Positions 1 through 64,000 of a DNA stretch of 64,000 bases are shown piece after piece. The notes beneath the pieces are model-generated. The model saw only the letters and a list, made by a program, of their open reading frames with translations. It was not told the DNA's origin and made no database searches. Each line of letters starts with the position of its first letter. The first letter of the stretch is position 1. The position numbers and the translations under genes are program-made. The DNA lies in assembly GCF_000023445.1 (NCBI RefSeq), contig NC_012881.1, positions 2,113,501-2,177,500 of the forward strand, written 5' to 3'. The stretch is from Maridesulfovibrio salexigens DSM 2638. Its GTDB lineage: Bacteria > Desulfobacterota > Desulfovibrionia > Desulfovibrionales > Desulfovibrionaceae.

Positions 1-871
1 CTCGCGGGTAATGCTTGGCCTTTGCATGCGAAAAAAGAGAAGTGATAGTACGGTCGGATTGCCCCAGAACGCGGACCATGAACTTTTCTCCCATCCGGTG
101 CAGGCGGCGGGCAAAAAGGGCAGAAGAGGTGCGGCGTTCCGAAACAATGGGAAATCCGTGCAACTCCATAAGGAAAGTGTAAACAAATAAACGATTGTAT
201 TCGTAGAGCAGGTTGTCACCCGGCTTGAATTTACCGATTCTGATGCCGAACCGTTTTAGTTCGTTATCGAGATCGGACGGGAATGAGCCGAATACTCCGG
301 CGAGATAAAACTTACCGGTATTATCCTGAGCCATAACCTGGGCTCTTTCGATTTCAAGCAGATGCGGAAGAATTCTATCGTAATTTTCAATGGCAGAGAT
401 ATCAATATTGCCGAATTCGCTGAGAAATTCTTTATGGGAACGTTTGGGCAGCCTGCTTTCAAAAGTTTCGATGTTCGCTTTAAGAATTGACTCAAAAAGC
501 GGACATGCAGCTTCCGTTGTAGAATCATCCAAAAGTCGTGGACTGTGCAGGATATCGAACTGGAAAATTTCCTGAAAAAAATTCAGGGGACGTTCAAGGG
601 CGACCATGCTGAAACCGGGAAGTTTCTTATATTCGTACAGGTCTACCTCAAAAGAGGGCAGCAACTCGCGGTCGTCAACCAGAGGATATTGGTTGCGGTT
701 TTCAAAGTAAGGACGGAGCAGGCAATTCTTAATGTGGACATGGTCAAGATGCAGCCGTAACCCATCCAAAGACCTCATATCGTAAATATCCTGAGGATTT
801 ACGGTGTCCGTGTCACAGGCTTCCCCTGTATATTTGGAAAAGGCTTCCTGCCACATATTAAAACCCTGCAT
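1..871 (-). CDS. Unknown protein, C-terminal part outside the window
   Basis: I do not recognise this protein. The frame is open for 290 codons from an ATG at 871 (opening MQGFNMWQEAF) to the window edge with no stop, so the gene runs leftward out of the window. The visible part is soluble-looking, with no signal peptide or membrane segment, and is rich in acidic and aromatic residues. Composition and codon use look like the neighbouring native genes. No strong Shine-Dalgarno precedes the ATG at 871. A second in-frame ATG five codons later has AGGG upstream and is an alternative start. It is divergent from the Cys-rich gene at 1227. Long open frame makes a real gene very likely; function is unassigned. 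Confidence 0.8.
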   Translation of the reverse strand, partial: MQGFNMWQEAFSKYTGEACDTDTVNPQDIYDMRSLDGLRLHLDHVHIKNCLLRPYFENRNQYPLVDDRELLPSFEVDLYEYKKLPGFSMVALERPLNFFQEIFQFDILHSPRLLDDSTTEAACPLFESILKANIETFESRLPKRSHKEFLSEFGNIDISAIENYDRILPHLLEIERAQVMAQDNTGKFYLAGVFGSFPSDLDNELKRFGIRIGKFKPGDNLLYEYNRLFVYTFLMELHGFPIVSERRTSSALFARRLHRMGEKFMVRVLGQSDRTITSLFSHAKAKHYPR

Positions 872-1226
872 GTTGCTGTAGGATTAAAATGGACATGTCT
901 TTTGGTGTGTTCATCCAGACAATGTCAATTTATATTAATGTATGAGTAGCCCGAACAGCAACTAATTACAACTGAAATTATCTAGAAAAATTGTAGAATT
1001 TAATTTTTCTTTAAAACTGATGCTTTTTTTTGGTTAACACCAATTTTTGAGGTGAAAAAACGGTCGTAGTAGCAAATTCAAACTTTTTGGAGGTGTTTAA
1101 AAAGGACTGTTATTAAAACGGGTATCTGTTGACCGGGAAGGCTCTTTCAAATAAGAATGATACGGATTTGATTATATCATATGATATCTGTCTTTTCTAA
1201 CGATCATAATTTAAGGATGAAAATAT
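872..1226. other. Divergent intergenic region with two small dyads
   Basis: A 355-base AT-rich spacer between two divergent genes, with no convincing coding frame. It holds a dyad TTGGT-TAAC-ACCAA at 1030-1043 lying between T-runs, and a perfect 14-base palindrome ATATCATATGATAT at 1174-1187, about 40 bases before the start of the Cys-rich gene. Both could be regulator sites; neither matches a site I can name. Confidence 0.5.
1174..1187. promoter_or_regulatory. Candidate operator palindrome
   Basis: Perfect inverted repeat ATATCAT/ATGATAT with no spacer, 39 bases upstream of the start codon at 1227. Position and symmetry fit a dimeric regulator, but AT-rich DNA produces short palindromes by chance, so this is only a candidate. 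Confidence 0.25.
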
Positions 1227-1430
1227 ATGAGTTTAGACGGTTGCTCCATTGAAAAAAACAAAATTGACTGTCCCTGCACCTACAGCGGTTGTCCCAGAGC
1301 CGGTGCCTGCTGCGAATGCATTAAATATCACCGCGCCAAAGATCAGCTTCCGGCCTGCTACTTTACACCGGAGCAGGAAAAAACATATAACCGGAGCATT
1401 GAATATTTCATCGAGTGCAGGACAAAATAG
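1227..1430 (+). CDS. Small Cys-rich protein, DUF6485-like
   Basis: A 67-residue protein with a dense cysteine cluster: Cys6, then CPCTYSGC and ACCEC, followed by His34 and Cys44, and a last Cys near the C-terminus. This pattern and the later segment with LPACYF resemble the small DUF6485 family of anaerobes, which probably binds a metal (zinc or Fe-S), although its role is not established. The start ATG follows AAGGATG at a usable distance. It ends four bases before the GAF-domain gene, so the two are probably cotranscribed with mreB downstream. A metal-binding role is inferred only from the cysteine spacing. Confidence 0.75.
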   Translation: MSLDGCSIEKNKIDCPCTYSGCPRAGACCECIKYHRAKDQLPACYFTPEQEKTYNRSIEYFIECRTK

Positions 1431-1433
1431 AGC

Positions 1434-2459
1434 ATGCCTAGAAACGAAATCTTAATTAATATCCTCAGCATCGTCTGTAATGTTTTTGAGGCGCATAGCG
1501 TTGTCCTGTTTCTTCCGGACGGTCAGCATGGCTATTCTCTTTCCACCTATTTCAGCCTTGGCGATGATATTTCCCCCAAGGGAACTCCTTTGCAGAAGAA
1601 GAGTCTGGCCGGGATTGTGATCGGCAAGAATGAGCCTCTTTTTATCAATAATATGGACCGCAAAGGTGCCACTACTATTGGGTATTACGAGAAGCGCGAA
1701 GATTCCAAAGTTAAAGCCTTCATGGGTACACCGCTGGAGCAGTCTCTCGGGGCCATATGTCTTGACAGCAAGCGGACCTATTCATTCAGTACCAAGGACC
1801 TGAAAATTCTTTCCCAGTTCGGTAAGATGATTACTTCCATGCTTTCCTGCATCCGTTCTGTGGACGCAGATGGAAGAAAGAATGAATATTTCATGACTCT
1901 TAAGCTGCTGCACGATTTACGTAAAAGACAGCCTAAATGGAATTCATTTTTAGATAATTTGCTGAATATGACCGCTGGAACAAGTGGGTTTTCTCACTCA
2001 TTCCTTACTGTTATTGATCAGAGAGGGACTTCTTTTTACATGGAAGGTGAAAACAAGCCTATCCTGCATAAAGGAGATTCGAAATCTATGGCTTTTCCCC
2101 TCGGTAGCGGTCTAGTGGGTTGGGTTTATAAAAATAATGAACCTATTTTCATTGAAGAAAATAATCCCGGACAGGCAGCCTCAAGTCTTCTCGGAGCCAG
2201 TGCAAGCACCGTTGATTTCATGAGTATTATCTGTCTTCCCCTTGTTTTTCAGCGCAAGACCCGGGGAGTTCTTGTGCTTGCTAATGAACAACCGAAGCGA
2301 ATTGACGAGGACTTGAAGGATTTCCTGTTTATGGTATCTGAGTATCTTAATCAGTTTCTTGAAAACCTCTTTCTGAAAAGCAAGCTTGCGGAAGCGCGCA
2401 CTGCCTTGCAGAAAGTAACCCCCTCCAAAACCAATCCGGTTTTGATCAACGACAATTAA
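1434..2459 (+). CDS. Double GAF-domain protein
   Basis: A 341-residue soluble protein with two GAF-type sensor domains, roughly residues 5-140 and 155-315. Both show the small-molecule-domain pattern of hydrophobic strands with a shared core near LGAICLDSKR in the first and GVLVLANEQ in the second. There is no kinase, cyclase or DNA-binding output domain, so it probably signals by protein contact or is a stand-alone sensor. It lies 4 bases after the Cys-rich gene and 27 bases before mreB, suggesting a link to cell-shape control, but that is inference from position. Ligand unknown. Confidence 0.8.
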   Translation: MPRNEILINILSIVCNVFEAHSVVLFLPDGQHGYSLSTYFSLGDDISPKGTPLQKKSLAGIVIGKNEPLFINNMDRKGATTIGYYEKREDSKVKAFMGTPLEQSLGAICLDSKRTYSFSTKDLKILSQFGKMITSMLSCIRSVDADGRKNEYFMTLKLLHDLRKRQPKWNSFLDNLLNMTAGTSGFSHSFLTVIDQRGTSFYMEGENKPILHKGDSKSMAFPLGSGLVGWVYKNNEPIFIEENNPGQAASSLLGASASTVDFMSIICLPLVFQRKTRGVLVLANEQPKRIDEDLKDFLFMVSEYLNQFLENLFLKSKLAEARTALQKVTPSKTNPVLINDN

Positions 2460-2486
2460 CCGCTTCATGCACGAGGCCTGATTTAT

Positions 2487-3512
2487 ATGTTGTGGGCTAA
2501 AATAATGAGTTTTTTCGGCAAGGATCTTGCCATGGACCTTGGTACGGCAAATACGCTGCTTTACACCCCGAAGGATGGAATTATCCTTAATGAGCCGTCT
2601 GTCGTTGCCCTTGATGCCCGGGATGAGTCTGTCATCGCCGTGGGTAAAGAAGCCAAGGAATATCTTGGTCGTACTCCTGATAAAATTAAAGCAATCCGTC
2701 CTATGAAAGACGGGGTTATTGCTGATTTTGAAGTAACCAAGAAGATGATCGCTTTCTTTATTAAAAAAGCGATCAAAGGCCGTAATCTGGTTAAGCCTAA
2801 GATCATTATTTGCGTGCCCACCGGAATCACACAGGTTGAAAAAAGGGCGGTTATCGAATCCGGTCAGCAGGCCGGAGCGCGCGAAGTGCGGCTCATCGAA
2901 GAACCAATGGCCGCGGCTATCGGTGCCGGGCTTAACATTCACGAACCGGAAGGTAATATGGTTGTTGATATCGGCGGCGGTACTACCGAAGTTGCTGTTA
3001 TCACCCTTTCTTCCGTGGCTCACAGCCAGTCCGTACGAGTAGCCGGTGACGAGATGAACCTTGCCATCATGCGTTACATGCAGGATGAATTTAAGTTGTT
3101 GGTAGGTGAAAATACTGCGGAAAGAGCCAAAATTCAGATCGGCTCCGCAATTGAACTGCCTGAACCGCTCACCATGACTGTTTCCGGGCGGAACCTGTTG
3201 GACGGTAAACCCAAGTCCATCGAAATCAATGATGCTCAAATCAGAGAAGCGATTGCTGACCCTGTTGCCGCGATTGTCCATTCTGTAAGGGTTGCTCTTG
3301 AAAGCACACAGGCTGAACTTGTGGCTGACATCGCTGATAACGGTTTGCTGCTTGCCGGTGGTGGAGCTCTTCTTAAGGGGCTGGACAGGTTGATAAGCCG
3401 CGAAAGTTCGCTCAAAGTAATTATTGATGATGATCCGCTGACCACCGTTGTACGTGGAACAGGCTTAAGTCTCCAGAAAGATAAAGGCTTTGAAAAAGTT
3501 TATATTAATTAA
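2487..3512 (+). CDS. mreB: Rod shape-determining protein MreB
   Basis: Bacterial actin homologue that forms membrane-associated filaments guiding lateral peptidoglycan synthesis. The actin-fold nucleotide motifs are present: DLGTANT near the N-terminus (phosphate 1), VVDIGGGTTEVAVI around residues 155-168 (phosphate 2), and LAGGGALLKGLD near residue 290 (adenosine). Length of 341 residues is normal for MreB. The start could be ATG 2487 or ATG 2505 (MSFFGKD), and neither has a strong ribosome site. No mreC or mreD follows; instead an inositol monophosphatase gene begins four bases after the stop. A RodZ-like gene, the usual MreB partner, lies far away at 58 kb. Confidence 0.97.
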   Translation: MLWAKIMSFFGKDLAMDLGTANTLLYTPKDGIILNEPSVVALDARDESVIAVGKEAKEYLGRTPDKIKAIRPMKDGVIADFEVTKKMIAFFIKKAIKGRNLVKPKIIICVPTGITQVEKRAVIESGQQAGAREVRLIEEPMAAAIGAGLNIHEPEGNMVVDIGGGTTEVAVITLSSVAHSQSVRVAGDEMNLAIMRYMQDEFKLLVGENTAERAKIQIGSAIELPEPLTMTVSGRNLLDGKPKSIEINDAQIREAIADPVAAIVHSVRVALESTQAELVADIADNGLLLAGGGALLKGLDRLISRESSLKVIIDDDPLTTVVRGTGLSLQKDKGFEKVYIN

Positions 3513-3515
3513 AAT

Positions 3516-4289
3516 ATGCAATCACTACTTGAAAAAGCTACTGCGGCTGTCCTTGAGGCCGGTGAAATAATCAAGGAAAGTTACAATAAACCTAAGAAAA
3601 TAAAGCACAAAGGCCGCATTGATCTCGTAACTGAGACTGATCTGGCGGTTGAAGAATTTCTTAAAGCAAAACTTGCAGAAATATTGCCGGGATCGTCTTT
3701 TCTTGCCGAAGAAACTTCTGGTAATGCTGAGCTGGTTGACCGTACATGGATCATTGATCCTCTGGACGGGACAACCAACTTTGCCCACGGATTGCCTATG
3801 GTTGCTACTTCCGTTGCTCTTTGGAAGGATGATCAGGTGGTGCTCGGCATAGTCAATCTGCCCATATTAAATGAAGTATTTACTGCGGTACGTGGTGGCG
3901 GGTCTTTTATGAACGGTGAACCGATTCATGTTTCGGATTGCGGTTCCCTTGAAGAGTCTCTGATTGCAACCGGTTTCCCTTACGCCATTGAAGAGCATGT
4001 TGATTTCATAACCGAGGCCTTGAGTAGGGTGCTGGTTAATACACAGGGTGTTCGCCGTCCCGGTGCGGCTGCTTTTGATCTCGCTTACACATCCTGCGGA
4101 AGGTATGAGGGGTACTATGAGAACTCCCTCAAGCCTTGGGATATGGCTGCCGGATGGTTGTTGGTGGAGGAAGCCGGAGGACGTGTCACTGAATACGGGC
4201 TTGGTAAATTCAATTTGTATTCACCAATGATTCTGGCCACCAACTCTCACATTCATGAACAGCTAGATGGGCTGATTCAGCCTAAATAA
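3516..4289 (+). CDS. suhB: Inositol monophosphatase family protein
   Basis: A 257-residue member of the Mg-dependent, Li-sensitive phosphatase family. The metal-binding signature is intact: EET near residue 67 followed by WIIDPLDGTTNF around residues 81-92, and the C-terminal KPWDMAAGWLLVEEAGG carrying the last metal ligand Asp. Family members hydrolyse inositol-1-phosphate or related sugar or nucleotide phosphates; in E. coli SuhB also binds the transcription machinery. It starts four bases after mreB, so it is likely its cotranscript. Exact substrate cannot be read from the sequence. Confidence 0.93.
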   Translation: MQSLLEKATAAVLEAGEIIKESYNKPKKIKHKGRIDLVTETDLAVEEFLKAKLAEILPGSSFLAEETSGNAELVDRTWIIDPLDGTTNFAHGLPMVATSVALWKDDQVVLGIVNLPILNEVFTAVRGGGSFMNGEPIHVSDCGSLEESLIATGFPYAIEEHVDFITEALSRVLVNTQGVRRPGAAAFDLAYTSCGRYEGYYENSLKPWDMAAGWLLVEEAGGRVTEYGLGKFNLYSPMILATNSHIHEQLDGLIQPK

Positions 4290-4291
4290 GC

Positions 4292-4852
4292 TTATTTGAA
4301 TTTGAAGAGCAGATTCCGGTCATTAAGGAAGACAAGAGATGGCACCAGCAGTTCGCGATATTCACGAATCAACCAGTCCAGTTCACTTTCAGAATAAAAA
4401 TAGCCGGAATCAGCGTCTTCTGTCATTAACTCCGGAGCTGTGTTCAGTTTATCCAATACGAAAAGTGAAATGAATTCATAGCCGGTTTCGGATGAAGCTT
4501 CGATATCTTCGATCAACTTCAGGCTGGAACTGCGAATTCGAAGTGTGTTTTCAAGTTCACGCAATGCCGCTTTTTCATTAGATTCACCGGTATAAACGTG
4601 TCCGCTTACGGAAACATCCCAACGGCCAGCATACAGTTTTTGTTGCGGGCTTCTTTTTTGAAGAAAAAGTTTTCCTTCATTGTCATAGACAAGTATAATC
4701 ACCGAGCGATGCCGTAATGACTGACGGTGGACTTCATTGATATCCATACTTGTTAAAGGACGGTTGTTCTGGTCGACAACTTCAATCTGAACGGGGTTTT
4801 TTTTCACTTTTAAACAAATTCTTTTCGTTTTTGAACACAGACGTTCTTTCAA
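4292..4852 (-). CDS. Nudix-fold protein with degenerate Nudix box
   Basis: A 186-residue protein (TTG start) that resembles the isopentenyl-diphosphate-isomerase-like Nudix subgroup: FLQKRSPQQKLYAGRWDVSVSGH leads into the box. The box keeps Gly84, Glu90, Arg98 and Glu99 (numbering from TTG), but the two Mg-binding glutamates and the glycine of REUxEExGU are replaced by Asn102, Thr103 and Arg105. Catalysis by the usual mechanism is therefore doubtful. The only upstream ATG is followed at once by a stop. A GTG at 4807 giving a 171-residue product is an alternative start. The gene is convergent with the phosphatase and divergent from rimI. Confidence 0.8.
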   Translation of the reverse strand: MKERLCSKTKRICLKVKKNPVQIEVVDQNNRPLTSMDINEVHRQSLRHRSVIILVYDNEGKLFLQKRSPQQKLYAGRWDVSVSGHVYTGESNEKAALRELENTLRIRSSSLKLIEDIEASSETGYEFISLFVLDKLNTAPELMTEDADSGYFYSESELDWLIREYRELLVPSLVFLNDRNLLFKFK

Positions 4853-4938
4853 TTCATGGAAATTGCGTGTATGAGGTTCATATTGACTTAGTTTGTGAAC
4901 TCACACTTTCCACCCATGCACAGGTAGATAACCTATTT

Positions 4939-5403
4939 ATGAAAAGCGCGGAAGTCATCTCTGGTATTCAAAAAATTTTCGATCTCGGTCCGGAACATCT
5001 CAGCCAGCTCAGGGCTCTTGAGTCTCTGTGTTTCGAATACTACTGGACCGAAGAACAGTTCCGTCTGGGACTGGAAAAAAAAGCATTCTTTGTGCTCGGA
5101 TACGAGGAGCAGGGGATGCTGGTGGGGTATCTGGCCTATTCAGTTGTGCTGGATGAAATGGAAGTTCTCAATTTGGGAGTCCACCCTGAGTTCAGAAGAA
5201 AGGGAATTGGCAGGGCACTGATGCTGGATCTTATGCAAAGGTGCCGGGAGATGAATGTGAAAAGAGGGCTTCTGGATGTTAAGGAATCCAATGCTCCTGC
5301 CATTGGGCTGTATGAAAGCCTCGGGTTTGTTCAGGTAGGAGTCAGGAAGAATTACTATCCGGATACAAGGGAAGACGCCCTCCTGTATGACTTGGATTTT
5401 TAG
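4939..5403 (+). CDS. rimI: Ribosomal-protein-alanine N-acetyltransferase
   Basis: A 154-residue GNAT acetyltransferase. The acetyl-CoA loop is EFRRKGIGRALM after the strand VLNLGVHP, and the C-terminal pattern NAPAIGLYESLGF is typical of RimI, which acetylates the N-terminus of ribosomal protein S18. The frame is open further upstream to about 4750, but that part overlaps the opposite Nudix gene and does not look like RimI; ATG 4939 puts the GNAT fold at the usual place. It lies 36 bases before pgk on the same strand. Assignment as RimI rather than another GNAT rests on the motif spacing and size. Confidence 0.85.
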   Translation: MKSAEVISGIQKIFDLGPEHLSQLRALESLCFEYYWTEEQFRLGLEKKAFFVLGYEEQGMLVGYLAYSVVLDEMEVLNLGVHPEFRRKGIGRALMLDLMQRCREMNVKRGLLDVKESNAPAIGLYESLGFVQVGVRKNYYPDTREDALLYDLDF

Positions 5404-5439
5404 TCAGTAAACTCAAACCGATTTAACCACGGAGTGATC

Positions 5440-6630
5440 ATGCGCTTCATTGACCAACTTGATATTGCAGGAAAAAAACTGCTGATGAGAGTTGATTTCA
5501 ACGTCCCCCTGGATGGAGAAACCATCACTGACGACAACCGCATCAAAGCCGCTGTCCCTACCTTTAAATATGCACTTGAAAAGGGCGCTTCGGTTATCGT
5601 TATGGCCCACTTGGGCAAACCCAAAGGCAAAAGGGTAGATTCCCTGAGCCTTGCTCCCGCTGCCAAGCGTCTTGGCGAATACCTCGGAATGGAAGTTCCC
5701 CTTGCTCCTGATTGCATCGGTTCTGAGGTTGAAAAAATGGCTGCCGAGCTGAAGCCCGGTCAGGTCATGATGCTTGAAAACCTGCGTTTTCATGCTGAAG
5801 AACAGGCTAAGACTCCCGAAGAACGCGGCGATTTCGGCAAACAACTCGCTGCCCTTGCTGATATTTATGTAAATGACGCATTCGGCGTAGCGCATCGTGC
5901 TAACGCTTCTGTCGTTGATGTTCCTTATGCTGCAAAAGAATGCTGCGCCGGCTTCCTGCTCAAACTGGAATGGGAATACCTCGGTGAAGCACTTAAAAAT
6001 GCTCGTAAGCCCTACATCGCGGTTTCCGGCGGTGCCAAGGTTTCCTCCAAGCTCGGTATCCTCAACAATTTGATTGGTAAAGTTGATGATTTCATCATCG
6101 GCGGAGCAATGGCCAATACCTTCCTGCTCGCACAGGGCAAGGCTGTTGGAAAATCCCTTGTTGAAGAATCCCTCGTGGATACCGCTAAAGAAATCATGGA
6201 TAAAGCTGCTTCCTCCGGTACTACCTTGCACCTGCCCACCGACTTTATCTGGGGCAAGGACATCGAGACCGCACAGGGTGTTTGCGACGGTGATTCCGTT
6301 CCCGAAGACGGCATGCTGCTCGATATCGGTCCTGAGTCTGCCAAGAAGTTCTGTGAAGTAATTGAAAGGTCCAAGACTATCGTCTGGAATGGTCCCATGG
6401 GTCTATTCGAGAAAGAACCTTTCGCACAGGGTTCCCTTAAGGTCTGCGAAGTTATGGCTAACCTTGATGACGCTACAACCATCGTTGGCGGCGGCGATAC
6501 CGATGCTGTTGTGCATCAGGCCAAGCTTGAAGATAAATTTACTTTTATTTCCACTGGTGGCGGCTCCTTCCTCGAGTTTCTCGAAGGCAAAGAACTTCCC
6601 GCATTTAAAGCACTTAAGGAGAACAGCTAA
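5440..6630 (+). CDS. pgk: Phosphoglycerate kinase
   Basis: Transfers phosphate between 1,3-bisphosphoglycerate and ADP in glycolysis and gluconeogenesis; cytoplasmic. The 396-residue length is typical. Visible signatures are MRVDFNVPL near the N-terminus (substrate binding), ENLRFHAEE around residue 110, SGGAKVSSKLGIL around residue 195, and GGGDTDAV with STGGGSFLEFLEG at the C-terminus (nucleotide binding). ATG 5440 is chosen over GTG 5434 because GGAG at 5431-5434 is then correctly spaced. Its stop codon shares one base with the tpiA start, so the two are translationally coupled. Confidence 0.98.
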   Translation: MRFIDQLDIAGKKLLMRVDFNVPLDGETITDDNRIKAAVPTFKYALEKGASVIVMAHLGKPKGKRVDSLSLAPAAKRLGEYLGMEVPLAPDCIGSEVEKMAAELKPGQVMMLENLRFHAEEQAKTPEERGDFGKQLAALADIYVNDAFGVAHRANASVVDVPYAAKECCAGFLLKLEWEYLGEALKNARKPYIAVSGGAKVSSKLGILNNLIGKVDDFIIGGAMANTFLLAQGKAVGKSLVEESLVDTAKEIMDKAASSGTTLHLPTDFIWGKDIETAQGVCDGDSVPEDGMLLDIGPESAKKFCEVIERSKTIVWNGPMGLFEKEPFAQGSLKVCEVMANLDDATTIVGGGDTDAVVHQAKLEDKFTFISTGGGSFLEFLEGKELPAFKALKENS

Positions 6631-7385
6631 TGAAAAAATTAATGGCAGCCAACTGGAAGATGTACAAAACTCGCGCTGAAGCTAAAGCAACAGCTGAGGA
6701 TCTGCTTACAAAAATCGAAGGCAAGCTTCCTGCTGACCGTGAAGTTGTTATCGCAGCTCCCTACACCGCTCTGGAAACCGTAGGTTCCGTGCTGGCAGGA
6801 AATGCTGATTGTCATCTTTCCGCTGAAAACCTTTATCCTAAGGCTGAAGGCGCATTCACCGGTGAGATCTCTCCTGCTATGCTTAAGGATGTTGGCTGTG
6901 TATATTCACTGGCTGGACACTCCGAACGCCGCGCAATAATTGGTGAAACTGATGAGCTGGTAGGTGATAAGGTTGCTTTCGGTCTTGAGAACGGATTGTC
7001 TATGATCTTGTGCATCGGTGAAACTATTGATGAAAGAAAAGCCGGGGAAGTACAGAAGGTTATTGACGAACAGCTCGAAGCTGGTTTAAAGAATGTAGCT
7101 TCCGACTTCGCTCCCGAAACCGTTGTTGTTGCTTATGAGCCCGTTTGGGCCATCGGCACCGGTGAAGTGGCCGGCGAAGGCGAAATCGTTGAAGCTCACG
7201 GTTTTGTTAGAGAAAAGCTGAAAAAACTTTTCCCTGAAAAAGCCAATGAAATCCGCATCTTGTACGGCGGAAGCGTTAAACCTGCCAACTGCGCACAGAT
7301 CATTGCACTTGACAATGTGGACGGTGTCTTGGTAGGAGGCGCGAGCTTGGACGCGGAAAGTTTCAGCCAGATCGCACTGGCTTAA
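6630..7385 (+). CDS. tpiA: Triosephosphate isomerase
   Basis: Interconverts dihydroxyacetone phosphate and glyceraldehyde 3-phosphate. The TIM-barrel active site is complete: AANWKMYK with the catalytic Lys near residue 11, SLAGHSERR with the electrophilic His near residue 94, and VVAYEPVWAIGTG with the catalytic Glu, followed by ILYGGSVKPAN and GVLVGGASL for phosphate binding. Length of 251 residues is normal. It overlaps pgk by one base and is followed by secG, an arrangement seen in many Proteobacteria. Confidence 0.98.
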   Translation: MKKLMAANWKMYKTRAEAKATAEDLLTKIEGKLPADREVVIAAPYTALETVGSVLAGNADCHLSAENLYPKAEGAFTGEISPAMLKDVGCVYSLAGHSERRAIIGETDELVGDKVAFGLENGLSMILCIGETIDERKAGEVQKVIDEQLEAGLKNVASDFAPETVVVAYEPVWAIGTGEVAGEGEIVEAHGFVREKLKKLFPEKANEIRILYGGSVKPANCAQIIALDNVDGVLVGGASLDAESFSQIALA

Positions 7386-7428
7386 ATATCTGCCTTATTC
7401 CAGGTGAAAAAATAAAGGAAAAAAAGCT

Positions 7429-7767
7429 TTGCAAACGCTCGTAATTACTGTACACATTATCGCCTGCGTCTTCCTGATCATTTTCGTTCTTTTACAGAGC
7501 GGTAAAGAAGACATGGGCGTAATCTTCGGCGGAGGAAGTGGATCTGTTTTCGGTAGCACCGGAGCAGGTGGAGTTCTCGTAAAGATCACTGCATTTCTGG
7601 CAGCAATCTTCCTGGTAACTTCTCTCTCTTACAACTACCTCTCCGGCAACAGGATTGCTGATGAGTCCGTCATGCTGAAAGGTGACACCATCATCACTCC
7701 TGAAGTAGAAAAGCCTGCTGTCACTTTTGAAGAGCCCGCAAAGGCTCCTGCAGAAGCGACCAAATAG
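7429..7767 (+). CDS. secG: Preprotein translocase subunit SecG
   Basis: Small subunit of the SecYEG inner-membrane channel. It has two membrane segments (about residues 3-21 and 52-72) flanking the conserved loop LLQSGKEDMG and the glycine-rich FGGGSGSVFGSTG, which mark SecG. The C-terminal tail is proline- and alanine-rich, ending PAKAPAEATK. The start is TTG at 7429, supported by AAGGA ten bases upstream; no ATG serves this frame. The next gene is tRNA-Leu(GAG), the same order as secG-leuU in E. coli. Confidence 0.95.
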   Translation: MQTLVITVHIIACVFLIIFVLLQSGKEDMGVIFGGGSGSVFGSTGAGGVLVKITAFLAAIFLVTSLSYNYLSGNRIADESVMLKGDTIITPEVEKPAVTFEEPAKAPAEATK

Positions 7768-7823
7768 TAAGTTTTTAAAAACTTCACTGAAGTTCTTTAA
7801 AATATATAGCTCGTAGTTTCAGA

Positions 7824-7910
7824 GCCGAGGTGGTGGAATTGGTAGACACGCTGTCTTGAGGGGGCAGTGGAAGAGATTCCGTGGGGGTTCGAATCCCCCC
7901 CTCGGCACCA
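7824..7910 (+). tRNA. leuU: tRNA-Leu(GAG), copy 1
   Basis: An 87-base tRNA with encoded CCA. The acceptor stem GCCGAGG pairs with CCTCGGC, the discriminator is A, and the T-arm is GGGGG-TTCGAAT-CCCCC. The anticodon arm CTGTC-TTGAGGG-GGCAG places GAG at the anticodon, and the long variable arm is that of tRNA-Leu. It follows secG by 56 bases, matching the E. coli secG-leuU order, so this is taken as the ancestral copy. It lacks the strong terminator and leader promoter seen at copies 2-4 and may be read from the secG operon. Confidence 0.97.
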
Positions 7911-7975
7911 TCTGAAAAGCAGGTGCTTCGAAAGAAAAATCCTAAATATTACGAGCAATTATTTGCAAAAACATC

Positions 7976-8004
7976 TTGCAAATAAATTCAGAGAGCGGTA
8001 TCTA
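7976..8004 (+). promoter_or_regulatory. Sigma-70-like promoter of tRNA-Leu copy 2
   Basis: A -35 box TTGCAA (7976-7981) and a -10 box TATCTA (7999-8004) are separated by exactly 17 bases. The lead-in AAAAACATCTTGC is shared with copies 3 and 4, supporting common descent of the three promoters. Confidence 0.65.
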
Positions 8005-8019
8005 TCTCCTCAACGAGAC

Positions 8020-8030
8020 GCTCTTTGAGC
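8020..8030 (+). other. Leader hairpin before tRNA-Leu copy 2
   Basis: GCTC-TTT-GAGC hairpin between the promoter and the mature tRNA, at the position of the GNRA hairpin of copies 3 and 4 but different in sequence. Confidence 0.4.
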
Positions 8031-8041
8031 ATACACCTCGG

Positions 8042-8128
8042 GCCGAGGTGGTGGAATTGGTAGACACGCTGTCTTGAGGGGGCAGTGGAAGAGATTCCGT
8101 GGGGGTTCGAATCCCCCCCTCGGCACCA
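8042..8128 (+). tRNA. tRNA-Leu(GAG), copy 2
   Basis: By eye identical to copy 1 over all 87 bases, including the encoded CCA and the GAG anticodon. It starts 132 bases after copy 1 ends, has its own promoter, and is followed within about ten bases by a strong terminator. An exact extra copy of a tRNA reading CUC/CUU codons is unusual, because the wobble G of one gene normally suffices. Confidence 0.97.
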
Positions 8129-8138
8129 CGCAATTAAG

Positions 8139-8172
8139 AAAGGGTTGAAGCGAAAGCTTCAGCCCTTTTTTG
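8139..8172 (+). terminator. Terminator of tRNA-Leu copy 2
   Basis: Stem AAGGGTTGAAGC / GCTTCAGCCCTT closed by a GAAA tetraloop and followed by TTTTTT. Flanking ACGCA and TGCGT can extend the pairing. The same hairpin follows copies 3 and 4. Confidence 0.9.
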
Positions 8173-8228
8173 CGTTTATAAAATCGAAGATGCTACTTCT
8201 CCATTCCATTATAGCTAGAGGGCACATC

Positions 8229-8696
8229 ATGTCAGATTACGACAAACCCTTTCAGCATAAGGGTTCTATTTCCAATGTTCACGTTGGAATGGAGTTTGAA
8301 TTTGCAGCTAAAGATTTTTGGGAATCTCAAGGGGTAAAACTATTCCGATCAATCAAAGTTCCTATCGGAATTGATGCCGCTAAACCAAAAGATCATGCAT
8401 TTGATTTAGGATGCACAGAACTAAAAGTTATAGTCGAATGCAAATCGCATAAATGGACTTCCGGAGGAAATGTCCCGAGTGCGAAATTGACTACTTGAAA
8501 TGAAGCTATGTATTATTTTGTTTCTGCGCCATCTGGGTTAAGAAAAATAATGTTTGTGCTACGAGATTTTTGCCCGAAGCATAATTGCACTCTAGCTGAA
8601 TACTATATCAAGACGAATTACCACCTAATCCCAAGTGATGTTGAATTTTGGGAGTATAATGACGAAACCAGAACAGCACGCAAGCTTATAACTTAA
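8229..8696 (+). pseudogene. PD-(D/E)XK nuclease-like gene with in-frame TGA
   Basis: One reading frame of 155 codons from ATG 8229 (GAGGG six bases upstream) to TAA 8696, interrupted by a single TGA at 8496-8498 (codon 90). The frame is identical on both sides of the stop. The first part holds a restriction-endonuclease-like core: Asp59 in HAFDLG, then Glu70 and Lys72 in VIVECK. The second part begins NEAMYYFVSAPSG. A TGG-to-TGA change in a Trp codon would explain the stop. It sits between tRNA-Leu copies 2 and 3. Readings are a dead nuclease, a shortened 89-residue product retaining the catalytic core, or a sequence error. The family is not recognised beyond the fold. Confidence 0.75.
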
Positions 8697-8763
8697 TTCT
8701 TTTAGTCTGATTTCATTGATAAAAACCAAATCAAATTAATTTCAAATTATTATAAAAAACATC

Positions 8764-8792
8764 TTGCCAAGGGTGTCAGATTTACGTAAACA
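8764..8792 (+). promoter_or_regulatory. Promoter of tRNA-Leu copy 3
   Basis: A -35 box TTGCCA (8764-8769) and a -10 box TAAACA (8787-8792) with a 17-base spacer, repeated exactly at copy 4. Confidence 0.65.
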
Positions 8793-8804
8793 CTTCTTCA
8801 CACG

Positions 8805-8818
8805 ACGCGGAAACGCGT
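8805..8818 (+). other. GNRA leader hairpin before tRNA-Leu copy 3
   Basis: ACGCG-GAAA-CGCGT, a perfect 5-base-pair stem with a GAAA tetraloop, twelve bases before the mature tRNA 5' end. At copy 4 the loop is GTAA, another GNRA loop. Confidence 0.6.
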
Positions 8819-8830
8819 TGTACACCTCTT

Positions 8831-8917
8831 GCCGAGGTGGTGGAACTGGTAGACACGCTGTCTTGAGGGGGCAGTGGAAGAGATTCCGTGGGGGTTCGAA
8901 TCCCCCCCTCGGCACCA
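8831..8917 (+). tRNA. tRNA-Leu(GAG), copy 3
   Basis: 87 bases with encoded CCA and the same GAG anticodon. It differs from copies 1 and 2 by one D-loop base (GGAACTGG instead of GGAATTGG) and is identical to copy 4. Stems are intact, so it should be functional. Confidence 0.97.
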
Positions 8918-8928
8918 TGCAACAGAAG

Positions 8929-8960
8929 AAGGGTTGAAGCGAAAGCTTCAACCCTTTTTT
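8929..8960 (+). terminator. Terminator of tRNA-Leu copy 3
   Basis: GGGTTGAAGC-GAAA-GCTTCAACCC, a perfect 10-base-pair stem with a GAAA loop, followed by TTTTTT. Confidence 0.93.
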
Positions 8961-8977
8961 CGTTTATCCAATATTTA

Positions 8978-9005
8978 TTTGCAATGCATTTAAACTCTAT
9001 ATAAT
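8978..9005 (+). promoter_or_regulatory. Promoter of the NTF2-like / GNAT cassette
   Basis: TTTGCA (8978-8983), 16-base spacer, TATAAT (9000-9005), directly behind the terminator of tRNA copy 3 and 24 bases before the start codon at 9030. The cargo genes therefore seem to carry their own promoter. Confidence 0.55.
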
Positions 9006-9029
9006 TCATCTAGTAAAAGAGGTGAATTA

Positions 9030-9398
9030 ATGACTCAAATAAGCCCAAGAGAAATTGTACAAGATTGGGTAGATGCTTTTAATAAGGCAGATGCAAATCT
9101 CATTTCAGAATTCTATCACGAAAATGCCGTAAATCATCAAGTTGCAGAGAATCCAGTCTCAGGCAAAGAAGCTATATTCAAAATGTTCGAGCAGGAATTT
9201 TCAGCAGCAGAAATGATATGCATAGTTGAAAACATTTTTGAAGATGGAGAGTGGGCTATTCTTGAATGGCGTGATCCGCTAGGTCTACGAGGTTGCGGAT
9301 TTTTTCATATTGTTGAGGGTAAAATTTTATTGCAACGCGGCTATTGGGATAAGCTTACCTTTTTACGCCAACACAACCTTCCGCTGCCGACAAGGTAG
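9030..9398 (+). CDS. SnoaL/NTF2-like protein
   Basis: A 122-residue protein with the alpha+beta cone pattern of the NTF2-like superfamily: an N-terminal helix (EIVQDWVDAFNKAD), a following FYHENAVNH and a GKEAIFKMFEQEF segment, then strands around WAILEWRD and GCGFFHIVEGKI. Members are small-molecule isomerases, hydrolases or binding proteins; no substrate can be named. The start is set by AGAGGTG just upstream. It is followed five bases later by the GNAT gene, forming a two-gene cargo between tRNA-Leu copies 3 and 4. Confidence 0.82.
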   Translation: MTQISPREIVQDWVDAFNKADANLISEFYHENAVNHQVAENPVSGKEAIFKMFEQEFSAAEMICIVENIFEDGEWAILEWRDPLGLRGCGFFHIVEGKILLQRGYWDKLTFLRQHNLPLPTR

Positions 9399-9403
9399 AA
9401 AAT

Positions 9404-9862
9404 ATGATTATTAGTGATGTAACTAAAACCAACTACAGTGAGCTGATTAAGCTTTGGGAAAGATCTGTCCGCGCAACTCATGATTTTCTTGATGAGAGCG
9501 ATATTGAATATTTAAGGCCACTCATTTTAGAACAGTATTTCGATGCTGTTGAATTGAAGTGCGCTAAAGACTCACACGGAGTAATTTTAGGCTTCTGTGG
9601 TGTCGCGGAAGGAAACCTTGAAATGCTTTTTGTTGATCCGCAAAGCAGAGGGCAGGGCGTTGGTTCGGCTTTATGCGCATATGCCATAGACAATTTAGCT
9701 GTCACCAAAGTTGACGTGAATGAGCAGAACCCCCAAGCTTTGGGGTTTTACGAGCATATCGGTTTTCGTATTGTTGGAAGGTCCGATCTGGATGGGCAGG
9801 GCAAGCCGTTTCCCCTTTTGCATATGGAGTTGGATTACGACAGAACACGCGGAAAAGTATAA
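9404..9862 (+). CDS. yjaB: GNAT acetyltransferase, YjaB-like
   Basis: A 152-residue GNAT protein. It aligns by eye along its length with E. coli YjaB: an N-terminal LWERSVRATHDFL, the acetyl-CoA loop VDPQSRGQGVGSAL, then VNEQNPQALGFYEHIGF and a C-terminal GKPFPLLHMEL. The substrate of YjaB proteins is not established. It begins five bases after the NTF2-like gene, so the pair is cotranscribed. It lies in the accessory tRNA-Leu array, and such stand-alone GNATs are frequent island cargo. Confidence 0.85.
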   Translation: MIISDVTKTNYSELIKLWERSVRATHDFLDESDIEYLRPLILEQYFDAVELKCAKDSHGVILGFCGVAEGNLEMLFVDPQSRGQGVGSALCAYAIDNLAVTKVDVNEQNPQALGFYEHIGFRIVGRSDLDGQGKPFPLLHMELDYDRTRGKV

Positions 9863-10123
9863 TTAATTGCAAAAAATATCACTCTCTAATTTGGCTCAGA
9901 ATTGATTTTTTAAGTATTTTGCTTGTGCTGTGTTGTGCCGAACAAGGTAACGCGTCAGATTTGAATTTTAAGCCAAATAGGTGTTGATAACTAAAAATTG
10001 ATATTTTTAGGTTTATTTCAGGGCTGTTTTCCTTTTTTTGATTGGCTAATCAAATGAGTTGTTGCTGAAATTATTGATAAAAAGATAGTCTAAACTTTTT
10101 TTGGAATTATTAACAAAAACATC
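9863..10123. other. Intergenic spacer before tRNA-Leu copy 4
   Basis: An AT-rich stretch after the GNAT gene with no open frame and no strong terminator. I see nothing functional in it until the promoter of tRNA copy 4 at 10124. Confidence 0.6.
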
Positions 10124-10152
10124 TTGCCAAGGGTGTAAGATTTACGTAAACA
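10124..10152 (+). promoter_or_regulatory. Promoter of tRNA-Leu copy 4
   Basis: TTGCCA (10124-10129), 17-base spacer, TAAACA (10147-10152), as at copy 3. Confidence 0.65.
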
Positions 10153-10164
10153 CTTCTTCACACG

Positions 10165-10178
10165 ACGCGGTAACGCGT
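10165..10178 (+). other. GNRA leader hairpin before tRNA-Leu copy 4
   Basis: ACGCG-GTAA-CGCGT. The stem is identical to that of copy 3, and the loop base change keeps the GNRA class (GUAA in RNA). Confidence 0.6.
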
Positions 10179-10190
10179 TGTACACCTCTT

Positions 10191-10277
10191 GCCGAGGTGG
10201 TGGAACTGGTAGACACGCTGTCTTGAGGGGGCAGTGGAAGAGATTCCGTGGGGGTTCGAATCCCCCCCTCGGCACCA
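10191..10277 (+). tRNA. tRNA-Leu(GAG), copy 4
   Basis: 87 bases with encoded CCA and GAG anticodon, identical to copy 3. It closes the array; downstream cargo lies on the opposite strand. Confidence 0.97.
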
Positions 10278-10290
10278 TGCAACAAAGAAA

Positions 10291-10320
10291 GGGTTGAAGC
10301 GAAAGCTTCAACCCTTTTTT
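10291..10320 (+). terminator. Terminator of tRNA-Leu copy 4
   Basis: GGGTTGAAGC-GAAA-GCTTCAACCC plus a T-run. It ends only about nine bases before the end of the opposite-strand gene at 10329. Confidence 0.93.
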
Positions 10321-10328
10321 GCGTTTTA

Positions 10329-10589
10329 TTAATCGTAAAATTCAGCAACACATTCGGAACAGATTTCGACACCTTCATTTTCCATTTCAGCAATGTGCTC
10401 TCGCAACTCCTCTATATCTAAACAGGGAACCCCACCTGCATTCTGGTCATCGACCCTTTTCATACATTCTGTTACTCCGGCAGTTTACCGAGCACGATTA
10501 AGACCATCGCATGTATCAATTTCTACAATATGATAATAATCGTTTTCATCATCTACTTTACTTCCCGAGATTAAACAGTAGGTGTTCAT
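10329..10589 (-). pseudogene. Small Cys-containing gene with in-frame TAA
   Basis: An 87-codon frame on the minus strand, from ATG 10589 (preceded by AAGGAGA) to TAA at 10329-10331, broken by one TAA at 10485-10487 (codon 35). The frame is unchanged across the stop. The first part opens MNTYCLISGSKVDDEN; the second has acidic helices and a C-terminal EICSECVAEFYD, a possible metal-binding CxxC. It starts three bases after the stop of the Lys-rich gene, so the two form an operon. I do not recognise the family. The clean ribosome site and continuous frame say it was recently functional. Confidence 0.6.
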
Positions 10590-10591
10590 TA

Positions 10592-10840
10592 TCATCTCTC
10601 CTTATTAGCTTGGGCCATGACTGAACCAGCGAGTTCCTTAGTTGAGGCGGCATACTTATCACTTTGCAAGATTTTAGATGCCTTTGTTTCCATTTCTTTT
10701 CCGGTCTGTTTTCCCGTTTTTGACTGAGAAAGCGCAGACGCTGCCATCGATTTTGCTGCCTTAGATGCTTTTGGATCTTTTAACGTCTTGCCAGCTTTTG
10801 AAGCTACTTTCTTAGATGTCTTTTTGCTGTTCTTAGCCAT
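10592..10840 (-). CDS. Small Lys/Ala/Ser-rich conserved protein
   Basis: An 82-residue, highly basic protein dominated by Lys, Ala and Ser, opening MAKNSKKTSKKVASKAGKT and containing SMAASALSQSKTGKQTGKE. The ribosome site AAGGGG is well placed. I believe similar short proteins occur in accessory regions of many Proteobacteria, but no function is known to me; the composition would suit nucleic-acid binding. Its last codons supply the ribosome site of the following broken gene. Reading runs toward the tRNA array. Confidence 0.7.
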   Translation of the reverse strand: MAKNSKKTSKKVASKAGKTLKDPKASKAAKSMAASALSQSKTGKQTGKEMETKASKILQSDKYAASTKELAGSVMAQANKER

Positions 10841-11008
10841 AAATTTCCCCTTAACTGCGGTTTATAAATGTTCTTTTACCATCTCTCGTCTAGGAAAATT
10901 TATCAACAGGTATGTCTGTATTTTGAACAAAAAAAATTCAACAATCGATAATTTTGCAAACAGTGATTTGTATGTCCAAGTTATGTACGGAAAGCTCATT
11001 CTATGCTG

Positions 11009-11698
11009 CTACAAAAGCTTATGCATATTCTTCAAAGCCTCGCGCTTGCTTAATCCTGAAAGCCGATCCTCATTTGCTTCCACATAGTCTTTCACAATTT
11101 GAGGATGAGTCCACGCATAATCGCGTAAAGCCCAGCCGATGGCTTTGCGCAGGAAAAATTCTTTTGAATCAATGTTAGGATCAATGCATTGCTGCAATAA
11201 AGTGAAATCTAGTTCATCTTTAAAGCGGAGCTGACAAAGAATGGAGGAGCGACGTTTCCACATATGGTCATTCGTGGACCATTCAAGCATTAATTCTCTC
11301 ATCCGCTTTGGTTCCGCACGCAGAATATTCCCAAGCGGTAAGGTCAAGGCATCGCAGAAATCCCACCATGCTCCGCTGACTATCATTTCTTCCACCATGG
11401 GCAGAGCTTCCCAAGTATGAAATTTTATGCAGGGCTTCCAGTCGATCAAATCTAAAGCACTGTATCGCTCTTCTCTAAATTCAGCTTTGCGCCAAAGTTC
11501 CAGCACTGCTGATTGCCACTTATCAAAATCCCAAGGTTCGAATTCTTTAAAAATACGAGTACAGCCTTTGCGCCGAAGGGGAGTGCGGATGCCATAAAAA
11601 TCCATTTCGGATTTCATATACTTTTTCATATCCGGTGCGCGTTCGGGATCAGCAAGGTCTTGCAAGGCTTCGCGGATCTTTGGAAGAATATGGGACAT
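11009..11698 (-). CDS. alkD: DNA alkylation repair protein, AlkD-like
   Basis: A 229-residue all-helical HEAT-like repeat protein of the AlkD DNA glycosylase family, which removes alkylated bases such as 3- and 7-methylpurines. Family features seen are MKKYMKSEMDFYGIRTP near the start, REERYSALDLI in the middle, and WKRRSSILCQL followed by EFFLRKAIGWALRDY, which carry the aromatic and acidic residues of the DNA-binding groove. Its ATG follows the stop codon of the upstream channel gene with no gap, so the two are cotranscribed. Confidence 0.92.
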   Translation of the reverse strand: MSHILPKIREALQDLADPERAPDMKKYMKSEMDFYGIRTPLRRKGCTRIFKEFEPWDFDKWQSAVLELWRKAEFREERYSALDLIDWKPCIKFHTWEALPMVEEMIVSGAWWDFCDALTLPLGNILRAEPKRMRELMLEWSTNDHMWKRRSSILCQLRFKDELDFTLLQQCIDPNIDSKEFFLRKAIGWALRDYAWTHPQIVKDYVEANEDRLSGLSKREALKNMHKLL

Positions 11699-13072
11699 TT
11701 ATTTATCACCTTTAAAATACTTAACATATTGCCGGTCGGTATTATTGATATGGTTGATAATCCAATCTTGCAGGAATGAATCGATGCTGTCCGGGAAGAT
11801 ATATTTTTTGTCACGGTTTAAATCCATAACTTCGCGGGTGATACGGCGATGCTCTTTCATATGCTTTTCAATTTCAGGAAAACCGCGTTTTTGCATGAAA
11901 GCCTCTTCGCGGGCGAAGTGACTGGAAGTGTACTCCAACAGTCGGTCGAAAAGTCGTGCGATTGCATCGTGGTCTTGACCATCACGAAGGGCGGATTGGA
12001 AATCCTCGGCATAACGGACAAGTACCCGGTGCTCGGCATCAATGGAAGGAATCCCGAGCAGTAGATTTTCGGACCATTTGATATTGTTTTGCAATTCGCA
12101 GCAGGCCCCGTCTTTTTTGACCAGCTCAAGAACGGAATCACCATAATTAAGCTCTAACTCATCGGATGGGTTTTCAATATCAGTTCCATCAGCCCGATGA
12201 AGAACCAATGCGCTGATAGCTCCAGTTTTACCTTTCACTTCAGCTACTGTAGTCGGGGCACTGTCGTAGTGGGGAAAAATTCTCAGACTGTAACCCATCA
12301 CTTCATGAGCGACAGGACCTTTTTCTTCCGGTTCAGCTACTCCGGCATGGCGGGCTAGAATATGCCCGATTTGTTCACCTCCCAGATCAAGTGGATAGAC
12401 CACGGTATTAGCCCCGGCCCGGAGCATGCGGTATTCGATGGAAGGATCGGTTCCGCGTGCAACTACAAAAATATCCGGATTAAGTTCGCGGGCAGCAAGT
12501 GATATATTAATATTGCTGGCATCATCATTAATACAAAGCACGATAAAATCAGCTCGCCGAATTCCTGCGGAAAGCAGGACTCCATCAACCGCTGCGTCAC
12601 CATGTAAAATTTTGTATCCGCGCTGCTCAGCTTCAATTAATTGTTCTTCGTCATTATCCAGAACAACAAAATCCAACCCCAATTCATAAAGCTTCAAGGA
12701 AATGGCCCGACCAATCTTGCCGTAACCGCACACAATTGTGTGCTTTTCTAATTTGTTAATTCTGTCGTTCATTTTCTTTTTCTCGTAGAGGTTTCTGATT
12801 CCTGACTGGACAATAACTTTTGCGACCTGCGCCACAAATACCGCAGCAAGACCAAGGCCCGCAAAAATTAGGACAATGGTAAAAATTCTTCCGGCAGGGG
12901 AGAGGTTGTGTATTTCCCCAAAGCCGATGGTAGTGATGGTAATCACAGTCATATAGAGGGCATCGAGCACGGACCAATTGTTTTCGAAATACAAATATCC
13001 CGCGGTTCCGCCCAGAAGAACCGTGAAAAATGCAACCAATAGTTGAATATTTTGGCGAATGTTGGATGACAT
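11699..13072 (-). CDS. K+ channel with RCK domains fused to hemerythrin
   Basis: A 457-residue four-part protein. Residues 8-85 form two membrane helices around a pore with selectivity filter TIGFG (48-52). A Rossmann RCK/TrkA-N domain follows (GYGKIGRAI at 116-124), then an RCK-C domain to about 320. Residues 330-455 form a complete bacteriohemerythrin: His348, His385, Glu389, His404, His408, His441 and Asp446 supply all seven ligands of the diiron site at standard spacing. The RCK part would gate the channel through nucleotide or ion binding; the hemerythrin could bind O2 or nitric oxide. Oxygen gating of K+ flow is an inference from the architecture. Confidence 0.93.
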   Translation of the reverse strand: MSSNIRQNIQLLVAFFTVLLGGTAGYLYFENNWSVLDALYMTVITITTIGFGEIHNLSPAGRIFTIVLIFAGLGLAAVFVAQVAKVIVQSGIRNLYEKKKMNDRINKLEKHTIVCGYGKIGRAISLKLYELGLDFVVLDNDEEQLIEAEQRGYKILHGDAAVDGVLLSAGIRRADFIVLCINDDASNINISLAARELNPDIFVVARGTDPSIEYRMLRAGANTVVYPLDLGGEQIGHILARHAGVAEPEEKGPVAHEVMGYSLRIFPHYDSAPTTVAEVKGKTGAISALVLHRADGTDIENPSDELELNYGDSVLELVKKDGACCELQNNIKWSENLLLGIPSIDAEHRVLVRYAEDFQSALRDGQDHDAIARLFDRLLEYTSSHFAREEAFMQKRGFPEIEKHMKEHRRITREVMDLNRDKKYIFPDSIDSFLQDWIINHINNTDRQYVKYFKGDK

Positions 13073-13128
13073 TTTGTAGCTTATTTTCCAATGTGTTTAT
13101 ATGCGAAGTGATTGTTTTTAAATTAAAT

Positions 13129-13172
13129 ATGGTAACTTTACCATTTTATCAACCAATTGGCAGCCAGTTGGT
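13129..13172. promoter_or_regulatory. Two adjacent dyads in a divergent promoter region
   Basis: ATGGTAA-CT-TTACCAT at 13129-13144 is a perfect dyad. ACCAATTGG-CAG-CCAGTTGGT at 13152-13172 is a dyad with one mismatch. Both lie between the channel gene (minus) and the amidohydrolase operon (plus), and both contain TGG/CCA arms. They look like binding sites of a dimeric regulator. Confidence 0.35.
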
Positions 13173-13272
13173 AACGGTATAGATGATAATTTTCATAGAC
13201 ATAGCAGATCACAGACAATACAATTCAATCTGCCTGTAAATATAGAGAATTTCATTTAAAGGAGTTTCATAA

Positions 13273-13467
13273 ATGAGTGATGTTAAAAAAAGTGTGGATT
13301 ACATCTTCCATGGTCTGGATGCTCTCGATGTTCTGCTCTGTTCAAAAGAAGCTGAAAATCTCAATGTTCGTAATATTGTAGGACTTCTTCATCCTATTCT
13401 CGATGATGCCAAACGTAGGGCACACACAGAAATTTCTGCCCGTAACACTAAAGACAAAGACTCGTAG
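13273..13467 (+). CDS. Small hypothetical protein
   Basis: A 64-residue soluble protein, unrecognised, with an amphipathic helical pattern (VDYIFHGLDALDVLLCSK) and a charged tail. AAAGGAG lies just upstream of the ATG, an excellent ribosome site. It ends 16 bases before the amidohydrolase gene and is probably cotranscribed. Confidence 0.7.
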   Translation: MSDVKKSVDYIFHGLDALDVLLCSKEAENLNVRNIVGLLHPILDDAKRRAHTEISARNTKDKDS

Positions 13468-13483
13468 ATCGAAAGGAACTTAA

Positions 13484-14737
13484 ATGAATTTGACCCAACT
13501 GGTTCGAACTGAACTGGATGATTTAGTCAGAATTTACAAGCACCTGCATGCCAATCCAGAGCTTTCGCGTGAAGAAGTAAAATCTTCCAAACTGGTTGCA
13601 GACCAGCTGGAGGAGTGCGGTATTTCTGTAACCAGAAATTTCGGCGGCTACGGTGTTGTCGGTATTCTGGAAAATGGAGACGGTCCGACTGTTATGGTCC
13701 GTGGTGATATGGACGCGCTGCCGATTACCGAAGAAACCGGACTTGATTATGCCAGTTCTGTCAGAGGCAAAGATCCTTCCGGCAACGATACCGGTGTGAT
13801 GCATGCTTGCGGGCATGATGTGCATATGACCACTCTTGTTGGTACGGCCCGCGTCCTTTCTAAATTCAAAGAAAGTTGGAGCGGGAAAATAATTTTTGTC
13901 GGGCAGCCCGCTGAAGAATCTATGTCCGGTGCCAGAGCAATGATTGAGCAGGGGCTTTTTGGAAAATTCGGAACTCCTGATTATTGCCTTGCCACCCATG
14001 TCATTACCAAACTTGAAGCCGGTAATATTATGGTTAAATCCGGTCCGATCATGGCCGGGACTTACCAATTGAAAATTACCGTCCGCGGAGTAGGGGGACA
14101 TGGTGCCATTCCGCAGGAATGCATTGATCCGGTTGTGCTCGCCGCTCGAATTGTAACTTCGCTTCAAACCATTGTCAGTCGTGAGTTCAGTCCACTCGAT
14201 CCAGCAGTTGTCACTGTTGGTTCCATTCATGGCGGAACAAGGGCCAATATTATTCCCGGTGAAGTTGTCATGGAAGTTACTGCACGGTTCTGCAATTCAG
14301 AAGGGCATGATCGAATCTTTGATTCCGTAAAGAGAATTTGCAAATACGAAGCATTATCCATGGGACTTCCTGAAGAACTGTTGCCTATAGTTGAATTTGA
14401 CGATGAAAGTGATCTGCCCGCAACAACTAATGATAGTGGATTAGCTGATATTGTCCGCAAAGCTGCTGCGGAACATCTTGGCGCTGAAAAGGTACATGAA
14501 GCTGAAATGGTCATGGGCAGTGAGGATTTTTCATTGTTCAGAACAGCTGGCGGTATGGAAACTCCATCATGTCTGTTTTTTACCGGAGCGACCTCTGCTG
14601 AAGAAATGACCTTGTTCTATGAAAAAGGAATTAATCCGCCGTCTATTCACAACAGTAAATTTTATCCACCGCCAGAGCCGACCATCAAGACTGCCGTCAC
14701 CACAATGGCCGGAACGGTATTAAGAATTTTAAGTTAA
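13484..14737 (+). CDS. M20 family amidohydrolase (hippurate hydrolase-like)
   Basis: A 417-residue zinc peptidase-family amidohydrolase. Metal-site motifs are DMDALPI and MHACGHDVHM in the N-terminal half, EESMSGARAMIEQG with the catalytic Glu pair near residue 145, and GSEDFSLF near the C-terminus. The dimerisation domain lies around residues 195-310. Members remove N-acyl groups from amino acids (hippurate, N-acetyl-L-amino acids, indole-acetyl conjugates). Absence of a dap gene neighbour gives no hint of the substrate. A strong terminator follows. Confidence 0.9.
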   Translation: MNLTQLVRTELDDLVRIYKHLHANPELSREEVKSSKLVADQLEECGISVTRNFGGYGVVGILENGDGPTVMVRGDMDALPITEETGLDYASSVRGKDPSGNDTGVMHACGHDVHMTTLVGTARVLSKFKESWSGKIIFVGQPAEESMSGARAMIEQGLFGKFGTPDYCLATHVITKLEAGNIMVKSGPIMAGTYQLKITVRGVGGHGAIPQECIDPVVLAARIVTSLQTIVSREFSPLDPAVVTVGSIHGGTRANIIPGEVVMEVTARFCNSEGHDRIFDSVKRICKYEALSMGLPEELLPIVEFDDESDLPATTNDSGLADIVRKAAAEHLGAEKVHEAEMVMGSEDFSLFRTAGGMETPSCLFFTGATSAEEMTLFYEKGINPPSIHNSKFYPPPEPTIKTAVTTMAGTVLRILS

Positions 14738-14741
14738 AATT

Positions 14742-14774
14742 AAAGGCCCTGCTAAGATATTTAGCAGGGCCTTT
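14742..14774. terminator. Bidirectional terminator
   Basis: AAAGGCCCTGCTAA-GATAT-TTAGCAGGGCCTTT, perfect 14-base-pair arms, between the convergent amidohydrolase and TPR genes. Confidence 0.92.
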
Positions 14775-14815
14775 GTTGTTTGGTTTTTAATTTATAAGCT
14801 CTAGCAAAGCATCTG

Positions 14816-16903
14816 TTAAAACGGAAAGCTAACGTCTTTTCCAGCCCCGACTTTGGCCAACTTGGTATCGATGGCATTAAGCCTTGCCTGAGCTGCTTCT
14901 TTTTGAGCCTTCCGGTCAGCACGTTTAATCACTGTCTTCAGAAAACGTTTGGCTGTTTCGAACTGGCCTTTGTGCTCATAAATCATGGAAGCACGATACA
15001 TGGCGGTCACTGCCCAGATATTCTGTTCGGGGAATTCCCAAGCAAGTTCAAGATAGTGCTTGAGAGCTTTATCTTTTTTACCGATAGCGTGCTCACCCTC
15101 GGCAATCCAGAAAAGCACTTCCGCACGGAGTTCGTCATTTTCTAATTGATCACGACCCGACCAAATTCTTTCAAGTATAGCTTGAGCTTTTTTCAGATCT
15201 CCTTTCTGCTGAATCATCAGCGCAAGCTTCAATTCCTTTTCAGCAGGAAGAGTTCCGCCGGACTGGAGAATCTCGTTGTAGGCATTCATAGCCTTATCAT
15301 CTTTTCCAGTAGCGAGATCATAGGCAACTGCAGCAGTGAGCCACTTAAGGCGAAGCTCCGGTCCGAATTTGTCCTGATCAACACGCTTCAAATAGTAGGC
15401 GGACAGTTTGAAATCTCTGTTCTGAGCCGCTTTATCAGCTAGGTAAATAAAGCTTTCCGCTCCCAATTTGGATTTAGGAAAAAGGAATGCACTGCGGCGG
15501 GCAACTTGAGAGTTTTGCTTCTTTTCTGCCTGCTTCGACAGGTCTGCAAAAACGAGCAGTCTGTCCAATGGATTGGTATTGATGACCTCATTTAACGCTT
15601 TTGAAGAGACAGGCTTCCAAAAAGGGGTGTTTATATCACTGAAATACTCAATCCCGGCAGCTTCACTCAAACCGGAAATGATATAAAGATGCTCATTTTT
15701 TCCATAATCTGCCGTACTGAGAACTCTAGATAAAGGCAGCTTGAAAGCAATACCGCTGGCAATCCTGAGGCTCATGGGCAGAGTATCCTTATCCAGACGC
15801 TTCAGAACATTTTCAGCAAGTGCCATGTCGCCGGTCAAAAACGCAAATGCCAAACGGTAGTTCTGCAGAGCGTTAACCAGATCACTTGAAAGCAGTAAAG
15901 AACCAGTTTCGCGGTCAATGGTTTCCAGAGCTTCCTGAGGTTCCATTTCCATCAGTTTTTTGCGGAAAACATTCCATGCAGGCGATGTCGGAGCACCAAG
16001 CTGCCAGAGAGTAGGGGATATGATTGCAGGTTCTAACGCCCCTGCTTTGATAAAAGAAGCCGGTCGTACCAGATTCTCTTCATTAAATATAGAAACTGTC
16101 TCGGGAACTTTTCCAGACTCCAGATACTGGTTTACAGATTTCCAGAAAGTCTGAACCGTAGAATTGGATACAGCATCTAGAGCACGATTTGATTGAGACC
16201 ATTCGCCGATACTGGCTGCGGCCATGGATTGGGCAATTAATACGCGGTCTGCATCTCCAACAACTGATGAATTACTAACAAACGGTTGGCTCTCGGCAGG
16301 ACTATGCAAATTTTCAAGTTTGGATTTGCTGTTAACTACAAAATAGGTTGTAGGCCATACTTTTTCAGCCTGACCGAAAGTCTGTTCGAGGAGCATTTTC
16401 CGTGATTCCCGAGCGGAGTCCGGAGTTACCCGATACCCCCAGTAAAGGGAACGCCAGACATCAAACCAAATACTTTTGAGATAGGAATCCTCTTTAAATT
16501 TGGTAGACATAACATCTTGGTCCATCAAACGAGCAGCCTGACTGAACCAGATTACACCCTTAACAGGATCACCGAGAGCTCGCTGGCATTTGCCACCAAG
16601 CCAGAGTCTGGTGATTTCCTGTGTTTTATCGGTAAAAGCCGGGGTTGATTGCAGCGTTTCTAGACATGCTGAATAGCGGCCGAGATTGAAAGCTGTTTCG
16701 GCCCGTTTAAGAATCAACTCAGGAGTATCTCCTGTCTGAGAATAGTTCTGTTCCAGAATGTCCCAGGCTCCATATTTTTCAAGCCAGGTTTCAAATGAAG
16801 CAGTCTTACTGGATGAAGCTGCAAATACATTTCCACTCCCTCCAAATAAAACAGCCGCAGCCAGAAGGGAAGGTAATATCTTTTTCTTAAGTCTCAAACT
16901 CAT
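14816..16903 (-). CDS. Secreted tetratricopeptide-repeat protein
   Basis: A 695-residue protein with an N-terminal signal peptide: KKK, a hydrophobic stretch LLAAAVLFGGSG, and a likely cleavage after VFA (near residue 28). The rest is helical-repeat in character, with TPR-like pairs such as LILKRAETAFNLGRYSACLE near residue 65 and the clearest repeats toward the C-terminus (ALKHYLELAWEFP, AKRFLKTVIKRA). It is likely periplasmic, perhaps envelope-associated. It stands alone between two terminator-bounded regions, so context gives no function. Two-residue-level family membership is not recognised. Confidence 0.85.
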   Translation of the reverse strand: MSLRLKKKILPSLLAAAVLFGGSGNVFAASSSKTASFETWLEKYGAWDILEQNYSQTGDTPELILKRAETAFNLGRYSACLETLQSTPAFTDKTQEITRLWLGGKCQRALGDPVKGVIWFSQAARLMDQDVMSTKFKEDSYLKSIWFDVWRSLYWGYRVTPDSARESRKMLLEQTFGQAEKVWPTTYFVVNSKSKLENLHSPAESQPFVSNSSVVGDADRVLIAQSMAAASIGEWSQSNRALDAVSNSTVQTFWKSVNQYLESGKVPETVSIFNEENLVRPASFIKAGALEPAIISPTLWQLGAPTSPAWNVFRKKLMEMEPQEALETIDRETGSLLLSSDLVNALQNYRLAFAFLTGDMALAENVLKRLDKDTLPMSLRIASGIAFKLPLSRVLSTADYGKNEHLYIISGLSEAAGIEYFSDINTPFWKPVSSKALNEVINTNPLDRLLVFADLSKQAEKKQNSQVARRSAFLFPKSKLGAESFIYLADKAAQNRDFKLSAYYLKRVDQDKFGPELRLKWLTAAVAYDLATGKDDKAMNAYNEILQSGGTLPAEKELKLALMIQQKGDLKKAQAILERIWSGRDQLENDELRAEVLFWIAEGEHAIGKKDKALKHYLELAWEFPEQNIWAVTAMYRASMIYEHKGQFETAKRFLKTVIKRADRKAQKEAAQARLNAIDTKLAKVGAGKDVSFPF

Positions 16904-17432
16904 GAAAACCTCATGGATTTAGAATTCAATTCAACGTGAATTATTAGTTACCACTGAGATAAAGAAAACCGTCTCAAGAGGCAAATTGAATCGTTGAAAG
17001 ATACACAGTTTTACTAATCACAACTACTTAGTAGGGCTATAATTTGTGACAAAAGAATATTTATGAATTCGATAAACTTTAAGTAGCTAAATTTTAATAT
17101 TTAGTTAGACACAAACTTATCGACTGTAATGAAGATGGGACTCCAAAACACACCAAATTCATCCCGGCCACTTCTCAAAGTTTACATAATTTACATTATG
17201 AGACAACAATATAAAGCTATTAATATCAGTAAGATAAAACCAGATCCTTTTGTTCTTCGAAAAATATGGGCTATTTTAGCCAGATTTACTCTTTTCTTCT
17301 GAACTCACTTAGTGTTCATGGTTTCTTTTGTTTTTAAGCTCGCTCATAACTGTCTAGAACGTGAGTCTTGGAAAACAATTTTAAAACGCTTAGGAGCTAA
17401 ATTTGGAAGTCGTAATATTTGAATATAAAAAA
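16904..17432. other. AT-rich region with possible decayed coding frame
   Basis: A 530-base stretch without a clear gene. One plus-strand frame is open for 57 codons from ATG 17129 to TGA 17300-17302 and continues in the same frame for 39 codons to TGA 17420. The second part includes an ATG at 17318 and ends just before the terminator at 17433. No ribosome site is evident and no family is recognised. It may be a gene remnant or chance. Confidence 0.4.
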
Positions 17433-17460
17433 GCCTTGTCTGCTATCAATCAGACAAGGC
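17433..17460 (-). terminator. Terminator of the transaldolase-like gene
   Basis: GCCTTGTCTG-CTATCAAT-CAGACAAGGC with a T-run on the minus strand. Confidence 0.9.
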
Positions 17461-17496
17461 CCAAAATGAAAATTATATGCACTGGTCAACTTAACG

Positions 17497-18090
17497 CTAA
17501 CTGTCGTTCTCCAAAAACTTCATCAAACCAGTAAATGTAATTTCCAGTCCATCAACTCCAGTCGCAGTCACTGAATCTAGATCGATTGATTCACCGGAGA
17601 TATTTGCCAGCACACTTGCATGTAATTCATGATAGCGAATCAACTTCACTGTCTGAGCTAGAACTTTAAAATTAGCGACAGACTTTTGTTTGACCTTTTT
17701 CATATTAAAACAGACAAAAGCTGCTCCTGATTTTGCTGCCATTATGGCCTTGGTCGTACTGTCCAGATCGGTGATCATTACAGACACTTCTTTATCCGCT
17801 AAAATCTTGCAAGCTTTAAAACCTTCATGTGTCGCTTTAATGCTAATTACAATGTTTGGACTAAGGCGCAACAATTGCAACGCTTGCTGGAGAATATCTT
17901 CGGAGTTGTTGCCAGCTGCTGACACAAAGATGGGACCATTTGTGCAACATATTATTGATTTGGTGTCATTATCAGTAGCAACACATTTGTCTTCCCCATT
18001 TTCCGGAAGCAGCTTAATTCCGTCAATGAGTCCGTATTCACCGGCTTTCCGTACTTCATAAAGCGAACATGTTCTTAGGTAGATTTTCAT
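17497..18090 (-). CDS. Transaldolase-like protein lacking catalytic residues
   Basis: A 197-residue protein related to the short transaldolase / fructose-6-phosphate aldolase family. The N-terminus MKIYLRTCSLYEVRKAGEYG and the segment NIVISIKATHEGFKACKIL align with the family, as does MAAKSGAAFV. Catalytic positions differ: family Asp6 is Arg6, the TTNPS loop is replaced by KLLPE, and the Schiff-base Lys is Ser83, with a Lys two residues later (Lys85). The later core (YVxP) is also changed. It is probably not an active transaldolase. It lies between terminators, separate from any sugar pathway gene. Confidence 0.7.
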   Translation of the reverse strand: MKIYLRTCSLYEVRKAGEYGLIDGIKLLPENGEDKCVATDNDTKSIICCTNGPIFVSAAGNNSEDILQQALQLLRLSPNIVISIKATHEGFKACKILADKEVSVMITDLDSTTKAIMAAKSGAAFVCFNMKKVKQKSVANFKVLAQTVKLIRYHELHASVLANISGESIDLDSVTATGVDGLEITFTGLMKFLENDS

Positions 18091-18125
18091 AGCCCCCCCC
18101 TACCCCTTTTCAGGCGCAAAAAAAA

Positions 18126-18155
18126 GAACCCTTTTAACTACTGCCAAAAGGGTTC
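18126..18155 (-). terminator. Terminator of the YHS-like gene
   Basis: GAACCCTTTT-N10-AAAAGGGTTC followed on the minus strand by a run of eight T. Confidence 0.9.
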
Positions 18156-18174
18156 AATGAAATATTACAAAAAA

Positions 18175-18441
18175 CTATTCGCCGCTGTCAGCCTCAAGTC
18201 TTTTAATGTACTTGTCGCGACATTCAAAGGAACAAAAGCACTCGACTTTTTCTCCATTACGGACGCGGATGTCACCATCTTTAGGCACATAAGCTCCGCA
18301 GATGGGGTCTTTAACCATCTCGCCGGTCTTGACCTTCTTATTAAAGTCTTTGCCTTCCTTTTCCTGCTTTTTTTTCTGGTCGCCAGTGAAAAGCTTCCAC
18401 ATGACAAATGCGGCAATTGCGATAACAACAAATTTAAGCAT
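18175..18441 (-). CDS. Membrane-anchored YHS-like metal-binding protein
   Basis: An 88-residue protein with an N-terminal membrane helix (LKFVVIAIAAFVMWKLF), a Lys-rich linker, and a C-terminal YHS/TRASH-like module: DPICGAYVPK followed by CFCSFECRDKYIKRL. The Cys residues are placed to bind a metal ion. It resembles small proteins sometimes called PP0621-like. An overlapping frame at 18165-18431 is a shadow: the membrane helix and cysteine module fit this frame. Function beyond metal binding is unknown. Confidence 0.8.
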   Translation of the reverse strand: MLKFVVIAIAAFVMWKLFTGDQKKKQEKEGKDFNKKVKTGEMVKDPICGAYVPKDGDIRVRNGEKVECFCSFECRDKYIKRLEADSGE

Positions 18442-18467
18442 TACTTCTACACCTCAATATAAAAAAA

Positions 18468-18492
18468 GGCCGCACCAGTATTAGGTGCGGCC
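18468..18492 (-). terminator. Terminator of dapL-folK
   Basis: GGCCGCACC-AGTATTA-GGTGCGGCC with seven T following on the minus strand. Confidence 0.92.
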
Positions 18493-18498
18493 TAAGAA

Positions 18499-19014
18499 TT
18501 AATCCTGATAAATCTTATTACCTTCAGTGCGGTAATCAATTTTCTTCAGAGCGTCAGTAACGGAAGTTCCGTCAGGGAATACAAGTTCCGGATCTATATC
18601 GGTCATGGGCAGAAGCACAAACGCTCTGTCCAGGGCCCGAGGATGCGGAACAGTGAGGTAAGCCCCACTATTGATAACCCGGTCTCCGAAGAGAATAATA
18701 TCCAGATCAATGGTCCGGGGGCCGTTTTTAACGTCCCTTACCCGATCCATTTGCCCTTCTACTGCTTGCAGTGTTGAAAGGAAGCCTTCTGCGGACCAGA
18801 GTTCGGGGTCAACATCGAAACGGACCACCTGATTCTTGAACCATGGCTGATCTTTCAATCCCTGAGGTTCGGTCTCGTAAGTTTCAGACCAGACTTCAGG
18901 ATCAATACCTTCATATTTTTCCAGCCTAGCAACGGCCTGATTCAAATTATCTTCAGTGTCTCCAATATTTGAACCAAGACTGACGTAGACCTTTACAGTT
19001 TGGATATCCGTGAT
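18499..19014 (-). CDS. folK: HPPK (folate pathway), apparent ATC start
   Basis: 6-Hydroxymethyl-7,8-dihydropterin pyrophosphokinase, transferring pyrophosphate from ATP in folate synthesis. The signatures YVSLGSNIGDTEDNL, QPWFKNQVVRF and NGPRTIDLDIILFGD are all in one frame. No ATG, GTG or TTG precedes the essential SLGSN strand. A perfect AAGGAGG lies four bases before an ATC at 19012-19014, and from it the protein would read (M)TDIQTVKVYVSLGSN, 171 residues. The TTG at 18945 would delete that strand. The start overlaps the end of dapL by 22 bases. ATC may be a rare start or a mutated or misread ATG. Confidence 0.88.
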   Translation of the reverse strand: MTDIQTVKVYVSLGSNIGDTEDNLNQAVARLEKYEGIDPEVWSETYETEPQGLKDQPWFKNQVVRFDVDPELWSAEGFLSTLQAVEGQMDRVRDVKNGPRTIDLDIILFGDRVINSGAYLTVPHPRALDRAFVLLPMTDIDPELVFPDGTSVTDALKKIDYRTEGNKIYQD

Positions 19015-20159
19015 ACTGCCTCCTTGAGCCTATCGGTATCAACAGTCAGCGAAATTCTGAAATACCCTTCACCGGATTCGCCGAAGCCGTTACCGGGAGT
19101 AACAACAACACCGGTTTCCTTCAGGAGCTTGGATACGAACTCGGAAGAAGTGTAGCCTTCGGGAGTTTTAGCCCATACAAAGATGGATGCATCAGGCACC
19201 TTGCAGGAAATGTTGATCTTTTCCAGAGCTTCAATAACGCAATCGCGACGCTCTTTGTAGATCTTGCGGAATTCCTTAACGTAAGGTTCGCCTTCTTTTA
19301 GTGCAACAATTCCGGCTTCCTGTACAGCCTGAAAGATACCGGAGTCGACATTTTCTTTAATTTTTCCAAGTCCAGCAACGAGTGAGGCATTACCCACTGC
19401 CATACCACAACGCCAACCGGTCATGTTGTAGGTCTTGGACAGGGAATGAAATTCAATAGCCACATCTTTTGCACCGGGGGTTTCCAGAATGGAAATGGGC
19501 TTCTTGTCTTCATCGTAGTAAACTTCGGTGTAAGCGGCGTCTGCTGCGATGATAACATTATGCTTTTTAGCCTTGGCAACCAGCTCTGCGTAGAACTCAG
19601 GAGTTGCAGTCGCAGAGGTGGGGTTGTTGGGGTAGTTTACGAAGAAAATCTTGCACTTATCCCATTTTTCATCAGAGATAGCATCGAGATTGGGCAGAAA
19701 GTCGTTCTCTTCGAGCAGAGGTACAATTTCTACTTCGCCGCCGGCAAAGCCGGATGCTACCGGGTAAACCGGATAGTTGGGGGAAGCTACCAGCACGAGG
19801 TCGCCGGGGTTAACAAAAGCCAGCGGAAAGTGTGCAATACCTTCTTTGGAACCGATAAGGGAAACAACTTCTTTGGTTGCGTCCAATTCAACGTCGAACC
19901 TTTCCTTATACCAGTCAGCAACGGCCTGACGGAAAGTCAGCAGGCCAACGTAAGAAGGATACTGGTGGTTAACCGGGTTCTTGGCTGCTTTGTGCAGTGC
20001 TTCAATAATAAAGTCGGGAGTCGGAAGGTCAGGATCGCCAATGCCGAGACTGATGATATCTACTCCCTGAGCTGCTACTTCAGCTTTGAGTCTGTCAATT
20101 TCAGCAAAGAGATACGGGGGGAGTGTTGCGAGCCTGTCGGCAAGTTTAAATTCTGGCAT
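18993..20159 (-). CDS. dapL: LL-diaminopimelate aminotransferase
   Basis: A PLP-dependent class I/II aminotransferase converting tetrahydrodipicolinate directly to LL-2,6-diaminopimelate, bypassing the acyl-intermediate route. Length of 388 residues fits. Seen are IISLGIGDPDLPTP (substrate arm), YPSYVGLLTFR, NYPNNPTSA and the PLP lysine in SLSKTYNMTGWRCG. LysA, the pathway's last enzyme, is encoded at 29.4 kb. It is followed by folK with overlap. Other class I aminotransferases are the alternative reading; the arm motif and length favour DapL. Confidence 0.9.
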   Translation of the reverse strand: MPEFKLADRLATLPPYLFAEIDRLKAEVAAQGVDIISLGIGDPDLPTPDFIIEALHKAAKNPVNHQYPSYVGLLTFRQAVADWYKERFDVELDATKEVVSLIGSKEGIAHFPLAFVNPGDLVLVASPNYPVYPVASGFAGGEVEIVPLLEENDFLPNLDAISDEKWDKCKIFFVNYPNNPTSATATPEFYAELVAKAKKHNVIIAADAAYTEVYYDEDKKPISILETPGAKDVAIEFHSLSKTYNMTGWRCGMAVGNASLVAGLGKIKENVDSGIFQAVQEAGIVALKEGEPYVKEFRKIYKERRDCVIEALEKINISCKVPDASIFVWAKTPEGYTSSEFVSKLLKETGVVVTPGNGFGESGEGYFRISLTVDTDRLKEAVSRISKL

Positions 20160-20274
20160 TTCGGTATGCTCCTGTCATTTTTGGTTAAATTATTATCAAA
20201 ACTCTTTAAATGTGCTTGTTTGCTCTGTCAATCATCTTGAGCACTCGCGGTCATACGTGTAATGAGTATTGGAT

Positions 20275-21189
20275 ATGACCGAGAATGAAAACAATACATC
20301 CTGTAAACACCAATGGATCGACCGTTATCTGGAGTACCTTCTAATTGAGCGTGGTCTCTCGGAAAACAGCCTTAGTGGATATCTGAGTGATCTGGAGTCT
20401 TTTCAGTCTTTTCTGGAAGATAGGTCCGCGAAAATAGAAGACGCCACAAGTCAGACATTGCTGCTCTACCTTACATATCTAAGGTCAAAAGCATTGAAAT
20501 CAACCTCGCTGGCGAGGCATCTTTCGTCTTTGCGGGGATTTTTCGCGTTTTGCACGTCACGGGGATTCATTAAAGAAGACCCTGCAACTCTGCTGGAAAA
20601 CCCGAAGCTCCCCAGAAAAATTCCTGAGTTCCTATCACCGGAGGAAATCGGCCGCATGCTCGCCCTGCCCAAGCTGACCGAGAAACTTGGGTTTCGCGAT
20701 CGGACTATGCTTGAGCTGCTTTATGCAGCCGGAATGAGAGTCTCCGAATTGATCAATCTTAACATTGAAGACTTTGATCCTCAAACCGGAGTTCTCATTA
20801 TTTTCGGCAAAGGTTCCAAGGAACGGCTGGTGCCGATTCATTATGTGGCGCAAAATTTCTTAAACCAATACATTAAGGATTGGCGTCCTGCTTTTAATCC
20901 CAAGGTTAAGAACATCTTCTTAAACAGATCAGGAAAAGGACTTACCAGACAGGGTGTCTGGAAACTGATCAAGAAGTTCGCACTGGAAGCAGGTATAAAA
21001 CGTTCAATATCTCCGCACACTTTTAGGCATTCGTTTGCCACCCACTTGCTGGATGGCGGTGCGGATCTGCGTACAGTCCAGTTGCTTCTTGGTCATTCAG
21101 ACATTAATGCTACCGAAATATACACACATATTCAAGCCGGAAGATTGGTCCAGCTTCATAAACGCTTTCACCCACGTTCTGTAATGTGA
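20275..21189 (+). CDS. xerD: Tyrosine recombinase XerD
   Basis: Site-specific recombinase resolving chromosome dimers at dif, 304 residues. The N-terminal core-binding domain (YLLIERGLSENSLSGYLSDL) precedes the catalytic domain with all active residues: Arg in AAGMRVSEL, Lys in GKGSKERLVP, His and Arg in SPHTFRHSFATHLL, His in LLGHSDI and the nucleophilic Tyr in EIYTHI. ATG 20275 is preferred to TTG 20269 because GAG then has normal spacing. It is 10 bases upstream of the nucleotidyltransferase fusion gene. It is a housekeeping recombinase, not phage-linked here. Confidence 0.93.
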   Translation: MTENENNTSCKHQWIDRYLEYLLIERGLSENSLSGYLSDLESFQSFLEDRSAKIEDATSQTLLLYLTYLRSKALKSTSLARHLSSLRGFFAFCTSRGFIKEDPATLLENPKLPRKIPEFLSPEEIGRMLALPKLTEKLGFRDRTMLELLYAAGMRVSELINLNIEDFDPQTGVLIIFGKGSKERLVPIHYVAQNFLNQYIKDWRPAFNPKVKNIFLNRSGKGLTRQGVWKLIKKFALEAGIKRSISPHTFRHSFATHLLDGGADLRTVQLLLGHSDINATEIYTHIQAGRLVQLHKRFHPRSVM

Positions 21190-21199
21190 GATTTTAAGA

Positions 21200-23875
21200 A
21201 TGTCAAAAAATGAAAACCTTATAAAAGCGGAAACAATAATTACCGGCCATGTAAATGCGGATTTCGATTGTTTAGCCGCTATTGTTGCTGCCGGAAAGCT
21301 TTACCCGGAAGCTACTCTTGTTTTTCCCGGAAGTCAGGAAAAAAACTTGCGTAATTTCTACATGGAAAGCGCAACATACTTCTTCAATTTCAAACACTTG
21401 AAGGAAATTGACAAAAGTTCAGTCAAGCTTTTGGTTGTGGTCGATACCTCACGACGTAAAAGAATCATTCATGTTGACCCGATTCTCAAGAATCCGGGAT
21501 TGAAAATTCACATTTACGACCATCATATGAAGTCTGAATGCGACCTTGATCCGGAATTAATAATCAAAAAGCCATGGGGATCAAGCGTTGCAATTCTTTC
21601 TCATGAAATTCGTGAGAAAGGAATCGAAATCAATCAAGAAGAAGCCACCATCATGGGGCTTGGACTTTATGAGGACACTGGTTCGTTTACTTTCAATTCC
21701 ACCACTGAGCATGATTTCGAGGCCGGAAAGTGGTTGCTCAAAAACGGAATGGAGTTGGATGTAATCACCGATCTGCTCAACCGCGATCTTTCTGCGCAGC
21801 AGATTACTCTGCTTGGCCGATTGCTTGAAGGCGCGACTACCCACACTATTAATGATCTTGATGTGGTCATTTCAGAGATCAGCACTTCCGAATACGTTGT
21901 CGATTTCTCAGTGTTGGTCCACAAATTTATGGACGTTGAGAATATCAAAGTTCTCTTCGCCTTGGGTCGTATGAATGATCGCATCCATCTGGTTGCCCGT
22001 TCACGAACCCCGGATATTGATGTTGGAGCCATCTGCACCAATTTTGGAGGTGGAGGCCATGTCTACGCGGCATCGGCAACCATCAAGGATCGCACATTGG
22101 CTGAAGTGCGCGATGAACTTTTCGCTCTGCTCTACTCCAAGGTATCCCCTCGCTTGAACGTTGAGTCCATTATGTCCAAGCCTCCGGTTGCAATCCCCAG
22201 GGATATGACAATCTCTAAGGCCGTAGAGCGAATGACTCAATACAGCCTCAAGGGTGTGCCGGTGGTGGACAGCATGGAAAACATGCGCGTTGTCGGTCTT
22301 CTGGAACAAAAGACCGCGGATAAGGCATTGTCCCACAATCTTGGTGATGTGGATGTTGAAATTTATATGCAGCACCCCTTTTCATCCATCAAGACTGATT
22401 CCGGCATGCATAGGGTTATGGAAATTATTCTTGGTCAGAAGCAACGGCTGGTTCCGGTGGTAGAGAATGACCGTGTGGAAGCGGTTGTAACCCGAACTGA
22501 CCTGATTAACATGCTGGTTCAAGATCCGGCACGTATCCCTGAATCCCTGTTTCCAGACAAAAAACAGGAGCGCAATATCCGCAATATCATGCGCAACCGT
22601 CTGCCCAATAAGATTCTCGACATCCTTGAGACTGCCGGGGAAATGGCTGCTGAAATTGGTACCGAAGCATATGTTGTCGGCGGATTTGTGCGTGATGTGC
22701 TTCTGACTAAAAGCAATCTTGATCTTGATCTGGTTGTTGAGAGTGACGGAATCGCCTTTGCCAAGAAACTGGCCAAGAGAATGGACGGCCGCGCTAAATA
22801 TCACCGAAAATTCAAGACCGCAGTGGTTATCCTGCCAGACGGTCAGCGGGTGGATGTAGCGACCGCACGCCTTGAGTATTATGAATATCCGGCTGCTTTA
22901 CCCACGGTGGAGCTTTCATCAATAAAAATGGACCTGTACCGCCGAGATTTCACCATTAATGCTCTTGCGGTCCACATCAATCCATCAAGTTTTGGCAAGC
23001 TGGTCGACTTTTTCGGTTCCCAGCGAGACCTGAAGGATAAGACTATTCGGGTGCTGCATGCTCTGAGTTTTGTTGAAGACCCCACCCGCATCATGCGTGC
23101 CATCAGATTTGAGCAGCGTTTTGATTTTAAAATAGGCGGCCAGACTCTTAACCTCATTAAAAATGCTCTCAAACTGAATTTGATTAATAAGCTTTCCGGT
23201 TATCGCCTGACCCACGAAATGCGCATTATATTAAATGAAGCAAATGTTCTGCGCAGTATTGAACGCATGAATGAGCTGGGTGTACTTGAGGCTATACATC
23301 CTTTAATGGAACTTAATTCCGCGCGTTCGCAAGTAATAGCTGAACTTGAAAGGCTTATGAGCTGGTACAGCCTGCTCTATCTTGAACCGCCCCTATCTGT
23401 TTGGAAAACATATTTCTTAGCCATGTGCATGGGAGTATCCAAGGCAAAAATGGAGCAGATTTATGATCGTTTCAGCTTTTCACCCAGCGAGCGCCGTGAA
23501 TTTATTCATCTCCGTGATGCTGTTTTCTGGGCAGCCGGAAACATCATGAATATCAAGCAGGAAATGAAGCCGAGTGAAATATATGAAACGCTCAGTCCGG
23601 TTCCTCTTGAAGGGGTTCTTTTCATCATGGCCCGTACCAAACGGGAGATGATCAAAAAATATGTATCGCAGTATTTGACCAGCTTAAGACTAAAAACAAT
23701 AGATGTAACTGGTGAGGATTTAAAAGATCTAGGACTTGAACCAGGTCCTTTGTATTCCGAATTTCTTAATCAGGTTAAGTTAGCCTGCCTTGATGGAAAG
23801 CTTAAAGGACGGGATGAACAGATTCAATTCTTAAAGGATAAGATTAAGAAATCAGAAAAGACTAAGGGAGCATAA
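21200..23875 (+). CDS. DHH-CBS-tRNA nucleotidyltransferase fusion
   Basis: An 891-residue multidomain protein. Residues 1-310 form a DHH/DHHA1 phosphoesterase (HVNADFDCLAA, VVVDTSR, IYDHH, NFGGGGHVYAAS). About 310-430 holds two CBS domains (MSKPPVAIP, AVVTRTDL). From 480 comes a class II poly(A) polymerase / CCA-adding head: AYVVGGFVRDVLL, DLDLVV, then RRDFTINALA and DPTRIMRAIRFEQR. Such enzymes act as A-adding (or CC-adding) tRNA nucleotidyltransferases in bacteria that split CCA addition; the DHH part may hydrolyse oligonucleotides. It follows xerD by 10 bases. A-adding specificity is inference. Confidence 0.92.
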   Translation: MSKNENLIKAETIITGHVNADFDCLAAIVAAGKLYPEATLVFPGSQEKNLRNFYMESATYFFNFKHLKEIDKSSVKLLVVVDTSRRKRIIHVDPILKNPGLKIHIYDHHMKSECDLDPELIIKKPWGSSVAILSHEIREKGIEINQEEATIMGLGLYEDTGSFTFNSTTEHDFEAGKWLLKNGMELDVITDLLNRDLSAQQITLLGRLLEGATTHTINDLDVVISEISTSEYVVDFSVLVHKFMDVENIKVLFALGRMNDRIHLVARSRTPDIDVGAICTNFGGGGHVYAASATIKDRTLAEVRDELFALLYSKVSPRLNVESIMSKPPVAIPRDMTISKAVERMTQYSLKGVPVVDSMENMRVVGLLEQKTADKALSHNLGDVDVEIYMQHPFSSIKTDSGMHRVMEIILGQKQRLVPVVENDRVEAVVTRTDLINMLVQDPARIPESLFPDKKQERNIRNIMRNRLPNKILDILETAGEMAAEIGTEAYVVGGFVRDVLLTKSNLDLDLVVESDGIAFAKKLAKRMDGRAKYHRKFKTAVVILPDGQRVDVATARLEYYEYPAALPTVELSSIKMDLYRRDFTINALAVHINPSSFGKLVDFFGSQRDLKDKTIRVLHALSFVEDPTRIMRAIRFEQRFDFKIGGQTLNLIKNALKLNLINKLSGYRLTHEMRIILNEANVLRSIERMNELGVLEAIHPLMELNSARSQVIAELERLMSWYSLLYLEPPLSVWKTYFLAMCMGVSKAKMEQIYDRFSFSPSERREFIHLRDAVFWAAGNIMNIKQEMKPSEIYETLSPVPLEGVLFIMARTKREMIKKYVSQYLTSLRLKTIDVTGEDLKDLGLEPGPLYSEFLNQVKLACLDGKLKGRDEQIQFLKDKIKKSEKTKGA

Positions 23876-24185
23876 TGCCAGCAAACAATTGTTTATATGA
23901 CATATCAATGCTTAAACTTTTTGTTTCCCTTGCTCTTGACCTGCAACACGTGTAGAACATGCGGACTTTTTCGACAGACTGGTAAAAAAAGCCGTTTGTG
24001 AATGTTTTTTTCACGTTTAGGCTCTTTTTTTCATATTTATTGTTGATAATTAGCTGGTATTTAATTACTGCAAATTAATATTGTTTGAGAAAAGACAGTG
24101 CTAACAGTTCTTGCTTTTATTTAAGCAGGACACGCGGACAATATCTTCACTGCTATGCGAAGGTATTGTAAAGGTTGTTTTACAG
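23876..24185. other. Spacer with terminator and promoter region
   Basis: 310 bases without a coding frame; it carries the hairpin at 23990-24033 and then an AT-rich segment presumably holding the promoter of the HIT gene. Confidence 0.6.
23990..24033 (+). terminator. Terminator of xerD operon
   Basis: AGCC...GTGAA / TTCAC...GGCT imperfect stem followed by CTTTTTTTT. Confidence 0.7.
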
Positions 24186-24674
24186 ATGGACGTATTATGG
24201 GCACCGTGGCGAATGGACTATATCCTTGGTCCAAAGCCGGACGAATGTGTTTTCTGCATTCCGGAACACACTGACGAAGATGAGGAAAGATTGATTCTGC
24301 ACAGAGCTGAGCACTGCTTTGTGATCATGAACAAATTTCCTTATAACAATTGTCACCTGATGGTTACGCCTTACCGTCATGTCAGTAAACTCACTGATCT
24401 TGAAGAAGCGGAAGCTTCCGAGATCATGAAATATATAACCATAAGCTGCGATATTCTCGAAAAGGCATGCAACCCTCAGGGGATAAATGTCGGCCTGAAT
24501 ATAGGGGAAGCAGCCGGAGCTGGGATCGCCGCCCATCTCCATTTTCAATTGGTGCCCCGTTGGAACGGGGACGCATCGTTTATGGCAGTGTTCGGAGAAA
24601 CCAATGTTATTCCCGACCACTTGTCTTCAACTTATAAAAGGCTCAAGCCGTTATTTGACAGCTGCTGTCGTTAA
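24186..24674 (+). CDS. HIT-family nucleotide hydrolase/transferase (HxHxQ)
   Basis: A 162-residue histidine-triad protein opening MDVLWAPWRMDYILG, with Cys-containing ECVFCIPEH and the catalytic loop AHLHFQLVPRWNGDASFM. The third His of the usual HxHxH motif is Gln here, the form found in GalT- and Ap4A-phosphorylase-like members, so an Ap4A phosphorylase/adenylyltransferase role is likelier than hydrolysis. ATG 24186 is chosen because the family starts there; an upstream extension to 24111 is non-homologous. It precedes lapA by 20 bases. Confidence 0.85.
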   Translation: MDVLWAPWRMDYILGPKPDECVFCIPEHTDEDEERLILHRAEHCFVIMNKFPYNNCHLMVTPYRHVSKLTDLEEAEASEIMKYITISCDILEKACNPQGINVGLNIGEAAGAGIAAHLHFQLVPRWNGDASFMAVFGETNVIPDHLSSTYKRLKPLFDSCCR

Positions 24675-24694
24675 GTAACACTAAGGAGGGTTTC

Positions 24695-25051
24695 ATGCGT
24701 TACTTGAAGGTTTTGGCTCTGGTAGTTCTCTTTTTCCTTTCCATGGTATTTTTCATTCAGAATACCCCCGAACTTTCTAAGGAAGTAACTCTGTCCATCG
24801 AACTGTTCAACTACAAGTTCATGAGCCAGCCTCTTCCGTACTACCTGTTGATCCTGATTGCTTTTGCTGCAGGTTCCGTTCTTTGCCTGCTCTACTTCAT
24901 GGCTGATAAGATTCGTCTTTCCGGACAGCTTCGCACCTGTCGCACCAGAATGGCTAACCTTGAGCAGGAAGTTAACTCTCTCCGCAACCTCCCCCTCGAT
25001 GAGGGGAACTATCCCTCCGCTGAAGCTAGCGAAGAGAAGCCTGCTGAATAA
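24695..25051 (+). CDS. lapA: LPS assembly protein A (LapA/DUF1049)
   Basis: A 118-residue inner-membrane protein with two membrane helices (about residues 4-22 and 47-68) linked by a short loop, then a coiled-coil cytoplasmic tail (LSGQLRTCRTRMANLEQEV). This is the DUF1049/LapA layout. AAGGAGG is present upstream of the ATG. The LapB gene follows 25 bases downstream; in E. coli the pair controls LpxC levels and so lipopolysaccharide synthesis. Confidence 0.88.
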   Translation: MRYLKVLALVVLFFLSMVFFIQNTPELSKEVTLSIELFNYKFMSQPLPYYLLILIAFAAGSVLCLLYFMADKIRLSGQLRTCRTRMANLEQEVNSLRNLPLDEGNYPSAEASEEKPAE

Positions 25052-25076
25052 GTAAGCGCATAATTACGGAGTATAC

Positions 25077-26216
25077 GTGTCCTTTTTAAGCGTATTTAAA
25101 AAGAAAAAAATGACGGCGTCCGATAATCGGGCGCCGTCATATTTGTCTGGAGCCGGAAAAGGTAAGTCCGGGCTTGCCGACACCCGTGCAGCCATTGATG
25201 AACTCAGCAAGGTTGTAAAGGATACTCCGGAAGCTGTTGAAATCTACCTTGCCCTCGGTAACCTCTACCGTTCTCAGGGCGAGATTGAACGTGCCGCCCA
25301 AATCAGGAACAGCCTGATTGTACGTCCCGGTCTGGATCCTGCCATCAAAGCACGCGCCCTCTACGAGCTGGGGCGTGATTTCAGTCGAGGCGGTTTTATG
25401 GACCGTGCGATTAATGCTTTTGAAAAAGCCCGTGAAATTGCAGGCGATTCCCCTGAAATTCTGACCGAGCTTGCTGAACTGGCCGCAGGAGGCAGGGAAT
25501 TCGAAAAAGCAGCAGAATTCTATTCCATGCTGCACCAACCTGTACAGGAAGCGCATTACCTTGCTCGATTGGCTGAAGATTATACATCTGAAGGCGAAGA
25601 TGCCCTTGCCCGGCGCACCCTGAAAAAAGCTCTCAAAATTTCCTCAAGTTCAGTTGAGTCATGGCTTCTGGTACTTACCAGATTAAAACAGGAAGGCTCA
25701 CTGGATAAATTTAAAAAGAAATTCAATTCTGCACTCGCGCAGGTTCCCAAGCACTTGCAATTTGTCCTCATCGAAGGTCTACTCGCTGATTCACTTGTTT
25801 TCGGGGATACCCCCATTAACAATAAAGATCAGGACAATGACCGCAACTATCTATTTTATGAAGTGATGGTTGAAGAAATTTCCAAATCTGACCCGGATGT
25901 AATCATGCACTACTATGGGGCCAGACTCCTGCAGCTTTGCGGAAAACAGGATGAAGCCGGGGTATGGCTTGAAAAGACCCTTATGCTTAACCCAAATTTT
26001 TGGCTGGCACGGCTTGAGCTGTTTAATATTGCTCAGGATCAGCAGGAGCTGACATCATCTTTTAAAAGCCAACTGGATTTTTTTGTAAATATTGCGCGAA
26101 AAGTGCAAAGATTCACCTGCTCCAGTTGCGGCCTTAAACGGGATAGAATATTTTTCAATTGCCCAAGATGCCGCAGTTGGCATTCAATTTCGTTCCGTAA
26201 AGAACTGAACCAGTAA
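25077..26216 (+). CDS. lapB: TPR-rubredoxin-like LapB protein
   Basis: A 379-residue protein with tandem TPR helices (residues 50-330, e.g. AIDELSKVVKDTPEAVEIYL) and a C-terminal CxxC...CxxC zinc/rubredoxin-like knuckle (FTCSSCGLKRD, FNCPRCRSWHS), the signature of LapB/YciM, the adaptor that directs FtsH to LpxC. Unlike E. coli LapB there is no evident N-terminal membrane helix; LapA may anchor it. Start is GTG 25077 with GGAG upstream. Confidence 0.88.
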   Translation: MSFLSVFKKKKMTASDNRAPSYLSGAGKGKSGLADTRAAIDELSKVVKDTPEAVEIYLALGNLYRSQGEIERAAQIRNSLIVRPGLDPAIKARALYELGRDFSRGGFMDRAINAFEKAREIAGDSPEILTELAELAAGGREFEKAAEFYSMLHQPVQEAHYLARLAEDYTSEGEDALARRTLKKALKISSSSVESWLLVLTRLKQEGSLDKFKKKFNSALAQVPKHLQFVLIEGLLADSLVFGDTPINNKDQDNDRNYLFYEVMVEEISKSDPDVIMHYYGARLLQLCGKQDEAGVWLEKTLMLNPNFWLARLELFNIAQDQQELTSSFKSQLDFFVNIARKVQRFTCSSCGLKRDRIFFNCPRCRSWHSISFRKELNQ

Positions 26217-26233
26217 GCACCAGATATATTATT

Positions 26234-28891
26234 GTGAGCAAAAAGAAACTCACTCCCATGTTCGAGCAGTACATGCAGATCAAGGCTGAACACCCTGATT
26301 CTCTGTTGTTTTTTCGTATGGGAGACTTTTACGAACTTTTCTTCGAGGACGCTGAAATAGCAGCCCGCGAACTGCAGATCGCTTTGACCTGCCGTAACCC
26401 TAATTCAGAAGACAAAGTACCCATGTGCGGAGTTCCGCACCATGCTTCTCGGGCTTATCTTTCACAGCTGATTGAAAAGGGTTATACCGTTGCGCTTTGT
26501 GACCAGCTTGAAGACCCCAAGCAAACCAAAGGATTGGTAAAGCGCGGAGTTACAAGAGTTTACACTCCCGGAACCGTGGTCGAAGACGATACTCTCTCTG
26601 CCAAGGATAGTAACTATCTTGCCGCATTGCTCTGGGATGATGCCAAGTCCGTAGGCGGTCTGGCCTGGATGGACTTTTCCACCGGCCAGTGGAGCGGTAT
26701 CCAGAGCAAAAGTGAGAATGATCTCTGGCAATGGGCAATGAAGATCAATCCCCGTGAATTGATTCTTCCGCAGGGCAAAACAATTCCCGGCCAGTACGGT
26801 GATATCGATGCCCGCATCGCCCCTGCTCCCTCTGCCGGATACTTCAGCTATAAATCTGCCAAAGACAATATACTTGAAGCCCAGAATGTCGCCGACCTTG
26901 ATTCACTGGACCTTGAAGACAAGCCCCAGCTGACTCAGGCATGCGGAGCACTTATTTCTTACCTGCGCCAGACCCAGTTGCAGGATTTTGATCACCTCGG
27001 TGAATTCAAGCCTTTGAATCTGACCAAATTCATGATCCTGGACGAGGTCACTGAACGGAACCTTGAGCTGTTCAAAAGATTAGATGGTAAGAAGGGTAAA
27101 GGCACCCTGCTTAATGTTCTGGATAAGACCATTACACCAATGGGCGGACGCCTTCTTGCTGTACGCTTGAAACAGCCTTGGCGGGAACTATCCCCTATTG
27201 AGCATAATCAGCGTGCAGTTACGTTTTTCCACGATGATGATTCTTTGCGAGCCAAGGTTCGTGAGCTGCTTGATACAGTGTACGACCTTGAACGGCTTTC
27301 CACCCGTGTGGTGCTTGGTCGCGCAACTCCCAAAGATTTTATCAGTCTGCGCCAGAGTTTGAAAACTCTGCCTCCTATTCACTTTCTTTTGCATGAAGCC
27401 GTATCCGGGGCTGATGAAGAGAATCAGGTTACTCCGGCTCTGAAGACCATTGTTAATAAATGGGATTCCATGACCGATGTAGCCGAGCTTCTGGAGCATG
27501 CCCTTGTTGACTCCCCTCCCCCGGTCATCACTGAAGGCGGGCTTTTCAAAACAGGATTCAACGAGGAACTGGACGAACTTATCCAGCTGACCGAGCATGG
27601 AGAGTCCACCCTTGCCGAACTGCTGGAAAAAGAAAAGAATGCCAACGACCTGCCCAAACTCAAGTTGGGATTCAATAAGGTTTTCGGTTACTACTTTGAA
27701 ATTTCAAAAGCCTTCAAGGGTCAGATTCCTGAATATTTTGAACGGCGTCAGACTCTCGTAAACAGCGAGCGCTACATCACCCCGGACTTGAAGGAGATGG
27801 AAGAAAAAATAATTTCAGCTTCTGATAAACGTAAGACGCTGGAATATAATTTATTTCAGAAGATACGCGAAAATGTTGCCGGAAACCGTAGCCGCTTTGT
27901 TTTCATGGCTGATGCTATTGCCGCCATCGACTTCTGGCAGGGGCTTGCTGAAGCAGCACGGGCCAACCGCTGGTCCTGCCCGGAAATCCATCCCGGTATG
28001 GAAGTGGTCATTGAAGAAGGCCGCCATCCAGTTGTTGAAGCCGTTCAAGGCGCTGCAAACTACATCCCCAACAGCCTGACCATTGATGAAAAGCGGCGTA
28101 TCCTGCTTATTACCGGACCGAATATGGCCGGTAAATCGACCGTACTCAGGCAGGTCGCTCTTATGGGAATCATGGCTCAGATCGGTTCCTACATCCCTGC
28201 AACCAGTGGACGTATCGGACTGATGGATCGAGTCTTTTCGCGTGTTGGCGCATCGGATAACCTCGCACAGGGACAGTCTACTTTCATGGTTGAAATGATG
28301 GAGACAGCCCGCATTTTGCGTCAGGCATCCAAACGCAGTCTGGTAATCCTCGACGAAATCGGACGCGGCACATCAACTTTTGACGGCCTTGCGCTGGCAT
28401 GGGCTGTGGTGGAAGAGCTTTCCAAGCGGGCAAGGGGCGGTATCCGTACCCTTTTTGCTACCCACTACCATGAGCTGACATCTCTCGAAGGAGTGATTGA
28501 CGGCTTGCGCAATTTCAATATTGCGGTGCGCGAGTGGAAAGGTGATATTCTGTTTCTGCGCAGACTGGTTCCCGGTCCGGCAGATAAGAGCTATGGTATC
28601 GAGGTGGCCAAGCTTGCCGGAGTACCCAAACCTGTAGTAGTCAGGGCGAGGGAAATCCTTGCGAATCTTGAAGAAAAATCGCAGGATATGGATGGTCAAC
28701 CTGCACGTCAGGCTCCGTCCGTGCAGTCAATCCTACCGGGAATGATCTGCACCGGTAATGAGAAGAATGAAGCTCCGCCTGAAGATCATGCACTTATCAA
28801 AGAATTGCGCAATCTTGATGTAAACGGACTTTCACCCATAGAAGCCCTTACCCTTCTGAATCAGTGGAAAAAATCACTGGGAGAAAATTAA
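26234..28891 (+). CDS. mutS: DNA mismatch repair protein MutS
   Basis: 885-residue mismatch recognition ATPase. The Phe-X-Glu mismatch wedge is in MGDFYELFFEDA near residue 38, the Walker A in GPNMAGKSTVLRQ near residue 620, Walker B in LVILDEIGRGTS, and the dimer interface follows. Length is normal. Start is GTG 26234. Its stop shares one base with the lipoprotein ATG. No mutL is in the window. Confidence 0.98.
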   Translation: MSKKKLTPMFEQYMQIKAEHPDSLLFFRMGDFYELFFEDAEIAARELQIALTCRNPNSEDKVPMCGVPHHASRAYLSQLIEKGYTVALCDQLEDPKQTKGLVKRGVTRVYTPGTVVEDDTLSAKDSNYLAALLWDDAKSVGGLAWMDFSTGQWSGIQSKSENDLWQWAMKINPRELILPQGKTIPGQYGDIDARIAPAPSAGYFSYKSAKDNILEAQNVADLDSLDLEDKPQLTQACGALISYLRQTQLQDFDHLGEFKPLNLTKFMILDEVTERNLELFKRLDGKKGKGTLLNVLDKTITPMGGRLLAVRLKQPWRELSPIEHNQRAVTFFHDDDSLRAKVRELLDTVYDLERLSTRVVLGRATPKDFISLRQSLKTLPPIHFLLHEAVSGADEENQVTPALKTIVNKWDSMTDVAELLEHALVDSPPPVITEGGLFKTGFNEELDELIQLTEHGESTLAELLEKEKNANDLPKLKLGFNKVFGYYFEISKAFKGQIPEYFERRQTLVNSERYITPDLKEMEEKIISASDKRKTLEYNLFQKIRENVAGNRSRFVFMADAIAAIDFWQGLAEAARANRWSCPEIHPGMEVVIEEGRHPVVEAVQGAANYIPNSLTIDEKRRILLITGPNMAGKSTVLRQVALMGIMAQIGSYIPATSGRIGLMDRVFSRVGASDNLAQGQSTFMVEMMETARILRQASKRSLVILDEIGRGTSTFDGLALAWAVVEELSKRARGGIRTLFATHYHELTSLEGVIDGLRNFNIAVREWKGDILFLRRLVPGPADKSYGIEVAKLAGVPKPVVVRAREILANLEEKSQDMDGQPARQAPSVQSILPGMICTGNEKNEAPPEDHALIKELRNLDVNGLSPIEALTLLNQWKKSLGEN

Positions 28892-29343
28892 TGAAATTTC
28901 ATATCCTCAAAAAACAACTGCTGCTGGCTGTTATCGCTCTCATGCTTCTGGCAACCGCCGGATGCGGAGTTAAGATGTGGCCTGCTCCGCAGCAAAGTGA
29001 AGATCTGTACACTTTTACTTCAGTTGAAGGCCGCCGTGTCGGTGGATGTCTTAAAGTAGTAGTAAAGGTTGACGGCGCATATAAAAATGTGGACAATTTG
29101 AGCCTTCAATTTCAAGCCGATGGTTCCGGACCGGGCGAAGGCTGTCCGACATGTCCTTTCTTCCCGGCAATCAGGAAAGATTTTACCCCCGGTTCCGAAG
29201 GTATTCAATCTGACGGCTCCACTTTCGTATTCAGCGAATGTGGACTTGATCCCGCTAAAAGCTATCGTTGGAGAGTTGTAGGACGCAATGTCTACGACGC
29301 ACTTGGAGTAGTAATTTCCGACGTATACACAGCTGCACCCTAA
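28891..29343 (+). CDS. Lipoprotein of unknown function
   Basis: A 150-residue protein with a lipoprotein signal: Lys-Lys, hydrophobic LLLAVIALMLLATAG and the lipobox cysteine at residue 24. The mature part has an FN3-like look (SYRWRVVGRNVYDALG) and several Cys. It overlaps mutS by one base and precedes lysA by 24 bases. Not recognised further. Confidence 0.82.
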   Translation: MKFHILKKQLLLAVIALMLLATAGCGVKMWPAPQQSEDLYTFTSVEGRRVGGCLKVVVKVDGAYKNVDNLSLQFQADGSGPGEGCPTCPFFPAIRKDFTPGSEGIQSDGSTFVFSECGLDPAKSYRWRVVGRNVYDALGVVISDVYTAAP

Positions 29344-29367
29344 TCTTTATAATGGAGTCCTTCCACA

Positions 29368-30606
29368 ATGCATCATTTTGAAATTAAAAATAATGAACTG
29401 CATGCTGAAAACATCAGCATCACCGAACTTGCCAAAGAGTACGGTACCCCGCTCTATATTTATTCCGCAGCCACCCTGCGCAGACATTTTGAAGCTTTCG
29501 ATTCCGCATTCACCGGGCTCGATCACATGACCTGCTACTCAGTAAAGGCAAACTCCAACCTGAGCGTGCTCAAGCTTTTAGCTGAAATGGGCGCAGGTAT
29601 GGATATTGTCTCCGGCGGCGAACTCTTCCGCGCTCTTAAAGCGGGTGTTCCTGCCAGCAAAATCGTATTTTCCGGCGTAGGTAAAAAGGCATACGAAATT
29701 GCCGAAGCCCTTAAAGCAGACATCCTCATGTTCAACGTTGAATCCGTTGGCGAGATGCATCGCATTAATGAAGTTGCCGAATCCATGAACAAGACCGCAC
29801 GTATCAGCTTCCGCATTAACCCGGATGTTGATCCTAAAACTCATCCCTACATTTCCACCGGGATGAAAAAGAACAAATTCGGTCTGGATATGGAAACTGC
29901 CAAGGAAGCTTACAAGACAGCAAAAGAGCTTTCCAACGTATCTCCCATCGGCATGGACTGCCATATCGGTTCACAGCTGACCACCATCGAGCCGTTCCTC
30001 GAAGCCCTCGACAAGCTGCTCGCATTCCGTGACGAGCTCGGCGCAATGGGTATTGAGATTGAACACCTTGACCTCGGCGGCGGACTCGGTATCACTTATG
30101 ATGAAGAAGAACCGCCTCATCCTAAAGAATTCGGCGAAGCACTGAGCAAGGCTCTGGCTGACAAAGGACTTAAAGTAATACTTGAACCCGGCCGCGTAAT
30201 TGCCGGTAACGCAGGTATTCTCGTAGGTGAAGTCATCTACACCAAGAAGACTCCTACTAAAGATTTCCTCATCGTTGATGCTGCTATGAATGACTTGGTA
30301 CGCCCTTCCCTGTACCAGTCCTATCACCGCATTGCCGAGGTTACCCAGAATAATCGTCCTGAAATTGATTACGATGTTGTGGGCCCCATCTGCGAGTCCG
30401 GTGACTTCCTCGCTAAAGACCGCATGTTGCCTGAAATGAAACAGGGTGAACTCATCGCTGTATTCTCTGCCGGTGCGTACGGCTTTACCATGTCTTCCAA
30501 CTACAACTCCCGCCTGCGTGCAGCAGAAATCATTGTTGACGGCGATGACGTCATCATGGCCCGCAGAAGGGAAACTTACGAAGACCTGCTTAGACTGGAA
30601 TCTTAG
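29368..30606 (+). CDS. lysA: Diaminopimelate decarboxylase
   Basis: Last step of lysine synthesis, meso-diaminopimelate to lysine, PLP-dependent. The PLP lysine is in CYSVKANSN near residue 60, with EPGRVIAGNAG, the catalytic CESGDFLA near residue 342 and Tyr in AGAYGFTMSSNYN. 412 residues, normal. Followed by a terminator. Complements dapL at 19-20 kb. Confidence 0.97.
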   Translation: MHHFEIKNNELHAENISITELAKEYGTPLYIYSAATLRRHFEAFDSAFTGLDHMTCYSVKANSNLSVLKLLAEMGAGMDIVSGGELFRALKAGVPASKIVFSGVGKKAYEIAEALKADILMFNVESVGEMHRINEVAESMNKTARISFRINPDVDPKTHPYISTGMKKNKFGLDMETAKEAYKTAKELSNVSPIGMDCHIGSQLTTIEPFLEALDKLLAFRDELGAMGIEIEHLDLGGGLGITYDEEEPPHPKEFGEALSKALADKGLKVILEPGRVIAGNAGILVGEVIYTKKTPTKDFLIVDAAMNDLVRPSLYQSYHRIAEVTQNNRPEIDYDVVGPICESGDFLAKDRMLPEMKQGELIAVFSAGAYGFTMSSNYNSRLRAAEIIVDGDDVIMARRRETYEDLLRLES

Positions 30607-30614
30607 TGTATAAT

Positions 30615-30642
30615 AGGCCTTCGGCGATTTTGCCGGAGGCCT
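30615..30642 (+). terminator. Terminator after lysA
   Basis: AGGCCTTCGGC-GATTTT-GCCGGAGGCCT followed by TGTTTT. Confidence 0.88.
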
Positions 30643-30716
30643 TGTTTTGATATGCTGCGCGTAACTCCCCCGTCATGGGGATTTTCTTTTTTTGGGACTT
30701 AAAATATCATAAAGCT

Positions 30717-31436
30717 ATGGCAAGACTTAATTCATTCTACTTACCTCCTGAAGATTGGGACGCTCCTTTTATACTTCAAGGCGGCGAGGCAAAACATCTT
30801 GGCAAAGTGCTGCGCACCCGAGTTGGTGATACCGTGCGTCTCTTTGACGGCTGCGGTCGCGATGGCCTGTTCACAGTTACCGAGATAACCAAAAGCAAAG
30901 TTCAGCTTGAGTTGAATGAAGAACACTTTATTGCAGATCCGCGCAACTTAACCCTTGCCATCGGCTGGAATAAATCAAGCCGGCGCAATTGGATTTTGGA
31001 AAAATCCGTTGAATTGCAGACGCATGGACTTATCTTTTATCAAAGTGAATTCAGTCAGGGCAAAGTTCCTGCCGAGACAAAAGAAAGCTGGAATGAAAAG
31101 CTTGTAGCTGCTGCCAAACAGTGTGGTAATGCATGGTTGCCTGAACTTCAGACAGTGCCCGGATCAATTGAAAAACTTATCGAATTTTCCGCGTCCTACG
31201 ACAATAAGCTTTTCTTGTATGAGAAAGCGGATAACGATACGGTGCCGAATAATTCTGTTTTTGCTGCTGAATCCACTCTGGCCGTAATTGGTCCTGAAGG
31301 CGGTTTCAGTCCGCGTGAAGCAGAATTATTAATTGAAAACGGATTCAAACCTGTCAGCCTTGGTAGCTCAATCCTGCGCTGGGAAACAGCCGCCCTGCTC
31401 TGCATGGGTACTGCATATCTGGAAAGCCAGAAATAA
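30717..31436 (+). CDS. rsmE: 16S rRNA (U1498-N3) methyltransferase
   Basis: 239-residue SPOUT-class methyltransferase. N-terminal PUA-like part (FYLPPEDWD, GGEAKHLGKVLR) and the knotted SAM site AVIGPEGGFSPREAELL with LGSSILRWETAAL near the C-terminus. ATG 30717 gives the family N-terminus; an upstream extension is non-homologous. Followed 19 bases later by rarA. Confidence 0.93.
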   Translation: MARLNSFYLPPEDWDAPFILQGGEAKHLGKVLRTRVGDTVRLFDGCGRDGLFTVTEITKSKVQLELNEEHFIADPRNLTLAIGWNKSSRRNWILEKSVELQTHGLIFYQSEFSQGKVPAETKESWNEKLVAAAKQCGNAWLPELQTVPGSIEKLIEFSASYDNKLFLYEKADNDTVPNNSVFAAESTLAVIGPEGGFSPREAELLIENGFKPVSLGSSILRWETAALLCMGTAYLESQK

Positions 31437-31455
31437 GGGCCGCCGGAGGCAATAC

Positions 31456-32718
31456 ATGAAATTAGAACTTACAGACAATCAGCCTTTGGCTGACCGTATC
31501 CGGCCCAAAAAGATTGACGAATTTTTCGGGCAAAACCATATCCGCGAACGAGTCGAAGCTTTCGAGCGCTCTAAGAGACTTCCCAGCCTTTTGCTTTTCG
31601 GTCCCCCCGGTTGTGGTAAATCTACTCTTGCAATGCTTCTGGCAAAATCTACCGGCCGCCACTTCATGCGCATCAGTGCCCCCGAATCGGGTATTACTGC
31701 TTTGCGTAAGCAACTTGCCGGTATGGATATCCTTATCCTTGATGAACTGCATCGTTTCTCCAAGGCACAGCAGGACTTTTTTCTGCCTATTTTGGAATCA
31801 GGCGAGATTACACTACTGGCAACAACAACCGAGAACCCGTCTTTTAGCGTAACCCGGCAATTACTTTCTCGGCTGCACGTTCTCCGCCTTAGATCATTAG
31901 GTAAAACGGATTTGCTGGCAATTTGTAACCGGGCCTGTGAAGAGCTCGAAATTGAGCTCAGCGAAGATAGCTTAAATCTGATCACATCAATGGCTGGTGG
32001 TGACGGACGCAGTTTGCTCAATCTGCTTGAGTATACTTCGCAACTTCCTGCTGAAAAACGTGAAGCTGAAAATCTGCGCAAAATTCTTCCTGAAACCGTT
32101 ATTCGCGGCGATAGGGACGGAGATTCTCATTATGAACTGGCTTCAGCATTGATTAAATCCATTCGCGGAAGCGACCCTGATGCGGCCCTTTATTATCTGG
32201 GCTGTTTGATTGAGAGCGGTGAAGATCCAAAATTTATAACCCGCAGACTTATCATTTCCGCTGGTGAAGATATCGGTTTGGCTGACCCTTATGCCATGAC
32301 TATGGCTGTATCATGCCAGCAGGCAGTTGAATTTATAGGCATGCCGGAAGGATTTATCCCACTTTCCGAGGCGGTTGTTTATCTGGCTCTTGCGCCTAAA
32401 AGTAACAGCACCTACGCAGCCTACCATACCGTTAAGCAGGAAATCCGTCAGAACGGCATGCTCCCTGTTCCGCTGCATCTGCGCAATGCAACAACCAGTC
32501 TTCAAAAAGAATGGGGCTATGGCCGCAACTATCTTTATCCGCATTCTTATCCGAACTCTTATGTTGAGCAGGAATATCTGCCTCCGGAAATTGCGGATCG
32601 TATGTTCTATGATCCTAAGGATCAGGGTGAAGAGCCGCGCCTTAACGCATGGCTAAAAGGCCAGCGCCGACCGCGTAGGCAACGGAAACGACCTGAACCC
32701 AAAAAATGGGGCAAATAA
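31456..32718 (+). CDS. rarA: Replication-associated recombination protein A
   Basis: 420-residue AAA+ ATPase (MgsA/RarA) acting at stalled forks. Walker A GPPGCGKSTLAM and Walker B ILDELHRF, sensor-1 LLATTTENPSF, followed by the family's tetramerisation C-terminus. GGAGG lies upstream of ATG 31456. The C-terminal tail is very basic. Confidence 0.95.
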   Translation: MKLELTDNQPLADRIRPKKIDEFFGQNHIRERVEAFERSKRLPSLLLFGPPGCGKSTLAMLLAKSTGRHFMRISAPESGITALRKQLAGMDILILDELHRFSKAQQDFFLPILESGEITLLATTTENPSFSVTRQLLSRLHVLRLRSLGKTDLLAICNRACEELEIELSEDSLNLITSMAGGDGRSLLNLLEYTSQLPAEKREAENLRKILPETVIRGDRDGDSHYELASALIKSIRGSDPDAALYYLGCLIESGEDPKFITRRLIISAGEDIGLADPYAMTMAVSCQQAVEFIGMPEGFIPLSEAVVYLALAPKSNSTYAAYHTVKQEIRQNGMLPVPLHLRNATTSLQKEWGYGRNYLYPHSYPNSYVEQEYLPPEIADRMFYDPKDQGEEPRLNAWLKGQRRPRRQRKRPEPKKWGK

Positions 32719-32773
32719 AATTTAGATCTAAATAGTTACAGATTATTAATTTCATTTCAGATTCAAAATTAAG

Positions 32774-32822
32774 AGGCTGAAATAATACGTAAATTGAAAT
32801 GCGTATTATTTCAGCCTTTTTT
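32774..32822 (+). terminator. Terminator after rarA, 16-base-pair stem
   Basis: AGGCTGAAATAATACG / CGTATTATTTCAGCCT with a 12-base loop and six T. One of the two longest stems in the window. Confidence 0.95.
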
Positions 32823-32925
32823 CATTAATGTCGCGGACAGTGTTTTGTCAGTAATATAAAGCTATTTTGTTGCCTGTGATCTTGTGGGGGTGTATGATGA
32901 AAGACAAAACTGTAAGGACACCAAT

Positions 32926-34068
32926 ATGCCCTCCTTTAATTCAATAATTGTTGAAAATATTATCGAAAGCCTTGATGTCGGAATAATGGTCATTTCGCAT
33001 GAAGGAAAGATTATCTTTCTGAATTCGGCTGCGTGTTCTATTCTAAATTTGGATATGAAAATACATCTTGGCTTCGGTTGGGGGGAACTTTTCATTACCG
33101 ATGCCACTTCTAATGCTGAATTTAATCAAGTCATTCTGGATGTCATAAATGAGCAAAAGACCGGACTTAAACATATCGTCCCATACAAAATCAAGGACCG
33201 GGAATGTCCTAAAAAATTATCTATAACATCCTCATATCTGACGGAAAATGATCATGTGGTAGGACTGGTCTTTCTTTTCGAAGATATAACCGAAATATAT
33301 AATGCTGAAGAGCGGGAACGAAAAATACTTTCCCGCAATGCTGAATTACAAAATGAACGTATAGAAGGATTGGATTCGCTTTCGCAGGCGGTTGCACATC
33401 AGGTACTAAATCCGACAACAGTCATAGGTGGAATGACGAATCTTATTTCACGTAAATTGCCCCCGGAAGATCCTTTGCAGCGTGAGCTGAAAATAATCTC
33501 AGAGGAAGCTATGAAACTTGAGGGTTTGGTGGCAGCAGTAAAAACTTACTCCAATATTCCAAAACCATACCCTTCGGAAATTAATACCGTAAAATTATTT
33601 GAAGAGGCATTACACAATGCCAATCTGATACTTGAACGCATAGGCGAACGCATTGAGATGGAGCTGAATTGTTCAGTAGAAAACATTACAGTTGGCAAAA
33701 AACTATTCGAAGCCGCTGTTGTAGAGTTGCTTCTCAATGCCAGTAATTTTACACCTGAAAAAATTACTGATGTCAAAATAGAGATAGAAAGAATACAACA
33801 GACCATTCTGGTCAAAATTATTGACCATGGAATGGGCATTTATCCACATGTATTAAATCATGTGTTGGACCCTTTCTTTTCCACAAAGGCAAAAGGGGTT
33901 GGTATGGGGCTTTCGCGGGTCAAAAAAATAATTTTTGAACATCAGGGAAAATTAAAAATTGAAAGTGAAGGTGCGGGCAAAGGTACTACCGTAATCATAG
34001 AACTCCCTTGCCCGGACGCTGACTGCTGTTCATCCAAAAAGGTACTAATTAAAGAAATTACTAAATAA
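32926..34068 (+). CDS. PAS-containing sensor histidine kinase
   Basis: 380 residues, no membrane helix, so cytoplasmic. N-terminal PAS domain (residues 1-125, e.g. VGIMVISHEGKIIFLN), a coiled-coil link, the H box with the phosphoacceptor in QAVAHQVLNPTTVIGG near residue 160, and the ATPase with VELLLNAS (N box), DHGMGI (G1) and GVGMGLSRVKKI (G2). ATG 32926 is supported by AAGGA seven bases upstream. No response regulator is adjacent. Its last 24 bases overlap the convergent HDOD gene. Confidence 0.92.
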   Translation: MPSFNSIIVENIIESLDVGIMVISHEGKIIFLNSAACSILNLDMKIHLGFGWGELFITDATSNAEFNQVILDVINEQKTGLKHIVPYKIKDRECPKKLSITSSYLTENDHVVGLVFLFEDITEIYNAEERERKILSRNAELQNERIEGLDSLSQAVAHQVLNPTTVIGGMTNLISRKLPPEDPLQRELKIISEEAMKLEGLVAAVKTYSNIPKPYPSEINTVKLFEEALHNANLILERIGERIEMELNCSVENITVGKKLFEAAVVELLLNASNFTPEKITDVKIEIERIQQTILVKIIDHGMGIYPHVLNHVLDPFFSTKAKGVGMGLSRVKKIIFEHQGKLKIESEGAGKGTTVIIELPCPDADCCSSKKVLIKEITK

Positions 34069-35265
34069 TTCTTTAATCTGATAATCGTAATTCTCTACGA
34101 TTTCTTTTAATATTTCAGTATCAATTCCTAAAATTTCCCATACTTCATCATCTACTCCGGGAAGAACATACATACCACCATCAGCTATACCAACGGCTAA
34201 AGCAAGGTTGTCTGCAACCTGAAGAATTCCCGCTTCTTTTGTCATTTCGCTTTTACTGGGAGCGTGATGTGAACTGATAATTTCAGTTAAGGTAGGTGGG
34301 AAATTCCATTTCTCAAGCATACAACGTGCGACTTCAGTATGGTTGAAACCAAGAACCATGTCTTCAGCTTCAATCAGTGGGATAAAGTTCTCGCGGGCGA
34401 AAAGCATCGTCTGGACTGCACTATATGGCATCTTTTTAAAGAGAATTAATCTGCCAACATCATGCAGGAGTCCGGCAGTAAACATCATTTCCGGGACAAC
34501 ACCGTCAACTTTTTCTGCGATGACCTTACAAAAAACTCCACAAGTCAATGAATGCATCCAGAATGAACGCATGTCGATGAGTTCAGGCGGAATATCTTTG
34601 AAATAGCCGATGGTGGAAAGACCAAGTGCCAGAGTGCAAAGTTCTTTTCCGCCAATCAGGGCTACGGCCCGGACGAGGTTGTTAATTTCAGATGGGAAAC
34701 CGTAAAGAGGGCTGTTAACCAGCTTTAATAATTGAGTTGATAGTCCAACATCAAGACCTACAACATTCGCAATCTGTTCAGCTGTGCTAGTTGAATCTTC
34801 AACCACTTCTTTAACTTTGAAGAAAATATCAGGAAAAGATGCAACCTTTATCTCAGCTTCGACAATATCTTCTATTGTCCCTTCATCACGGAAAAATAAA
34901 TCCCGCATGTCATCAAGAGCGGTCACGTGCTGCTCATCTGTAGTAGGAAGTCGCCAACCTTCCATAATTCGGATCGCGGTTTTATAAACAGCAACATCAA
35001 AAAGCTGCATCACAACAGGATCATCATGATTGATGAACATAAAATAATCGCGGGCATAGATGAATGCTTTATCGATACTCTCTTCATCAGGTTCGCCAAC
35101 ATCTGATCCCACGACTTTGAGCTCTTCGATTCCCTGATTTTTAAAAACAGAAATATTCTTGTTCGTGAGAACAGACCCGGAAGGTAAAAGCATTCTTCCT
35201 CCCTGCATCAGGTCTGCTGCTAACACCATACCCGGCTGGACGTCTTCAATGCTCACTGTCTGCAT
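34045..35265 (-). CDS. HDOD domain signalling protein
   Basis: 406-residue protein. The HDOD region spans about residues 155-350 (LLHDVGRLILF, GFNHTEVARCML, SHHAPSKSEM). HDOD proteins are non-catalytic or degenerate relatives of HD phosphohydrolases used in signalling. The first 60 residues form a separate strand-rich module (QPGMVLAADL). It is followed by the CheR gene upstream of it on the same strand, 30 bases apart, so both may act in motility or c-di-GMP signalling. Confidence 0.85.
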   Translation of the reverse strand: MQTVSIEDVQPGMVLAADLMQGGRMLLPSGSVLTNKNISVFKNQGIEELKVVGSDVGEPDEESIDKAFIYARDYFMFINHDDPVVMQLFDVAVYKTAIRIMEGWRLPTTDEQHVTALDDMRDLFFRDEGTIEDIVEAEIKVASFPDIFFKVKEVVEDSTSTAEQIANVVGLDVGLSTQLLKLVNSPLYGFPSEINNLVRAVALIGGKELCTLALGLSTIGYFKDIPPELIDMRSFWMHSLTCGVFCKVIAEKVDGVVPEMMFTAGLLHDVGRLILFKKMPYSAVQTMLFARENFIPLIEAEDMVLGFNHTEVARCMLEKWNFPPTLTEIISSHHAPSKSEMTKEAGILQVADNLALAVGIADGGMYVLPGVDDEVWEILGIDTEILKEIVENYDYQIKELFSNFFN

Positions 35266-35295
35266 ATCTCACCTCGTAAATCTTGATTGGCAGAT

Positions 35296-36174
35296 TCAAA
35301 TTTTATGATAAGTAATAGTTCCGGCGTGCTGCCTGGGTTTGAACATGTCATTCACAATATGTAGTGATTCAGAGTGTCCCACATACAAGTGACCGTTATC
35401 AAGTAAATTATTATGAAAAGCGCTGAGAACTTTCCTTTTCATCTCCTTATCGAAATAAATGATCACATTGCGGCAGAAAACAATATGTGACTTGGGGACC
35501 AGTTTCAGTGAGTGGTCTTGGTTCAAATTGATTTTTCCAAACTTAATTAAGCGCTTAACTTCCGGTTTTATTTGGTAAATATCGTTACCTTTTTCAATGA
35601 AATAATTCGATATTACATGGGCGGGAGTTGTGCGCAATGAATATTTTGTATAAAGGCCCTTCTCCGCCATTTTTAAAACATTTGTTGAAATATCATTGGC
35701 TGTTATACGAATTCGCCACTTTCGAATATCATCCTTTAAAGCTTCATGCAGGATAATTGCCAAGGTATAAGGCTCTTCTCCGGAGGAACAACCTGCTGAC
35801 CATATTCTAATTTCACGCCGCCCTGTTTTGTTACCGGCATCAATTAGTTCTTTAAGAGTATAGTTGCGAAAGACTTTCAGCTGCGGGTTATCTCTAAAAA
35901 AGCTTGTTTCATTAGTGGTAATCAACTCGGTGAGCATATGTAATTCTTCAGACTTCCCCTTAGGATGCTTCTTCAAATATTCAATATAAGCTGAATAGCT
36001 CTTTAATTGTAATTCAGAAAGGCGGGGGGCAAATCTATTCTCAACAAGAAAGCGTCTGTTATCCTGCAAATAAATACCCGAAAGCTCATAGATTATATCT
36101 CTGAGCTTCAAAAATTCATTTTGAGTAATTTTTATATTACCGCTAAATCCATTTCCTGAGAATAAGCCACTCAT
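35296..36174 (-). CDS. cheR: CheR-type chemoreceptor methyltransferase
   Basis: 292 residues. N-terminal CheR helical domain (residues 18-75), then SAM domain with SAGCSSGEEPYTLAI near residue 140, LTANDIS-like ITANDIST, and VFCRNVIIYFDKE near residue 235. Methylates receptor glutamates in chemotaxis. No receptor or other che gene is nearby; the HDOD gene follows it. Confidence 0.92.
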   Translation of the reverse strand: MSGLFSGNGFSGNIKITQNEFLKLRDIIYELSGIYLQDNRRFLVENRFAPRLSELQLKSYSAYIEYLKKHPKGKSEELHMLTELITTNETSFFRDNPQLKVFRNYTLKELIDAGNKTGRREIRIWSAGCSSGEEPYTLAIILHEALKDDIRKWRIRITANDISTNVLKMAEKGLYTKYSLRTTPAHVISNYFIEKGNDIYQIKPEVKRLIKFGKINLNQDHSLKLVPKSHIVFCRNVIIYFDKEMKRKVLSAFHNNLLDNGHLYVGHSESLHIVNDMFKPRQHAGTITYHKI

Positions 36175-36275
36175 ACAATTTTACCATCATAATAACTATA
36201 ATTGTCTTCAATTCGTAGCAAACCTAGTAGTAATCATTTTCTAACTATCAGAAAGAAGCAGGAACTTCAAAAAAA

Positions 36276-37550
36276 TTATCTGTTATATATTTTCTTCCAT
36301 TCATCCAAAAAAAGAACCGCTGTATCTAACGAACTCAACTGACCCTGCTGCGAACGGATAGCTGTTACTAAATCATCAAACTCAACATTAGCAGGCAATC
36401 CGAGCTTTTCTATTAGCATTACGATATCTTTTTTCAGTTCATCTGGAAAATCATCATTAAATAGTGCTTCACTATTTCTTTCAACAGGCCAGTCGCTGAA
36501 TCTTTCTGCAGTAAAATCAATTAAAGACTGCATTCGAACTTCGTAAGTATGGTCTTTGAGAACTCTTGCACGGGCTTTTTCTACATAACTTTCCCTCTCT
36601 TCAGGATGGGCAAGAAAATGTCCGATCTTAAGATCAAGATCCTCAAGATTTTCAAAATGGGCCAATTCTCCATCATCAAACGCTTCAGGCATGAGAGTAC
36701 GCTTATCTACAAGCTGAAACGCTCCACACGCTGCCAGCTCGAAAGTCCGGGGATTGATAAAATCTCCTCCACTGACCAGTTCATCGGCATTAATGGAAGA
36801 ATGCAAGTTAAGGTTGATCTTGGTGCCGTTAAAAATCTTAACACACTCATCTGATGAAACACGTCTGCCTTCAAGCTGAACGTAAGGTTCAAGGACGTGA
36901 TCTCCATCCCATTCACTTCCCCAGATTTTTAGGCCGTGGTGAATCAATTTGCGGAATGCCAAACGCCTATTGGGGTATCCTGCACCCATAAAAGACACAT
37001 CGCCGCCGTATTTGCGGGCATCAATTGAGTTTAACTGCTCTGGTTTATGAAAATCAGGATGGGCAGCCAAAGGCAGATAGAGGACATTCTCCACCCCGAT
37101 CTGTTGTAATTCATTAAAAAACGGTTCCTTCTGGATAACAGCAAAAACATCATAAAAAGGTGCGAATGATTGCCAGTATGTAAATAAACGGAAATCTTCC
37201 ACAAACCACATGGCAGTTTTCACATTATCCTTACGCAGTCTTTTTAAAGCCTGATGAGTCAGCGGAGCTTGCGCCATAGCCAGAACCATGTCCGGCTCAA
37301 AAGTTTCAACTTTAGCCAATACAGCCTGCGACAGCATGTTCAAGTAGCTGTTTCGAAGATATTGGTGTCTGTCCGAAATTACTTTCAAATCATCAATAGC
37401 GTTGTAGGCTCCGTAAAAATCCGGGGCTTCAAAAGTCTCAACCAAATGCCCCATCTTTTCCAATGCAGAAACGCAGAACCTGCCCACAGGCAATGATCCG
37501 CCATAGAGAGGAAGAACAACCAGAATTCTCAGCACCTTATTATTATCCAT
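36276..37550 (-). CDS. Glycosyltransferase, CgeB family
   Basis: 424 residues, GT-B fold with an N-terminal domain opening LRILVVLPLYGG and the C-terminal Rossmann half with NGTKINLNLHSS and NPRTFELAACGAFQLVDKR. Such CgeB-like (DUF3880-type) proteins glycosylate surface or spore structures. Directly follows the GT9 gene (16 bases), suggesting joint modification of LPS or a surface polymer. Confidence 0.85.
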   Translation of the reverse strand: MDNNKVLRILVVLPLYGGSLPVGRFCVSALEKMGHLVETFEAPDFYGAYNAIDDLKVISDRHQYLRNSYLNMLSQAVLAKVETFEPDMVLAMAQAPLTHQALKRLRKDNVKTAMWFVEDFRLFTYWQSFAPFYDVFAVIQKEPFFNELQQIGVENVLYLPLAAHPDFHKPEQLNSIDARKYGGDVSFMGAGYPNRRLAFRKLIHHGLKIWGSEWDGDHVLEPYVQLEGRRVSSDECVKIFNGTKINLNLHSSINADELVSGGDFINPRTFELAACGAFQLVDKRTLMPEAFDDGELAHFENLEDLDLKIGHFLAHPEERESYVEKARARVLKDHTYEVRMQSLIDFTAERFSDWPVERNSEALFNDDFPDELKKDIVMLIEKLGLPANVEFDDLVTAIRSQQGQLSSLDTAVLFLDEWKKIYNR

Positions 37551-37566
37551 GACTTTACCTTTAAAT

Positions 37567-38787
37567 TTAAGCTGTTATCCAGTCTTTATCTTTGTAAAAC
37601 TTTTCTGCCAGATCAGGGAATGGGCCATGTTCGCCAATATCAAGTACACCCAGATGGCAACCTATGAATTTACGCAGTCTTTGCCTGCGCACTCCACTGG
37701 GGTCGTTTCCGGCTTTCAAAATAAATTCAGTACCCAGAAAATCACAACCTGATTCAAATACGGAAATACCCGCAGGTAGATGTTCCGGTTTGCGAGTTGC
37801 AAGGTAGCGTGCGGTTAACGGATCCTTGAATGGGGCCAGACATTTCAAATCATGATAACAGGGCTGGGATTCCATGCAGGGAGAACAATCCGTGTTTGCT
37901 TGAAGTATTGTATGTCCCTCCCCGTATGGTCCGGTCTCAGTACACCAAGCCGAGGAAAGGAAAAAGCCCAGTACCGGAACACCTAAATGGGCCGCGAGAT
38001 GCATCGTTCCGGTGTCCGGTGTAATTACCACATCCAGACCGGTAACAGCATCAACCAGCCCCTTCCAATCCGTCTCTCCGGCAAGGTTAACCGTACTCTG
38101 TGCAATAGCAGCAGGAAATTTAGATATTAATTTTCTTCCTGCATCGCGCTCAGCTTTACTGCCGAGTAGAAAAATATCTTTATTCTTAATCTTTGACCGA
38201 ACAGACATAACCAACGGAGCCAGAACATCATAAGGAAGGGATCGTCTGCTTTCCCGCCCGGCAAGCACAACTCCGATTCCTTTACCACCGGGTGCGGCAA
38301 CAGGATTCACGTCTTTAGCAGGAAGCATATCCGGACTGAGAGCAGCCCAATAATCAACCAGATTTATATTATTGCGCCGTTCCGCAGCCAGACGAAATCC
38401 AAGTTCAAACCACGGATCTTTCATGGTCTGTCCCTTCACCCTTTTATGGCCTTTGACTTTTTTGGGATCAAACATAGATGAAAGGGCATAATTCATGGCT
38501 GAGAAATTTAAATTATATATCTCGGTAAAATCTATCTCAAATAATTGTTTGAAGACTTCATAGTTGACCGGAAGTACTGTATCTATACCCTGCCCGTCTA
38601 TCCCGCTGCCATGAGCGATCAGCGGATGGATTTCGCAGGCCGGATAGATAATCCGCGCTAAATTCTCGAGAGATCGGTCCAGACAGAGATGCACTGTAAA
38701 TCCAAGCCGTTGCAGAGTAAGCACAAGACGCTTGGTCTGGACCAGATCGCCAAACCTTGTCAATTGTATAACCAGAGCCCGTTTCAT
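37567..38787 (-). CDS. Glycosyltransferase family 9 (heptosyltransferase-like)
   Basis: 406 residues. N-terminal RALVIQLTRFGDLVQTKR and C-terminal VITPDTGTMHLAAHLGVPVLGFF are the ADP-heptose-binding GT9 pattern of LPS core enzymes. Upstream member of a two-gene operon with the CgeB-like gene; opposite to the tetrapyrrole genes. Acceptor not deducible. Confidence 0.9.
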   Translation of the reverse strand: MKRALVIQLTRFGDLVQTKRLVLTLQRLGFTVHLCLDRSLENLARIIYPACEIHPLIAHGSGIDGQGIDTVLPVNYEVFKQLFEIDFTEIYNLNFSAMNYALSSMFDPKKVKGHKRVKGQTMKDPWFELGFRLAAERRNNINLVDYWAALSPDMLPAKDVNPVAAPGGKGIGVVLAGRESRRSLPYDVLAPLVMSVRSKIKNKDIFLLGSKAERDAGRKLISKFPAAIAQSTVNLAGETDWKGLVDAVTGLDVVITPDTGTMHLAAHLGVPVLGFFLSSAWCTETGPYGEGHTILQANTDCSPCMESQPCYHDLKCLAPFKDPLTARYLATRKPEHLPAGISVFESGCDFLGTEFILKAGNDPSGVRRQRLRKFIGCHLGVLDIGEHGPFPDLAEKFYKDKDWITA

Positions 38788-38891
38788 TAAATATCCGTAT
38801 CCTTACAAGGGTTTGATTTTTTGAATTATATCTTTTTATCAGCACTTTGTCATTTTACAATGCACCTACTCATTTGATATGCAGGACTTCT

Positions 38892-39569
38892 ATGACTTAC
38901 TACCCTATTTTTCTTAAAGTGAAAAACCGCAAGTGTTTGCTGGTCGGAGCAGGTTCTGTCGGGATACGCAAACTCAAGTCCATACTTGAGTGCGACCCAG
39001 AACAGGTAACGGTTCTCGATACAGCAGAGCCGGGATCGGAGATGCTTGAGATCAGCCGTGATCAACGGGTGGTCTTTGAACAACGCCCTTTTAATGACGA
39101 TGATCTGGATGATGTATTCATCGCCTTTGCCTGCACAAACAACAGCGAACTTAATCGTCGCATGGCTGAACTTTGTGCTGAAAAAAATATTCTCTGCAAT
39201 ATCGCCGACTTTCCAGAAGGAAGCAACTTTATTGTCCCCTCGGTGATCAGGCAGGGAGATTTAACACTGGCAGTATCTTCCGGGGGGTGCACTCCTGCAT
39301 TTACCAAGAGGATACGCCGTGAATTACAGGACATTTTCGGTCCACACTATGCAAATTTTATCACTTTAATGGGAAGAATCAGGCCGCTGGTCCTTGACCT
39401 CGGCAAGGAAACAAGCCACAACACCGCTTTGTTCAGGCAACTTGTCGCATCTCCTATATTAGATGAACTGGAGGCCGGAGACATGGATCGGGTGAAGAAA
39501 ATTCTGACCCGGATCCTGCCCCAAGAACTTGTTCCCCGTATACCGGAGTTAATTGATGACCTTATTTGA
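38892..39569 (+). CDS. cysG: Precorrin-2 dehydrogenase / siroheme synthase N-domain
   Basis: 225 residues, corresponding to the NAD-binding dehydrogenase/ferrochelatase part of CysG (CysGB, Met8-like), without the methyltransferase half. LVGAGSVGIRKLKSIL binds NAD. Oxidises precorrin-2 to sirohydrochlorin. ATG 38892 is set by AGGA seven bases upstream. It overlaps the HemX-like gene by 14 bases, giving a tetrapyrrole operon with hemA; Desulfovibrio makes haem through siroheme. Confidence 0.92.
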   Translation: MTYYPIFLKVKNRKCLLVGAGSVGIRKLKSILECDPEQVTVLDTAEPGSEMLEISRDQRVVFEQRPFNDDDLDDVFIAFACTNNSELNRRMAELCAEKNILCNIADFPEGSNFIVPSVIRQGDLTLAVSSGGCTPAFTKRIRRELQDIFGPHYANFITLMGRIRPLVLDLGKETSHNTALFRQLVASPILDELEAGDMDRVKKILTRILPQELVPRIPELIDDLI

Positions 39570-40383
39570 ATTATTCCAGTACGTAACTATCGCCCTCTAC
39601 CTTACGGGCACTGTTTGCTTTTTCATCGGAAGTCTCAAGAACAATAAGGTGTTGGGAAAACTGGGTAACCTTTCCGCTGTCGGCGGGTTCGCCCTGCACA
39701 CCCTTGACCTGCTTCTGGCGGTTACTCTTTACAGAGGAACTGTTTTAAGCGGCGGTTATTTTTATTTCAGTCTGCTGGGCTGGAGTTGTATCCTCGTCTA
39801 TTTCGGACTGTGGTGGAAACTGCGCTCAACTTTTTTCGCGCTCACCGCCTCTCCTCTTGCTCTGCTGCTTTTTCTTGTTTCCCTTGCTTCCCAGAGCCTG
39901 AAGGTCACTCTTCCTGCACATCTGGCAGGTCTGTTCATCGGTCTGCATATCGGGACCATCTTTGTCAGCATCGCGCTCATGGCCATGGCTGCCGGGGCCG
40001 GGGTCGCATTTATCTACCTGAACAACAAAATTAAAACCAAGGCAAACCTGACCGGAATGGAAAAGGAAATGCCTTCGCTTAATACTTTCGACAATGTAAA
40101 CCATTGGTCGATTATCATCGGATTCCCTCTTTACACTTTGAGTCTTGCTTCCGGTTTCCTCTGGGCACGGGCGGCGTTCACCAAAATGTTTTCCTGGGAT
40201 CCCAAAGAGATCGTTACTTTAGTAGTCTGGTTTCTTTTTGCCTTTGTTTTCCATCAGCGCATTATGGTTGGCTGGAGAGGCAAAAAACCGGCAATTCTGG
40301 TGATTATCGTTTTTGTTATCACCATGATTTCCTTGTGGGGGATCAACTTTTTTGTCCCCACTCACCATAGCTTTAAAGTCTGA
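39556..40383 (+). CDS. HemX/CcsA-like cytochrome c assembly membrane protein
   Basis: 275 residues with about eight membrane helices. The tryptophan-rich haem-handling patterns are weak, but FSWDPKEIVTLVVWF and the conserved His residues fit the CcsA/HemX family. Lies between siroheme synthase and hemA, with translational overlap. HemX proteins modulate HemA levels or aid haem export; which applies is not known. Confidence 0.88.
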   Translation: MTLFELFQYVTIALYLTGTVCFFIGSLKNNKVLGKLGNLSAVGGFALHTLDLLLAVTLYRGTVLSGGYFYFSLLGWSCILVYFGLWWKLRSTFFALTASPLALLLFLVSLASQSLKVTLPAHLAGLFIGLHIGTIFVSIALMAMAAGAGVAFIYLNNKIKTKANLTGMEKEMPSLNTFDNVNHWSIIIGFPLYTLSLASGFLWARAAFTKMFSWDPKEIVTLVVWFLFAFVFHQRIMVGWRGKKPAILVIIVFVITMISLWGINFFVPTHHSFKV

Positions 40384-40384
40384 T

Positions 40385-41704
40385 ATGGACCATAATATTT
40401 ACCTTATCGGCCTCAACCACCGCTCCGCCGGAGTGGATGTGCGTGAGCGTTATGCCTTGACCAACGTTGAAGAGTTCGAATCCGGACTGCTTGAACTTGG
40501 CGTGCGTGAAGTAATGGCATTATCCACCTGCAACAGGGTTGAAATTCTTGTTGTCTGTGCCCCTGAAATAACCCAGCCCAATATTCTCGAATATTGGGCC
40601 AAAAGATGCTGCGGTTCTGTTAGTGAACTTGAACCCAACACTTATTGCCATGACGGGTTGAATGCGGTGAAACACCTTTTCCGGGTAGCCTGCAGTCTTG
40701 ATTCAATGATTGTCGGCGAACCGCAGATTCTGGGCCAGCTCAAAGATTCTTATCGCAAAGCCGTTGAAGCAGGAGCCGCACGGGTCATCATCAACCGCAT
40801 GCTGCACAAATCGTTTTTTGTTGCGAAAAGAGTCCGCACGGAGACTTCCATTGCCTCCAGCGCGGTTTCAATCAGCTATGCGGCGGTTGAGCTTGCCAAA
40901 AAGATTTTCGGTGAACTGGAAGGTCAGCGGGCCATGCTTATCGGAGCCGGGGAAATGGCAGAACTTGCCGCTACCCATCTCCTGAATAGCGGTGTGGAGC
41001 AGATTTCCATCGCCAACCGAACCTATTCACGAGCCGAAGATCTGGCAAAATGTATGGGGGGAAGCGCGGTTTCTTTTGATAATCTTTATGACCACCTCGT
41101 GGAGACCGATATTATTATCAGTTCCACAGGCGCACCGCATGCGGTTATCTCTGCCAAAGAGATGAAAAAAGTCATCAAGAAGCGCAAGTATCGCCCGATG
41201 TTCTTCATCGATATTGCTGTTCCGCGCGACATTGACCCTGACGTTAACGGTCTGGACAACGTCTACCTTTATGACATTGATGATCTTAAAGATGTTGTTG
41301 AGGAAAATAAATCTCAGCGTGAAGATGAAGCGATCAAAGCCAACTCCATCGTAGAATTCGAAACTCTTTCTTTTGGTAACTGGATTAATTCACTCGACCT
41401 GCAGCCGACCATTGTGGACCTTTTCAACCGCAGTGAAAACGTTGCCCAGCAGGAGCTTGCGAAGACTCTTAAGCGACTCGGCGATGTGGATGCCAAGACC
41501 CATAAGGCTCTTGAGACTATGGCTATGTCCATCGGTAAAAAACTTCTCCATGAGCCTGTAGCTTTCTTAAAGCGCCGTACGGAAGAAGAAGGCAAAGCTG
41601 ATGAATTTGTTGATCTTGCCCGCCGCATGTTCAACCTCGATAACGAAACAATTCCTGCTGATGCACACTGTGGCAGGAAAAAGAACCGGAACCCCGAAAA
41701 TTAA
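40385..41704 (+). CDS. hemA: Glutamyl-tRNA reductase
   Basis: First step of C5 tetrapyrrole synthesis: Glu-tRNA to glutamate-1-semialdehyde with NADPH. 439 residues. The nucleophilic Cys is in ALSTCNRVEI near residue 50, with GLNHRSAG at the start, GEPQILGQLKDSY, and the Rossmann AMLIGAGEMAELAA. ATG 40385 begins one base after the preceding stop. Confidence 0.97.
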   Translation: MDHNIYLIGLNHRSAGVDVRERYALTNVEEFESGLLELGVREVMALSTCNRVEILVVCAPEITQPNILEYWAKRCCGSVSELEPNTYCHDGLNAVKHLFRVACSLDSMIVGEPQILGQLKDSYRKAVEAGAARVIINRMLHKSFFVAKRVRTETSIASSAVSISYAAVELAKKIFGELEGQRAMLIGAGEMAELAATHLLNSGVEQISIANRTYSRAEDLAKCMGGSAVSFDNLYDHLVETDIIISSTGAPHAVISAKEMKKVIKKRKYRPMFFIDIAVPRDIDPDVNGLDNVYLYDIDDLKDVVEENKSQREDEAIKANSIVEFETLSFGNWINSLDLQPTIVDLFNRSENVAQQELAKTLKRLGDVDAKTHKALETMAMSIGKKLLHEPVAFLKRRTEEEGKADEFVDLARRMFNLDNETIPADAHCGRKKNRNPEN

Positions 41705-41716
41705 AGGATTTCAGGA

Positions 41717-42052
41717 ATGAGAAACTATCTGCTTGATGACATATACGAAGAAGATGTTAAAAAGATTTCCGCTGCTCTGAGTGAGCTTGAATTTCAGGGC
41801 CCTATCGAAGGTATTTTCTATCTTCCGCTTCCTGAAGAGCTTCTCAATGATGAGCAGAAAGAGCATATGGGTGAATGCGGTCCTTTTTTCATGGCTCTTG
41901 AAGTTGAGGAAACTTCCGTAAAGGTTGAGCTGCTCGTTCGTGCACGCAACAAGATTCGTTGTTCCTGTGTGGCTTACGCTACTTCTGAACAGCGTAATCA
42001 CATGATGGAATACATCGACAAATTTATCGCCGATTTAGAGATTTCTTATTAG
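41717..42052 (+). CDS. Conserved hypothetical protein
   Basis: 111-residue acidic soluble protein, no recognised domain. AGGAATG upstream of ATG. Sits between hemA and tilS with short gaps, so is cotranscribed. Two Cys in KIRCSCVAY could bind metal. Function unknown. Confidence 0.8.
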   Translation: MRNYLLDDIYEEDVKKISAALSELEFQGPIEGIFYLPLPEELLNDEQKEHMGECGPFFMALEVEETSVKVELLVRARNKIRCSCVAYATSEQRNHMMEYIDKFIADLEISY

Positions 42053-42059
42053 GTAATTT

Positions 42060-43082
42060 ATGAATTCGCTGCCAGCTAAGATTCAAGATTTAACTCCTAA
42101 GCTTGCAAAGCTTTGTTTAGATATTGAAAAGTTCGGCAAACTTAAATCCGGTGAAGACTTCGCCTCAAAGACCATGCTCGTTGGCGTATCCGGCGGCATT
42201 GATTCTACAGCATTATTGATTATCGCTACCCTGCTCGCCCGTAAATCGGGGGGCAGGGTTTTTTGCGCCCATATTGATCATAACTTGCGGAAGGAATCTG
42301 CCGGCGACCGTGCTTTTGTAGAAGAGCTGTGTACTGAGCTAGGCGTTCCGGTCAAATCGCTTAAAGCTGATGTTGCAGGCTATGCAGCGGAACGATCAAT
42401 AGGACTGGAAGAAGCCGGACGGATCATCCGTTATGATTTTTTCAAGCAGTGCTTGAAGAAATTTGATGCAGACTTTCTATTGTTAGCACACCACATCGGC
42501 GACTTGTCTGAAGATGTCGTCATGCGGCTTATCCGAGGCACGGGATGGCCTGCTCTCGCTGGAATGGATGCTTACGATCCAAAAAGGAAACTGCTGCGCC
42601 CCCTGCTCTCTACTGATAAAGATTCGCTTGAAGATTTCCTGCGTTCCATCGGTTGCCCGTGGCGGGAAGACGAGAGCAACACTTGCGATGATTACACCCG
42701 AAACCGGATTCGTAATCACATCATGCCCTTATTATATAATGAGAACCCAAACCTTGGGGCAGGATTAATCAGACTGAAGAATCAGGCTGAATTGGATGAA
42801 GCATTCTGGGATGAACAGGTGGCGGAAGCAATTAAGCATGTTCAGGAAGTTGAAGACGGTATATTGCTACCTTGTTCAATTTTGAACAAATATCATTCTG
42901 CATTAAGATTGCGTATTTATAAAAAAATTTTAGATGACCTCGGCCCCGGCCATACCCTCTTTGATTCGATTATACTGTTGGATCAGGGCTTTTTAGCTCG
43001 AAAATCCGGTTCAACCTTCCAATTTCCCGGAAAAAAGGTTGTTAAGGTCAATAAAGCAGGACTCTTATTCAAAGTTAATTAG
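42060..43082 (+). CDS. tilS: tRNA(Ile)-lysidine synthetase
   Basis: Modifies C34 of tRNA-Ile(CAU) to lysidine, 340 residues. PP-loop VGVSGGIDSTALL near residue 43 and the AHHIGDLSEDVVMRLIRG motif. The usual HHxDDQxET is HHIGDLSED here, so the first Asp is Gly; the rest is intact. The C-terminal part is compact, lacking a long TilS-C domain. Confidence 0.93.
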   Translation: MNSLPAKIQDLTPKLAKLCLDIEKFGKLKSGEDFASKTMLVGVSGGIDSTALLIIATLLARKSGGRVFCAHIDHNLRKESAGDRAFVEELCTELGVPVKSLKADVAGYAAERSIGLEEAGRIIRYDFFKQCLKKFDADFLLLAHHIGDLSEDVVMRLIRGTGWPALAGMDAYDPKRKLLRPLLSTDKDSLEDFLRSIGCPWREDESNTCDDYTRNRIRNHIMPLLYNENPNLGAGLIRLKNQAELDEAFWDEQVAEAIKHVQEVEDGILLPCSILNKYHSALRLRIYKKILDDLGPGHTLFDSIILLDQGFLARKSGSTFQFPGKKVVKVNKAGLLFKVN

Positions 43083-43154
43083 AGGATTGACAGCGACGAC
43101 AGCAAGGTTTAGAACTTTGTGAAATTTGTTACTAATTCTTTAGGAGGACAACAG

Positions 43155-43826
43155 ATGAATATTCTTATTTTTGGACCCAACGGTAGTGGTAAAGGAACTC
43201 AGGGCGCTCTCGCTAAGAAAAAATACGACCTCGATCACATCGAATCCGGCGCTATTTTCCGTAAGCACATCGGTGGCGGTACCGAACTCGGCATGAAAGC
43301 TAAAGAGTACATCGACAAAGGTGAACTCGTTCCCGATGATATCACCATTCCTATGGTTCTCGACGTTCTCCAGTCTTCCGGTGAAAACGGCTGGCTGCTC
43401 GACGGTTTCCCCCGCTCCATCGTTCAGGCTGAAAAGCTCTGGGAAGCTCTCGAAAAAGACGGCGTAAAGCTCGACTTCGTAATCGAAATCCTGCTGCCCC
43501 GCGAAGTTGCTAAAAACCGCATCATGGGCCGTCGCCTCTGCGAAAACGATCCTAACCACCCCAACAACAAGTTCATCGACGCTATCAAGCCCGACGGAGA
43601 CAAATGTCGCGTATGCGGCGGTGCTCTCTCCGAGCGCGCTGATGACCAGGACGAAGATGCAATCAACAAACGCCACGACATCTACTACGATGACAACACC
43701 GGTACTGTTGCAGCTGCATACTTCTACAAAGATCTGGCTCCTAAAGCTGGCTTCAAATACATCGAACTCAATGGTGAAGGCACCATCGAAGAGATTAAAG
43801 ATACCCTCATGGGTCAGCTCGTTTAG
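43155..43826 (+). CDS. adk: Adenylate kinase with metal-binding LID
   Basis: 223 residues, interconverts ATP+AMP and 2 ADP. P-loop FGPNGSGKGTQG, LLDGFPRS, and the LID with Cys129, His135, Cys151 and Cys154 (C-x5-H-x15-C-x2-C), matching in number and spacing the metal site described for Desulfovibrio gigas adenylate kinase. AGGAGG fixes ATG 43155. A strong terminator follows. Confidence 0.97.
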   Translation: MNILIFGPNGSGKGTQGALAKKKYDLDHIESGAIFRKHIGGGTELGMKAKEYIDKGELVPDDITIPMVLDVLQSSGENGWLLDGFPRSIVQAEKLWEALEKDGVKLDFVIEILLPREVAKNRIMGRRLCENDPNHPNNKFIDAIKPDGDKCRVCGGALSERADDQDEDAINKRHDIYYDDNTGTVAAAYFYKDLAPKAGFKYIELNGEGTIEEIKDTLMGQLV

Positions 43827-43845
43827 TTCGAAGTTTGCCGAATAT

Positions 43846-43880
43846 AAAAGGCCCGCAGTCATTTTGACTGCGGGCCTTTT
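43846..43880 (+). terminator. Terminator after adk
   Basis: AAAAGGCCCGCAGTCA-TTT-TGACTGCGGGCCTTTT, 16-base-pair arms. Confidence 0.95.
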
Positions 43881-43921
43881 TTTATTCAAAAAAGTTCACA
43901 ATTCAGAAAAGTGAAATATTA

Positions 43922-43957
43922 AAGGCGTCCAAAGGTTCTTTCCCCTCTAGACGCCTT
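43922..43957 (-). terminator. Hairpin after the beta-helix gene
   Basis: AAGGCGTC / GACGCCTT with a long loop; weak T-run on the minus strand, moderate confidence. Confidence 0.45.
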
Positions 43958-43995
43958 ATGCAAAATTATTTCAACGAATAAGCTAAAGCTTCAAA

Positions 43996-45420
43996 TTAAT
44001 CATCATCAACAATAATAGTCGGGAACATACCCTGCTTCTCACCGCTCAGATAAGGCTGAAACAAATTGTAGGAAACATACTGTGTTCTCTGCGCATGCCC
44101 CCTGCTCTCGGAATTACCATCATAACGGGCACCGTTTTCCACTAGAATATGTTCAACACGGTTCTGGAAATCACGGATAAAAGCAGCTCCATCTCCATAA
44201 AATGACATATCACCGATATTAAAGGCCTTACCCTTGGCAAATGCAGCTAAAGACATGGATTGTGTTTCAAGGTCACTTTGCTTGGTCACATATCCCCAGA
44301 CAATTGTTTCATCCGGGATATCAATTGGTTCGGAGGCGTGGATGATTGTGTGCGGCATAACAATTGAACCGGCACCAACAGAGACCTGATTATCTTTAGT
44401 TCCATGCAGGAAAGAGTTAAAGCCGATAAAAACCTTCTCGCCAATATTTGAATGAACCAGCTTACCGCCGTGGGCAACAACAACCAAACCGGCAAATCGG
44501 GAATCCACAATAAAACTGTTCTCCTGCGCGTTGGATCCGGTGCCGAGTACTGAATTTTCAATATACGCCCTCTGAGCCACGAGACAATTTCCACCTATCA
44601 CACAGTCTCCTTTGACTACAGCATAGCGGCTGACAAAGGCATTTTCCGGAACCCAAACCGGAAATGTATCTGAAAGTGAATCATATACAGGCAGGAAATC
44701 ACTTCTACGACCTTTAAGGAAATCAGCAAATAAGCCGACAAGCTCACCATCCTGATCCCAAGAAATATATTTTTCTAAGGTTGCTTGCGGGTAGCGGTAG
44801 TCGAACTCGTATTTATTATCAGCTTTAATCCAGATACGGCCCGGATCAATGCAAACCTTGGAAAGGTCCCCAGCCTGAACATAACAATAGTTGCCTAGAA
44901 TGCAGTTATGCAGTTGAGAAAGATCGGCAGTTGCAAATGCTCCAAGGTAGGCACCTTCAATAGTAGCACCGTGGATGTTTGCATAGTGCATGGAAACAGT
45001 GTTTTGTATACGGAAAAGTTCTGGAATCTCAGGGTTTCGGGAGTGGTTATGGACGAGGGTTTTAAAAAGAAAGCTATTAACAACCATGATAACTTCATCT
45101 CGGTAAAGCTCTGTGGTAACTCCCCCAAAATCAACCTCAGTCCCTGCTGTCTTTAATTCATCCCCTCGGATATCACTCCTGAGGACAATCGAACGGTCAA
45201 CATCACATTTCCCGAGAAAATATGATCCGCCAAGGTTGCTTTCCCGGAACCGGAAGTAAATGGGATGGTCAATTGACAGAGCATAATACGCATAGGCTTC
45301 TGTCAACTTTCCATAATCAATAGTGGATTTAACCACCTGTTCAACATCTAGTCCCATTGGACGAAGGTTAACGTTCACCCTCGATATAATATGATTAATA
45401 AGTTTTTTGATTCTTTTCAT
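43996..45420 (-). CDS. Left-handed beta-helix (hexapeptide-like) protein
   Basis: 474 residues. The middle to C-terminal part carries hexapeptide-like turns typical of acyl- or nucleotidyl-transferases (YAVVKGDCVIGGNCLVAQRAYIENSVLG-type spacing, and VSVGAGSIVMPHTII), ending with an acidic tail IIVDDD. No nucleotidyl domain is evident. Isolated between terminators; substrate unknown. Confidence 0.75.
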   Translation of the reverse strand: MKRIKKLINHIISRVNVNLRPMGLDVEQVVKSTIDYGKLTEAYAYYALSIDHPIYFRFRESNLGGSYFLGKCDVDRSIVLRSDIRGDELKTAGTEVDFGGVTTELYRDEVIMVVNSFLFKTLVHNHSRNPEIPELFRIQNTVSMHYANIHGATIEGAYLGAFATADLSQLHNCILGNYCYVQAGDLSKVCIDPGRIWIKADNKYEFDYRYPQATLEKYISWDQDGELVGLFADFLKGRRSDFLPVYDSLSDTFPVWVPENAFVSRYAVVKGDCVIGGNCLVAQRAYIENSVLGTGSNAQENSFIVDSRFAGLVVVAHGGKLVHSNIGEKVFIGFNSFLHGTKDNQVSVGAGSIVMPHTIIHASEPIDIPDETIVWGYVTKQSDLETQSMSLAAFAKGKAFNIGDMSFYGDGAAFIRDFQNRVEHILVENGARYDGNSESRGHAQRTQYVSYNLFQPYLSGEKQGMFPTIIVDDD

Positions 45421-45593
45421 ATCTACCTCTTATATGTCGAACATACAGTCCGAACAGGCCGGGAAATACCCGGATTGTCTGCTTTGCGTTTATACACAGA
45501 TTGCAGTGATTGATTTTTACAACGGTACCTTTTACCCCATCAGCATTCAATAGAAAAAATGTCGTAATTTTATTAAGTTGAAACAAAAAAATA

Positions 45594-45627
45594 GCCCCAT
45601 CTGAGTATGTGTTTACTCAAATGGGGC
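45594..45627. terminator. Terminator near mgtE
   Basis: GCCCCATCTGAGTA-TGTGTT-TACTCAAATGGGGC, near-perfect stem; A-run before it makes it a terminator for mgtE on minus. Confidence 0.85.
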
Positions 45628-45654
45628 AACTAATCATAATATCTACATTAGCGT

Positions 45655-47007
45655 CTAAAGCAGGAACAGTCCGGCAAGGCCAAGTAGTGACAAAAATCCG
45701 AAACTATCCGTAATGGTAGTAAGAAAAATCGAAGAAGCCTGCGCCGGGTCACGTCCGAACTCTTTAAGAATAATCGGGATTGCGCCGCCAACCACTGCGC
45801 CTAAAACCATATCAATAAATAACGCTCCGGCCATAACCATTGCCAATGTATAATTGCTTGTAAGCATGAACACGGCAGCCAACACCAAAAGTGCAATGCA
45901 AATTCCGTTGGCAAGACCGATCTTGAATTCGCGTAAAACCGCTTCCCATGATTTTTTACGGTCAAATTTTTCTGTAGCAAATTGGCGGATCATAACTGCC
46001 AGAGCCTGCTGCCCGGTATTGCCTGCCTGATTGGCAACAATAGGCATAAGCACTGCCAGCATTGCCATCTTTGCGATATTTCCTTCGAATAAGTGAACCA
46101 CCCATGCGGAAACCGCGGAGTTGGCAACGTTGATAACAAGCCAGGGCAGACGTTTCTTAACTGAATATCCCCAGGGAGAATCAACAGTTTCGTCTGTACC
46201 CGCACCAACCATTGACTGCATATCCTCACTGGCCTCTTCATTAATAATGTCAATGACATCATCAACAGTGACAACCCCGAGAAAGCGGTGATCAAAATCG
46301 GTAACGGGCATAGCGCCAAAATTATAGTGCGCGATAAGCCGGGCTACTTCCTCTTTATCCACGTTATAGTTGACGGAAATAAGGTGCTGGTTACTGGTCA
46401 ACTCGGTAAGCATCTTGCCTGCACGGGAAATAAGCAGGTCGCGCATAGAAACAACACCAACCAGCTGGTTGCGGCGGCCGACAACGTATGCATAGTAAGG
46501 AATACTCTTATCTTCCGCTTCCTTGCGGATTTCCGCGATAGCCTGATCAACGGTCATATTATCGCGGACGATGGCTACTTCGGTGGTCATAACACCACCG
46601 GCTGTGTCAGGATCAAAGGTCAGCAGGGTTGAAATTTCTTCCCTGTCTTCAGCTTTGATCTGACGCAAAAGGGTTTCCCGCAGATCATCATCAAGTTCTT
46701 CAAGAATGTCCGTGGCATCATCCGGGGACATTATTTCAAGAATCCTAGCGGCCATCCCGACATTCAGTCGTTCAATGAGTTCCCGCTGATCATATTTTTC
46801 CATCTCAGCAATGGAGTCAGCTGCATCACGAATAGGCAACTGCTTAATGAACTTGACCTGTTCTTCCAGACCAAGTTCTTCAATATGATCAGCAGCATCC
46901 GCAGGGTGCATAGCATCGATAACGCGCTGGTCTACTTCTCCTGCGCGTCCTTTGCCGTGTTCCTGCCACCGCCGTAATGGTTCGGGTATACCTTTTGGAT
47001 TAGCCAT
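45655..47007 (-). CDS. mgtE: Magnesium transporter MgtE
   Basis: 450 residues. N-terminal MgtE-N repeat (residues 25-135), two CBS domains (about 140-265), then five membrane helices from 290 including MLAVLMPIVANQAGNTGQQAL, the conserved pore region. Selective Mg2+ uptake gated by cytoplasmic Mg2+. No magnesium riboswitch visible in the 90 bases upstream. Confidence 0.96.
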   Translation of the reverse strand: MANPKGIPEPLRRWQEHGKGRAGEVDQRVIDAMHPADAADHIEELGLEEQVKFIKQLPIRDAADSIAEMEKYDQRELIERLNVGMAARILEIMSPDDATDILEELDDDLRETLLRQIKAEDREEISTLLTFDPDTAGGVMTTEVAIVRDNMTVDQAIAEIRKEAEDKSIPYYAYVVGRRNQLVGVVSMRDLLISRAGKMLTELTSNQHLISVNYNVDKEEVARLIAHYNFGAMPVTDFDHRFLGVVTVDDVIDIINEEASEDMQSMVGAGTDETVDSPWGYSVKKRLPWLVINVANSAVSAWVVHLFEGNIAKMAMLAVLMPIVANQAGNTGQQALAVMIRQFATEKFDRKKSWEAVLREFKIGLANGICIALLVLAAVFMLTSNYTLAMVMAGALFIDMVLGAVVGGAIPIILKEFGRDPAQASSIFLTTITDSFGFLSLLGLAGLFLL

Positions 47008-47178
47008 GGCGCATCAACTATACCAAATAGAATCAAAGGTCAAAATTTATCACCTTGAAACTGCTGAAAAATAACTTTGTGAAATCCTTCTCAGCCCTTG
47101 TGCTGCCTCATAAAACGGGATACCAAATTTCGTTACATGACCTCAAACACAATGTTACAAAATATTAACAGGAATAAT

Positions 47179-48054
47179 ATGACAGAAAACGCATTTAACG
47201 ACTTCTTTCAGGCCGAAGCAAAAATGTTCCTTCTGGCCACCATAAGAATAGCTTTAAGCGAAGACGGCCCGGACTTGACCTCAATGGGTCTGTTTGAGCA
47301 GGATGACATTGCAACTGCTCAGATCATCGCTAAAGAAGATACTGTAATTTCCGGACTGCCCCTTATCAACTTGATTCTTGAATTTGCAGATCAAGAAAAC
47401 AAATGTCAGGTGCATCTTAATGTGGATGAGGGAGATAAAATCTCCAAGGGAACACTTATCGCGGCCATTCAAGGTCCCGCCGGCCTGCTCCTCAAGGCTG
47501 AACGTGTCATCCTGAACTTCATTTCCCACATGTCCGGTATCGCGACTGAAACCCGTAAATACGTAGACGCGCTGGATCATAGCGAGACTATCCTCCTCGA
47601 TACCCGCAAGACCCTCCCCGGCCTGCGTTACCCTGAAAAATACGCTGTCCTTTGCGGCGGAGCCAAAAACCACCGCCTGAATCTGGTGGAAATGCTCATG
47701 CTTAAGGACAACCACATTGACCGCGCCGGATCAATCACAGCCGCCGTGGAAAAACTCCGTGCCAAATATGGCGAAGACTGCCCGCCGATTGAGGTGGAAT
47801 GCCGCAATCAGGATGAAGTAGATGAAGCTGTGGCTACCAAAGTCGAACGCATCATGCTCGACAACATGACCTTTGATGAAGCAAAAGCAGCCATCGCTAC
47901 AATTCCCGATGAAATTGAAACTGAGATCAGCGGAAACGTGACCCTTGAAACTATTGCCAAACTTGCAGAAGCAGGTCCGGATTACATATCCGTGGGCAGG
48001 ATCACTCACTCTGCAAAATGTTCAGACATGAGCATGCAGATCATACCGATGTAG
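47179..48054 (+). CDS. nadC: Nicotinate-nucleotide pyrophosphorylase
   Basis: 291 residues, quinolinate plus PRPP to nicotinate mononucleotide. LDTRKTLPGLR near residue 135, KDNH near residue 170, IEVECRNQDEV. Start at ATG 47179 with AGGA upstream; longer upstream frame is unsupported. First of nadC-nadA-nadB. Confidence 0.96.
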   Translation: MTENAFNDFFQAEAKMFLLATIRIALSEDGPDLTSMGLFEQDDIATAQIIAKEDTVISGLPLINLILEFADQENKCQVHLNVDEGDKISKGTLIAAIQGPAGLLLKAERVILNFISHMSGIATETRKYVDALDHSETILLDTRKTLPGLRYPEKYAVLCGGAKNHRLNLVEMLMLKDNHIDRAGSITAAVEKLRAKYGEDCPPIEVECRNQDEVDEAVATKVERIMLDNMTFDEAKAAIATIPDEIETEISGNVTLETIAKLAEAGPDYISVGRITHSAKCSDMSMQIIPM

Positions 48055-48065
48055 GTTCAACTTTG

Positions 48066-49088
48066 ATGTATTCGGATATTATTGCTGAACAAAAGGAAAA
48101 ATATGGCAAAAGACTGGCGATTCTGGGACACCATTACCAGTCTGATGAAATCATAAAACATACCGATCTCAAGGGCGATTCTTTAGAATTAGCCCGTCAG
48201 ATCGAGAAGTTGGAAGCAGACTACATTGTATTCTGCGGTGTCCACTTCATGGCTGAATCCGCTGCAATCGTACGTAAGGAAAATCAAAAGATTTTCATTC
48301 CCGATGCCAGCGCAGGCTGTGTCATGGCTAATATGGCTCCGGCATGGCTGGTGGATAAGGTGCTGACCAGAATTATTAACGAGACTGGAAGAAAAATCAT
48401 TCCGCTCGCCTACGTTAATACTCCTGCTGCGGTAAAAACCGTTTGCGGTAAACACGGAGGAACTGTCTGCACTTCAGCCAATGCTGAGAAAATGCTCCGC
48501 TGGGCGCAGGAACAAGGAGACGCAGTTCTCTTCCTGCCGGATAAAAACCTTGCAATGAACACTGCGAACACTTTGGGCATAGCTCCTGAGAAACGCATGC
48601 TCCTTAACATCCGTTCCCTTGGAACACAGATTGATGTTAAAGAAACAATGGACAAAGAACTGCTGATCTGGCCCGGCCTCTGTGCTATTCATCAGCGTTT
48701 CAAGATGTCTCAGATTGAGGATTTCCGCGAGAAATATCCCGATTGCAAAGTGATTGTTCACCCTGAATGCCCGCCCGAATTGGTAGAAGCTTCCGATGGT
48801 GCCGGCTCCACTTCATATCTCATTAAATATGTGAATGAAGCACCTGAAGGTTCCACCATAGTAATCGGGACGGAAACCAACCTCGTCAACAGGTTGAAAG
48901 ATATGTTCCCCGAAAAGAACATCCTTCCGTTGGGCATTAGCTTTTGCAGCAACATGGCTAAAATCACAGAAAAAAATCTTGCTGAACTTCTCCAGAATCT
49001 GGAAACAGCTGCCTATGAAGATGTTTCCGATGAAATCCGGGAACCGGCAAGACTCGCTCTCGAAAGAATGCTCGAAGTCTGCAAATAA
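48066..49088 (+). CDS. nadA: Quinolinate synthase
   Basis: 340 residues. Condenses iminoaspartate with DHAP using a [4Fe-4S] cluster. HHYQSDEI near the start, and cluster Cys in SAGCVMAN, VHPECPPE and FCSNM context. ATG 48066 lies 11 bases after nadC. Confidence 0.96.
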   Translation: MYSDIIAEQKEKYGKRLAILGHHYQSDEIIKHTDLKGDSLELARQIEKLEADYIVFCGVHFMAESAAIVRKENQKIFIPDASAGCVMANMAPAWLVDKVLTRIINETGRKIIPLAYVNTPAAVKTVCGKHGGTVCTSANAEKMLRWAQEQGDAVLFLPDKNLAMNTANTLGIAPEKRMLLNIRSLGTQIDVKETMDKELLIWPGLCAIHQRFKMSQIEDFREKYPDCKVIVHPECPPELVEASDGAGSTSYLIKYVNEAPEGSTIVIGTETNLVNRLKDMFPEKNILPLGISFCSNMAKITEKNLAELLQNLETAAYEDVSDEIREPARLALERMLEVCK

Positions 49089-49162
49089 AATACTGACCTA
49101 ACCTTTAGCCGGAACCTGAAAAGGCTGCCGTAATATGAGATATAGGCATGCAGGAAAACCGA

Positions 49163-50743
49163 ATGAAAACTGAAGTTTTGATTATCGGATCAGGTATCGC
49201 CGGATGTATATCAGCTCTGACGATAGCAGAAAAAGGTATTGAAGTTACTTTATTAACCCCGGGGGATGATCTTTTCACCGGTAATACGAGGCTGGCCCAA
49301 GGCGGAATCGTATATACCGGCCCGGACGATTCTCCTAAAAAACTCGAAAAGGATATCAACACAGCCGGTTGGAATTACAACAACAAGAAAGCTGTGCGAG
49401 CTATTTCAAAGCAAGGCCCGGAAGCCTTGAAAAAGCTCCTGCTGGAAAAATACCCGGTTCCTTTTCAGAAAAATGAAGATGGCGAATTCAGCCTGACCCG
49501 CGAAGGCGGACACGCTGTTAACCGCATCTTATACTGTGCAGATCATACAGGACAGTCGATCATGGATGTGCTTATTAAGCATGTCGCTGCTCATCCTTAT
49601 ATCCGGGTCTGCTCTAACAGAACCGCCATCGACCTTTTGACCAACCATCACCATGCCCGCCAGAATGAGTTCAAGTATTCCTTGAGCAATAAATGTCTAG
49701 GCGCATACGTGTATAATGAGTCACGGAACATGGTGGAAACCTTTTTGGCTGATTTCACAGTTCTTGCCACAGGTGGATTGGGGCAGATTTATCTGCACAC
49801 CACCAACACTCCCGGTTCCATCGGGTCCGGTATAGCCATGGCCAACCGTGCCAAAGCAAGAGTTATCAATGCTGAAATGGTCCAGTTCCACCCCACTTCT
49901 TTCTTTCAAAGGGTACGCACAAGAGCCAGTCGCCGCTTCCTGATTTCAGAAGCTGTGCGCGGTGAAGGAGCAAAACTTATTAACTGCTACGGTGAACCGT
50001 TCATGCACCGCTATGATCCCCGTGGCGATCTTGCTCCCCGTGATATTGTCACCCGCTCCATCCTTGAGGAAATGCTCAGGACTAAGGAAGAGTGCGTTTA
50101 TCTTGATGCAGCAAATCATGTTAAGCAGGATCTGCCCACAAGATTTCCGACCATTTACGGTAAATGCCTTGATAACGGGATCGATATCAACAATCAGCCT
50201 ATCCCGGTTGTACCTGCGGCGCACTACTTCTGCGGCGGTGTGCTGGTGGATGAAAAAGGTAAATCAACATTGGATCGCCTTTACGCCATCGGCGAATGCT
50301 CCTGCACCGGAGTGCACGGCGGTAACCGCCTTGCCAGCACATCCCTGCTGGAAGGTATGCTTTGGGGCTACACTTCAGGTGAAGACATTGCCGCCCGTCT
50401 GGAAAGAAAATCCAGAATTCCCAAAAAACTGCTTAACGCGGTTCCTGATTGGGAAACACCGGGCTCCAATGAAAACGAAGACCCGGCTCTCATTGCACAG
50501 GACTGGGCCTTTATCCGTAACGTCATGTGGAACTATGTGGGCATCACCCGCTCCACCGCCCGTTTGAATCGGGCCATCGACGATTTACAAAATCTGAATC
50601 GCAACCTGCGGTCATTTTATAAGCGCACGCCAATCAGCAGGCCGATCATCGACCTGTTCCACGGTTGTCAATCTGCCTTGACCGTCACGGTTTCGGCACT
50701 ACGCAATAAACAAAGCGTAGGCTGTCATTATCGCATAGATTAA
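49163..50743 (+). CDS. nadB: L-aspartate oxidase
   Basis: 526-residue flavoprotein making iminoaspartate. FAD site VLIIGSGIAGC, RLAQGGIVY, and HPTSFF with SEAVRGEGAKL. ATG 49163 chosen over 49148 because AGGA then sits seven bases upstream. In an anaerobe the acceptor is probably fumarate. Terminator follows. Confidence 0.96.
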   Translation: MKTEVLIIGSGIAGCISALTIAEKGIEVTLLTPGDDLFTGNTRLAQGGIVYTGPDDSPKKLEKDINTAGWNYNNKKAVRAISKQGPEALKKLLLEKYPVPFQKNEDGEFSLTREGGHAVNRILYCADHTGQSIMDVLIKHVAAHPYIRVCSNRTAIDLLTNHHHARQNEFKYSLSNKCLGAYVYNESRNMVETFLADFTVLATGGLGQIYLHTTNTPGSIGSGIAMANRAKARVINAEMVQFHPTSFFQRVRTRASRRFLISEAVRGEGAKLINCYGEPFMHRYDPRGDLAPRDIVTRSILEEMLRTKEECVYLDAANHVKQDLPTRFPTIYGKCLDNGIDINNQPIPVVPAAHYFCGGVLVDEKGKSTLDRLYAIGECSCTGVHGGNRLASTSLLEGMLWGYTSGEDIAARLERKSRIPKKLLNAVPDWETPGSNENEDPALIAQDWAFIRNVMWNYVGITRSTARLNRAIDDLQNLNRNLRSFYKRTPISRPIIDLFHGCQSALTVTVSALRNKQSVGCHYRID

Positions 50744-50748
50744 AAAAA

Positions 50749-50780
50749 GAAGGGGAAGCACAAGCTTCCCCTTCTTTTTT
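50749..50780. terminator. Terminator after nadB / trkH
   Basis: GAAGGGGAAGC-ACAA-GCTTCCCCTTC flanked by A and T runs; works for both convergent operons. Confidence 0.93.
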
Positions 50781-50816
50781 TATCATCAATTTATCTTTAA
50801 TTAGTGGGTGATAGAT

Positions 50817-52271
50817 TTACTTTCTCCAGAACTCAGGAACACAAAGTACGATCACGGTATAAATTTCAAGACGGCCCAGTAACATACAGAAAATGAGTGC
50901 CCATTTCCCCAGTTCCGGGATATGAGCATAGTTCTCTGTGGGGCCGACACTTCCGATACCGGGACCAATGTTTCCGATGCAAGCCAGAGATGCTGCAAAA
51001 GAGGAAACCACATCCACACCGGTGGCAGCAACAATCAAACCGCAGATAACGAAAAGCAGCAACCAAAGCACGAAGAATCCAAGGATATCGTTCATGGTTT
51101 CAGGCTTAACCACGGTCTTTCCAAGCTTGACTCTGTTTACTGAGCGTGGATGAATGATGCGGAAAACTTCCTGATATGCCTGCTTCAAAAGCAGCATAAT
51201 ACGCAGATGCTTCATTCCGCCACTGGTCGATCCGGCACAACCTCCAAGAAACATACAGAAAAGCAGCAATCCCTGTGCAACTGCGGGCCAGATTTCGTAG
51301 TCGGCAGTTGCATATCCGGTTGTACTGATGATGGATGCAACCTGAAATGAAGTGTAGCGAAATGAATCCGCTATAGAATCATAATTGGTAGCTGAATAAA
51401 CAGAAATGGTTATGATTCCTACGATGATAAGCGTGACGACTCCAAAAAATCTGAACTCCGGGTCTTTCCAAAGCAGTAAAGGACGTCCCTTGATCATCTG
51501 GTAATGAAGGCTGAAGTTTACAGCCGCAACAAGCATAAAAAATGTAATTACATAATCGATATAAGCACTCTGGAAATACGCCACAGATGAGTTTTTGGTG
51601 GAAAATCCGCCGGTAGCAAGGGTTCCGAAAGTATGACAAAGGGAGTCGAACAAATCCATTCCGCCAAGCATAAGCAGAACCGCTTCAATGGCGGAGAAGA
51701 GGACGTAAACTTTCCAAAGTACCAGCGCAGTGTCTTTGATGCGCGGCTTAAGTTTATCCGGAACGGGTCCGGGAACTTCCGCCTTGTAGAGCTGCATCCC
51801 CCCTACTCCAAGGAAAGGCAAGATCGCCAGCGAAAGCACGATGATCCCCATTCCGCCCAACCAGTGAGTCAAGCTGCGCCAGAAAAGGATGCCTTTGGCA
51901 TTCTTCTCAATATCCATCATTACTGAAGCACCGGTAGTGGTGAAACCGGAGAGGGATTCAAAAAAACAATCGACATAACTGGTGAACACATCACCGAAAT
52001 AAAATGGCAGGCTTCCGAAAAAACCTGCAAACACCCATCCAAGCGCAACAATCGCCATGCCTTCACGATGACTGAGTCCCTTGGCTTCTTCGCGATCCCT
52101 GAAAATCAAAAACAAAGCCAGCCCGCTGAAACAGGTAAGCCCGAAAGATTTAAGCAGGGGCAGAATTCCTGCATCCTGATAATAAAGGGAAAATCCCAAG
52201 GGGAAAAGCATGGTCAGCCCTACGCAAAGCGTCAAGGCACCAATAATATGCAGAACTATTTTCCAGCGCAT
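50817..52271 (-). CDS. trkH: K+ uptake membrane subunit TrkH
   Basis: 484 residues, ~10 helices with four pore repeats, e.g. GFTTTGASVMMDIE, LATGGFSTKN and ISTTGYATADY providing filter glycines. Its ATG shares a base with the trkA stop, so coupled. Confidence 0.95.
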   Translation of the reverse strand: MRWKIVLHIIGALTLCVGLTMLFPLGFSLYYQDAGILPLLKSFGLTCFSGLALFLIFRDREEAKGLSHREGMAIVALGWVFAGFFGSLPFYFGDVFTSYVDCFFESLSGFTTTGASVMMDIEKNAKGILFWRSLTHWLGGMGIIVLSLAILPFLGVGGMQLYKAEVPGPVPDKLKPRIKDTALVLWKVYVLFSAIEAVLLMLGGMDLFDSLCHTFGTLATGGFSTKNSSVAYFQSAYIDYVITFFMLVAAVNFSLHYQMIKGRPLLLWKDPEFRFFGVVTLIIVGIITISVYSATNYDSIADSFRYTSFQVASIISTTGYATADYEIWPAVAQGLLLFCMFLGGCAGSTSGGMKHLRIMLLLKQAYQEVFRIIHPRSVNRVKLGKTVVKPETMNDILGFFVLWLLLFVICGLIVAATGVDVVSSFAASLACIGNIGPGIGSVGPTENYAHIPELGKWALIFCMLLGRLEIYTVIVLCVPEFWRK

Positions 52272-53638
52272 TAATAAAGCTCCAGCTTGGTGGTGAGAGC
52301 CTTTTCAATTTTAGGTATATTCTTGTGAGTGGAAATAATAAGCAACCGGTCATTCGGCTCAATCACAGTCAAGCCTGTAGGAATAATAACATCATCACCG
52401 CGTTGAAAACAGAGAATAAGAGTCCCTTTGGGGAGATTCAGTTCCATAATCGGCTTACCCACAATATCGGACTGCTCCTGCGCAATGGCTTCAAGGGCTT
52501 CTGCCTCTTCACCCTTGATGGAAACCGCGGAAATAACCTTACCCTGACGAACAAAATGCAGAATTGAGTTAATCGCAGAAAGACGCGGGCAAACCAGATG
52601 GTCAATGCCGATGGGTTGAATCAGAGGAATGTAGGCAAATTTATTGATTCGGGTGATAGTTTTACGCGCACCGAGGTTCTTAGCCAGCAAACAGGAAAGA
52701 ATATTCATTTCCTCATCACCGGTTACAGAAATAACCATATCCAGTTCGCCGACATTTTCCTCGTTAAGAAGATCCTGATCTGTTCCATCACCATTGAGAA
52801 CAATTACACGATCAAGGGCCTCAGATAAATCAGCGCAACGATCGGCATTATTATCAATGAGGCGAGTATGATATTTTTTATTGTCCAGAGCGCGGGCCAA
52901 TAAGGAACCGACATTACCACCACCGACAATCAGTACTTTTCGGATAGGATCTGAAAGAATTCCGGCACGTTGAAGAAGTTCGTCCTGTTGGTCTCGCATG
53001 CAGGTAAAGTAGACGATATCGCCCTTCTCAATGGTATCCAGACCACCGGGAATAATCAGCTCATCGTCCCTGACAAGAGCGGCAATAACAACATCAATAT
53101 CTTCACCCAGCTGCTCACGGACTTTCATAAGCTGGACGCCTTCAAGGGGGCTGTCGTCAGGCAGCTTGACCCCGATCAGCCGCACCTTGCCACCTACAAA
53201 ATCGTTGATTTCAACTGAACCGGGAACACTCATAACCCGCAGGATGGATTCAACAACCTCTTCATCCGGGTTGATGATAGTATCAATACGCAAATCTCCT
53301 TCAGAAAACATATCGGAATACTTTGTGTAGTCCTCGTTCCTGATACGAGCCAGCTTAATGATACCGGGTTTGAGCTTGTTGGCGAGAAAAGTTGCGATGA
53401 GATTGATTTCATCCTTGTCCGTCACTGCCAGAAAAATATCAGCTTCACGCACTCCGGCTTCTTCCAGAATTTCAGGACTTGAACCGGACCCTTGAATCGT
53501 CTGGACATCTAGAGAATCGGAAACCTTGCTAAGAGCTTTCGGATTCATGTCAATTACGACAACATCCTTGTTCTCACCGGAAAGACGCCTGGCAACATTA
53601 AAGCCAACTTCCCCGGCGCCTACTATGATAACTCTCAA
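52271..53638 (-). CDS. trkA: K+ uptake regulator TrkA
   Basis: 455 residues, duplicated RCK: GAGEVGFNVARRL at the start and VGGGNVGSLLARAL near residue 232, each followed by an RCK-C domain. Peripheral NAD-binding subunit gating TrkH. Confidence 0.96.
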   Translation of the reverse strand: MRVIIVGAGEVGFNVARRLSGENKDVVVIDMNPKALSKVSDSLDVQTIQGSGSSPEILEEAGVREADIFLAVTDKDEINLIATFLANKLKPGIIKLARIRNEDYTKYSDMFSEGDLRIDTIINPDEEVVESILRVMSVPGSVEINDFVGGKVRLIGVKLPDDSPLEGVQLMKVREQLGEDIDVVIAALVRDDELIIPGGLDTIEKGDIVYFTCMRDQQDELLQRAGILSDPIRKVLIVGGGNVGSLLARALDNKKYHTRLIDNNADRCADLSEALDRVIVLNGDGTDQDLLNEENVGELDMVISVTGDEEMNILSCLLAKNLGARKTITRINKFAYIPLIQPIGIDHLVCPRLSAINSILHFVRQGKVISAVSIKGEEAEALEAIAQEQSDIVGKPIMELNLPKGTLILCFQRGDDVIIPTGLTVIEPNDRLLIISTHKNIPKIEKALTTKLELY

Positions 53639-53764
53639 AAGTTACTCCTTGCGCATTGCATCTGGTATAGACAGAAAAGTACTGTTGAAATCAATAGTTG
53701 CTTATAACTTGATCGTTTGAATTCAGCAACTACAACTTTTTTCAAAGTGCAAAGAACGGAAAAA

Positions 53765-53789
53765 GCCCGTCGCACAAGGCGACGGGCTC
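53765..53789 (-). terminator. Terminator after rpsT
   Basis: AGCCCGTCGC-ACAAG-GCGACGGGCT with T-run on minus. Confidence 0.92.
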
Positions 53790-53822
53790 ATATGGTCTTG
53801 TAAAGAATAAATCTTTAAGACA

Positions 53823-54086
53823 CTAAGCCATTTTGTTAACGGCTGCGCTGAGGCGGGAAATCCTGCGTGCTGCTGCACGAGCGTGGATAACCTTTTTGGT
53901 AGCTGCCTTATCAAGGACAGAAGTAGCCTTGCGCAGTGCGGTTGCTGCGAGTTCGGTGTCGTTAGCTTCAACAGCGGAACGAACTTCTTTTACAACGTTT
54001 TTGATACGGGTACGTACCATGTTGTTACGCAGGTTACGCTTAATGCTCTGACGGTGCCTTTTGAGTGCGGATTTATGGTTCGCCAA
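53823..54086 (-). CDS. rpsT: 30S ribosomal protein S20
   Basis: 87 residues, opening [17 protein letters not shown], the S20 hallmark; binds 16S rRNA. AAGGAG upstream. A CCCGGC-AA-GCCGGG hairpin at about 54123-54136 lies in its leader. Confidence 0.97.
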
Positions 54087-54265
54087 GGTATTTCTCCTTA
54101 AAATTAAATTTCTATTTTTTAACCCGGCAAGCCGGGGATTACGTTCAAACGAAGAGTGTCTTTAACCAATAACAGCAATAACTGTCAAGGCTGGAGAACA
54201 TTTTTTTTAAAGAAAAAGTCTAGAAAAAATATTCTCATAAACTCTCTCACAAAACGTCCTACAGA

Positions 54266-56359
54266 TTAAACCTGCAGTGCGCCGAAATCAGCCAGCCTGC
54301 TAAGCCTGTCTACCAGAGCTTTAAGCAGGTTGAGACGGTTCATTCTAAGGCCCTTGTCTTCGCAGATAACCATTACATTATCAAAGAAGTCATCAACGTA
54401 GGGACGCAGTTCGCCGAGGATTGCGAACAGCTTAGAGAACTCGTCATTTTCCCAGAGTTCCTCGAAACGGGCAGCAGTTTCATCAAGCTTGGTAGCAAGT
54501 TCTTTCTCCTGCGCTTCTTCCAACTTATCAACTTCGAAACCGCCGGTGAGCGACACACCTTGCTCACTGCCCTGCTTCTTGATGATGTTGGCTGCGCGTT
54601 TGAAAGTAAGCACCGCCTGTTCAAAACCGTCAGCCTTAGCGAATTCAGCCAACGCTTCGACTCTTGCCTTAAGAGCAGTTACATCACGGTAGCCGGCACC
54701 AAGAGCTGCATCAACAACCCTTGTTTCATAGCCTTTACCTGTGAAGTAGGCACGGAGTCTGTTGGAAATGAACTCTCCAAGTTTTTCAAGGAGTTCAGAC
54801 TTTTCAAGCTTCCACTTGATATCTTTGGAGTAACCTTCAAAGGCCATATCCATGATTTCAAGAATGTCTACTCTCAAGTCATACTGTATAATCATGCGCA
54901 CGATACCCAGAGCGGCGCGCCGCAGCGCGTAGGTATCGTTTGCGCCAGTGGGGATCTTATTAAGACCGAAGCAACCGACCAGAGTGTCAGCCTTATCGGA
55001 CATGGAAACAATAACACCGCCAAGGGTGGAAGGCACAGGGCTTTCCGGTCCGGCAGGCAGGTACTGTTCGTACAGGGCTTTACATACTACGTCATCTTCG
55101 CCGCATTTGGAAGCATAGATGCCGCCCATTTTACCCTGAAGTTTATCAAACTCGTTAACCATCTCGGAAACGAGATCGGCCTTGGCAAGACGACCGGCAC
55201 GGGCCATCTCGGTCTGCAGGGAAGCATCGGTTTTGCCGGCGATCAGTGCGGCAAGACGCTCCATCCTGCGGGATTTATCACCCATTGAGCCCAAGGGACC
55301 GAGGAATACGACGTTGTCCAGCTTATCAAGCCATGTGTCGAAATCGGTCTTAAGGTCGTTCTTCCAGAAGAAGCGTCCATCTTCCAGTCTTGCGCGCAAA
55401 ACTTTTTCCCAACCCTTACGGACAAGCTCCACATCAGTGGGAACAAGGTTCAGGGTACACAGGAAGTGCGGGAGAAGTTCGCCGTCTTCTTTCTGAATAC
55501 CGAAACATTTCTGATGGCTTTCCATACTGGTCAGCAGAACTTCCTTGGGAAGTTCGAGGAAAGATTCATCAAAGTTACCGATGATGGGAACAGGAAGCTC
55601 AACAAGGTTGCTGACCTCTTCCAGCAGGGAATCTTTCCAGACAACAGAACCTTTGAGTTCGGAAGCAAGTTTGTCACCTTCCTTGCGGACGTGCTCTCCC
55701 CTTGCTTCAGGGGAAATAATTACGGAAGACTTCTCTTTGATCACATCAAAGTAGTCATCTGCAGAAGCAACTTCCCAAGGTCCGGCACCCATTACACGGT
55801 GACCGTATGTCTGGCGACCGGAAGGCATACCAGCCATTTCGAATTCAACAACGTCAGTACCGAACAGACAAAGCAGCCAGCGCAGCGGACGTCCGAAAGC
55901 GAAATCAAGGTTACCCCATTTCATTTTCTTGGGGAAAGAAAGCTTTTTAATCGCAGTGACGCAAATCTCAGGCAGGATATCGATAGTTTCGCCACCGCCA
56001 ACGGTCTTCTTAGCAGCGAGGTAATCACCTTTGTCAGTCTCGAGGGTGTAAACATCTTCAAGAGCGATACCCTGAGATTTTACAAAACCGGTGAGAGCTT
56101 TGGTGGGATTGCCGTCAGCATCATATGCAATTCGTGCCGGAGGACCGGAAACTTCTTCTTCAACCTTTCTCTGAACTGCAGCCATATCTTTAACAAATAC
56201 AGTCAGGCGGCGCGGAGTGGCGTAAGTTTCGACACTTGCGTTATCAATCATTTTCTCTTCAAGAAGAGAGCTGAAAATATCTTTAATATCGAGACCCAGC
56301 CGGGGAACAAAGCGGGCGGGCATCTCTTCAATTCCAATTTCGAGTATAAAATCGGCCAT
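54266..56359 (-). CDS. glyS: Glycyl-tRNA synthetase beta subunit
   Basis: 697 residues; opens MADFILEIGIEEMPARFVP, the beta-subunit signature; contains HD-like and C-terminal anticodon-binding helices. Start ATG 56359 with GGAAG upstream. Follows glyQ by 16 bases. Confidence 0.97.
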   Translation of the reverse strand: MADFILEIGIEEMPARFVPRLGLDIKDIFSSLLEEKMIDNASVETYATPRRLTVFVKDMAAVQRKVEEEVSGPPARIAYDADGNPTKALTGFVKSQGIALEDVYTLETDKGDYLAAKKTVGGGETIDILPEICVTAIKKLSFPKKMKWGNLDFAFGRPLRWLLCLFGTDVVEFEMAGMPSGRQTYGHRVMGAGPWEVASADDYFDVIKEKSSVIISPEARGEHVRKEGDKLASELKGSVVWKDSLLEEVSNLVELPVPIIGNFDESFLELPKEVLLTSMESHQKCFGIQKEDGELLPHFLCTLNLVPTDVELVRKGWEKVLRARLEDGRFFWKNDLKTDFDTWLDKLDNVVFLGPLGSMGDKSRRMERLAALIAGKTDASLQTEMARAGRLAKADLVSEMVNEFDKLQGKMGGIYASKCGEDDVVCKALYEQYLPAGPESPVPSTLGGVIVSMSDKADTLVGCFGLNKIPTGANDTYALRRAALGIVRMIIQYDLRVDILEIMDMAFEGYSKDIKWKLEKSELLEKLGEFISNRLRAYFTGKGYETRVVDAALGAGYRDVTALKARVEALAEFAKADGFEQAVLTFKRAANIIKKQGSEQGVSLTGGFEVDKLEEAQEKELATKLDETAARFEELWENDEFSKLFAILGELRPYVDDFFDNVMVICEDKGLRMNRLNLLKALVDRLSRLADFGALQV

Positions 56360-56375
56360 CTTAGCTTCCGTTTTT

Positions 56376-57248
56376 TTAATCGTTATCAAGCATGGGGTAA
56401 TTCAGATTCTCGCGCTCTTCTGCGTACAGCTTGGCTGCTGCGGAAGCGAGATTACGAACTCTGCCGATATAGGTTGCCCTTTCAGTAATGGAGATTGCTC
56501 CACGGGCATCAAGCATGTTGAAGGTATGAGAACACTTCAGACAATATTCGTATGCCGGACGGGGCAAACCTTCTTCGCAGAGCTTCTTACTTTCAGCTTC
56601 ATATTTATCGAAGAGGTCCAGCAGCATGCTGGCATCGCTGAGTTCAAAGTTGTACTTAGACTGTTCCACTTCGTTTTGGTAAAAAATCTGACCGTAAGTA
56701 ACCTTGTCGTTCCATTTGAGATCGTAAACAGACTCAACGCCCTGCAAGTACATGCAAAGACGCTCAAGACCGTATGTAAGTTCAACGGATACAGGTTTGA
56801 GATCAATACCACCAACCTGCTGGAAATAAGTAAACTGGGTCACTTCCATACCATTGAGCCAAACTTCCCAGCCAAGGCCCCATGCGCCGAGTGTGGGAGA
56901 TTCCCAGTCATCCTCGACAAAACGGATGTCATGCTCTTTTGCGTCAATACCGATAACTTCAAGACTCTTGAGGTAAAGGTCCTGAACATCGTCAGGAGAA
57001 GGTTTCAGAATTACCTGAAACTGGAAGTAATGCTGCAGCCTGTTGGGGTTTTCACCATAACGGCCGTCAGTAGGACGACGGGAAGGCTCTACATATGCAG
57101 TATTCCACGGCTCAGGTCCGATTACGCGGAAAAAAGTTGAAGGGTTGAATGTGCCCGCACCTACCTCAATATCAAGAGGCTGGACAATGCAACATCCGTA
57201 ATCAGACCAAAAGTCCTGAAGTTTGAGTATAACATCTTGAAAATTCAT
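56376..57248 (-). CDS. glyQ: Glycyl-tRNA synthetase alpha subunit
   Basis: 290 residues, catalytic class II core: [53 protein letters not shown] fixes ATG 57248. Together with GlyS forms the alpha2beta2 enzyme. Confidence 0.97.
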
Positions 57249-57349
57249 CAAATTCCTCTCATCTAACAAACAACATTTGTATTGATTCATTTCCTTGAGC
57301 CGATTTGTATACAGCCGAAGAAATGTCCGGTTTACAAACAAATAAACAC

Positions 57350-57392
57350 AGGACAGATAAATCTATCCTGAACAGACTGCCCGTGCGGGCAG
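57350..57392. other. Two dyads between recO and glyQ
   Basis: Imperfect CAGGACAGAT-AA-ATCTATCCTG (57350-57371) and perfect CTGCCCG-TG-CGGGCAG (57377-57392) follow recO. They may terminate recO weakly or lie in the glyQ leader. Confidence 0.4.
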
Positions 57393-57398
57393 AGAAAT

Positions 57399-58139
57399 TT
57401 ATATCTTCCGGTAACCGTTGCCTTCCCAGACCACTCCCATATGGTAGGCCATGAAGCGGTCCATCACCGAAAAGCATTCCTGACGGATATCCGCAGGAAG
57501 CCGAAGGTTTATCCAGCTGGCCGGTCCTGTATCCTGAATCCAGGCGAGGGTTCTAGCTGTTCCGGAACTGATTGTCTCGCCCTGCCTGCCGTCATTGCAA
57601 TCCAAACAGTTCAGCTGGCCTTTTTCTATATTGAAGACCACAGGACGGGAACTAAACAAAGGTTTGCCGCATTGAGCGCAAATTGTAAAGTCAGGATTGT
57701 ACCCTTGTTCAAATGCAACCTTGGCCCGAAAGAAAAGCGGAAAAAAATCATCCGGGTCCGCCTCTTCAATTACATCCAAAGTTTCGGTCAACAAATCAAA
57801 AACAGCTCGGTTGCCATCCCGCTCCAATACTGCAGATTCAATGAACTTGAAACAATTGGCTGCCAATCCCATCTTGCGGAAATCGGAACGTATTCCGGGG
57901 TATCCTTTTACAAGACTCCCCTCCTGCAAGACCTGATAAGTTCCGGTTTTATTAGTCCCGGTTTTAAAAAGCACCTGTGAGAAGGGCTCCAGGCATCCAC
58001 CGAACCTTCTGCGGCTTCTGCTCCCCCCGAAGGCAAATGCATTCTGCACTCCCCTTGTAGCAGACAAGAAACGAACCCAAAGATCGTTTTCCTTAAATTT
58101 ACCTGTCTTAAGTATTACTACTTTTTCAGTTAATTCCAT
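57399..58139 (-). CDS. recO: DNA repair protein RecO
   Basis: 246 residues. N-terminal OB fold (VVILKTGKFKENDLWVRFLS), helical middle, and a zinc knuckle CAQCGKPLF...CLDCNDG. Helps load RecA at gaps. Sixteen bases after the RodZ-like gene. Confidence 0.93.
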   Translation of the reverse strand: MELTEKVVILKTGKFKENDLWVRFLSATRGVQNAFAFGGSRSRRRFGGCLEPFSQVLFKTGTNKTGTYQVLQEGSLVKGYPGIRSDFRKMGLAANCFKFIESAVLERDGNRAVFDLLTETLDVIEEADPDDFFPLFFRAKVAFEQGYNPDFTICAQCGKPLFSSRPVVFNIEKGQLNCLDCNDGRQGETISSGTARTLAWIQDTGPASWINLRLPADIRQECFSVMDRFMAYHMGVVWEGNGYRKI

Positions 58140-58155
58140 CTACTAATTGCTGTTT

Positions 58156-59034
58156 TTACTGAACAGCGGAAAATTCAAGTTTCTTAACCTGACCTTTAGG
58201 AGCATCAAAAGAATATGGCTTGCCGTTGGAAGCAATCTCAACTCCGCCGCCATTGCCGAGCTTGAGTTTAAGGCTGTCCTCAAAAGGAAGAGAAAGTGTT
58301 TCACCTTCCTGAAGTACATATTCTTTTGCGCTACCGTCAACCACAGCTTCAAGCCAGCAGGCTTCACCGGGTTTAGCTGTAATTGCCACAGTATTGCCGA
58401 CAGGCTCAGCAACAATATTTTCTTCTGCTGCTACAGGCTGTTCAACAGCTTGTTCTTCAATTTTAGTTTCAACGGGAGCCTCGGTTGCAGCGGACTGCTC
58501 AACCTCTGCGGGAGCAGGTTCAACAACTTCAGCTTTTTTCTCATCAACAGCCGGAGCTTCCACTTGCGGCTCAGTTGCAGGCTTTTCCTGAACAGCCTCT
58601 TCCGCAACAATTTCCGTCTGCGCTTCATTCTTGGCACTGAAAAAAGAATTGTCGTGCAGGTAATAAACCAAGCCACCTACAACTCCAGCCAGAAGCAAAA
58701 TCAGAATGATGGTTCCGACAGGACTTTTTTTTGTATCCGCAGAATAATCAGGCTGAACAGTTTCTACTACATCATCAGCAGATTCTGTTGTACCGGAACC
58801 CATAATTCGTGAAAATTCATCACCGATTTCCTCTGCATCCAGCCCAAGTGCTTTAGCATAGGTTTTTATAAAACCTTTGGCATAGACTTCATGGGGAAAT
58901 TCTTTTTGGTTGCCACTTTCGATGGCAGTAATATTCACACGGCTGACTTTGGTGATTTCCATAATCTGTTCCATTGTCAGCCCTTGCCGTTTTCTTTCGT
59001 CTTTCAACCGGGAACCAAGCTCTTTCAAATCCAT
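58156..59034 (-). CDS. RodZ-like HTH membrane protein
   Basis: 292 residues. N-terminal HTH (LGSRLKDERKRQGLTMEQI...), membrane helix about residues 102-123, an Ala/Glu/Pro-rich linker, C-terminal DUF4115-like domain. In other bacteria RodZ binds MreB. Confidence 0.85.
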   Translation of the reverse strand: MDLKELGSRLKDERKRQGLTMEQIMEITKVSRVNITAIESGNQKEFPHEVYAKGFIKTYAKALGLDAEEIGDEFSRIMGSGTTESADDVVETVQPDYSADTKKSPVGTIILILLLAGVVGGLVYYLHDNSFFSAKNEAQTEIVAEEAVQEKPATEPQVEAPAVDEKKAEVVEPAPAEVEQSAATEAPVETKIEEQAVEQPVAAEENIVAEPVGNTVAITAKPGEACWLEAVVDGSAKEYVLQEGETLSLPFEDSLKLKLGNGGGVEIASNGKPYSFDAPKGQVKKLEFSAVQ

Positions 59035-59139
59035 ACGACCCTCTCAGTACATTCTGGCAATAATGTTTCAAAAACCAATTTGAAACTGTCGTTAAATGCT
59101 GTCTTGAAGACAGCTAAGATCCGCTACAGTTCTCCCCGT

Positions 59140-60078
59140 TTATTTAAGCTCAATAACTGCTTTCTCCCTGAGCTTTTTAATGAAATCCGCAAATAATTCG
59201 TCCTGTTTTTGACGATAAAGCTTTTGATAGATTTCCTGCTTGCTGTCTTCGAAAGAAGCTGCTTCAGTATTCACGTAAGAATCAAGTTTGAGTAATGCCT
59301 TGAAACTCTGAACTTCAAAAGGTTGACTAATACCACCGGGTTTCAGGCCAGTAAGGGCTTCATGCCATGTCTGGGCAAGGTCGTTCCATTCAAGAACACC
59401 AAGGTCTCCACCACTCCCAGATCCGGGTCCGGTAGTATATTTATCAGCAGCTTCTTCAAAAGTGGTTTCCCCTGCAACAATCTGCTCACGCACCTGATCG
59501 GCAGATACATTTTCGGGAAAAAGAATCAATTTAAGATGTACGCTTTTGGCAACTTCCCCCTGATCGGTGCGGGTACTGTTCCATGCCGCTTTTATTTCAT
59601 CATCGGTAACAACAACTTTGCTTTTTACCTTATAAGAAAGGAGGCGATGTTTACGGATATCTTTGCCGATTTTTTCTTTAAATGCAGCGAGGTTGGTTTT
59701 CTGAAGTTCAAGCTGACGTTCAAAATCTTCGTCAGAGAGATTGCTTTTTTCTTTAATTGCTTTGACTTCGTTATCAACATCCTGAGCAGAAACATCAACC
59801 TTAAGTCTTTTACTTTCCTGATCAATAATGATCTCGTTAATGAAGCGGTCAAGAATCTGCTGACGGACTCTTTTTAGCTGTTCCGCTTCAACAGCAGAAA
59901 GACTTTTTCCATCAAACTGTTTCATAATAGGAGCCAATTTTCTATTCAGCTCATACATGGTCACAACTTCACCGTTCACAACGGCTACAATCCCATCAAC
60001 AACTTTTTCCTCTGCAGTGGCAAATGATGCGGACCCTATAATCATGCTGGCCAGAAAACCGGCAATAATACGTTTCAA
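59140..60078 (-). CDS. SurA-like periplasmic peptidyl-prolyl isomerase
   Basis: 312 residues from a TTG start at 60078, supported by AGGAGA upstream. Signal peptide KRIIAGFLASMIIGSASFATA. SurA-N chaperone region, then a parvulin domain near residues 175-270 (GSGSGGDLGVLEW). Assists outer-membrane protein folding. Confidence 0.88.
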   Translation of the reverse strand: MKRIIAGFLASMIIGSASFATAEEKVVDGIVAVVNGEVVTMYELNRKLAPIMKQFDGKSLSAVEAEQLKRVRQQILDRFINEIIIDQESKRLKVDVSAQDVDNEVKAIKEKSNLSDEDFERQLELQKTNLAAFKEKIGKDIRKHRLLSYKVKSKVVVTDDEIKAAWNSTRTDQGEVAKSVHLKLILFPENVSADQVREQIVAGETTFEEAADKYTTGPGSGSGGDLGVLEWNDLAQTWHEALTGLKPGGISQPFEVQSFKALLKLDSYVNTEAASFEDSKQEIYQKLYRQKQDELFADFIKKLREKAVIELK

Positions 60079-60208
60079 TTCGATTCTCCTGAATATGGAT
60101 ACCGGACACCAGTCCGGTTTTATCTTCAAATTTATCGCGACCATCAAAAAATGATCGCAACTTCGTTAATTCCTATGACTAACTAAACTCTTTCACTAAA
60201 CTATGCAA

Positions 60209-61168
60209 CTATTCAGCCACTGGTGATTTCTCAGATGATGCACTCTGCTCTATTTCTTCCACTTCAGGCAACAGTTCCTTGCTTATTTTAATTTTAGAAG
60301 TCGCCATTTTTTCTTTTAACCAGCTTTCAAATTTTTCCTTAAGCTTTCTCTCCAGCAGTACTTTTTCAACCATGGGATAAGCTTGGAGAGGTGTAAGTAA
60401 AGTCGCTTCTTTTTTCTCTTTGAGAATTAGACAAAATACTTCTTTTTTCTGGGTAATTACCGGTGTTGCCTTACCCGGCTCAAGGTCTTCAACAAAAGGC
60501 TTCCAATTTGCGGGAATCTGTCCGTTCCTGATCCAGATTTCACGTACAGAAACTTTGCGGAGTTTCGCAGAAATAGCGGCAGGAGTGAGTCCTTCGCGGT
60601 AAAGGTCCACACCTTTAAGAACCAGATCCTTGCCCATACCTTTAACCATCACAAATTTGTATCCAGCAGGCATGTAAAAATCGGAAAGATGGGTGCGGTA
60701 ATATTTCTCAGCTTCCTTGTAATCAATCTTGATCTCGGGACGCAGTATATCCTGAAAGAATTTATCCATAGCCAGCTGATATTTAAGCTGTGAACGCCAT
60801 GCATTAATATCGATATATTCTTCAATAAGGATCTGTTCAAAAGAATCATCAGGATAATCGGAACGGACTTCGTCTTCTGCTTCCTTGAGTTCCTTATCGG
60901 ATACCGGAATCTCGCGCTGCTCCAATTCTTGAGCAACAAGTTCCTGAACAATCAAGTCTCCAAGAATCTGCCCATACTCTGCCCTGACCTGCTCAACAGA
61001 GGGCACAAATCCGCCAACCCCTTCATGAGTAAGGTCATATTTATATTCCAGCTGGCTCAGATAAATTGGATTCCCGTTTACCCTCGCGATAATGCCCGGT
61101 TCTTCACTTTTGTTCTGACAGCCAAACAAAGAACAAGCCAACAGAACACCGATTAATATTTTTTTCAT
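60209..61168 (-). CDS. Lipoprotein peptidyl-prolyl isomerase
   Basis: 319 residues. Lipobox LLACSLFGC (Cys near residue 17). SurA/PrsA-like N domain, divergent parvulin domain. ATG 61168 with GGAAG upstream. Pairs with the SurA-like gene. Confidence 0.82.
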   Translation of the reverse strand: MKKILIGVLLACSLFGCQNKSEEPGIIARVNGNPIYLSQLEYKYDLTHEGVGGFVPSVEQVRAEYGQILGDLIVQELVAQELEQREIPVSDKELKEAEDEVRSDYPDDSFEQILIEEYIDINAWRSQLKYQLAMDKFFQDILRPEIKIDYKEAEKYYRTHLSDFYMPAGYKFVMVKGMGKDLVLKGVDLYREGLTPAAISAKLRKVSVREIWIRNGQIPANWKPFVEDLEPGKATPVITQKKEVFCLILKEKKEATLLTPLQAYPMVEKVLLERKLKEKFESWLKEKMATSKIKISKELLPEVEEIEQSASSEKSPVAE

Positions 61169-61201
61169 ATCAGCTTCCAAATAAACCGTGCAACGGCATA
61201 G

Positions 61202-64000
61202 TTAAAGTAACGGTTCAAGTTTTTTGCAAATAGAATCAAGACCTTTCGAAATAGAGACACTCTGGTCAAGTCGGACTTCAAGAGCAGCCGGAGGCTTGAG
61301 TTTTGCCTTATCACCCTGCTCTCCGATCCAGGCAATCAGTTTGGCCGGGTCAACAGGATTATTGTTCTCTGCCCAAGTCAGGATAACTCTGGTCGGGAAA
61401 AGGTCTGCCCGAACAACTCCTAAACGTGCAAGGGTACGTTTGAGGTAAAGCACAGAAATAAAATTTTCAACCTCTTCAGGAAAATGTCCGAAGCGGTCTT
61501 TGATTTCAGCAGCAAGCTCTTCGATTCCTGCTTCACTGTCAGCAGATGAAAGAGCACGATAGTAACGCAAACGCTCACGTGCATCCGGCACAAAGTCTTC
61601 CGGCAGATGAGCCTTGAACACAAAATTCATTTCAGGATCACTTACCTGTGCGGAATCATCACCTTTAATTCTACGTACTTCTTCGTCCAGCATTTCAAGA
61701 AACAAATCAAGTCCGACCTTGGCCATCTGCCCGGACTGAACCTCGCCCAGAATATTACCGGCACCACGTAAACGCAGGTCTTCCATAGCAACCTTGAATC
61801 CGGCACCAAGGTAATCAAGCTGTAAAATAATCTGCATACGGCGCTTGGCTTTTTCTGAAAGAGAATCCAGCGAAGATACTGCAAAATAGGCGTAAGCCTG
61901 ACGGGTGCTGCGTCCGACCCTGCCGCGAAGCTGGTAGAGCTGCCCAAGTCCGAACATCTGCGCCTGATCAACAATCAAGGTGTTTGCATTGGGGAAATCA
62001 AGCCCGGACTCAATGATTGCTGTAGCAACAAGGATATCCAGTTCCTTATGCCAAAATTTGTGGATAGTCTCTTCCAGATTCTTTTCGGTCATCTGACCGT
62101 GAGCCATGCCGATTTTAGCATCCGGTGCCAGCTTCTTAACAAACTCAACAACCCTTTCCAGCCCCTGAACACGGTTATGAACCCAGAAGACCTGTCCGCC
62201 GCGTTCAAGTTCACGTGCCACAACGGATGCAAGCATTGCTTCATCACGCTCAATAAGCGCAGTCTCAACCGGCTTGCGATCAACAGGAGGTGTTTCAATG
62301 GTACTCAGGCTGCGCACCCCGGAAAGGGAAAGCTGCAGAGTGCGGGGAATTGGTGTAGCTGTCAGGGTCAGCGCATCGATATTTTTGCGCATTTCCTTGA
62401 CTCTTTCCTTATGTCGCACACCGAAACGCTGCTCTTCATCGAGGATAAGCAAACCGAGATTCGGTGCTTCAACATCCTTGGAAAGCACTCGGTGAGTTCC
62501 GATGAGAATATCAAGTTCACCTGCCGCCATCTGCTCCAAAACACGCTTCTGACGGGATTTAGGAACAAAACGACTGAGCATACCAACCGTAACCGGAAAA
62601 CCTTCCATACGCTGTACAAAGGTCTGGTAGTGCTGTTCTGCAAGAACTGTTGTGGGGCAAAGCAATACTACCTGCTTTCCGTCCAAAACTGCCCTGAAAG
62701 CAGCACGCAGAGCAACCTCAGTCTTACCAAAGCCAACATCACCGCAAACAAGGCGATCCATTGGTTCGGGGCTTTCCATATCACGAAAAACATCCTGAAT
62801 GGCTTTTTCCTGATCCGGGGTTTCCTCAAACCCGAAAGTGGATTCAAATTCCCAATACATCTCATCCAGAGGACCGTAGGCATACCCTTTGGCAATCTTA
62901 CGGTAGGCGTACATTTCGACAAGTTCCCCGGCGATCTTCTCAATAGCCTTGCGAGCCTTTTCGCGGGTTTTGGCCCAGCGTGCTCCGCCAAGCTTATCAA
63001 GAATCGGACACGATCCTTCCGGGCCCTTGTACTTCTGGACCAGATTCAAGCGGTCAACCGGGACATAAAGTTTGTCCTCAGAATCAAAGAACAACAGCAG
63101 ATAATCGTTAGCCACCTCACCAACATTCATATGATGCAGCCCGCCGAATCGGGAAAGGCCGTAATCACGGTGAACCAGCAGATCATCAAGCAACAGGTCC
63201 TCATAGCTGGTCATGCCCTCAAAGGCTTTATCGCGGCTACGAGTTCCTTTTGCGGCTTGCGGCTGAATTACATCTTCACCGAGGATTACCGTCTGATTCC
63301 ATTCCAGCTCCATCCCTTGTCTCAAGGGAGAAACTAGAGCGTAAATGCCTTTATTAAGTGGGGAATATTCCGTTGCAATGGTAAGTTGTTCCGGTTCGAT
63401 AAGGGAGAGAAATTTCTTGCGGGAACGTTCGGTGCGAAAGCTGAGGACTGTTTGAAAACGTTCAGATTTCCACTCTTTCAATGCGGCAACCAATGCAGCC
63501 CAAGGACGCTTGACCTGCTCCGGTTTCCAAAAAATATCCGTGAATGCGGATATGGATCGCTCCGAAAGATCAATACCATCTTTTTCTCGACCGATAACCA
63601 GATCTTCAAAAACTATCTGACGTTCATCGCGCCATGTTCCACGGGCCTTTTCTTCATTCCAGCAAATCACATGCATAGGCCATTTGCAGCCGTTATGAGC
63701 GGATTTATCCAACAGGAACGTTTTCCAGCCATGCTCTTGGTCCTGTAATTTAGAACGCAGATTGGATGCAGAAGAAAGCACATATACAGATTTTTTCGGG
63801 AAGAAAGCTTTAAGGTCGACTGCTTCAGGATAAAAGAGTCCGGGCCAGATCATGCCATCGGCATTTTCCGCTTTTTCAACCAAGCGGGTATAACCTTCCG
63901 ATGAAATTTCCCCGGTCTTTTTAAGCTGAGTCCAAAGCTTATCAGCTTCGTCTATATGATTGCCGGTCAGCATTGCCGGAGCTACCGGCAGCAGGGTCAC
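61202..64000 (-). CDS. mfd: Transcription-repair coupling factor, N-terminus cut
   Basis: 932 residues visible; the start lies beyond the edge. UvrB-homology part, RNA polymerase interaction domain, then helicase: Walker A GDVGFGKTEVALRAAF, LLILDEEQRFGV, motif VI QLRGRVGRS, and the C-terminal TRCF domain. Removes stalled polymerase and recruits UvrA. Confidence 0.97.
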   Translation of the reverse strand: MTLLPVAPAMLTGNHIDEADKLWTQLKKTGEISSEGYTRLVEKAENADGMIWPGLFYPEAVDLKAFFPKKSVYVLSSASNLRSKLQDQEHGWKTFLLDKSAHNGCKWPMHVICWNEEKARGTWRDERQIVFEDLVIGREKDGIDLSERSISAFTDIFWKPEQVKRPWAALVAALKEWKSERFQTVLSFRTERSRKKFLSLIEPEQLTIATEYSPLNKGIYALVSPLRQGMELEWNQTVILGEDVIQPQAAKGTRSRDKAFEGMTSYEDLLLDDLLVHRDYGLSRFGGLHHMNVGEVANDYLLLFFDSEDKLYVPVDRLNLVQKYKGPEGSCPILDKLGGARWAKTREKARKAIEKIAGELVEMYAYRKIAKGYAYGPLDEMYWEFESTFGFEETPDQEKAIQDVFRDMESPEPMDRLVCGDVGFGKTEVALRAAFRAVLDGKQVVLLCPTTVLAEQHYQTFVQRMEGFPVTVGMLSRFVPKSRQKRVLEQMAAGELDILIGTHRVLSKDVEAPNLGLLILDEEQRFGVRHKERVKEMRKNIDALTLTATPIPRTLQLSLSGVRSLSTIETPPVDRKPVETALIERDEAMLASVVARELERGGQVFWVHNRVQGLERVVEFVKKLAPDAKIGMAHGQMTEKNLEETIHKFWHKELDILVATAIIESGLDFPNANTLIVDQAQMFGLGQLYQLRGRVGRSTRQAYAYFAVSSLDSLSEKAKRRMQIILQLDYLGAGFKVAMEDLRLRGAGNILGEVQSGQMAKVGLDLFLEMLDEEVRRIKGDDSAQVSDPEMNFVFKAHLPEDFVPDARERLRYYRALSSADSEAGIEELAAEIKDRFGHFPEEVENFISVLYLKRTLARLGVVRADLFPTRVILTWAENNNPVDPAKLIAWIGEQGDKAKLKPPAALEVRLDQSVSISKGLDSICKKLEPLL

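Follow-up and report, generated by a model that had tools for sequence, protein, structure and literature searches.

Repeated tRNA-Leu(GAG) units and variable cargo genes downstream of secG in Maridesulfovibrio salexigens and its relatives

Genes and repeated units at the locus

The stretch of DNA analysed here (64,000 nucleotides from Maridesulfovibrio salexigens DSM 2638, referred to as the window) carries an array of four tRNA-Leu(GAG) genes together with accessory genes, here called cargo. The features of the array and its flanks are:

7429..7767, + strand: secG (Pfam SecG, 4.7e-19), conserved upstream neighbour of the array
7824..7910, + strand: tRNA-Leu(GAG) copy 1 (ARAGORN); terminator hairpin not seen by reading
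7976..8004, + strand: promoter-like TTGCAA-17-TATCTA of copy 2, read directly; not called by the scan
8042..8128, + strand: tRNA-Leu(GAG) copy 2 (ARAGORN)
8136..8171, + strand: GAAA-loop hairpin and T run after copy 2, read; no + strand call by the scan
8229..8696, + strand: cargo 1, broken gene, nuclease-like by motif resemblance; in-frame TGA at 8496-8498
8733..8960, + strand: repeat unit 3 (upstream region, leader, tRNA, terminator), 228-nt repeat
8764..8792, + strand: promoter-like TTGCCA-17-TAAACA of copy 3, read directly and kept in relatives; not called by the scan
8831..8917, + strand: tRNA-Leu(GAG) copy 3 (ARAGORN)
8926..8960, + strand: GAAA-loop hairpin and T run after copy 3, read; no + strand call by the scan
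9030..9398, + strand: cargo 2a, SnoaL/NTF2-like (Pfam, 1.1e-12)
9404..9862, + strand: cargo 2b, GNAT acetyltransferase (Pfam, 4.3e-12)
10093..10320, + strand: repeat unit 4 (upstream region, leader, tRNA, terminator), 228-nt repeat
10124..10152, + strand: promoter-like TTGCCA-17-TAAACA of copy 4, read directly; not called by the scan
10191..10277, + strand: tRNA-Leu(GAG) copy 4 (ARAGORN)
10285..10320, + strand: GAAA-loop terminator after copy 4, called by the scan
10592..10840, - strand: small Lys/Ala-rich ORF downstream of the array; no Pfam families
11009..11698, - strand: DNA alkylation repair gene, alkD-like (Pfam, 7.2e-58)

The four tRNA genes described in an earlier note on this DNA were all called by ARAGORN and are the only tRNAs in the window; copies 1 and 2 are identical, and copies 3 and 4 are one base off them. 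Above the family cut-offs the Rfam search returned nothing beyond these four tRNAs. The 206-base repeat (8755-8960 and 10115-10320) aligns ungapped with exactly five mismatches, as had been noted, and the longer unit 3 matches 10093-10320 at 95% and 7944-8171 at 69%. Direct repeats of 228 nt at 95% are not explained by chance. Repetition of the whole transcription unit was borne out for copies 2-4, where upstream homology reaches 86 and 126 nt, but not for copies 1 and 2, the common part of which is the 87-nt tRNA alone.

The -35/-10 pairs with 17-base spacing that had been assigned to copies 2-4 are readable by eye, but a consensus scan called none of them; the promoter-like hexamers are supported because they are conserved between species. 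Similarly, a GAAA-loop hairpin followed by a T run can be read after copies 2, 3 and 4, but on the + strand the scan called that of copy 4 alone, and no terminator of the copy 2-4 type was found by reading at copy 1. The promoter-like sequences may be functional, and part of the cargo may be expressed by read-through from a tRNA promoter.

The gene at 8229-8696 has an in-frame TGA and is therefore broken. Its description as nuclease-like goes back to motif resemblance judged by eye; in Pfam the first half of the gene matched no family, and the second half gave one match, below the cut-off. Two of 285 family genomes, the own one among them, have a homologue of the first half. The assignment of the second cargo to an NTF2-like and GNAT pair held in Pfam. 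The SnoaL gene is rare (7 of 288 family genomes, own included), and tRNA-Leu(GAG) adjoins it in one of the six other family genomes. No PADLOC family of anti-phage defence was found with the five protein pieces searched, and no mobility genes are among the Pfam-named cargo proteins.

Variation of the array across the genus

The array was compared across 17 genomes of the genus, throughout between species and not strains. secG lies upstream of copy 1 in all 17, and both the copy number and the gap cargo vary, so that the relatives do not share one fixed array with the same cargo. There are one to five copies of tRNA-Leu(GAG) per array (the single copy sits at a contig end), and such arrays are also present in relatives whose genome is in one contig (G001, G004 and G016). 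Gaps longer than 400 nt between copies were found in 9 of the 17 genomes; cargo-bearing gaps measure about 0.5-1.8 kb and the short cargo-less ones 202, 206 and 207 nt. On the tree, the 15 scored genomes require at least five changes in copy number and at least eight in the content after copy 2, with "no third copy" counted as one state. The stretch downstream of the last tRNA is also species-variable: a homologue of the Lys/Ala-rich ORF lies there in G012, and the alkD-like gene in G003 as well.

Among the 15 pairs of neighbouring copies in the genus that start at copy 2 or later, 11 have homology that covers the tRNA together with 83-135 nt before it and 41-60 nt after it. In the other four pairs only 8-9 nt upstream are homologous, and for copies 1 and 2 the figure is 0-1 nt, so that the homology on offer often barely exceeds the tRNA and terminator.

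Close relatives have unlike gap contents between homologous flanking units. Gaps of different species share the first ~45-50 nt (terminator) and the last ~85-125 nt (promoter and leader); for example, gap 2-3 of the window and that of G008 agree in 96% of 48 nt and 94% of 98 nt, with the broken nuclease-like gene in the former and an SBP_bac_3 gene in the latter. In G004, gap 2-3 contains two other ORFs and a remnant of the nuclease-like gene (23 residues, 57%). GNAT homologues lie between tRNA-Leu copies also in G004, G001 and G011 (83, 76 and 72% identity, respectively), values that look like vertical descent and not recent exchange, and the GNAT start codon is located 59-60 nt past the tRNA 3' end in three species. 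The array GNAT is intact in four genomes and internally deleted in G008; G003 perhaps retains a remnant of it (156 nt, 71% to the GNAT gap of G011). The gap that holds the SnoaL gene contains GNAT alone in the relatives, and there is no extra tRNA beside SnoaL. Together with the cargo-less gaps, this indicates that cargo entry need not involve the units. All seven cargo families in the gaps of the genus are on the tRNA strand.

Mosaic-looking units and swapped blocks

The distal block of unit 4 is alike in G000, G004 and G008 (85-89%). The leaders of the same units are of three different kinds, each closest (85-98%) to a unit of another position or species. In the AU test the grouping of the three unit 4s was rejected in the leader block (p-AU 2e-5) but not in the distal block, for short blocks, a group picked post hoc and a distal-block grouping with support of 23/0 only. 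Another group (G000_c3, G000_c4 and G008_c3) was rejected in the distal block (p 0.016) and also in the leader (p 0.033), where it had been expected to hold. The units look mosaic. In the sister genus, two cargo blocks, A and X, are swapped about the tRNA copies: G275 has the order c1-[A]-c2-[X] and G276 has c1-[X]-[A]-c2 in the same orientation. In sum, the comparisons show that copy number varies, that cargo is replaced between units that stay homologous, that the units look mosaic and that blocks are swapped in the sister genus.

Proposed origin of the array and its alternatives

We give an even chance to an origin by duplication of whole units, probably for dosage, with gaps that are harbours of high turnover and units that recombine by homology. 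The tRNA-Leu(GAG) gene behind secG would have undergone duplication, with the entire transcription unit (promoter region, leader, tRNA and terminator) being what is repeated from copy 2 onward. A tRNA with the GAG anticodon reads CUU and CUC codons under standard decoding, and in the 41 mechanical ORFs of the window CTT and CTC make up 33.0% and 14.9% of the leucine codons, together 48%; the extra copies are probably retained because of this codon demand. This argument is correlative and drawn from a single window, and selection for tRNA dosage is probable. As the later units seem to start and stop their own transcription, the DNA between them would be free to change without harm, and the gaps could then harbour accessory genes that come, decay and get replaced. 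Near-identical units would recombine by homology among themselves and probably also with units in incoming DNA of relatives, in which case RecA-type host recombination and transfer of foreign DNA may be involved. Leaders would in this way be shuffled, copies added or removed, and cargo lost, exchanged or reordered, and a dedicated recombinase would not be required.

The earlier note had proposed that cargo is gained by recombination between tRNA units. Recombination between the units is supported by their mosaic appearance and by the swapped blocks of the sister genus, but the arrival of cargo by this route is not: SnoaL sits in its gap without an extra tRNA, some gaps are cargo-less, and tRNA units are duplicated elsewhere in this genome, some with cargo and some without. 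tRNA duplication and cargo gain are therefore separable, and the two gains are partly uncoupled. The same three observations, and the variation downstream of the last tRNA, fit a scenario in which the duplication served dosage and the cargo genes are unrelated, neutral passengers that enter the gaps by illegitimate recombination as they would any other intergenic space, the unit homology moving no cargo. This is possible but rather unlikely, as the mosaic-looking units suggest unit recombination, the block order is swapped about the tRNA copies in G275 and G276, and the rare SnoaL gene adjoins tRNA-Leu(GAG) in two genera. The two blocks trading places beside tRNA copies could also be taken to mean that recombination between units releases a circle carrying cargo plus a single complete tRNA unit, and that this circle re-enters at any unit, so that cargo and tRNA would move as one; tRNA-cargo-tRNA arrangements with whole-unit repeats would result. 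Such circles are very unlikely, given that the two blocks of G276 are not separated by a third tRNA and that copy gain is uncoupled from cargo gain. Furthermore, among the 4 phage and 44 plasmid records matched there is none in which one place covers 80% of the unit. Viral contigs yielded nothing with the exact tRNA pattern. These phage, plasmid and viral searches thus showed no donor, which also weighs against the preferred reading of recombination between units. A scan of the genome collection with the 19-base junction pattern returned one unrelated Myxococcales contig.

The usual explanation for variable regions beside tRNA genes is an integrase that duplicates a short end of the tRNA. Serial integration of elements carrying complete tRNA genes, which then decayed and left whole units behind, would be in line with tRNA genes being the classic integrase target (PMC4383910), and with an integrase match found ~0.5 kb from tRNA-Ser(gga) elsewhere in this genome. 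Against it, the array of the own genome contains no recombinase match: all 11 matches to PF00589 (tyrosine recombinase) and the single match to PF00239 (serine recombinase) lie outside it, the nearest at window positions 20629-21138, about 10 kb off. The homology of 83-135 nt upstream of the tRNA in most pairs from copy 2 on also speaks against integration, as does the lack of a displaced 3' fragment, since in the 64-kb window the 25 bases at the tRNA 3' end are present solely in the four full copies (up to 3 mismatches). Integrase-made islands are thus hardly likely at all, and duplication with homologous recombination between units is the preferred reading.

Comparison with known systems

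Four kinds of variable region resemble the array in part. Hotspots of homologous recombination, with high turnover, conserved flanks, no recognisable mobile element and signs of recombination in the flanks (PMC5635113, 2017), are matched by the high turnover, conserved flanks and lack of mobility genes found here (genome-wide mobility search in the own genome), but the flanks here are repeated tRNA units, which puts several gaps in series and lets the units recombine among themselves as well. Additive flexible genomic islands have variable cassettes beside one tRNA gene (Alteromonas, PMC4119200; Methylophilaceae, PMC10872708), and variable cassettes at the same tRNA were likewise found between species of the genus. 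The association with mobile elements that belongs to this type of island was not seen here, going by the recombinase matches of the own genome and the Pfam-named cargo proteins. In those islands, 3'-end fragments recur (the last 20 bases of the tRNA in the Methylophilaceae tRNA-Lys island, PMC10872708; 52-base fragments in the Alteromonas Leu-tRNA island, PMC4119200), whereas here complete tRNA genes do, mostly with upstream and terminator sequence. Tycheposons, too, are bordered by a tRNA gene, but they are described as 4-200 kb in size (PMC10872708), in contrast to the ~0.5-1.8 kb gaps of the genus and an array without the tyrosine recombinase match that belongs to the tycheposon type. Integron cassette arrays share the exchangeable small cargo genes in series between repeated units (PMC4119200); here, however, the repeated unit is a tRNA gene, and no PF00589 match that could be an integron integrase was found in the array, within ~10 kb downstream of it or upstream of it in the window. 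Finally, the birth of tRNA genes through tandem duplication (Ayan et al., 2020, PMC7661048) is similar in that extra copies arise by duplication and are linked to translational demand; the duplications there are 45-290 kb long, whereas those here are unit-sized with other genes between.

A repeated frame of intact tRNA genes, most of which keep their upstream and terminator sequence, is present at two tRNA loci in this genus, and in the sister genus pairs of tRNAs surround cargo. If exchange through the units is true, it would explain the turnover of small genes at tRNA loci without mobile elements and would tie tRNA copy number to gene gain, which can be tested in culturable sulfate reducers.

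Other tRNA loci

The tRNA-Asn array was read in 11 of the 17 genus genomes and behaves in these like the tRNA-Leu(GAG) array. Ahead of its last copy, G000 and G011 have a gap of 1060-1075 nt that carries homologous genes (61% identity), G002 one of 661 nt with a different ORF, and seven genomes one of 215-444 nt; G014 showed one tRNA-Asn copy. A wider proposal would be a cassette system without a recombinase, in which whole insulated tRNA units act as homology modules for gaining, swapping and reordering small cassettes at several loci of this family (Leu-GAG, Asn), some of them read through from the tRNA promoter; we consider it unlikely.

GNAT was also considered as a general gene of tRNA loci. 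Homologues were matched in 139 of 288 genomes, and among the best 30 loci, inspected with their flanks, a tRNA was found in the flanks at four, all in the array of the genus, and the idea was dropped. A GNAT in a tRNA gap of G253 is just 29% identical to the array GNAT.

The tRNA-Leu(GAG) array and its copy number in the genus

The array at 7824-10320 of the window is real and differs between species. It contains four tRNA-Leu(GAG) genes, each 87 nt long, as described in the earlier note; they fall into two pairs set apart by a single base, the 206-base repeat has the claimed five mismatches, and terminator hairpins can be read by eye in the sequence behind copies 2-4. The promoter hexamers proposed at the same time are readable and conserved in relatives, but too weak to come within reach of a consensus scan. 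The following genes lie between the copies:

8229-8696, tRNA strand, nuclease-like gene
9030-9398, tRNA strand, SnoaL/NTF2-like gene
9404-9862, tRNA strand, GNAT acetyltransferase gene

The first of these is broken by an in-frame TGA. It is found in 2 of 285 family genomes, its own included, and is perhaps a recent arrival now in decay. The tyrosine recombinase domain nearest to the array is located at 20629-21138 (PF00589, 150 bits).

The secG interval was compared between the genome of the window (G000; one contig, 4.29 Mb) and 16 further genomes of the genus. As the note had anticipated, tRNA copy number varies, from one to five, and so do the contents of the gaps between neighbouring copies. 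Five copies are present in one genome (G011), four in three (G000, G004, G008), three in six (G001, G003, G005, G006, G014, G016) and two in another six (G002, G007, G009, G012, G013, G015), the count for G002 being a lower bound because its contig ends 383 nt from the last copy. A single copy is seen in G010, the contig of which stops 61 nt beyond it. secG is upstream of copy 1 in all 17 genomes. Of the 16 with at least two copies, 15 have a spacing of 128-163 nt between the first two; the exception, G002, has an MFS gene there. On a tree based on approximately 2.5 kb of upstream sequence, with good support for 7 of its 15 inner branches, at least five changes of copy number and at least eight changes of what stands behind copy 2 are needed among 15 genomes (G002, G010 and the outgroup left out, absence of a third copy treated as a state, G014 and G016 pooled).

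The repeated unit and the gap contents

Repeat extents between neighbouring copies were measured without overlap of the compared windows. The whole transcription unit had been proposed to be repeated, which holds for most pairs from copy 2 on but not for copies 1 and 2, where likeness ends 0-1 nt outside the tRNA at both ends in 15 of 16 genomes (G002 has 51 nt of downstream likeness). From copy 2 on, downstream likeness spans 41-60 nt in all 15 neighbouring pairs, and upstream likeness 83-135 nt in 11 of them and merely 8-9 nt in the other four.

At least one gap longer than 400 nt occurs in 9 of the 17 genomes, giving 12 such gaps altogether. Seven contain intact ORFs, and the other five a broken gene, a remnant or no tRNA-strand ORF of 55 aa. 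The seven named cargo families of the genus gaps (nuclease-like, SnoaL, GNAT, two ORFs of G004, SBP_bac_3 and MFS) all share the orientation of the tRNA genes; the sister genus g5 and the tRNA-Asn array also have some cargo on the opposite strand. Across species the gaps resemble one another at their terminator and promoter ends, the interior often being without any likeness. In the window, SnoaL is placed between the terminator and GNAT; G004 has a remnant of the nuclease-like gene next to two other ORFs, and in G008 GNAT is internally deleted with both ends kept. In G001, G004 and G011 the GNAT start codon follows the tRNA 3' end at a distance of 59-60 nt (L031 3371, L034 4501 and L041 4038, locus coordinates in tRNA orientation). 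This leaves scant space for a promoter behind the terminator, and GNAT could thus possibly be expressed by read-through.

Apparent recombination between units

Eleven units, from copy 3 onwards in six genomes, were compared block by block, and they appear to recombine. In the distal 55 columns, unit 4 of G000 groups with its counterparts in G004 and G008 (85-89%), while the same three units carry three different leader types. The G000 leader is 98% identical to the third-unit leaders of G000 and G008, that of G008 is 98% identical to the leader of the G004 third unit and 96% to that of G003, and that of G004 is closest to G011 leaders (78-85%). Constraining the three fourth units together is rejected in the leader block (p-AU 2e-5), and the distal tree already groups them (support 23/0). 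A second group, third and fourth units of G000 with the third of G008, is rejected for both blocks: the distal one (p 0.016) and, contrary to expectation, the leader (p 0.033). Since both groups were chosen after data inspection and the blocks have only about 55 columns, the topology tests are support rather than proof. As for the modular array suggested in the earlier note, its units appear to recombine; that cargo enters through them we infer.

The literature was searched for tRNA islands, tycheposons, islands of the additive kind or in Desulfovibrio, tRNA duplicates separated by other genes, and recombination in flanks. Going by titles and abstract openings, mostly from outside subscription journals, none of the papers found describes whole tRNA units arrayed around exchangeable cargo. 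Passages of the D. piezophilus genome paper speak of seven islands, without a comparable array.

Sister genus and wider family

In a search of 288 family genomes, with up to three candidates scored per genome, 203 had a match at E 1e-18. Among the genomes listed with a match, 33 belong to g5, and 15 of these had two or three. Same-locus pairs were compared because these genomes showed them (13 from g5, four from genus g41). In g5, 10 of 13 gaps are longer than 400 nt, several containing pentapeptide-repeat, GNAT or AzlC genes, and the repeat in those 10 pairs comprises the tRNA and extends from it by 0-3 nt on the upstream side and 0-49 nt on the downstream side. A whole-unit repeat is thus documented for the genus rather than for g5, where the comparison involves copy 1, as does that of copies 1 and 2 in the genus. 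Two g5 genomes, G275 and G276 (L075, L069), have two cargo blocks in exchanged order around tRNA-Leu(GAG) copies, and approximately 2.7 kb of block X of G276 is without match in G275.

The SnoaL gene is present in 7 of 288 family genomes, the window's own included. In G253 (g5) it is less than 90 nt behind tRNA-Leu(GAG) copy 2; the five others have no tRNA within the 1.5-kb flanks. By a rough estimate, without correction for having tried several cargo genes, the chance of SnoaL standing beside tRNA-Leu(GAG) in G253 too is below 1%.

Other duplicated tRNA genes of the genome

The genome has 78 tRNA matches, and 15 stretches with clustered copies were read. Repeats beyond tRNA length, approximately 90-415 nt, were seen for Arg, Met, Ser(gga), Asn, Leu(cag), Glu/Gln and Pro-Thr copies, at intervals from below 200 nt up to 13 and 16 kb. 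As tRNA units are duplicated elsewhere too, the Leu(GAG) array exemplifies a more general tendency in these genomes.

Three tRNA-Leu(cag) genes, one of them 13 kb apart, lie at 913669-927185 of contig C1 (L054), with 85-96% repeats extending past the tRNA; the stretch between the genes has neither a tyrosine nor a serine recombinase match. At 2779584-2796359 there are three tRNA-Met(cat) genes, of which one stands 16 kb apart (L062; repeats of 92-147 nt at 92-96%). Three tRNA-Ser(gga) genes are at 2316432-2362014 (L058, L059), the repeat being compared for two of them; the third, 45 kb away, is about 0.5 kb from a tyrosine recombinase match and may be an ordinary integrase island.

At 2765600-2767370 (L061) there is a three-unit tRNA-Asn(gtt) array with an SBP-like gene in gap 2. 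This array, read in 11 of the 17 genus genomes, has 2-4 copies in 10 of them and a single ARAGORN call in the remaining one. The last gap is 215-444 nt long in seven genomes and holds a different ORF in G002; in G000 and G011 it contains homologous SBP-like genes (61% identity), an assignment with a below-cut-off Pfam score of 21 bits.
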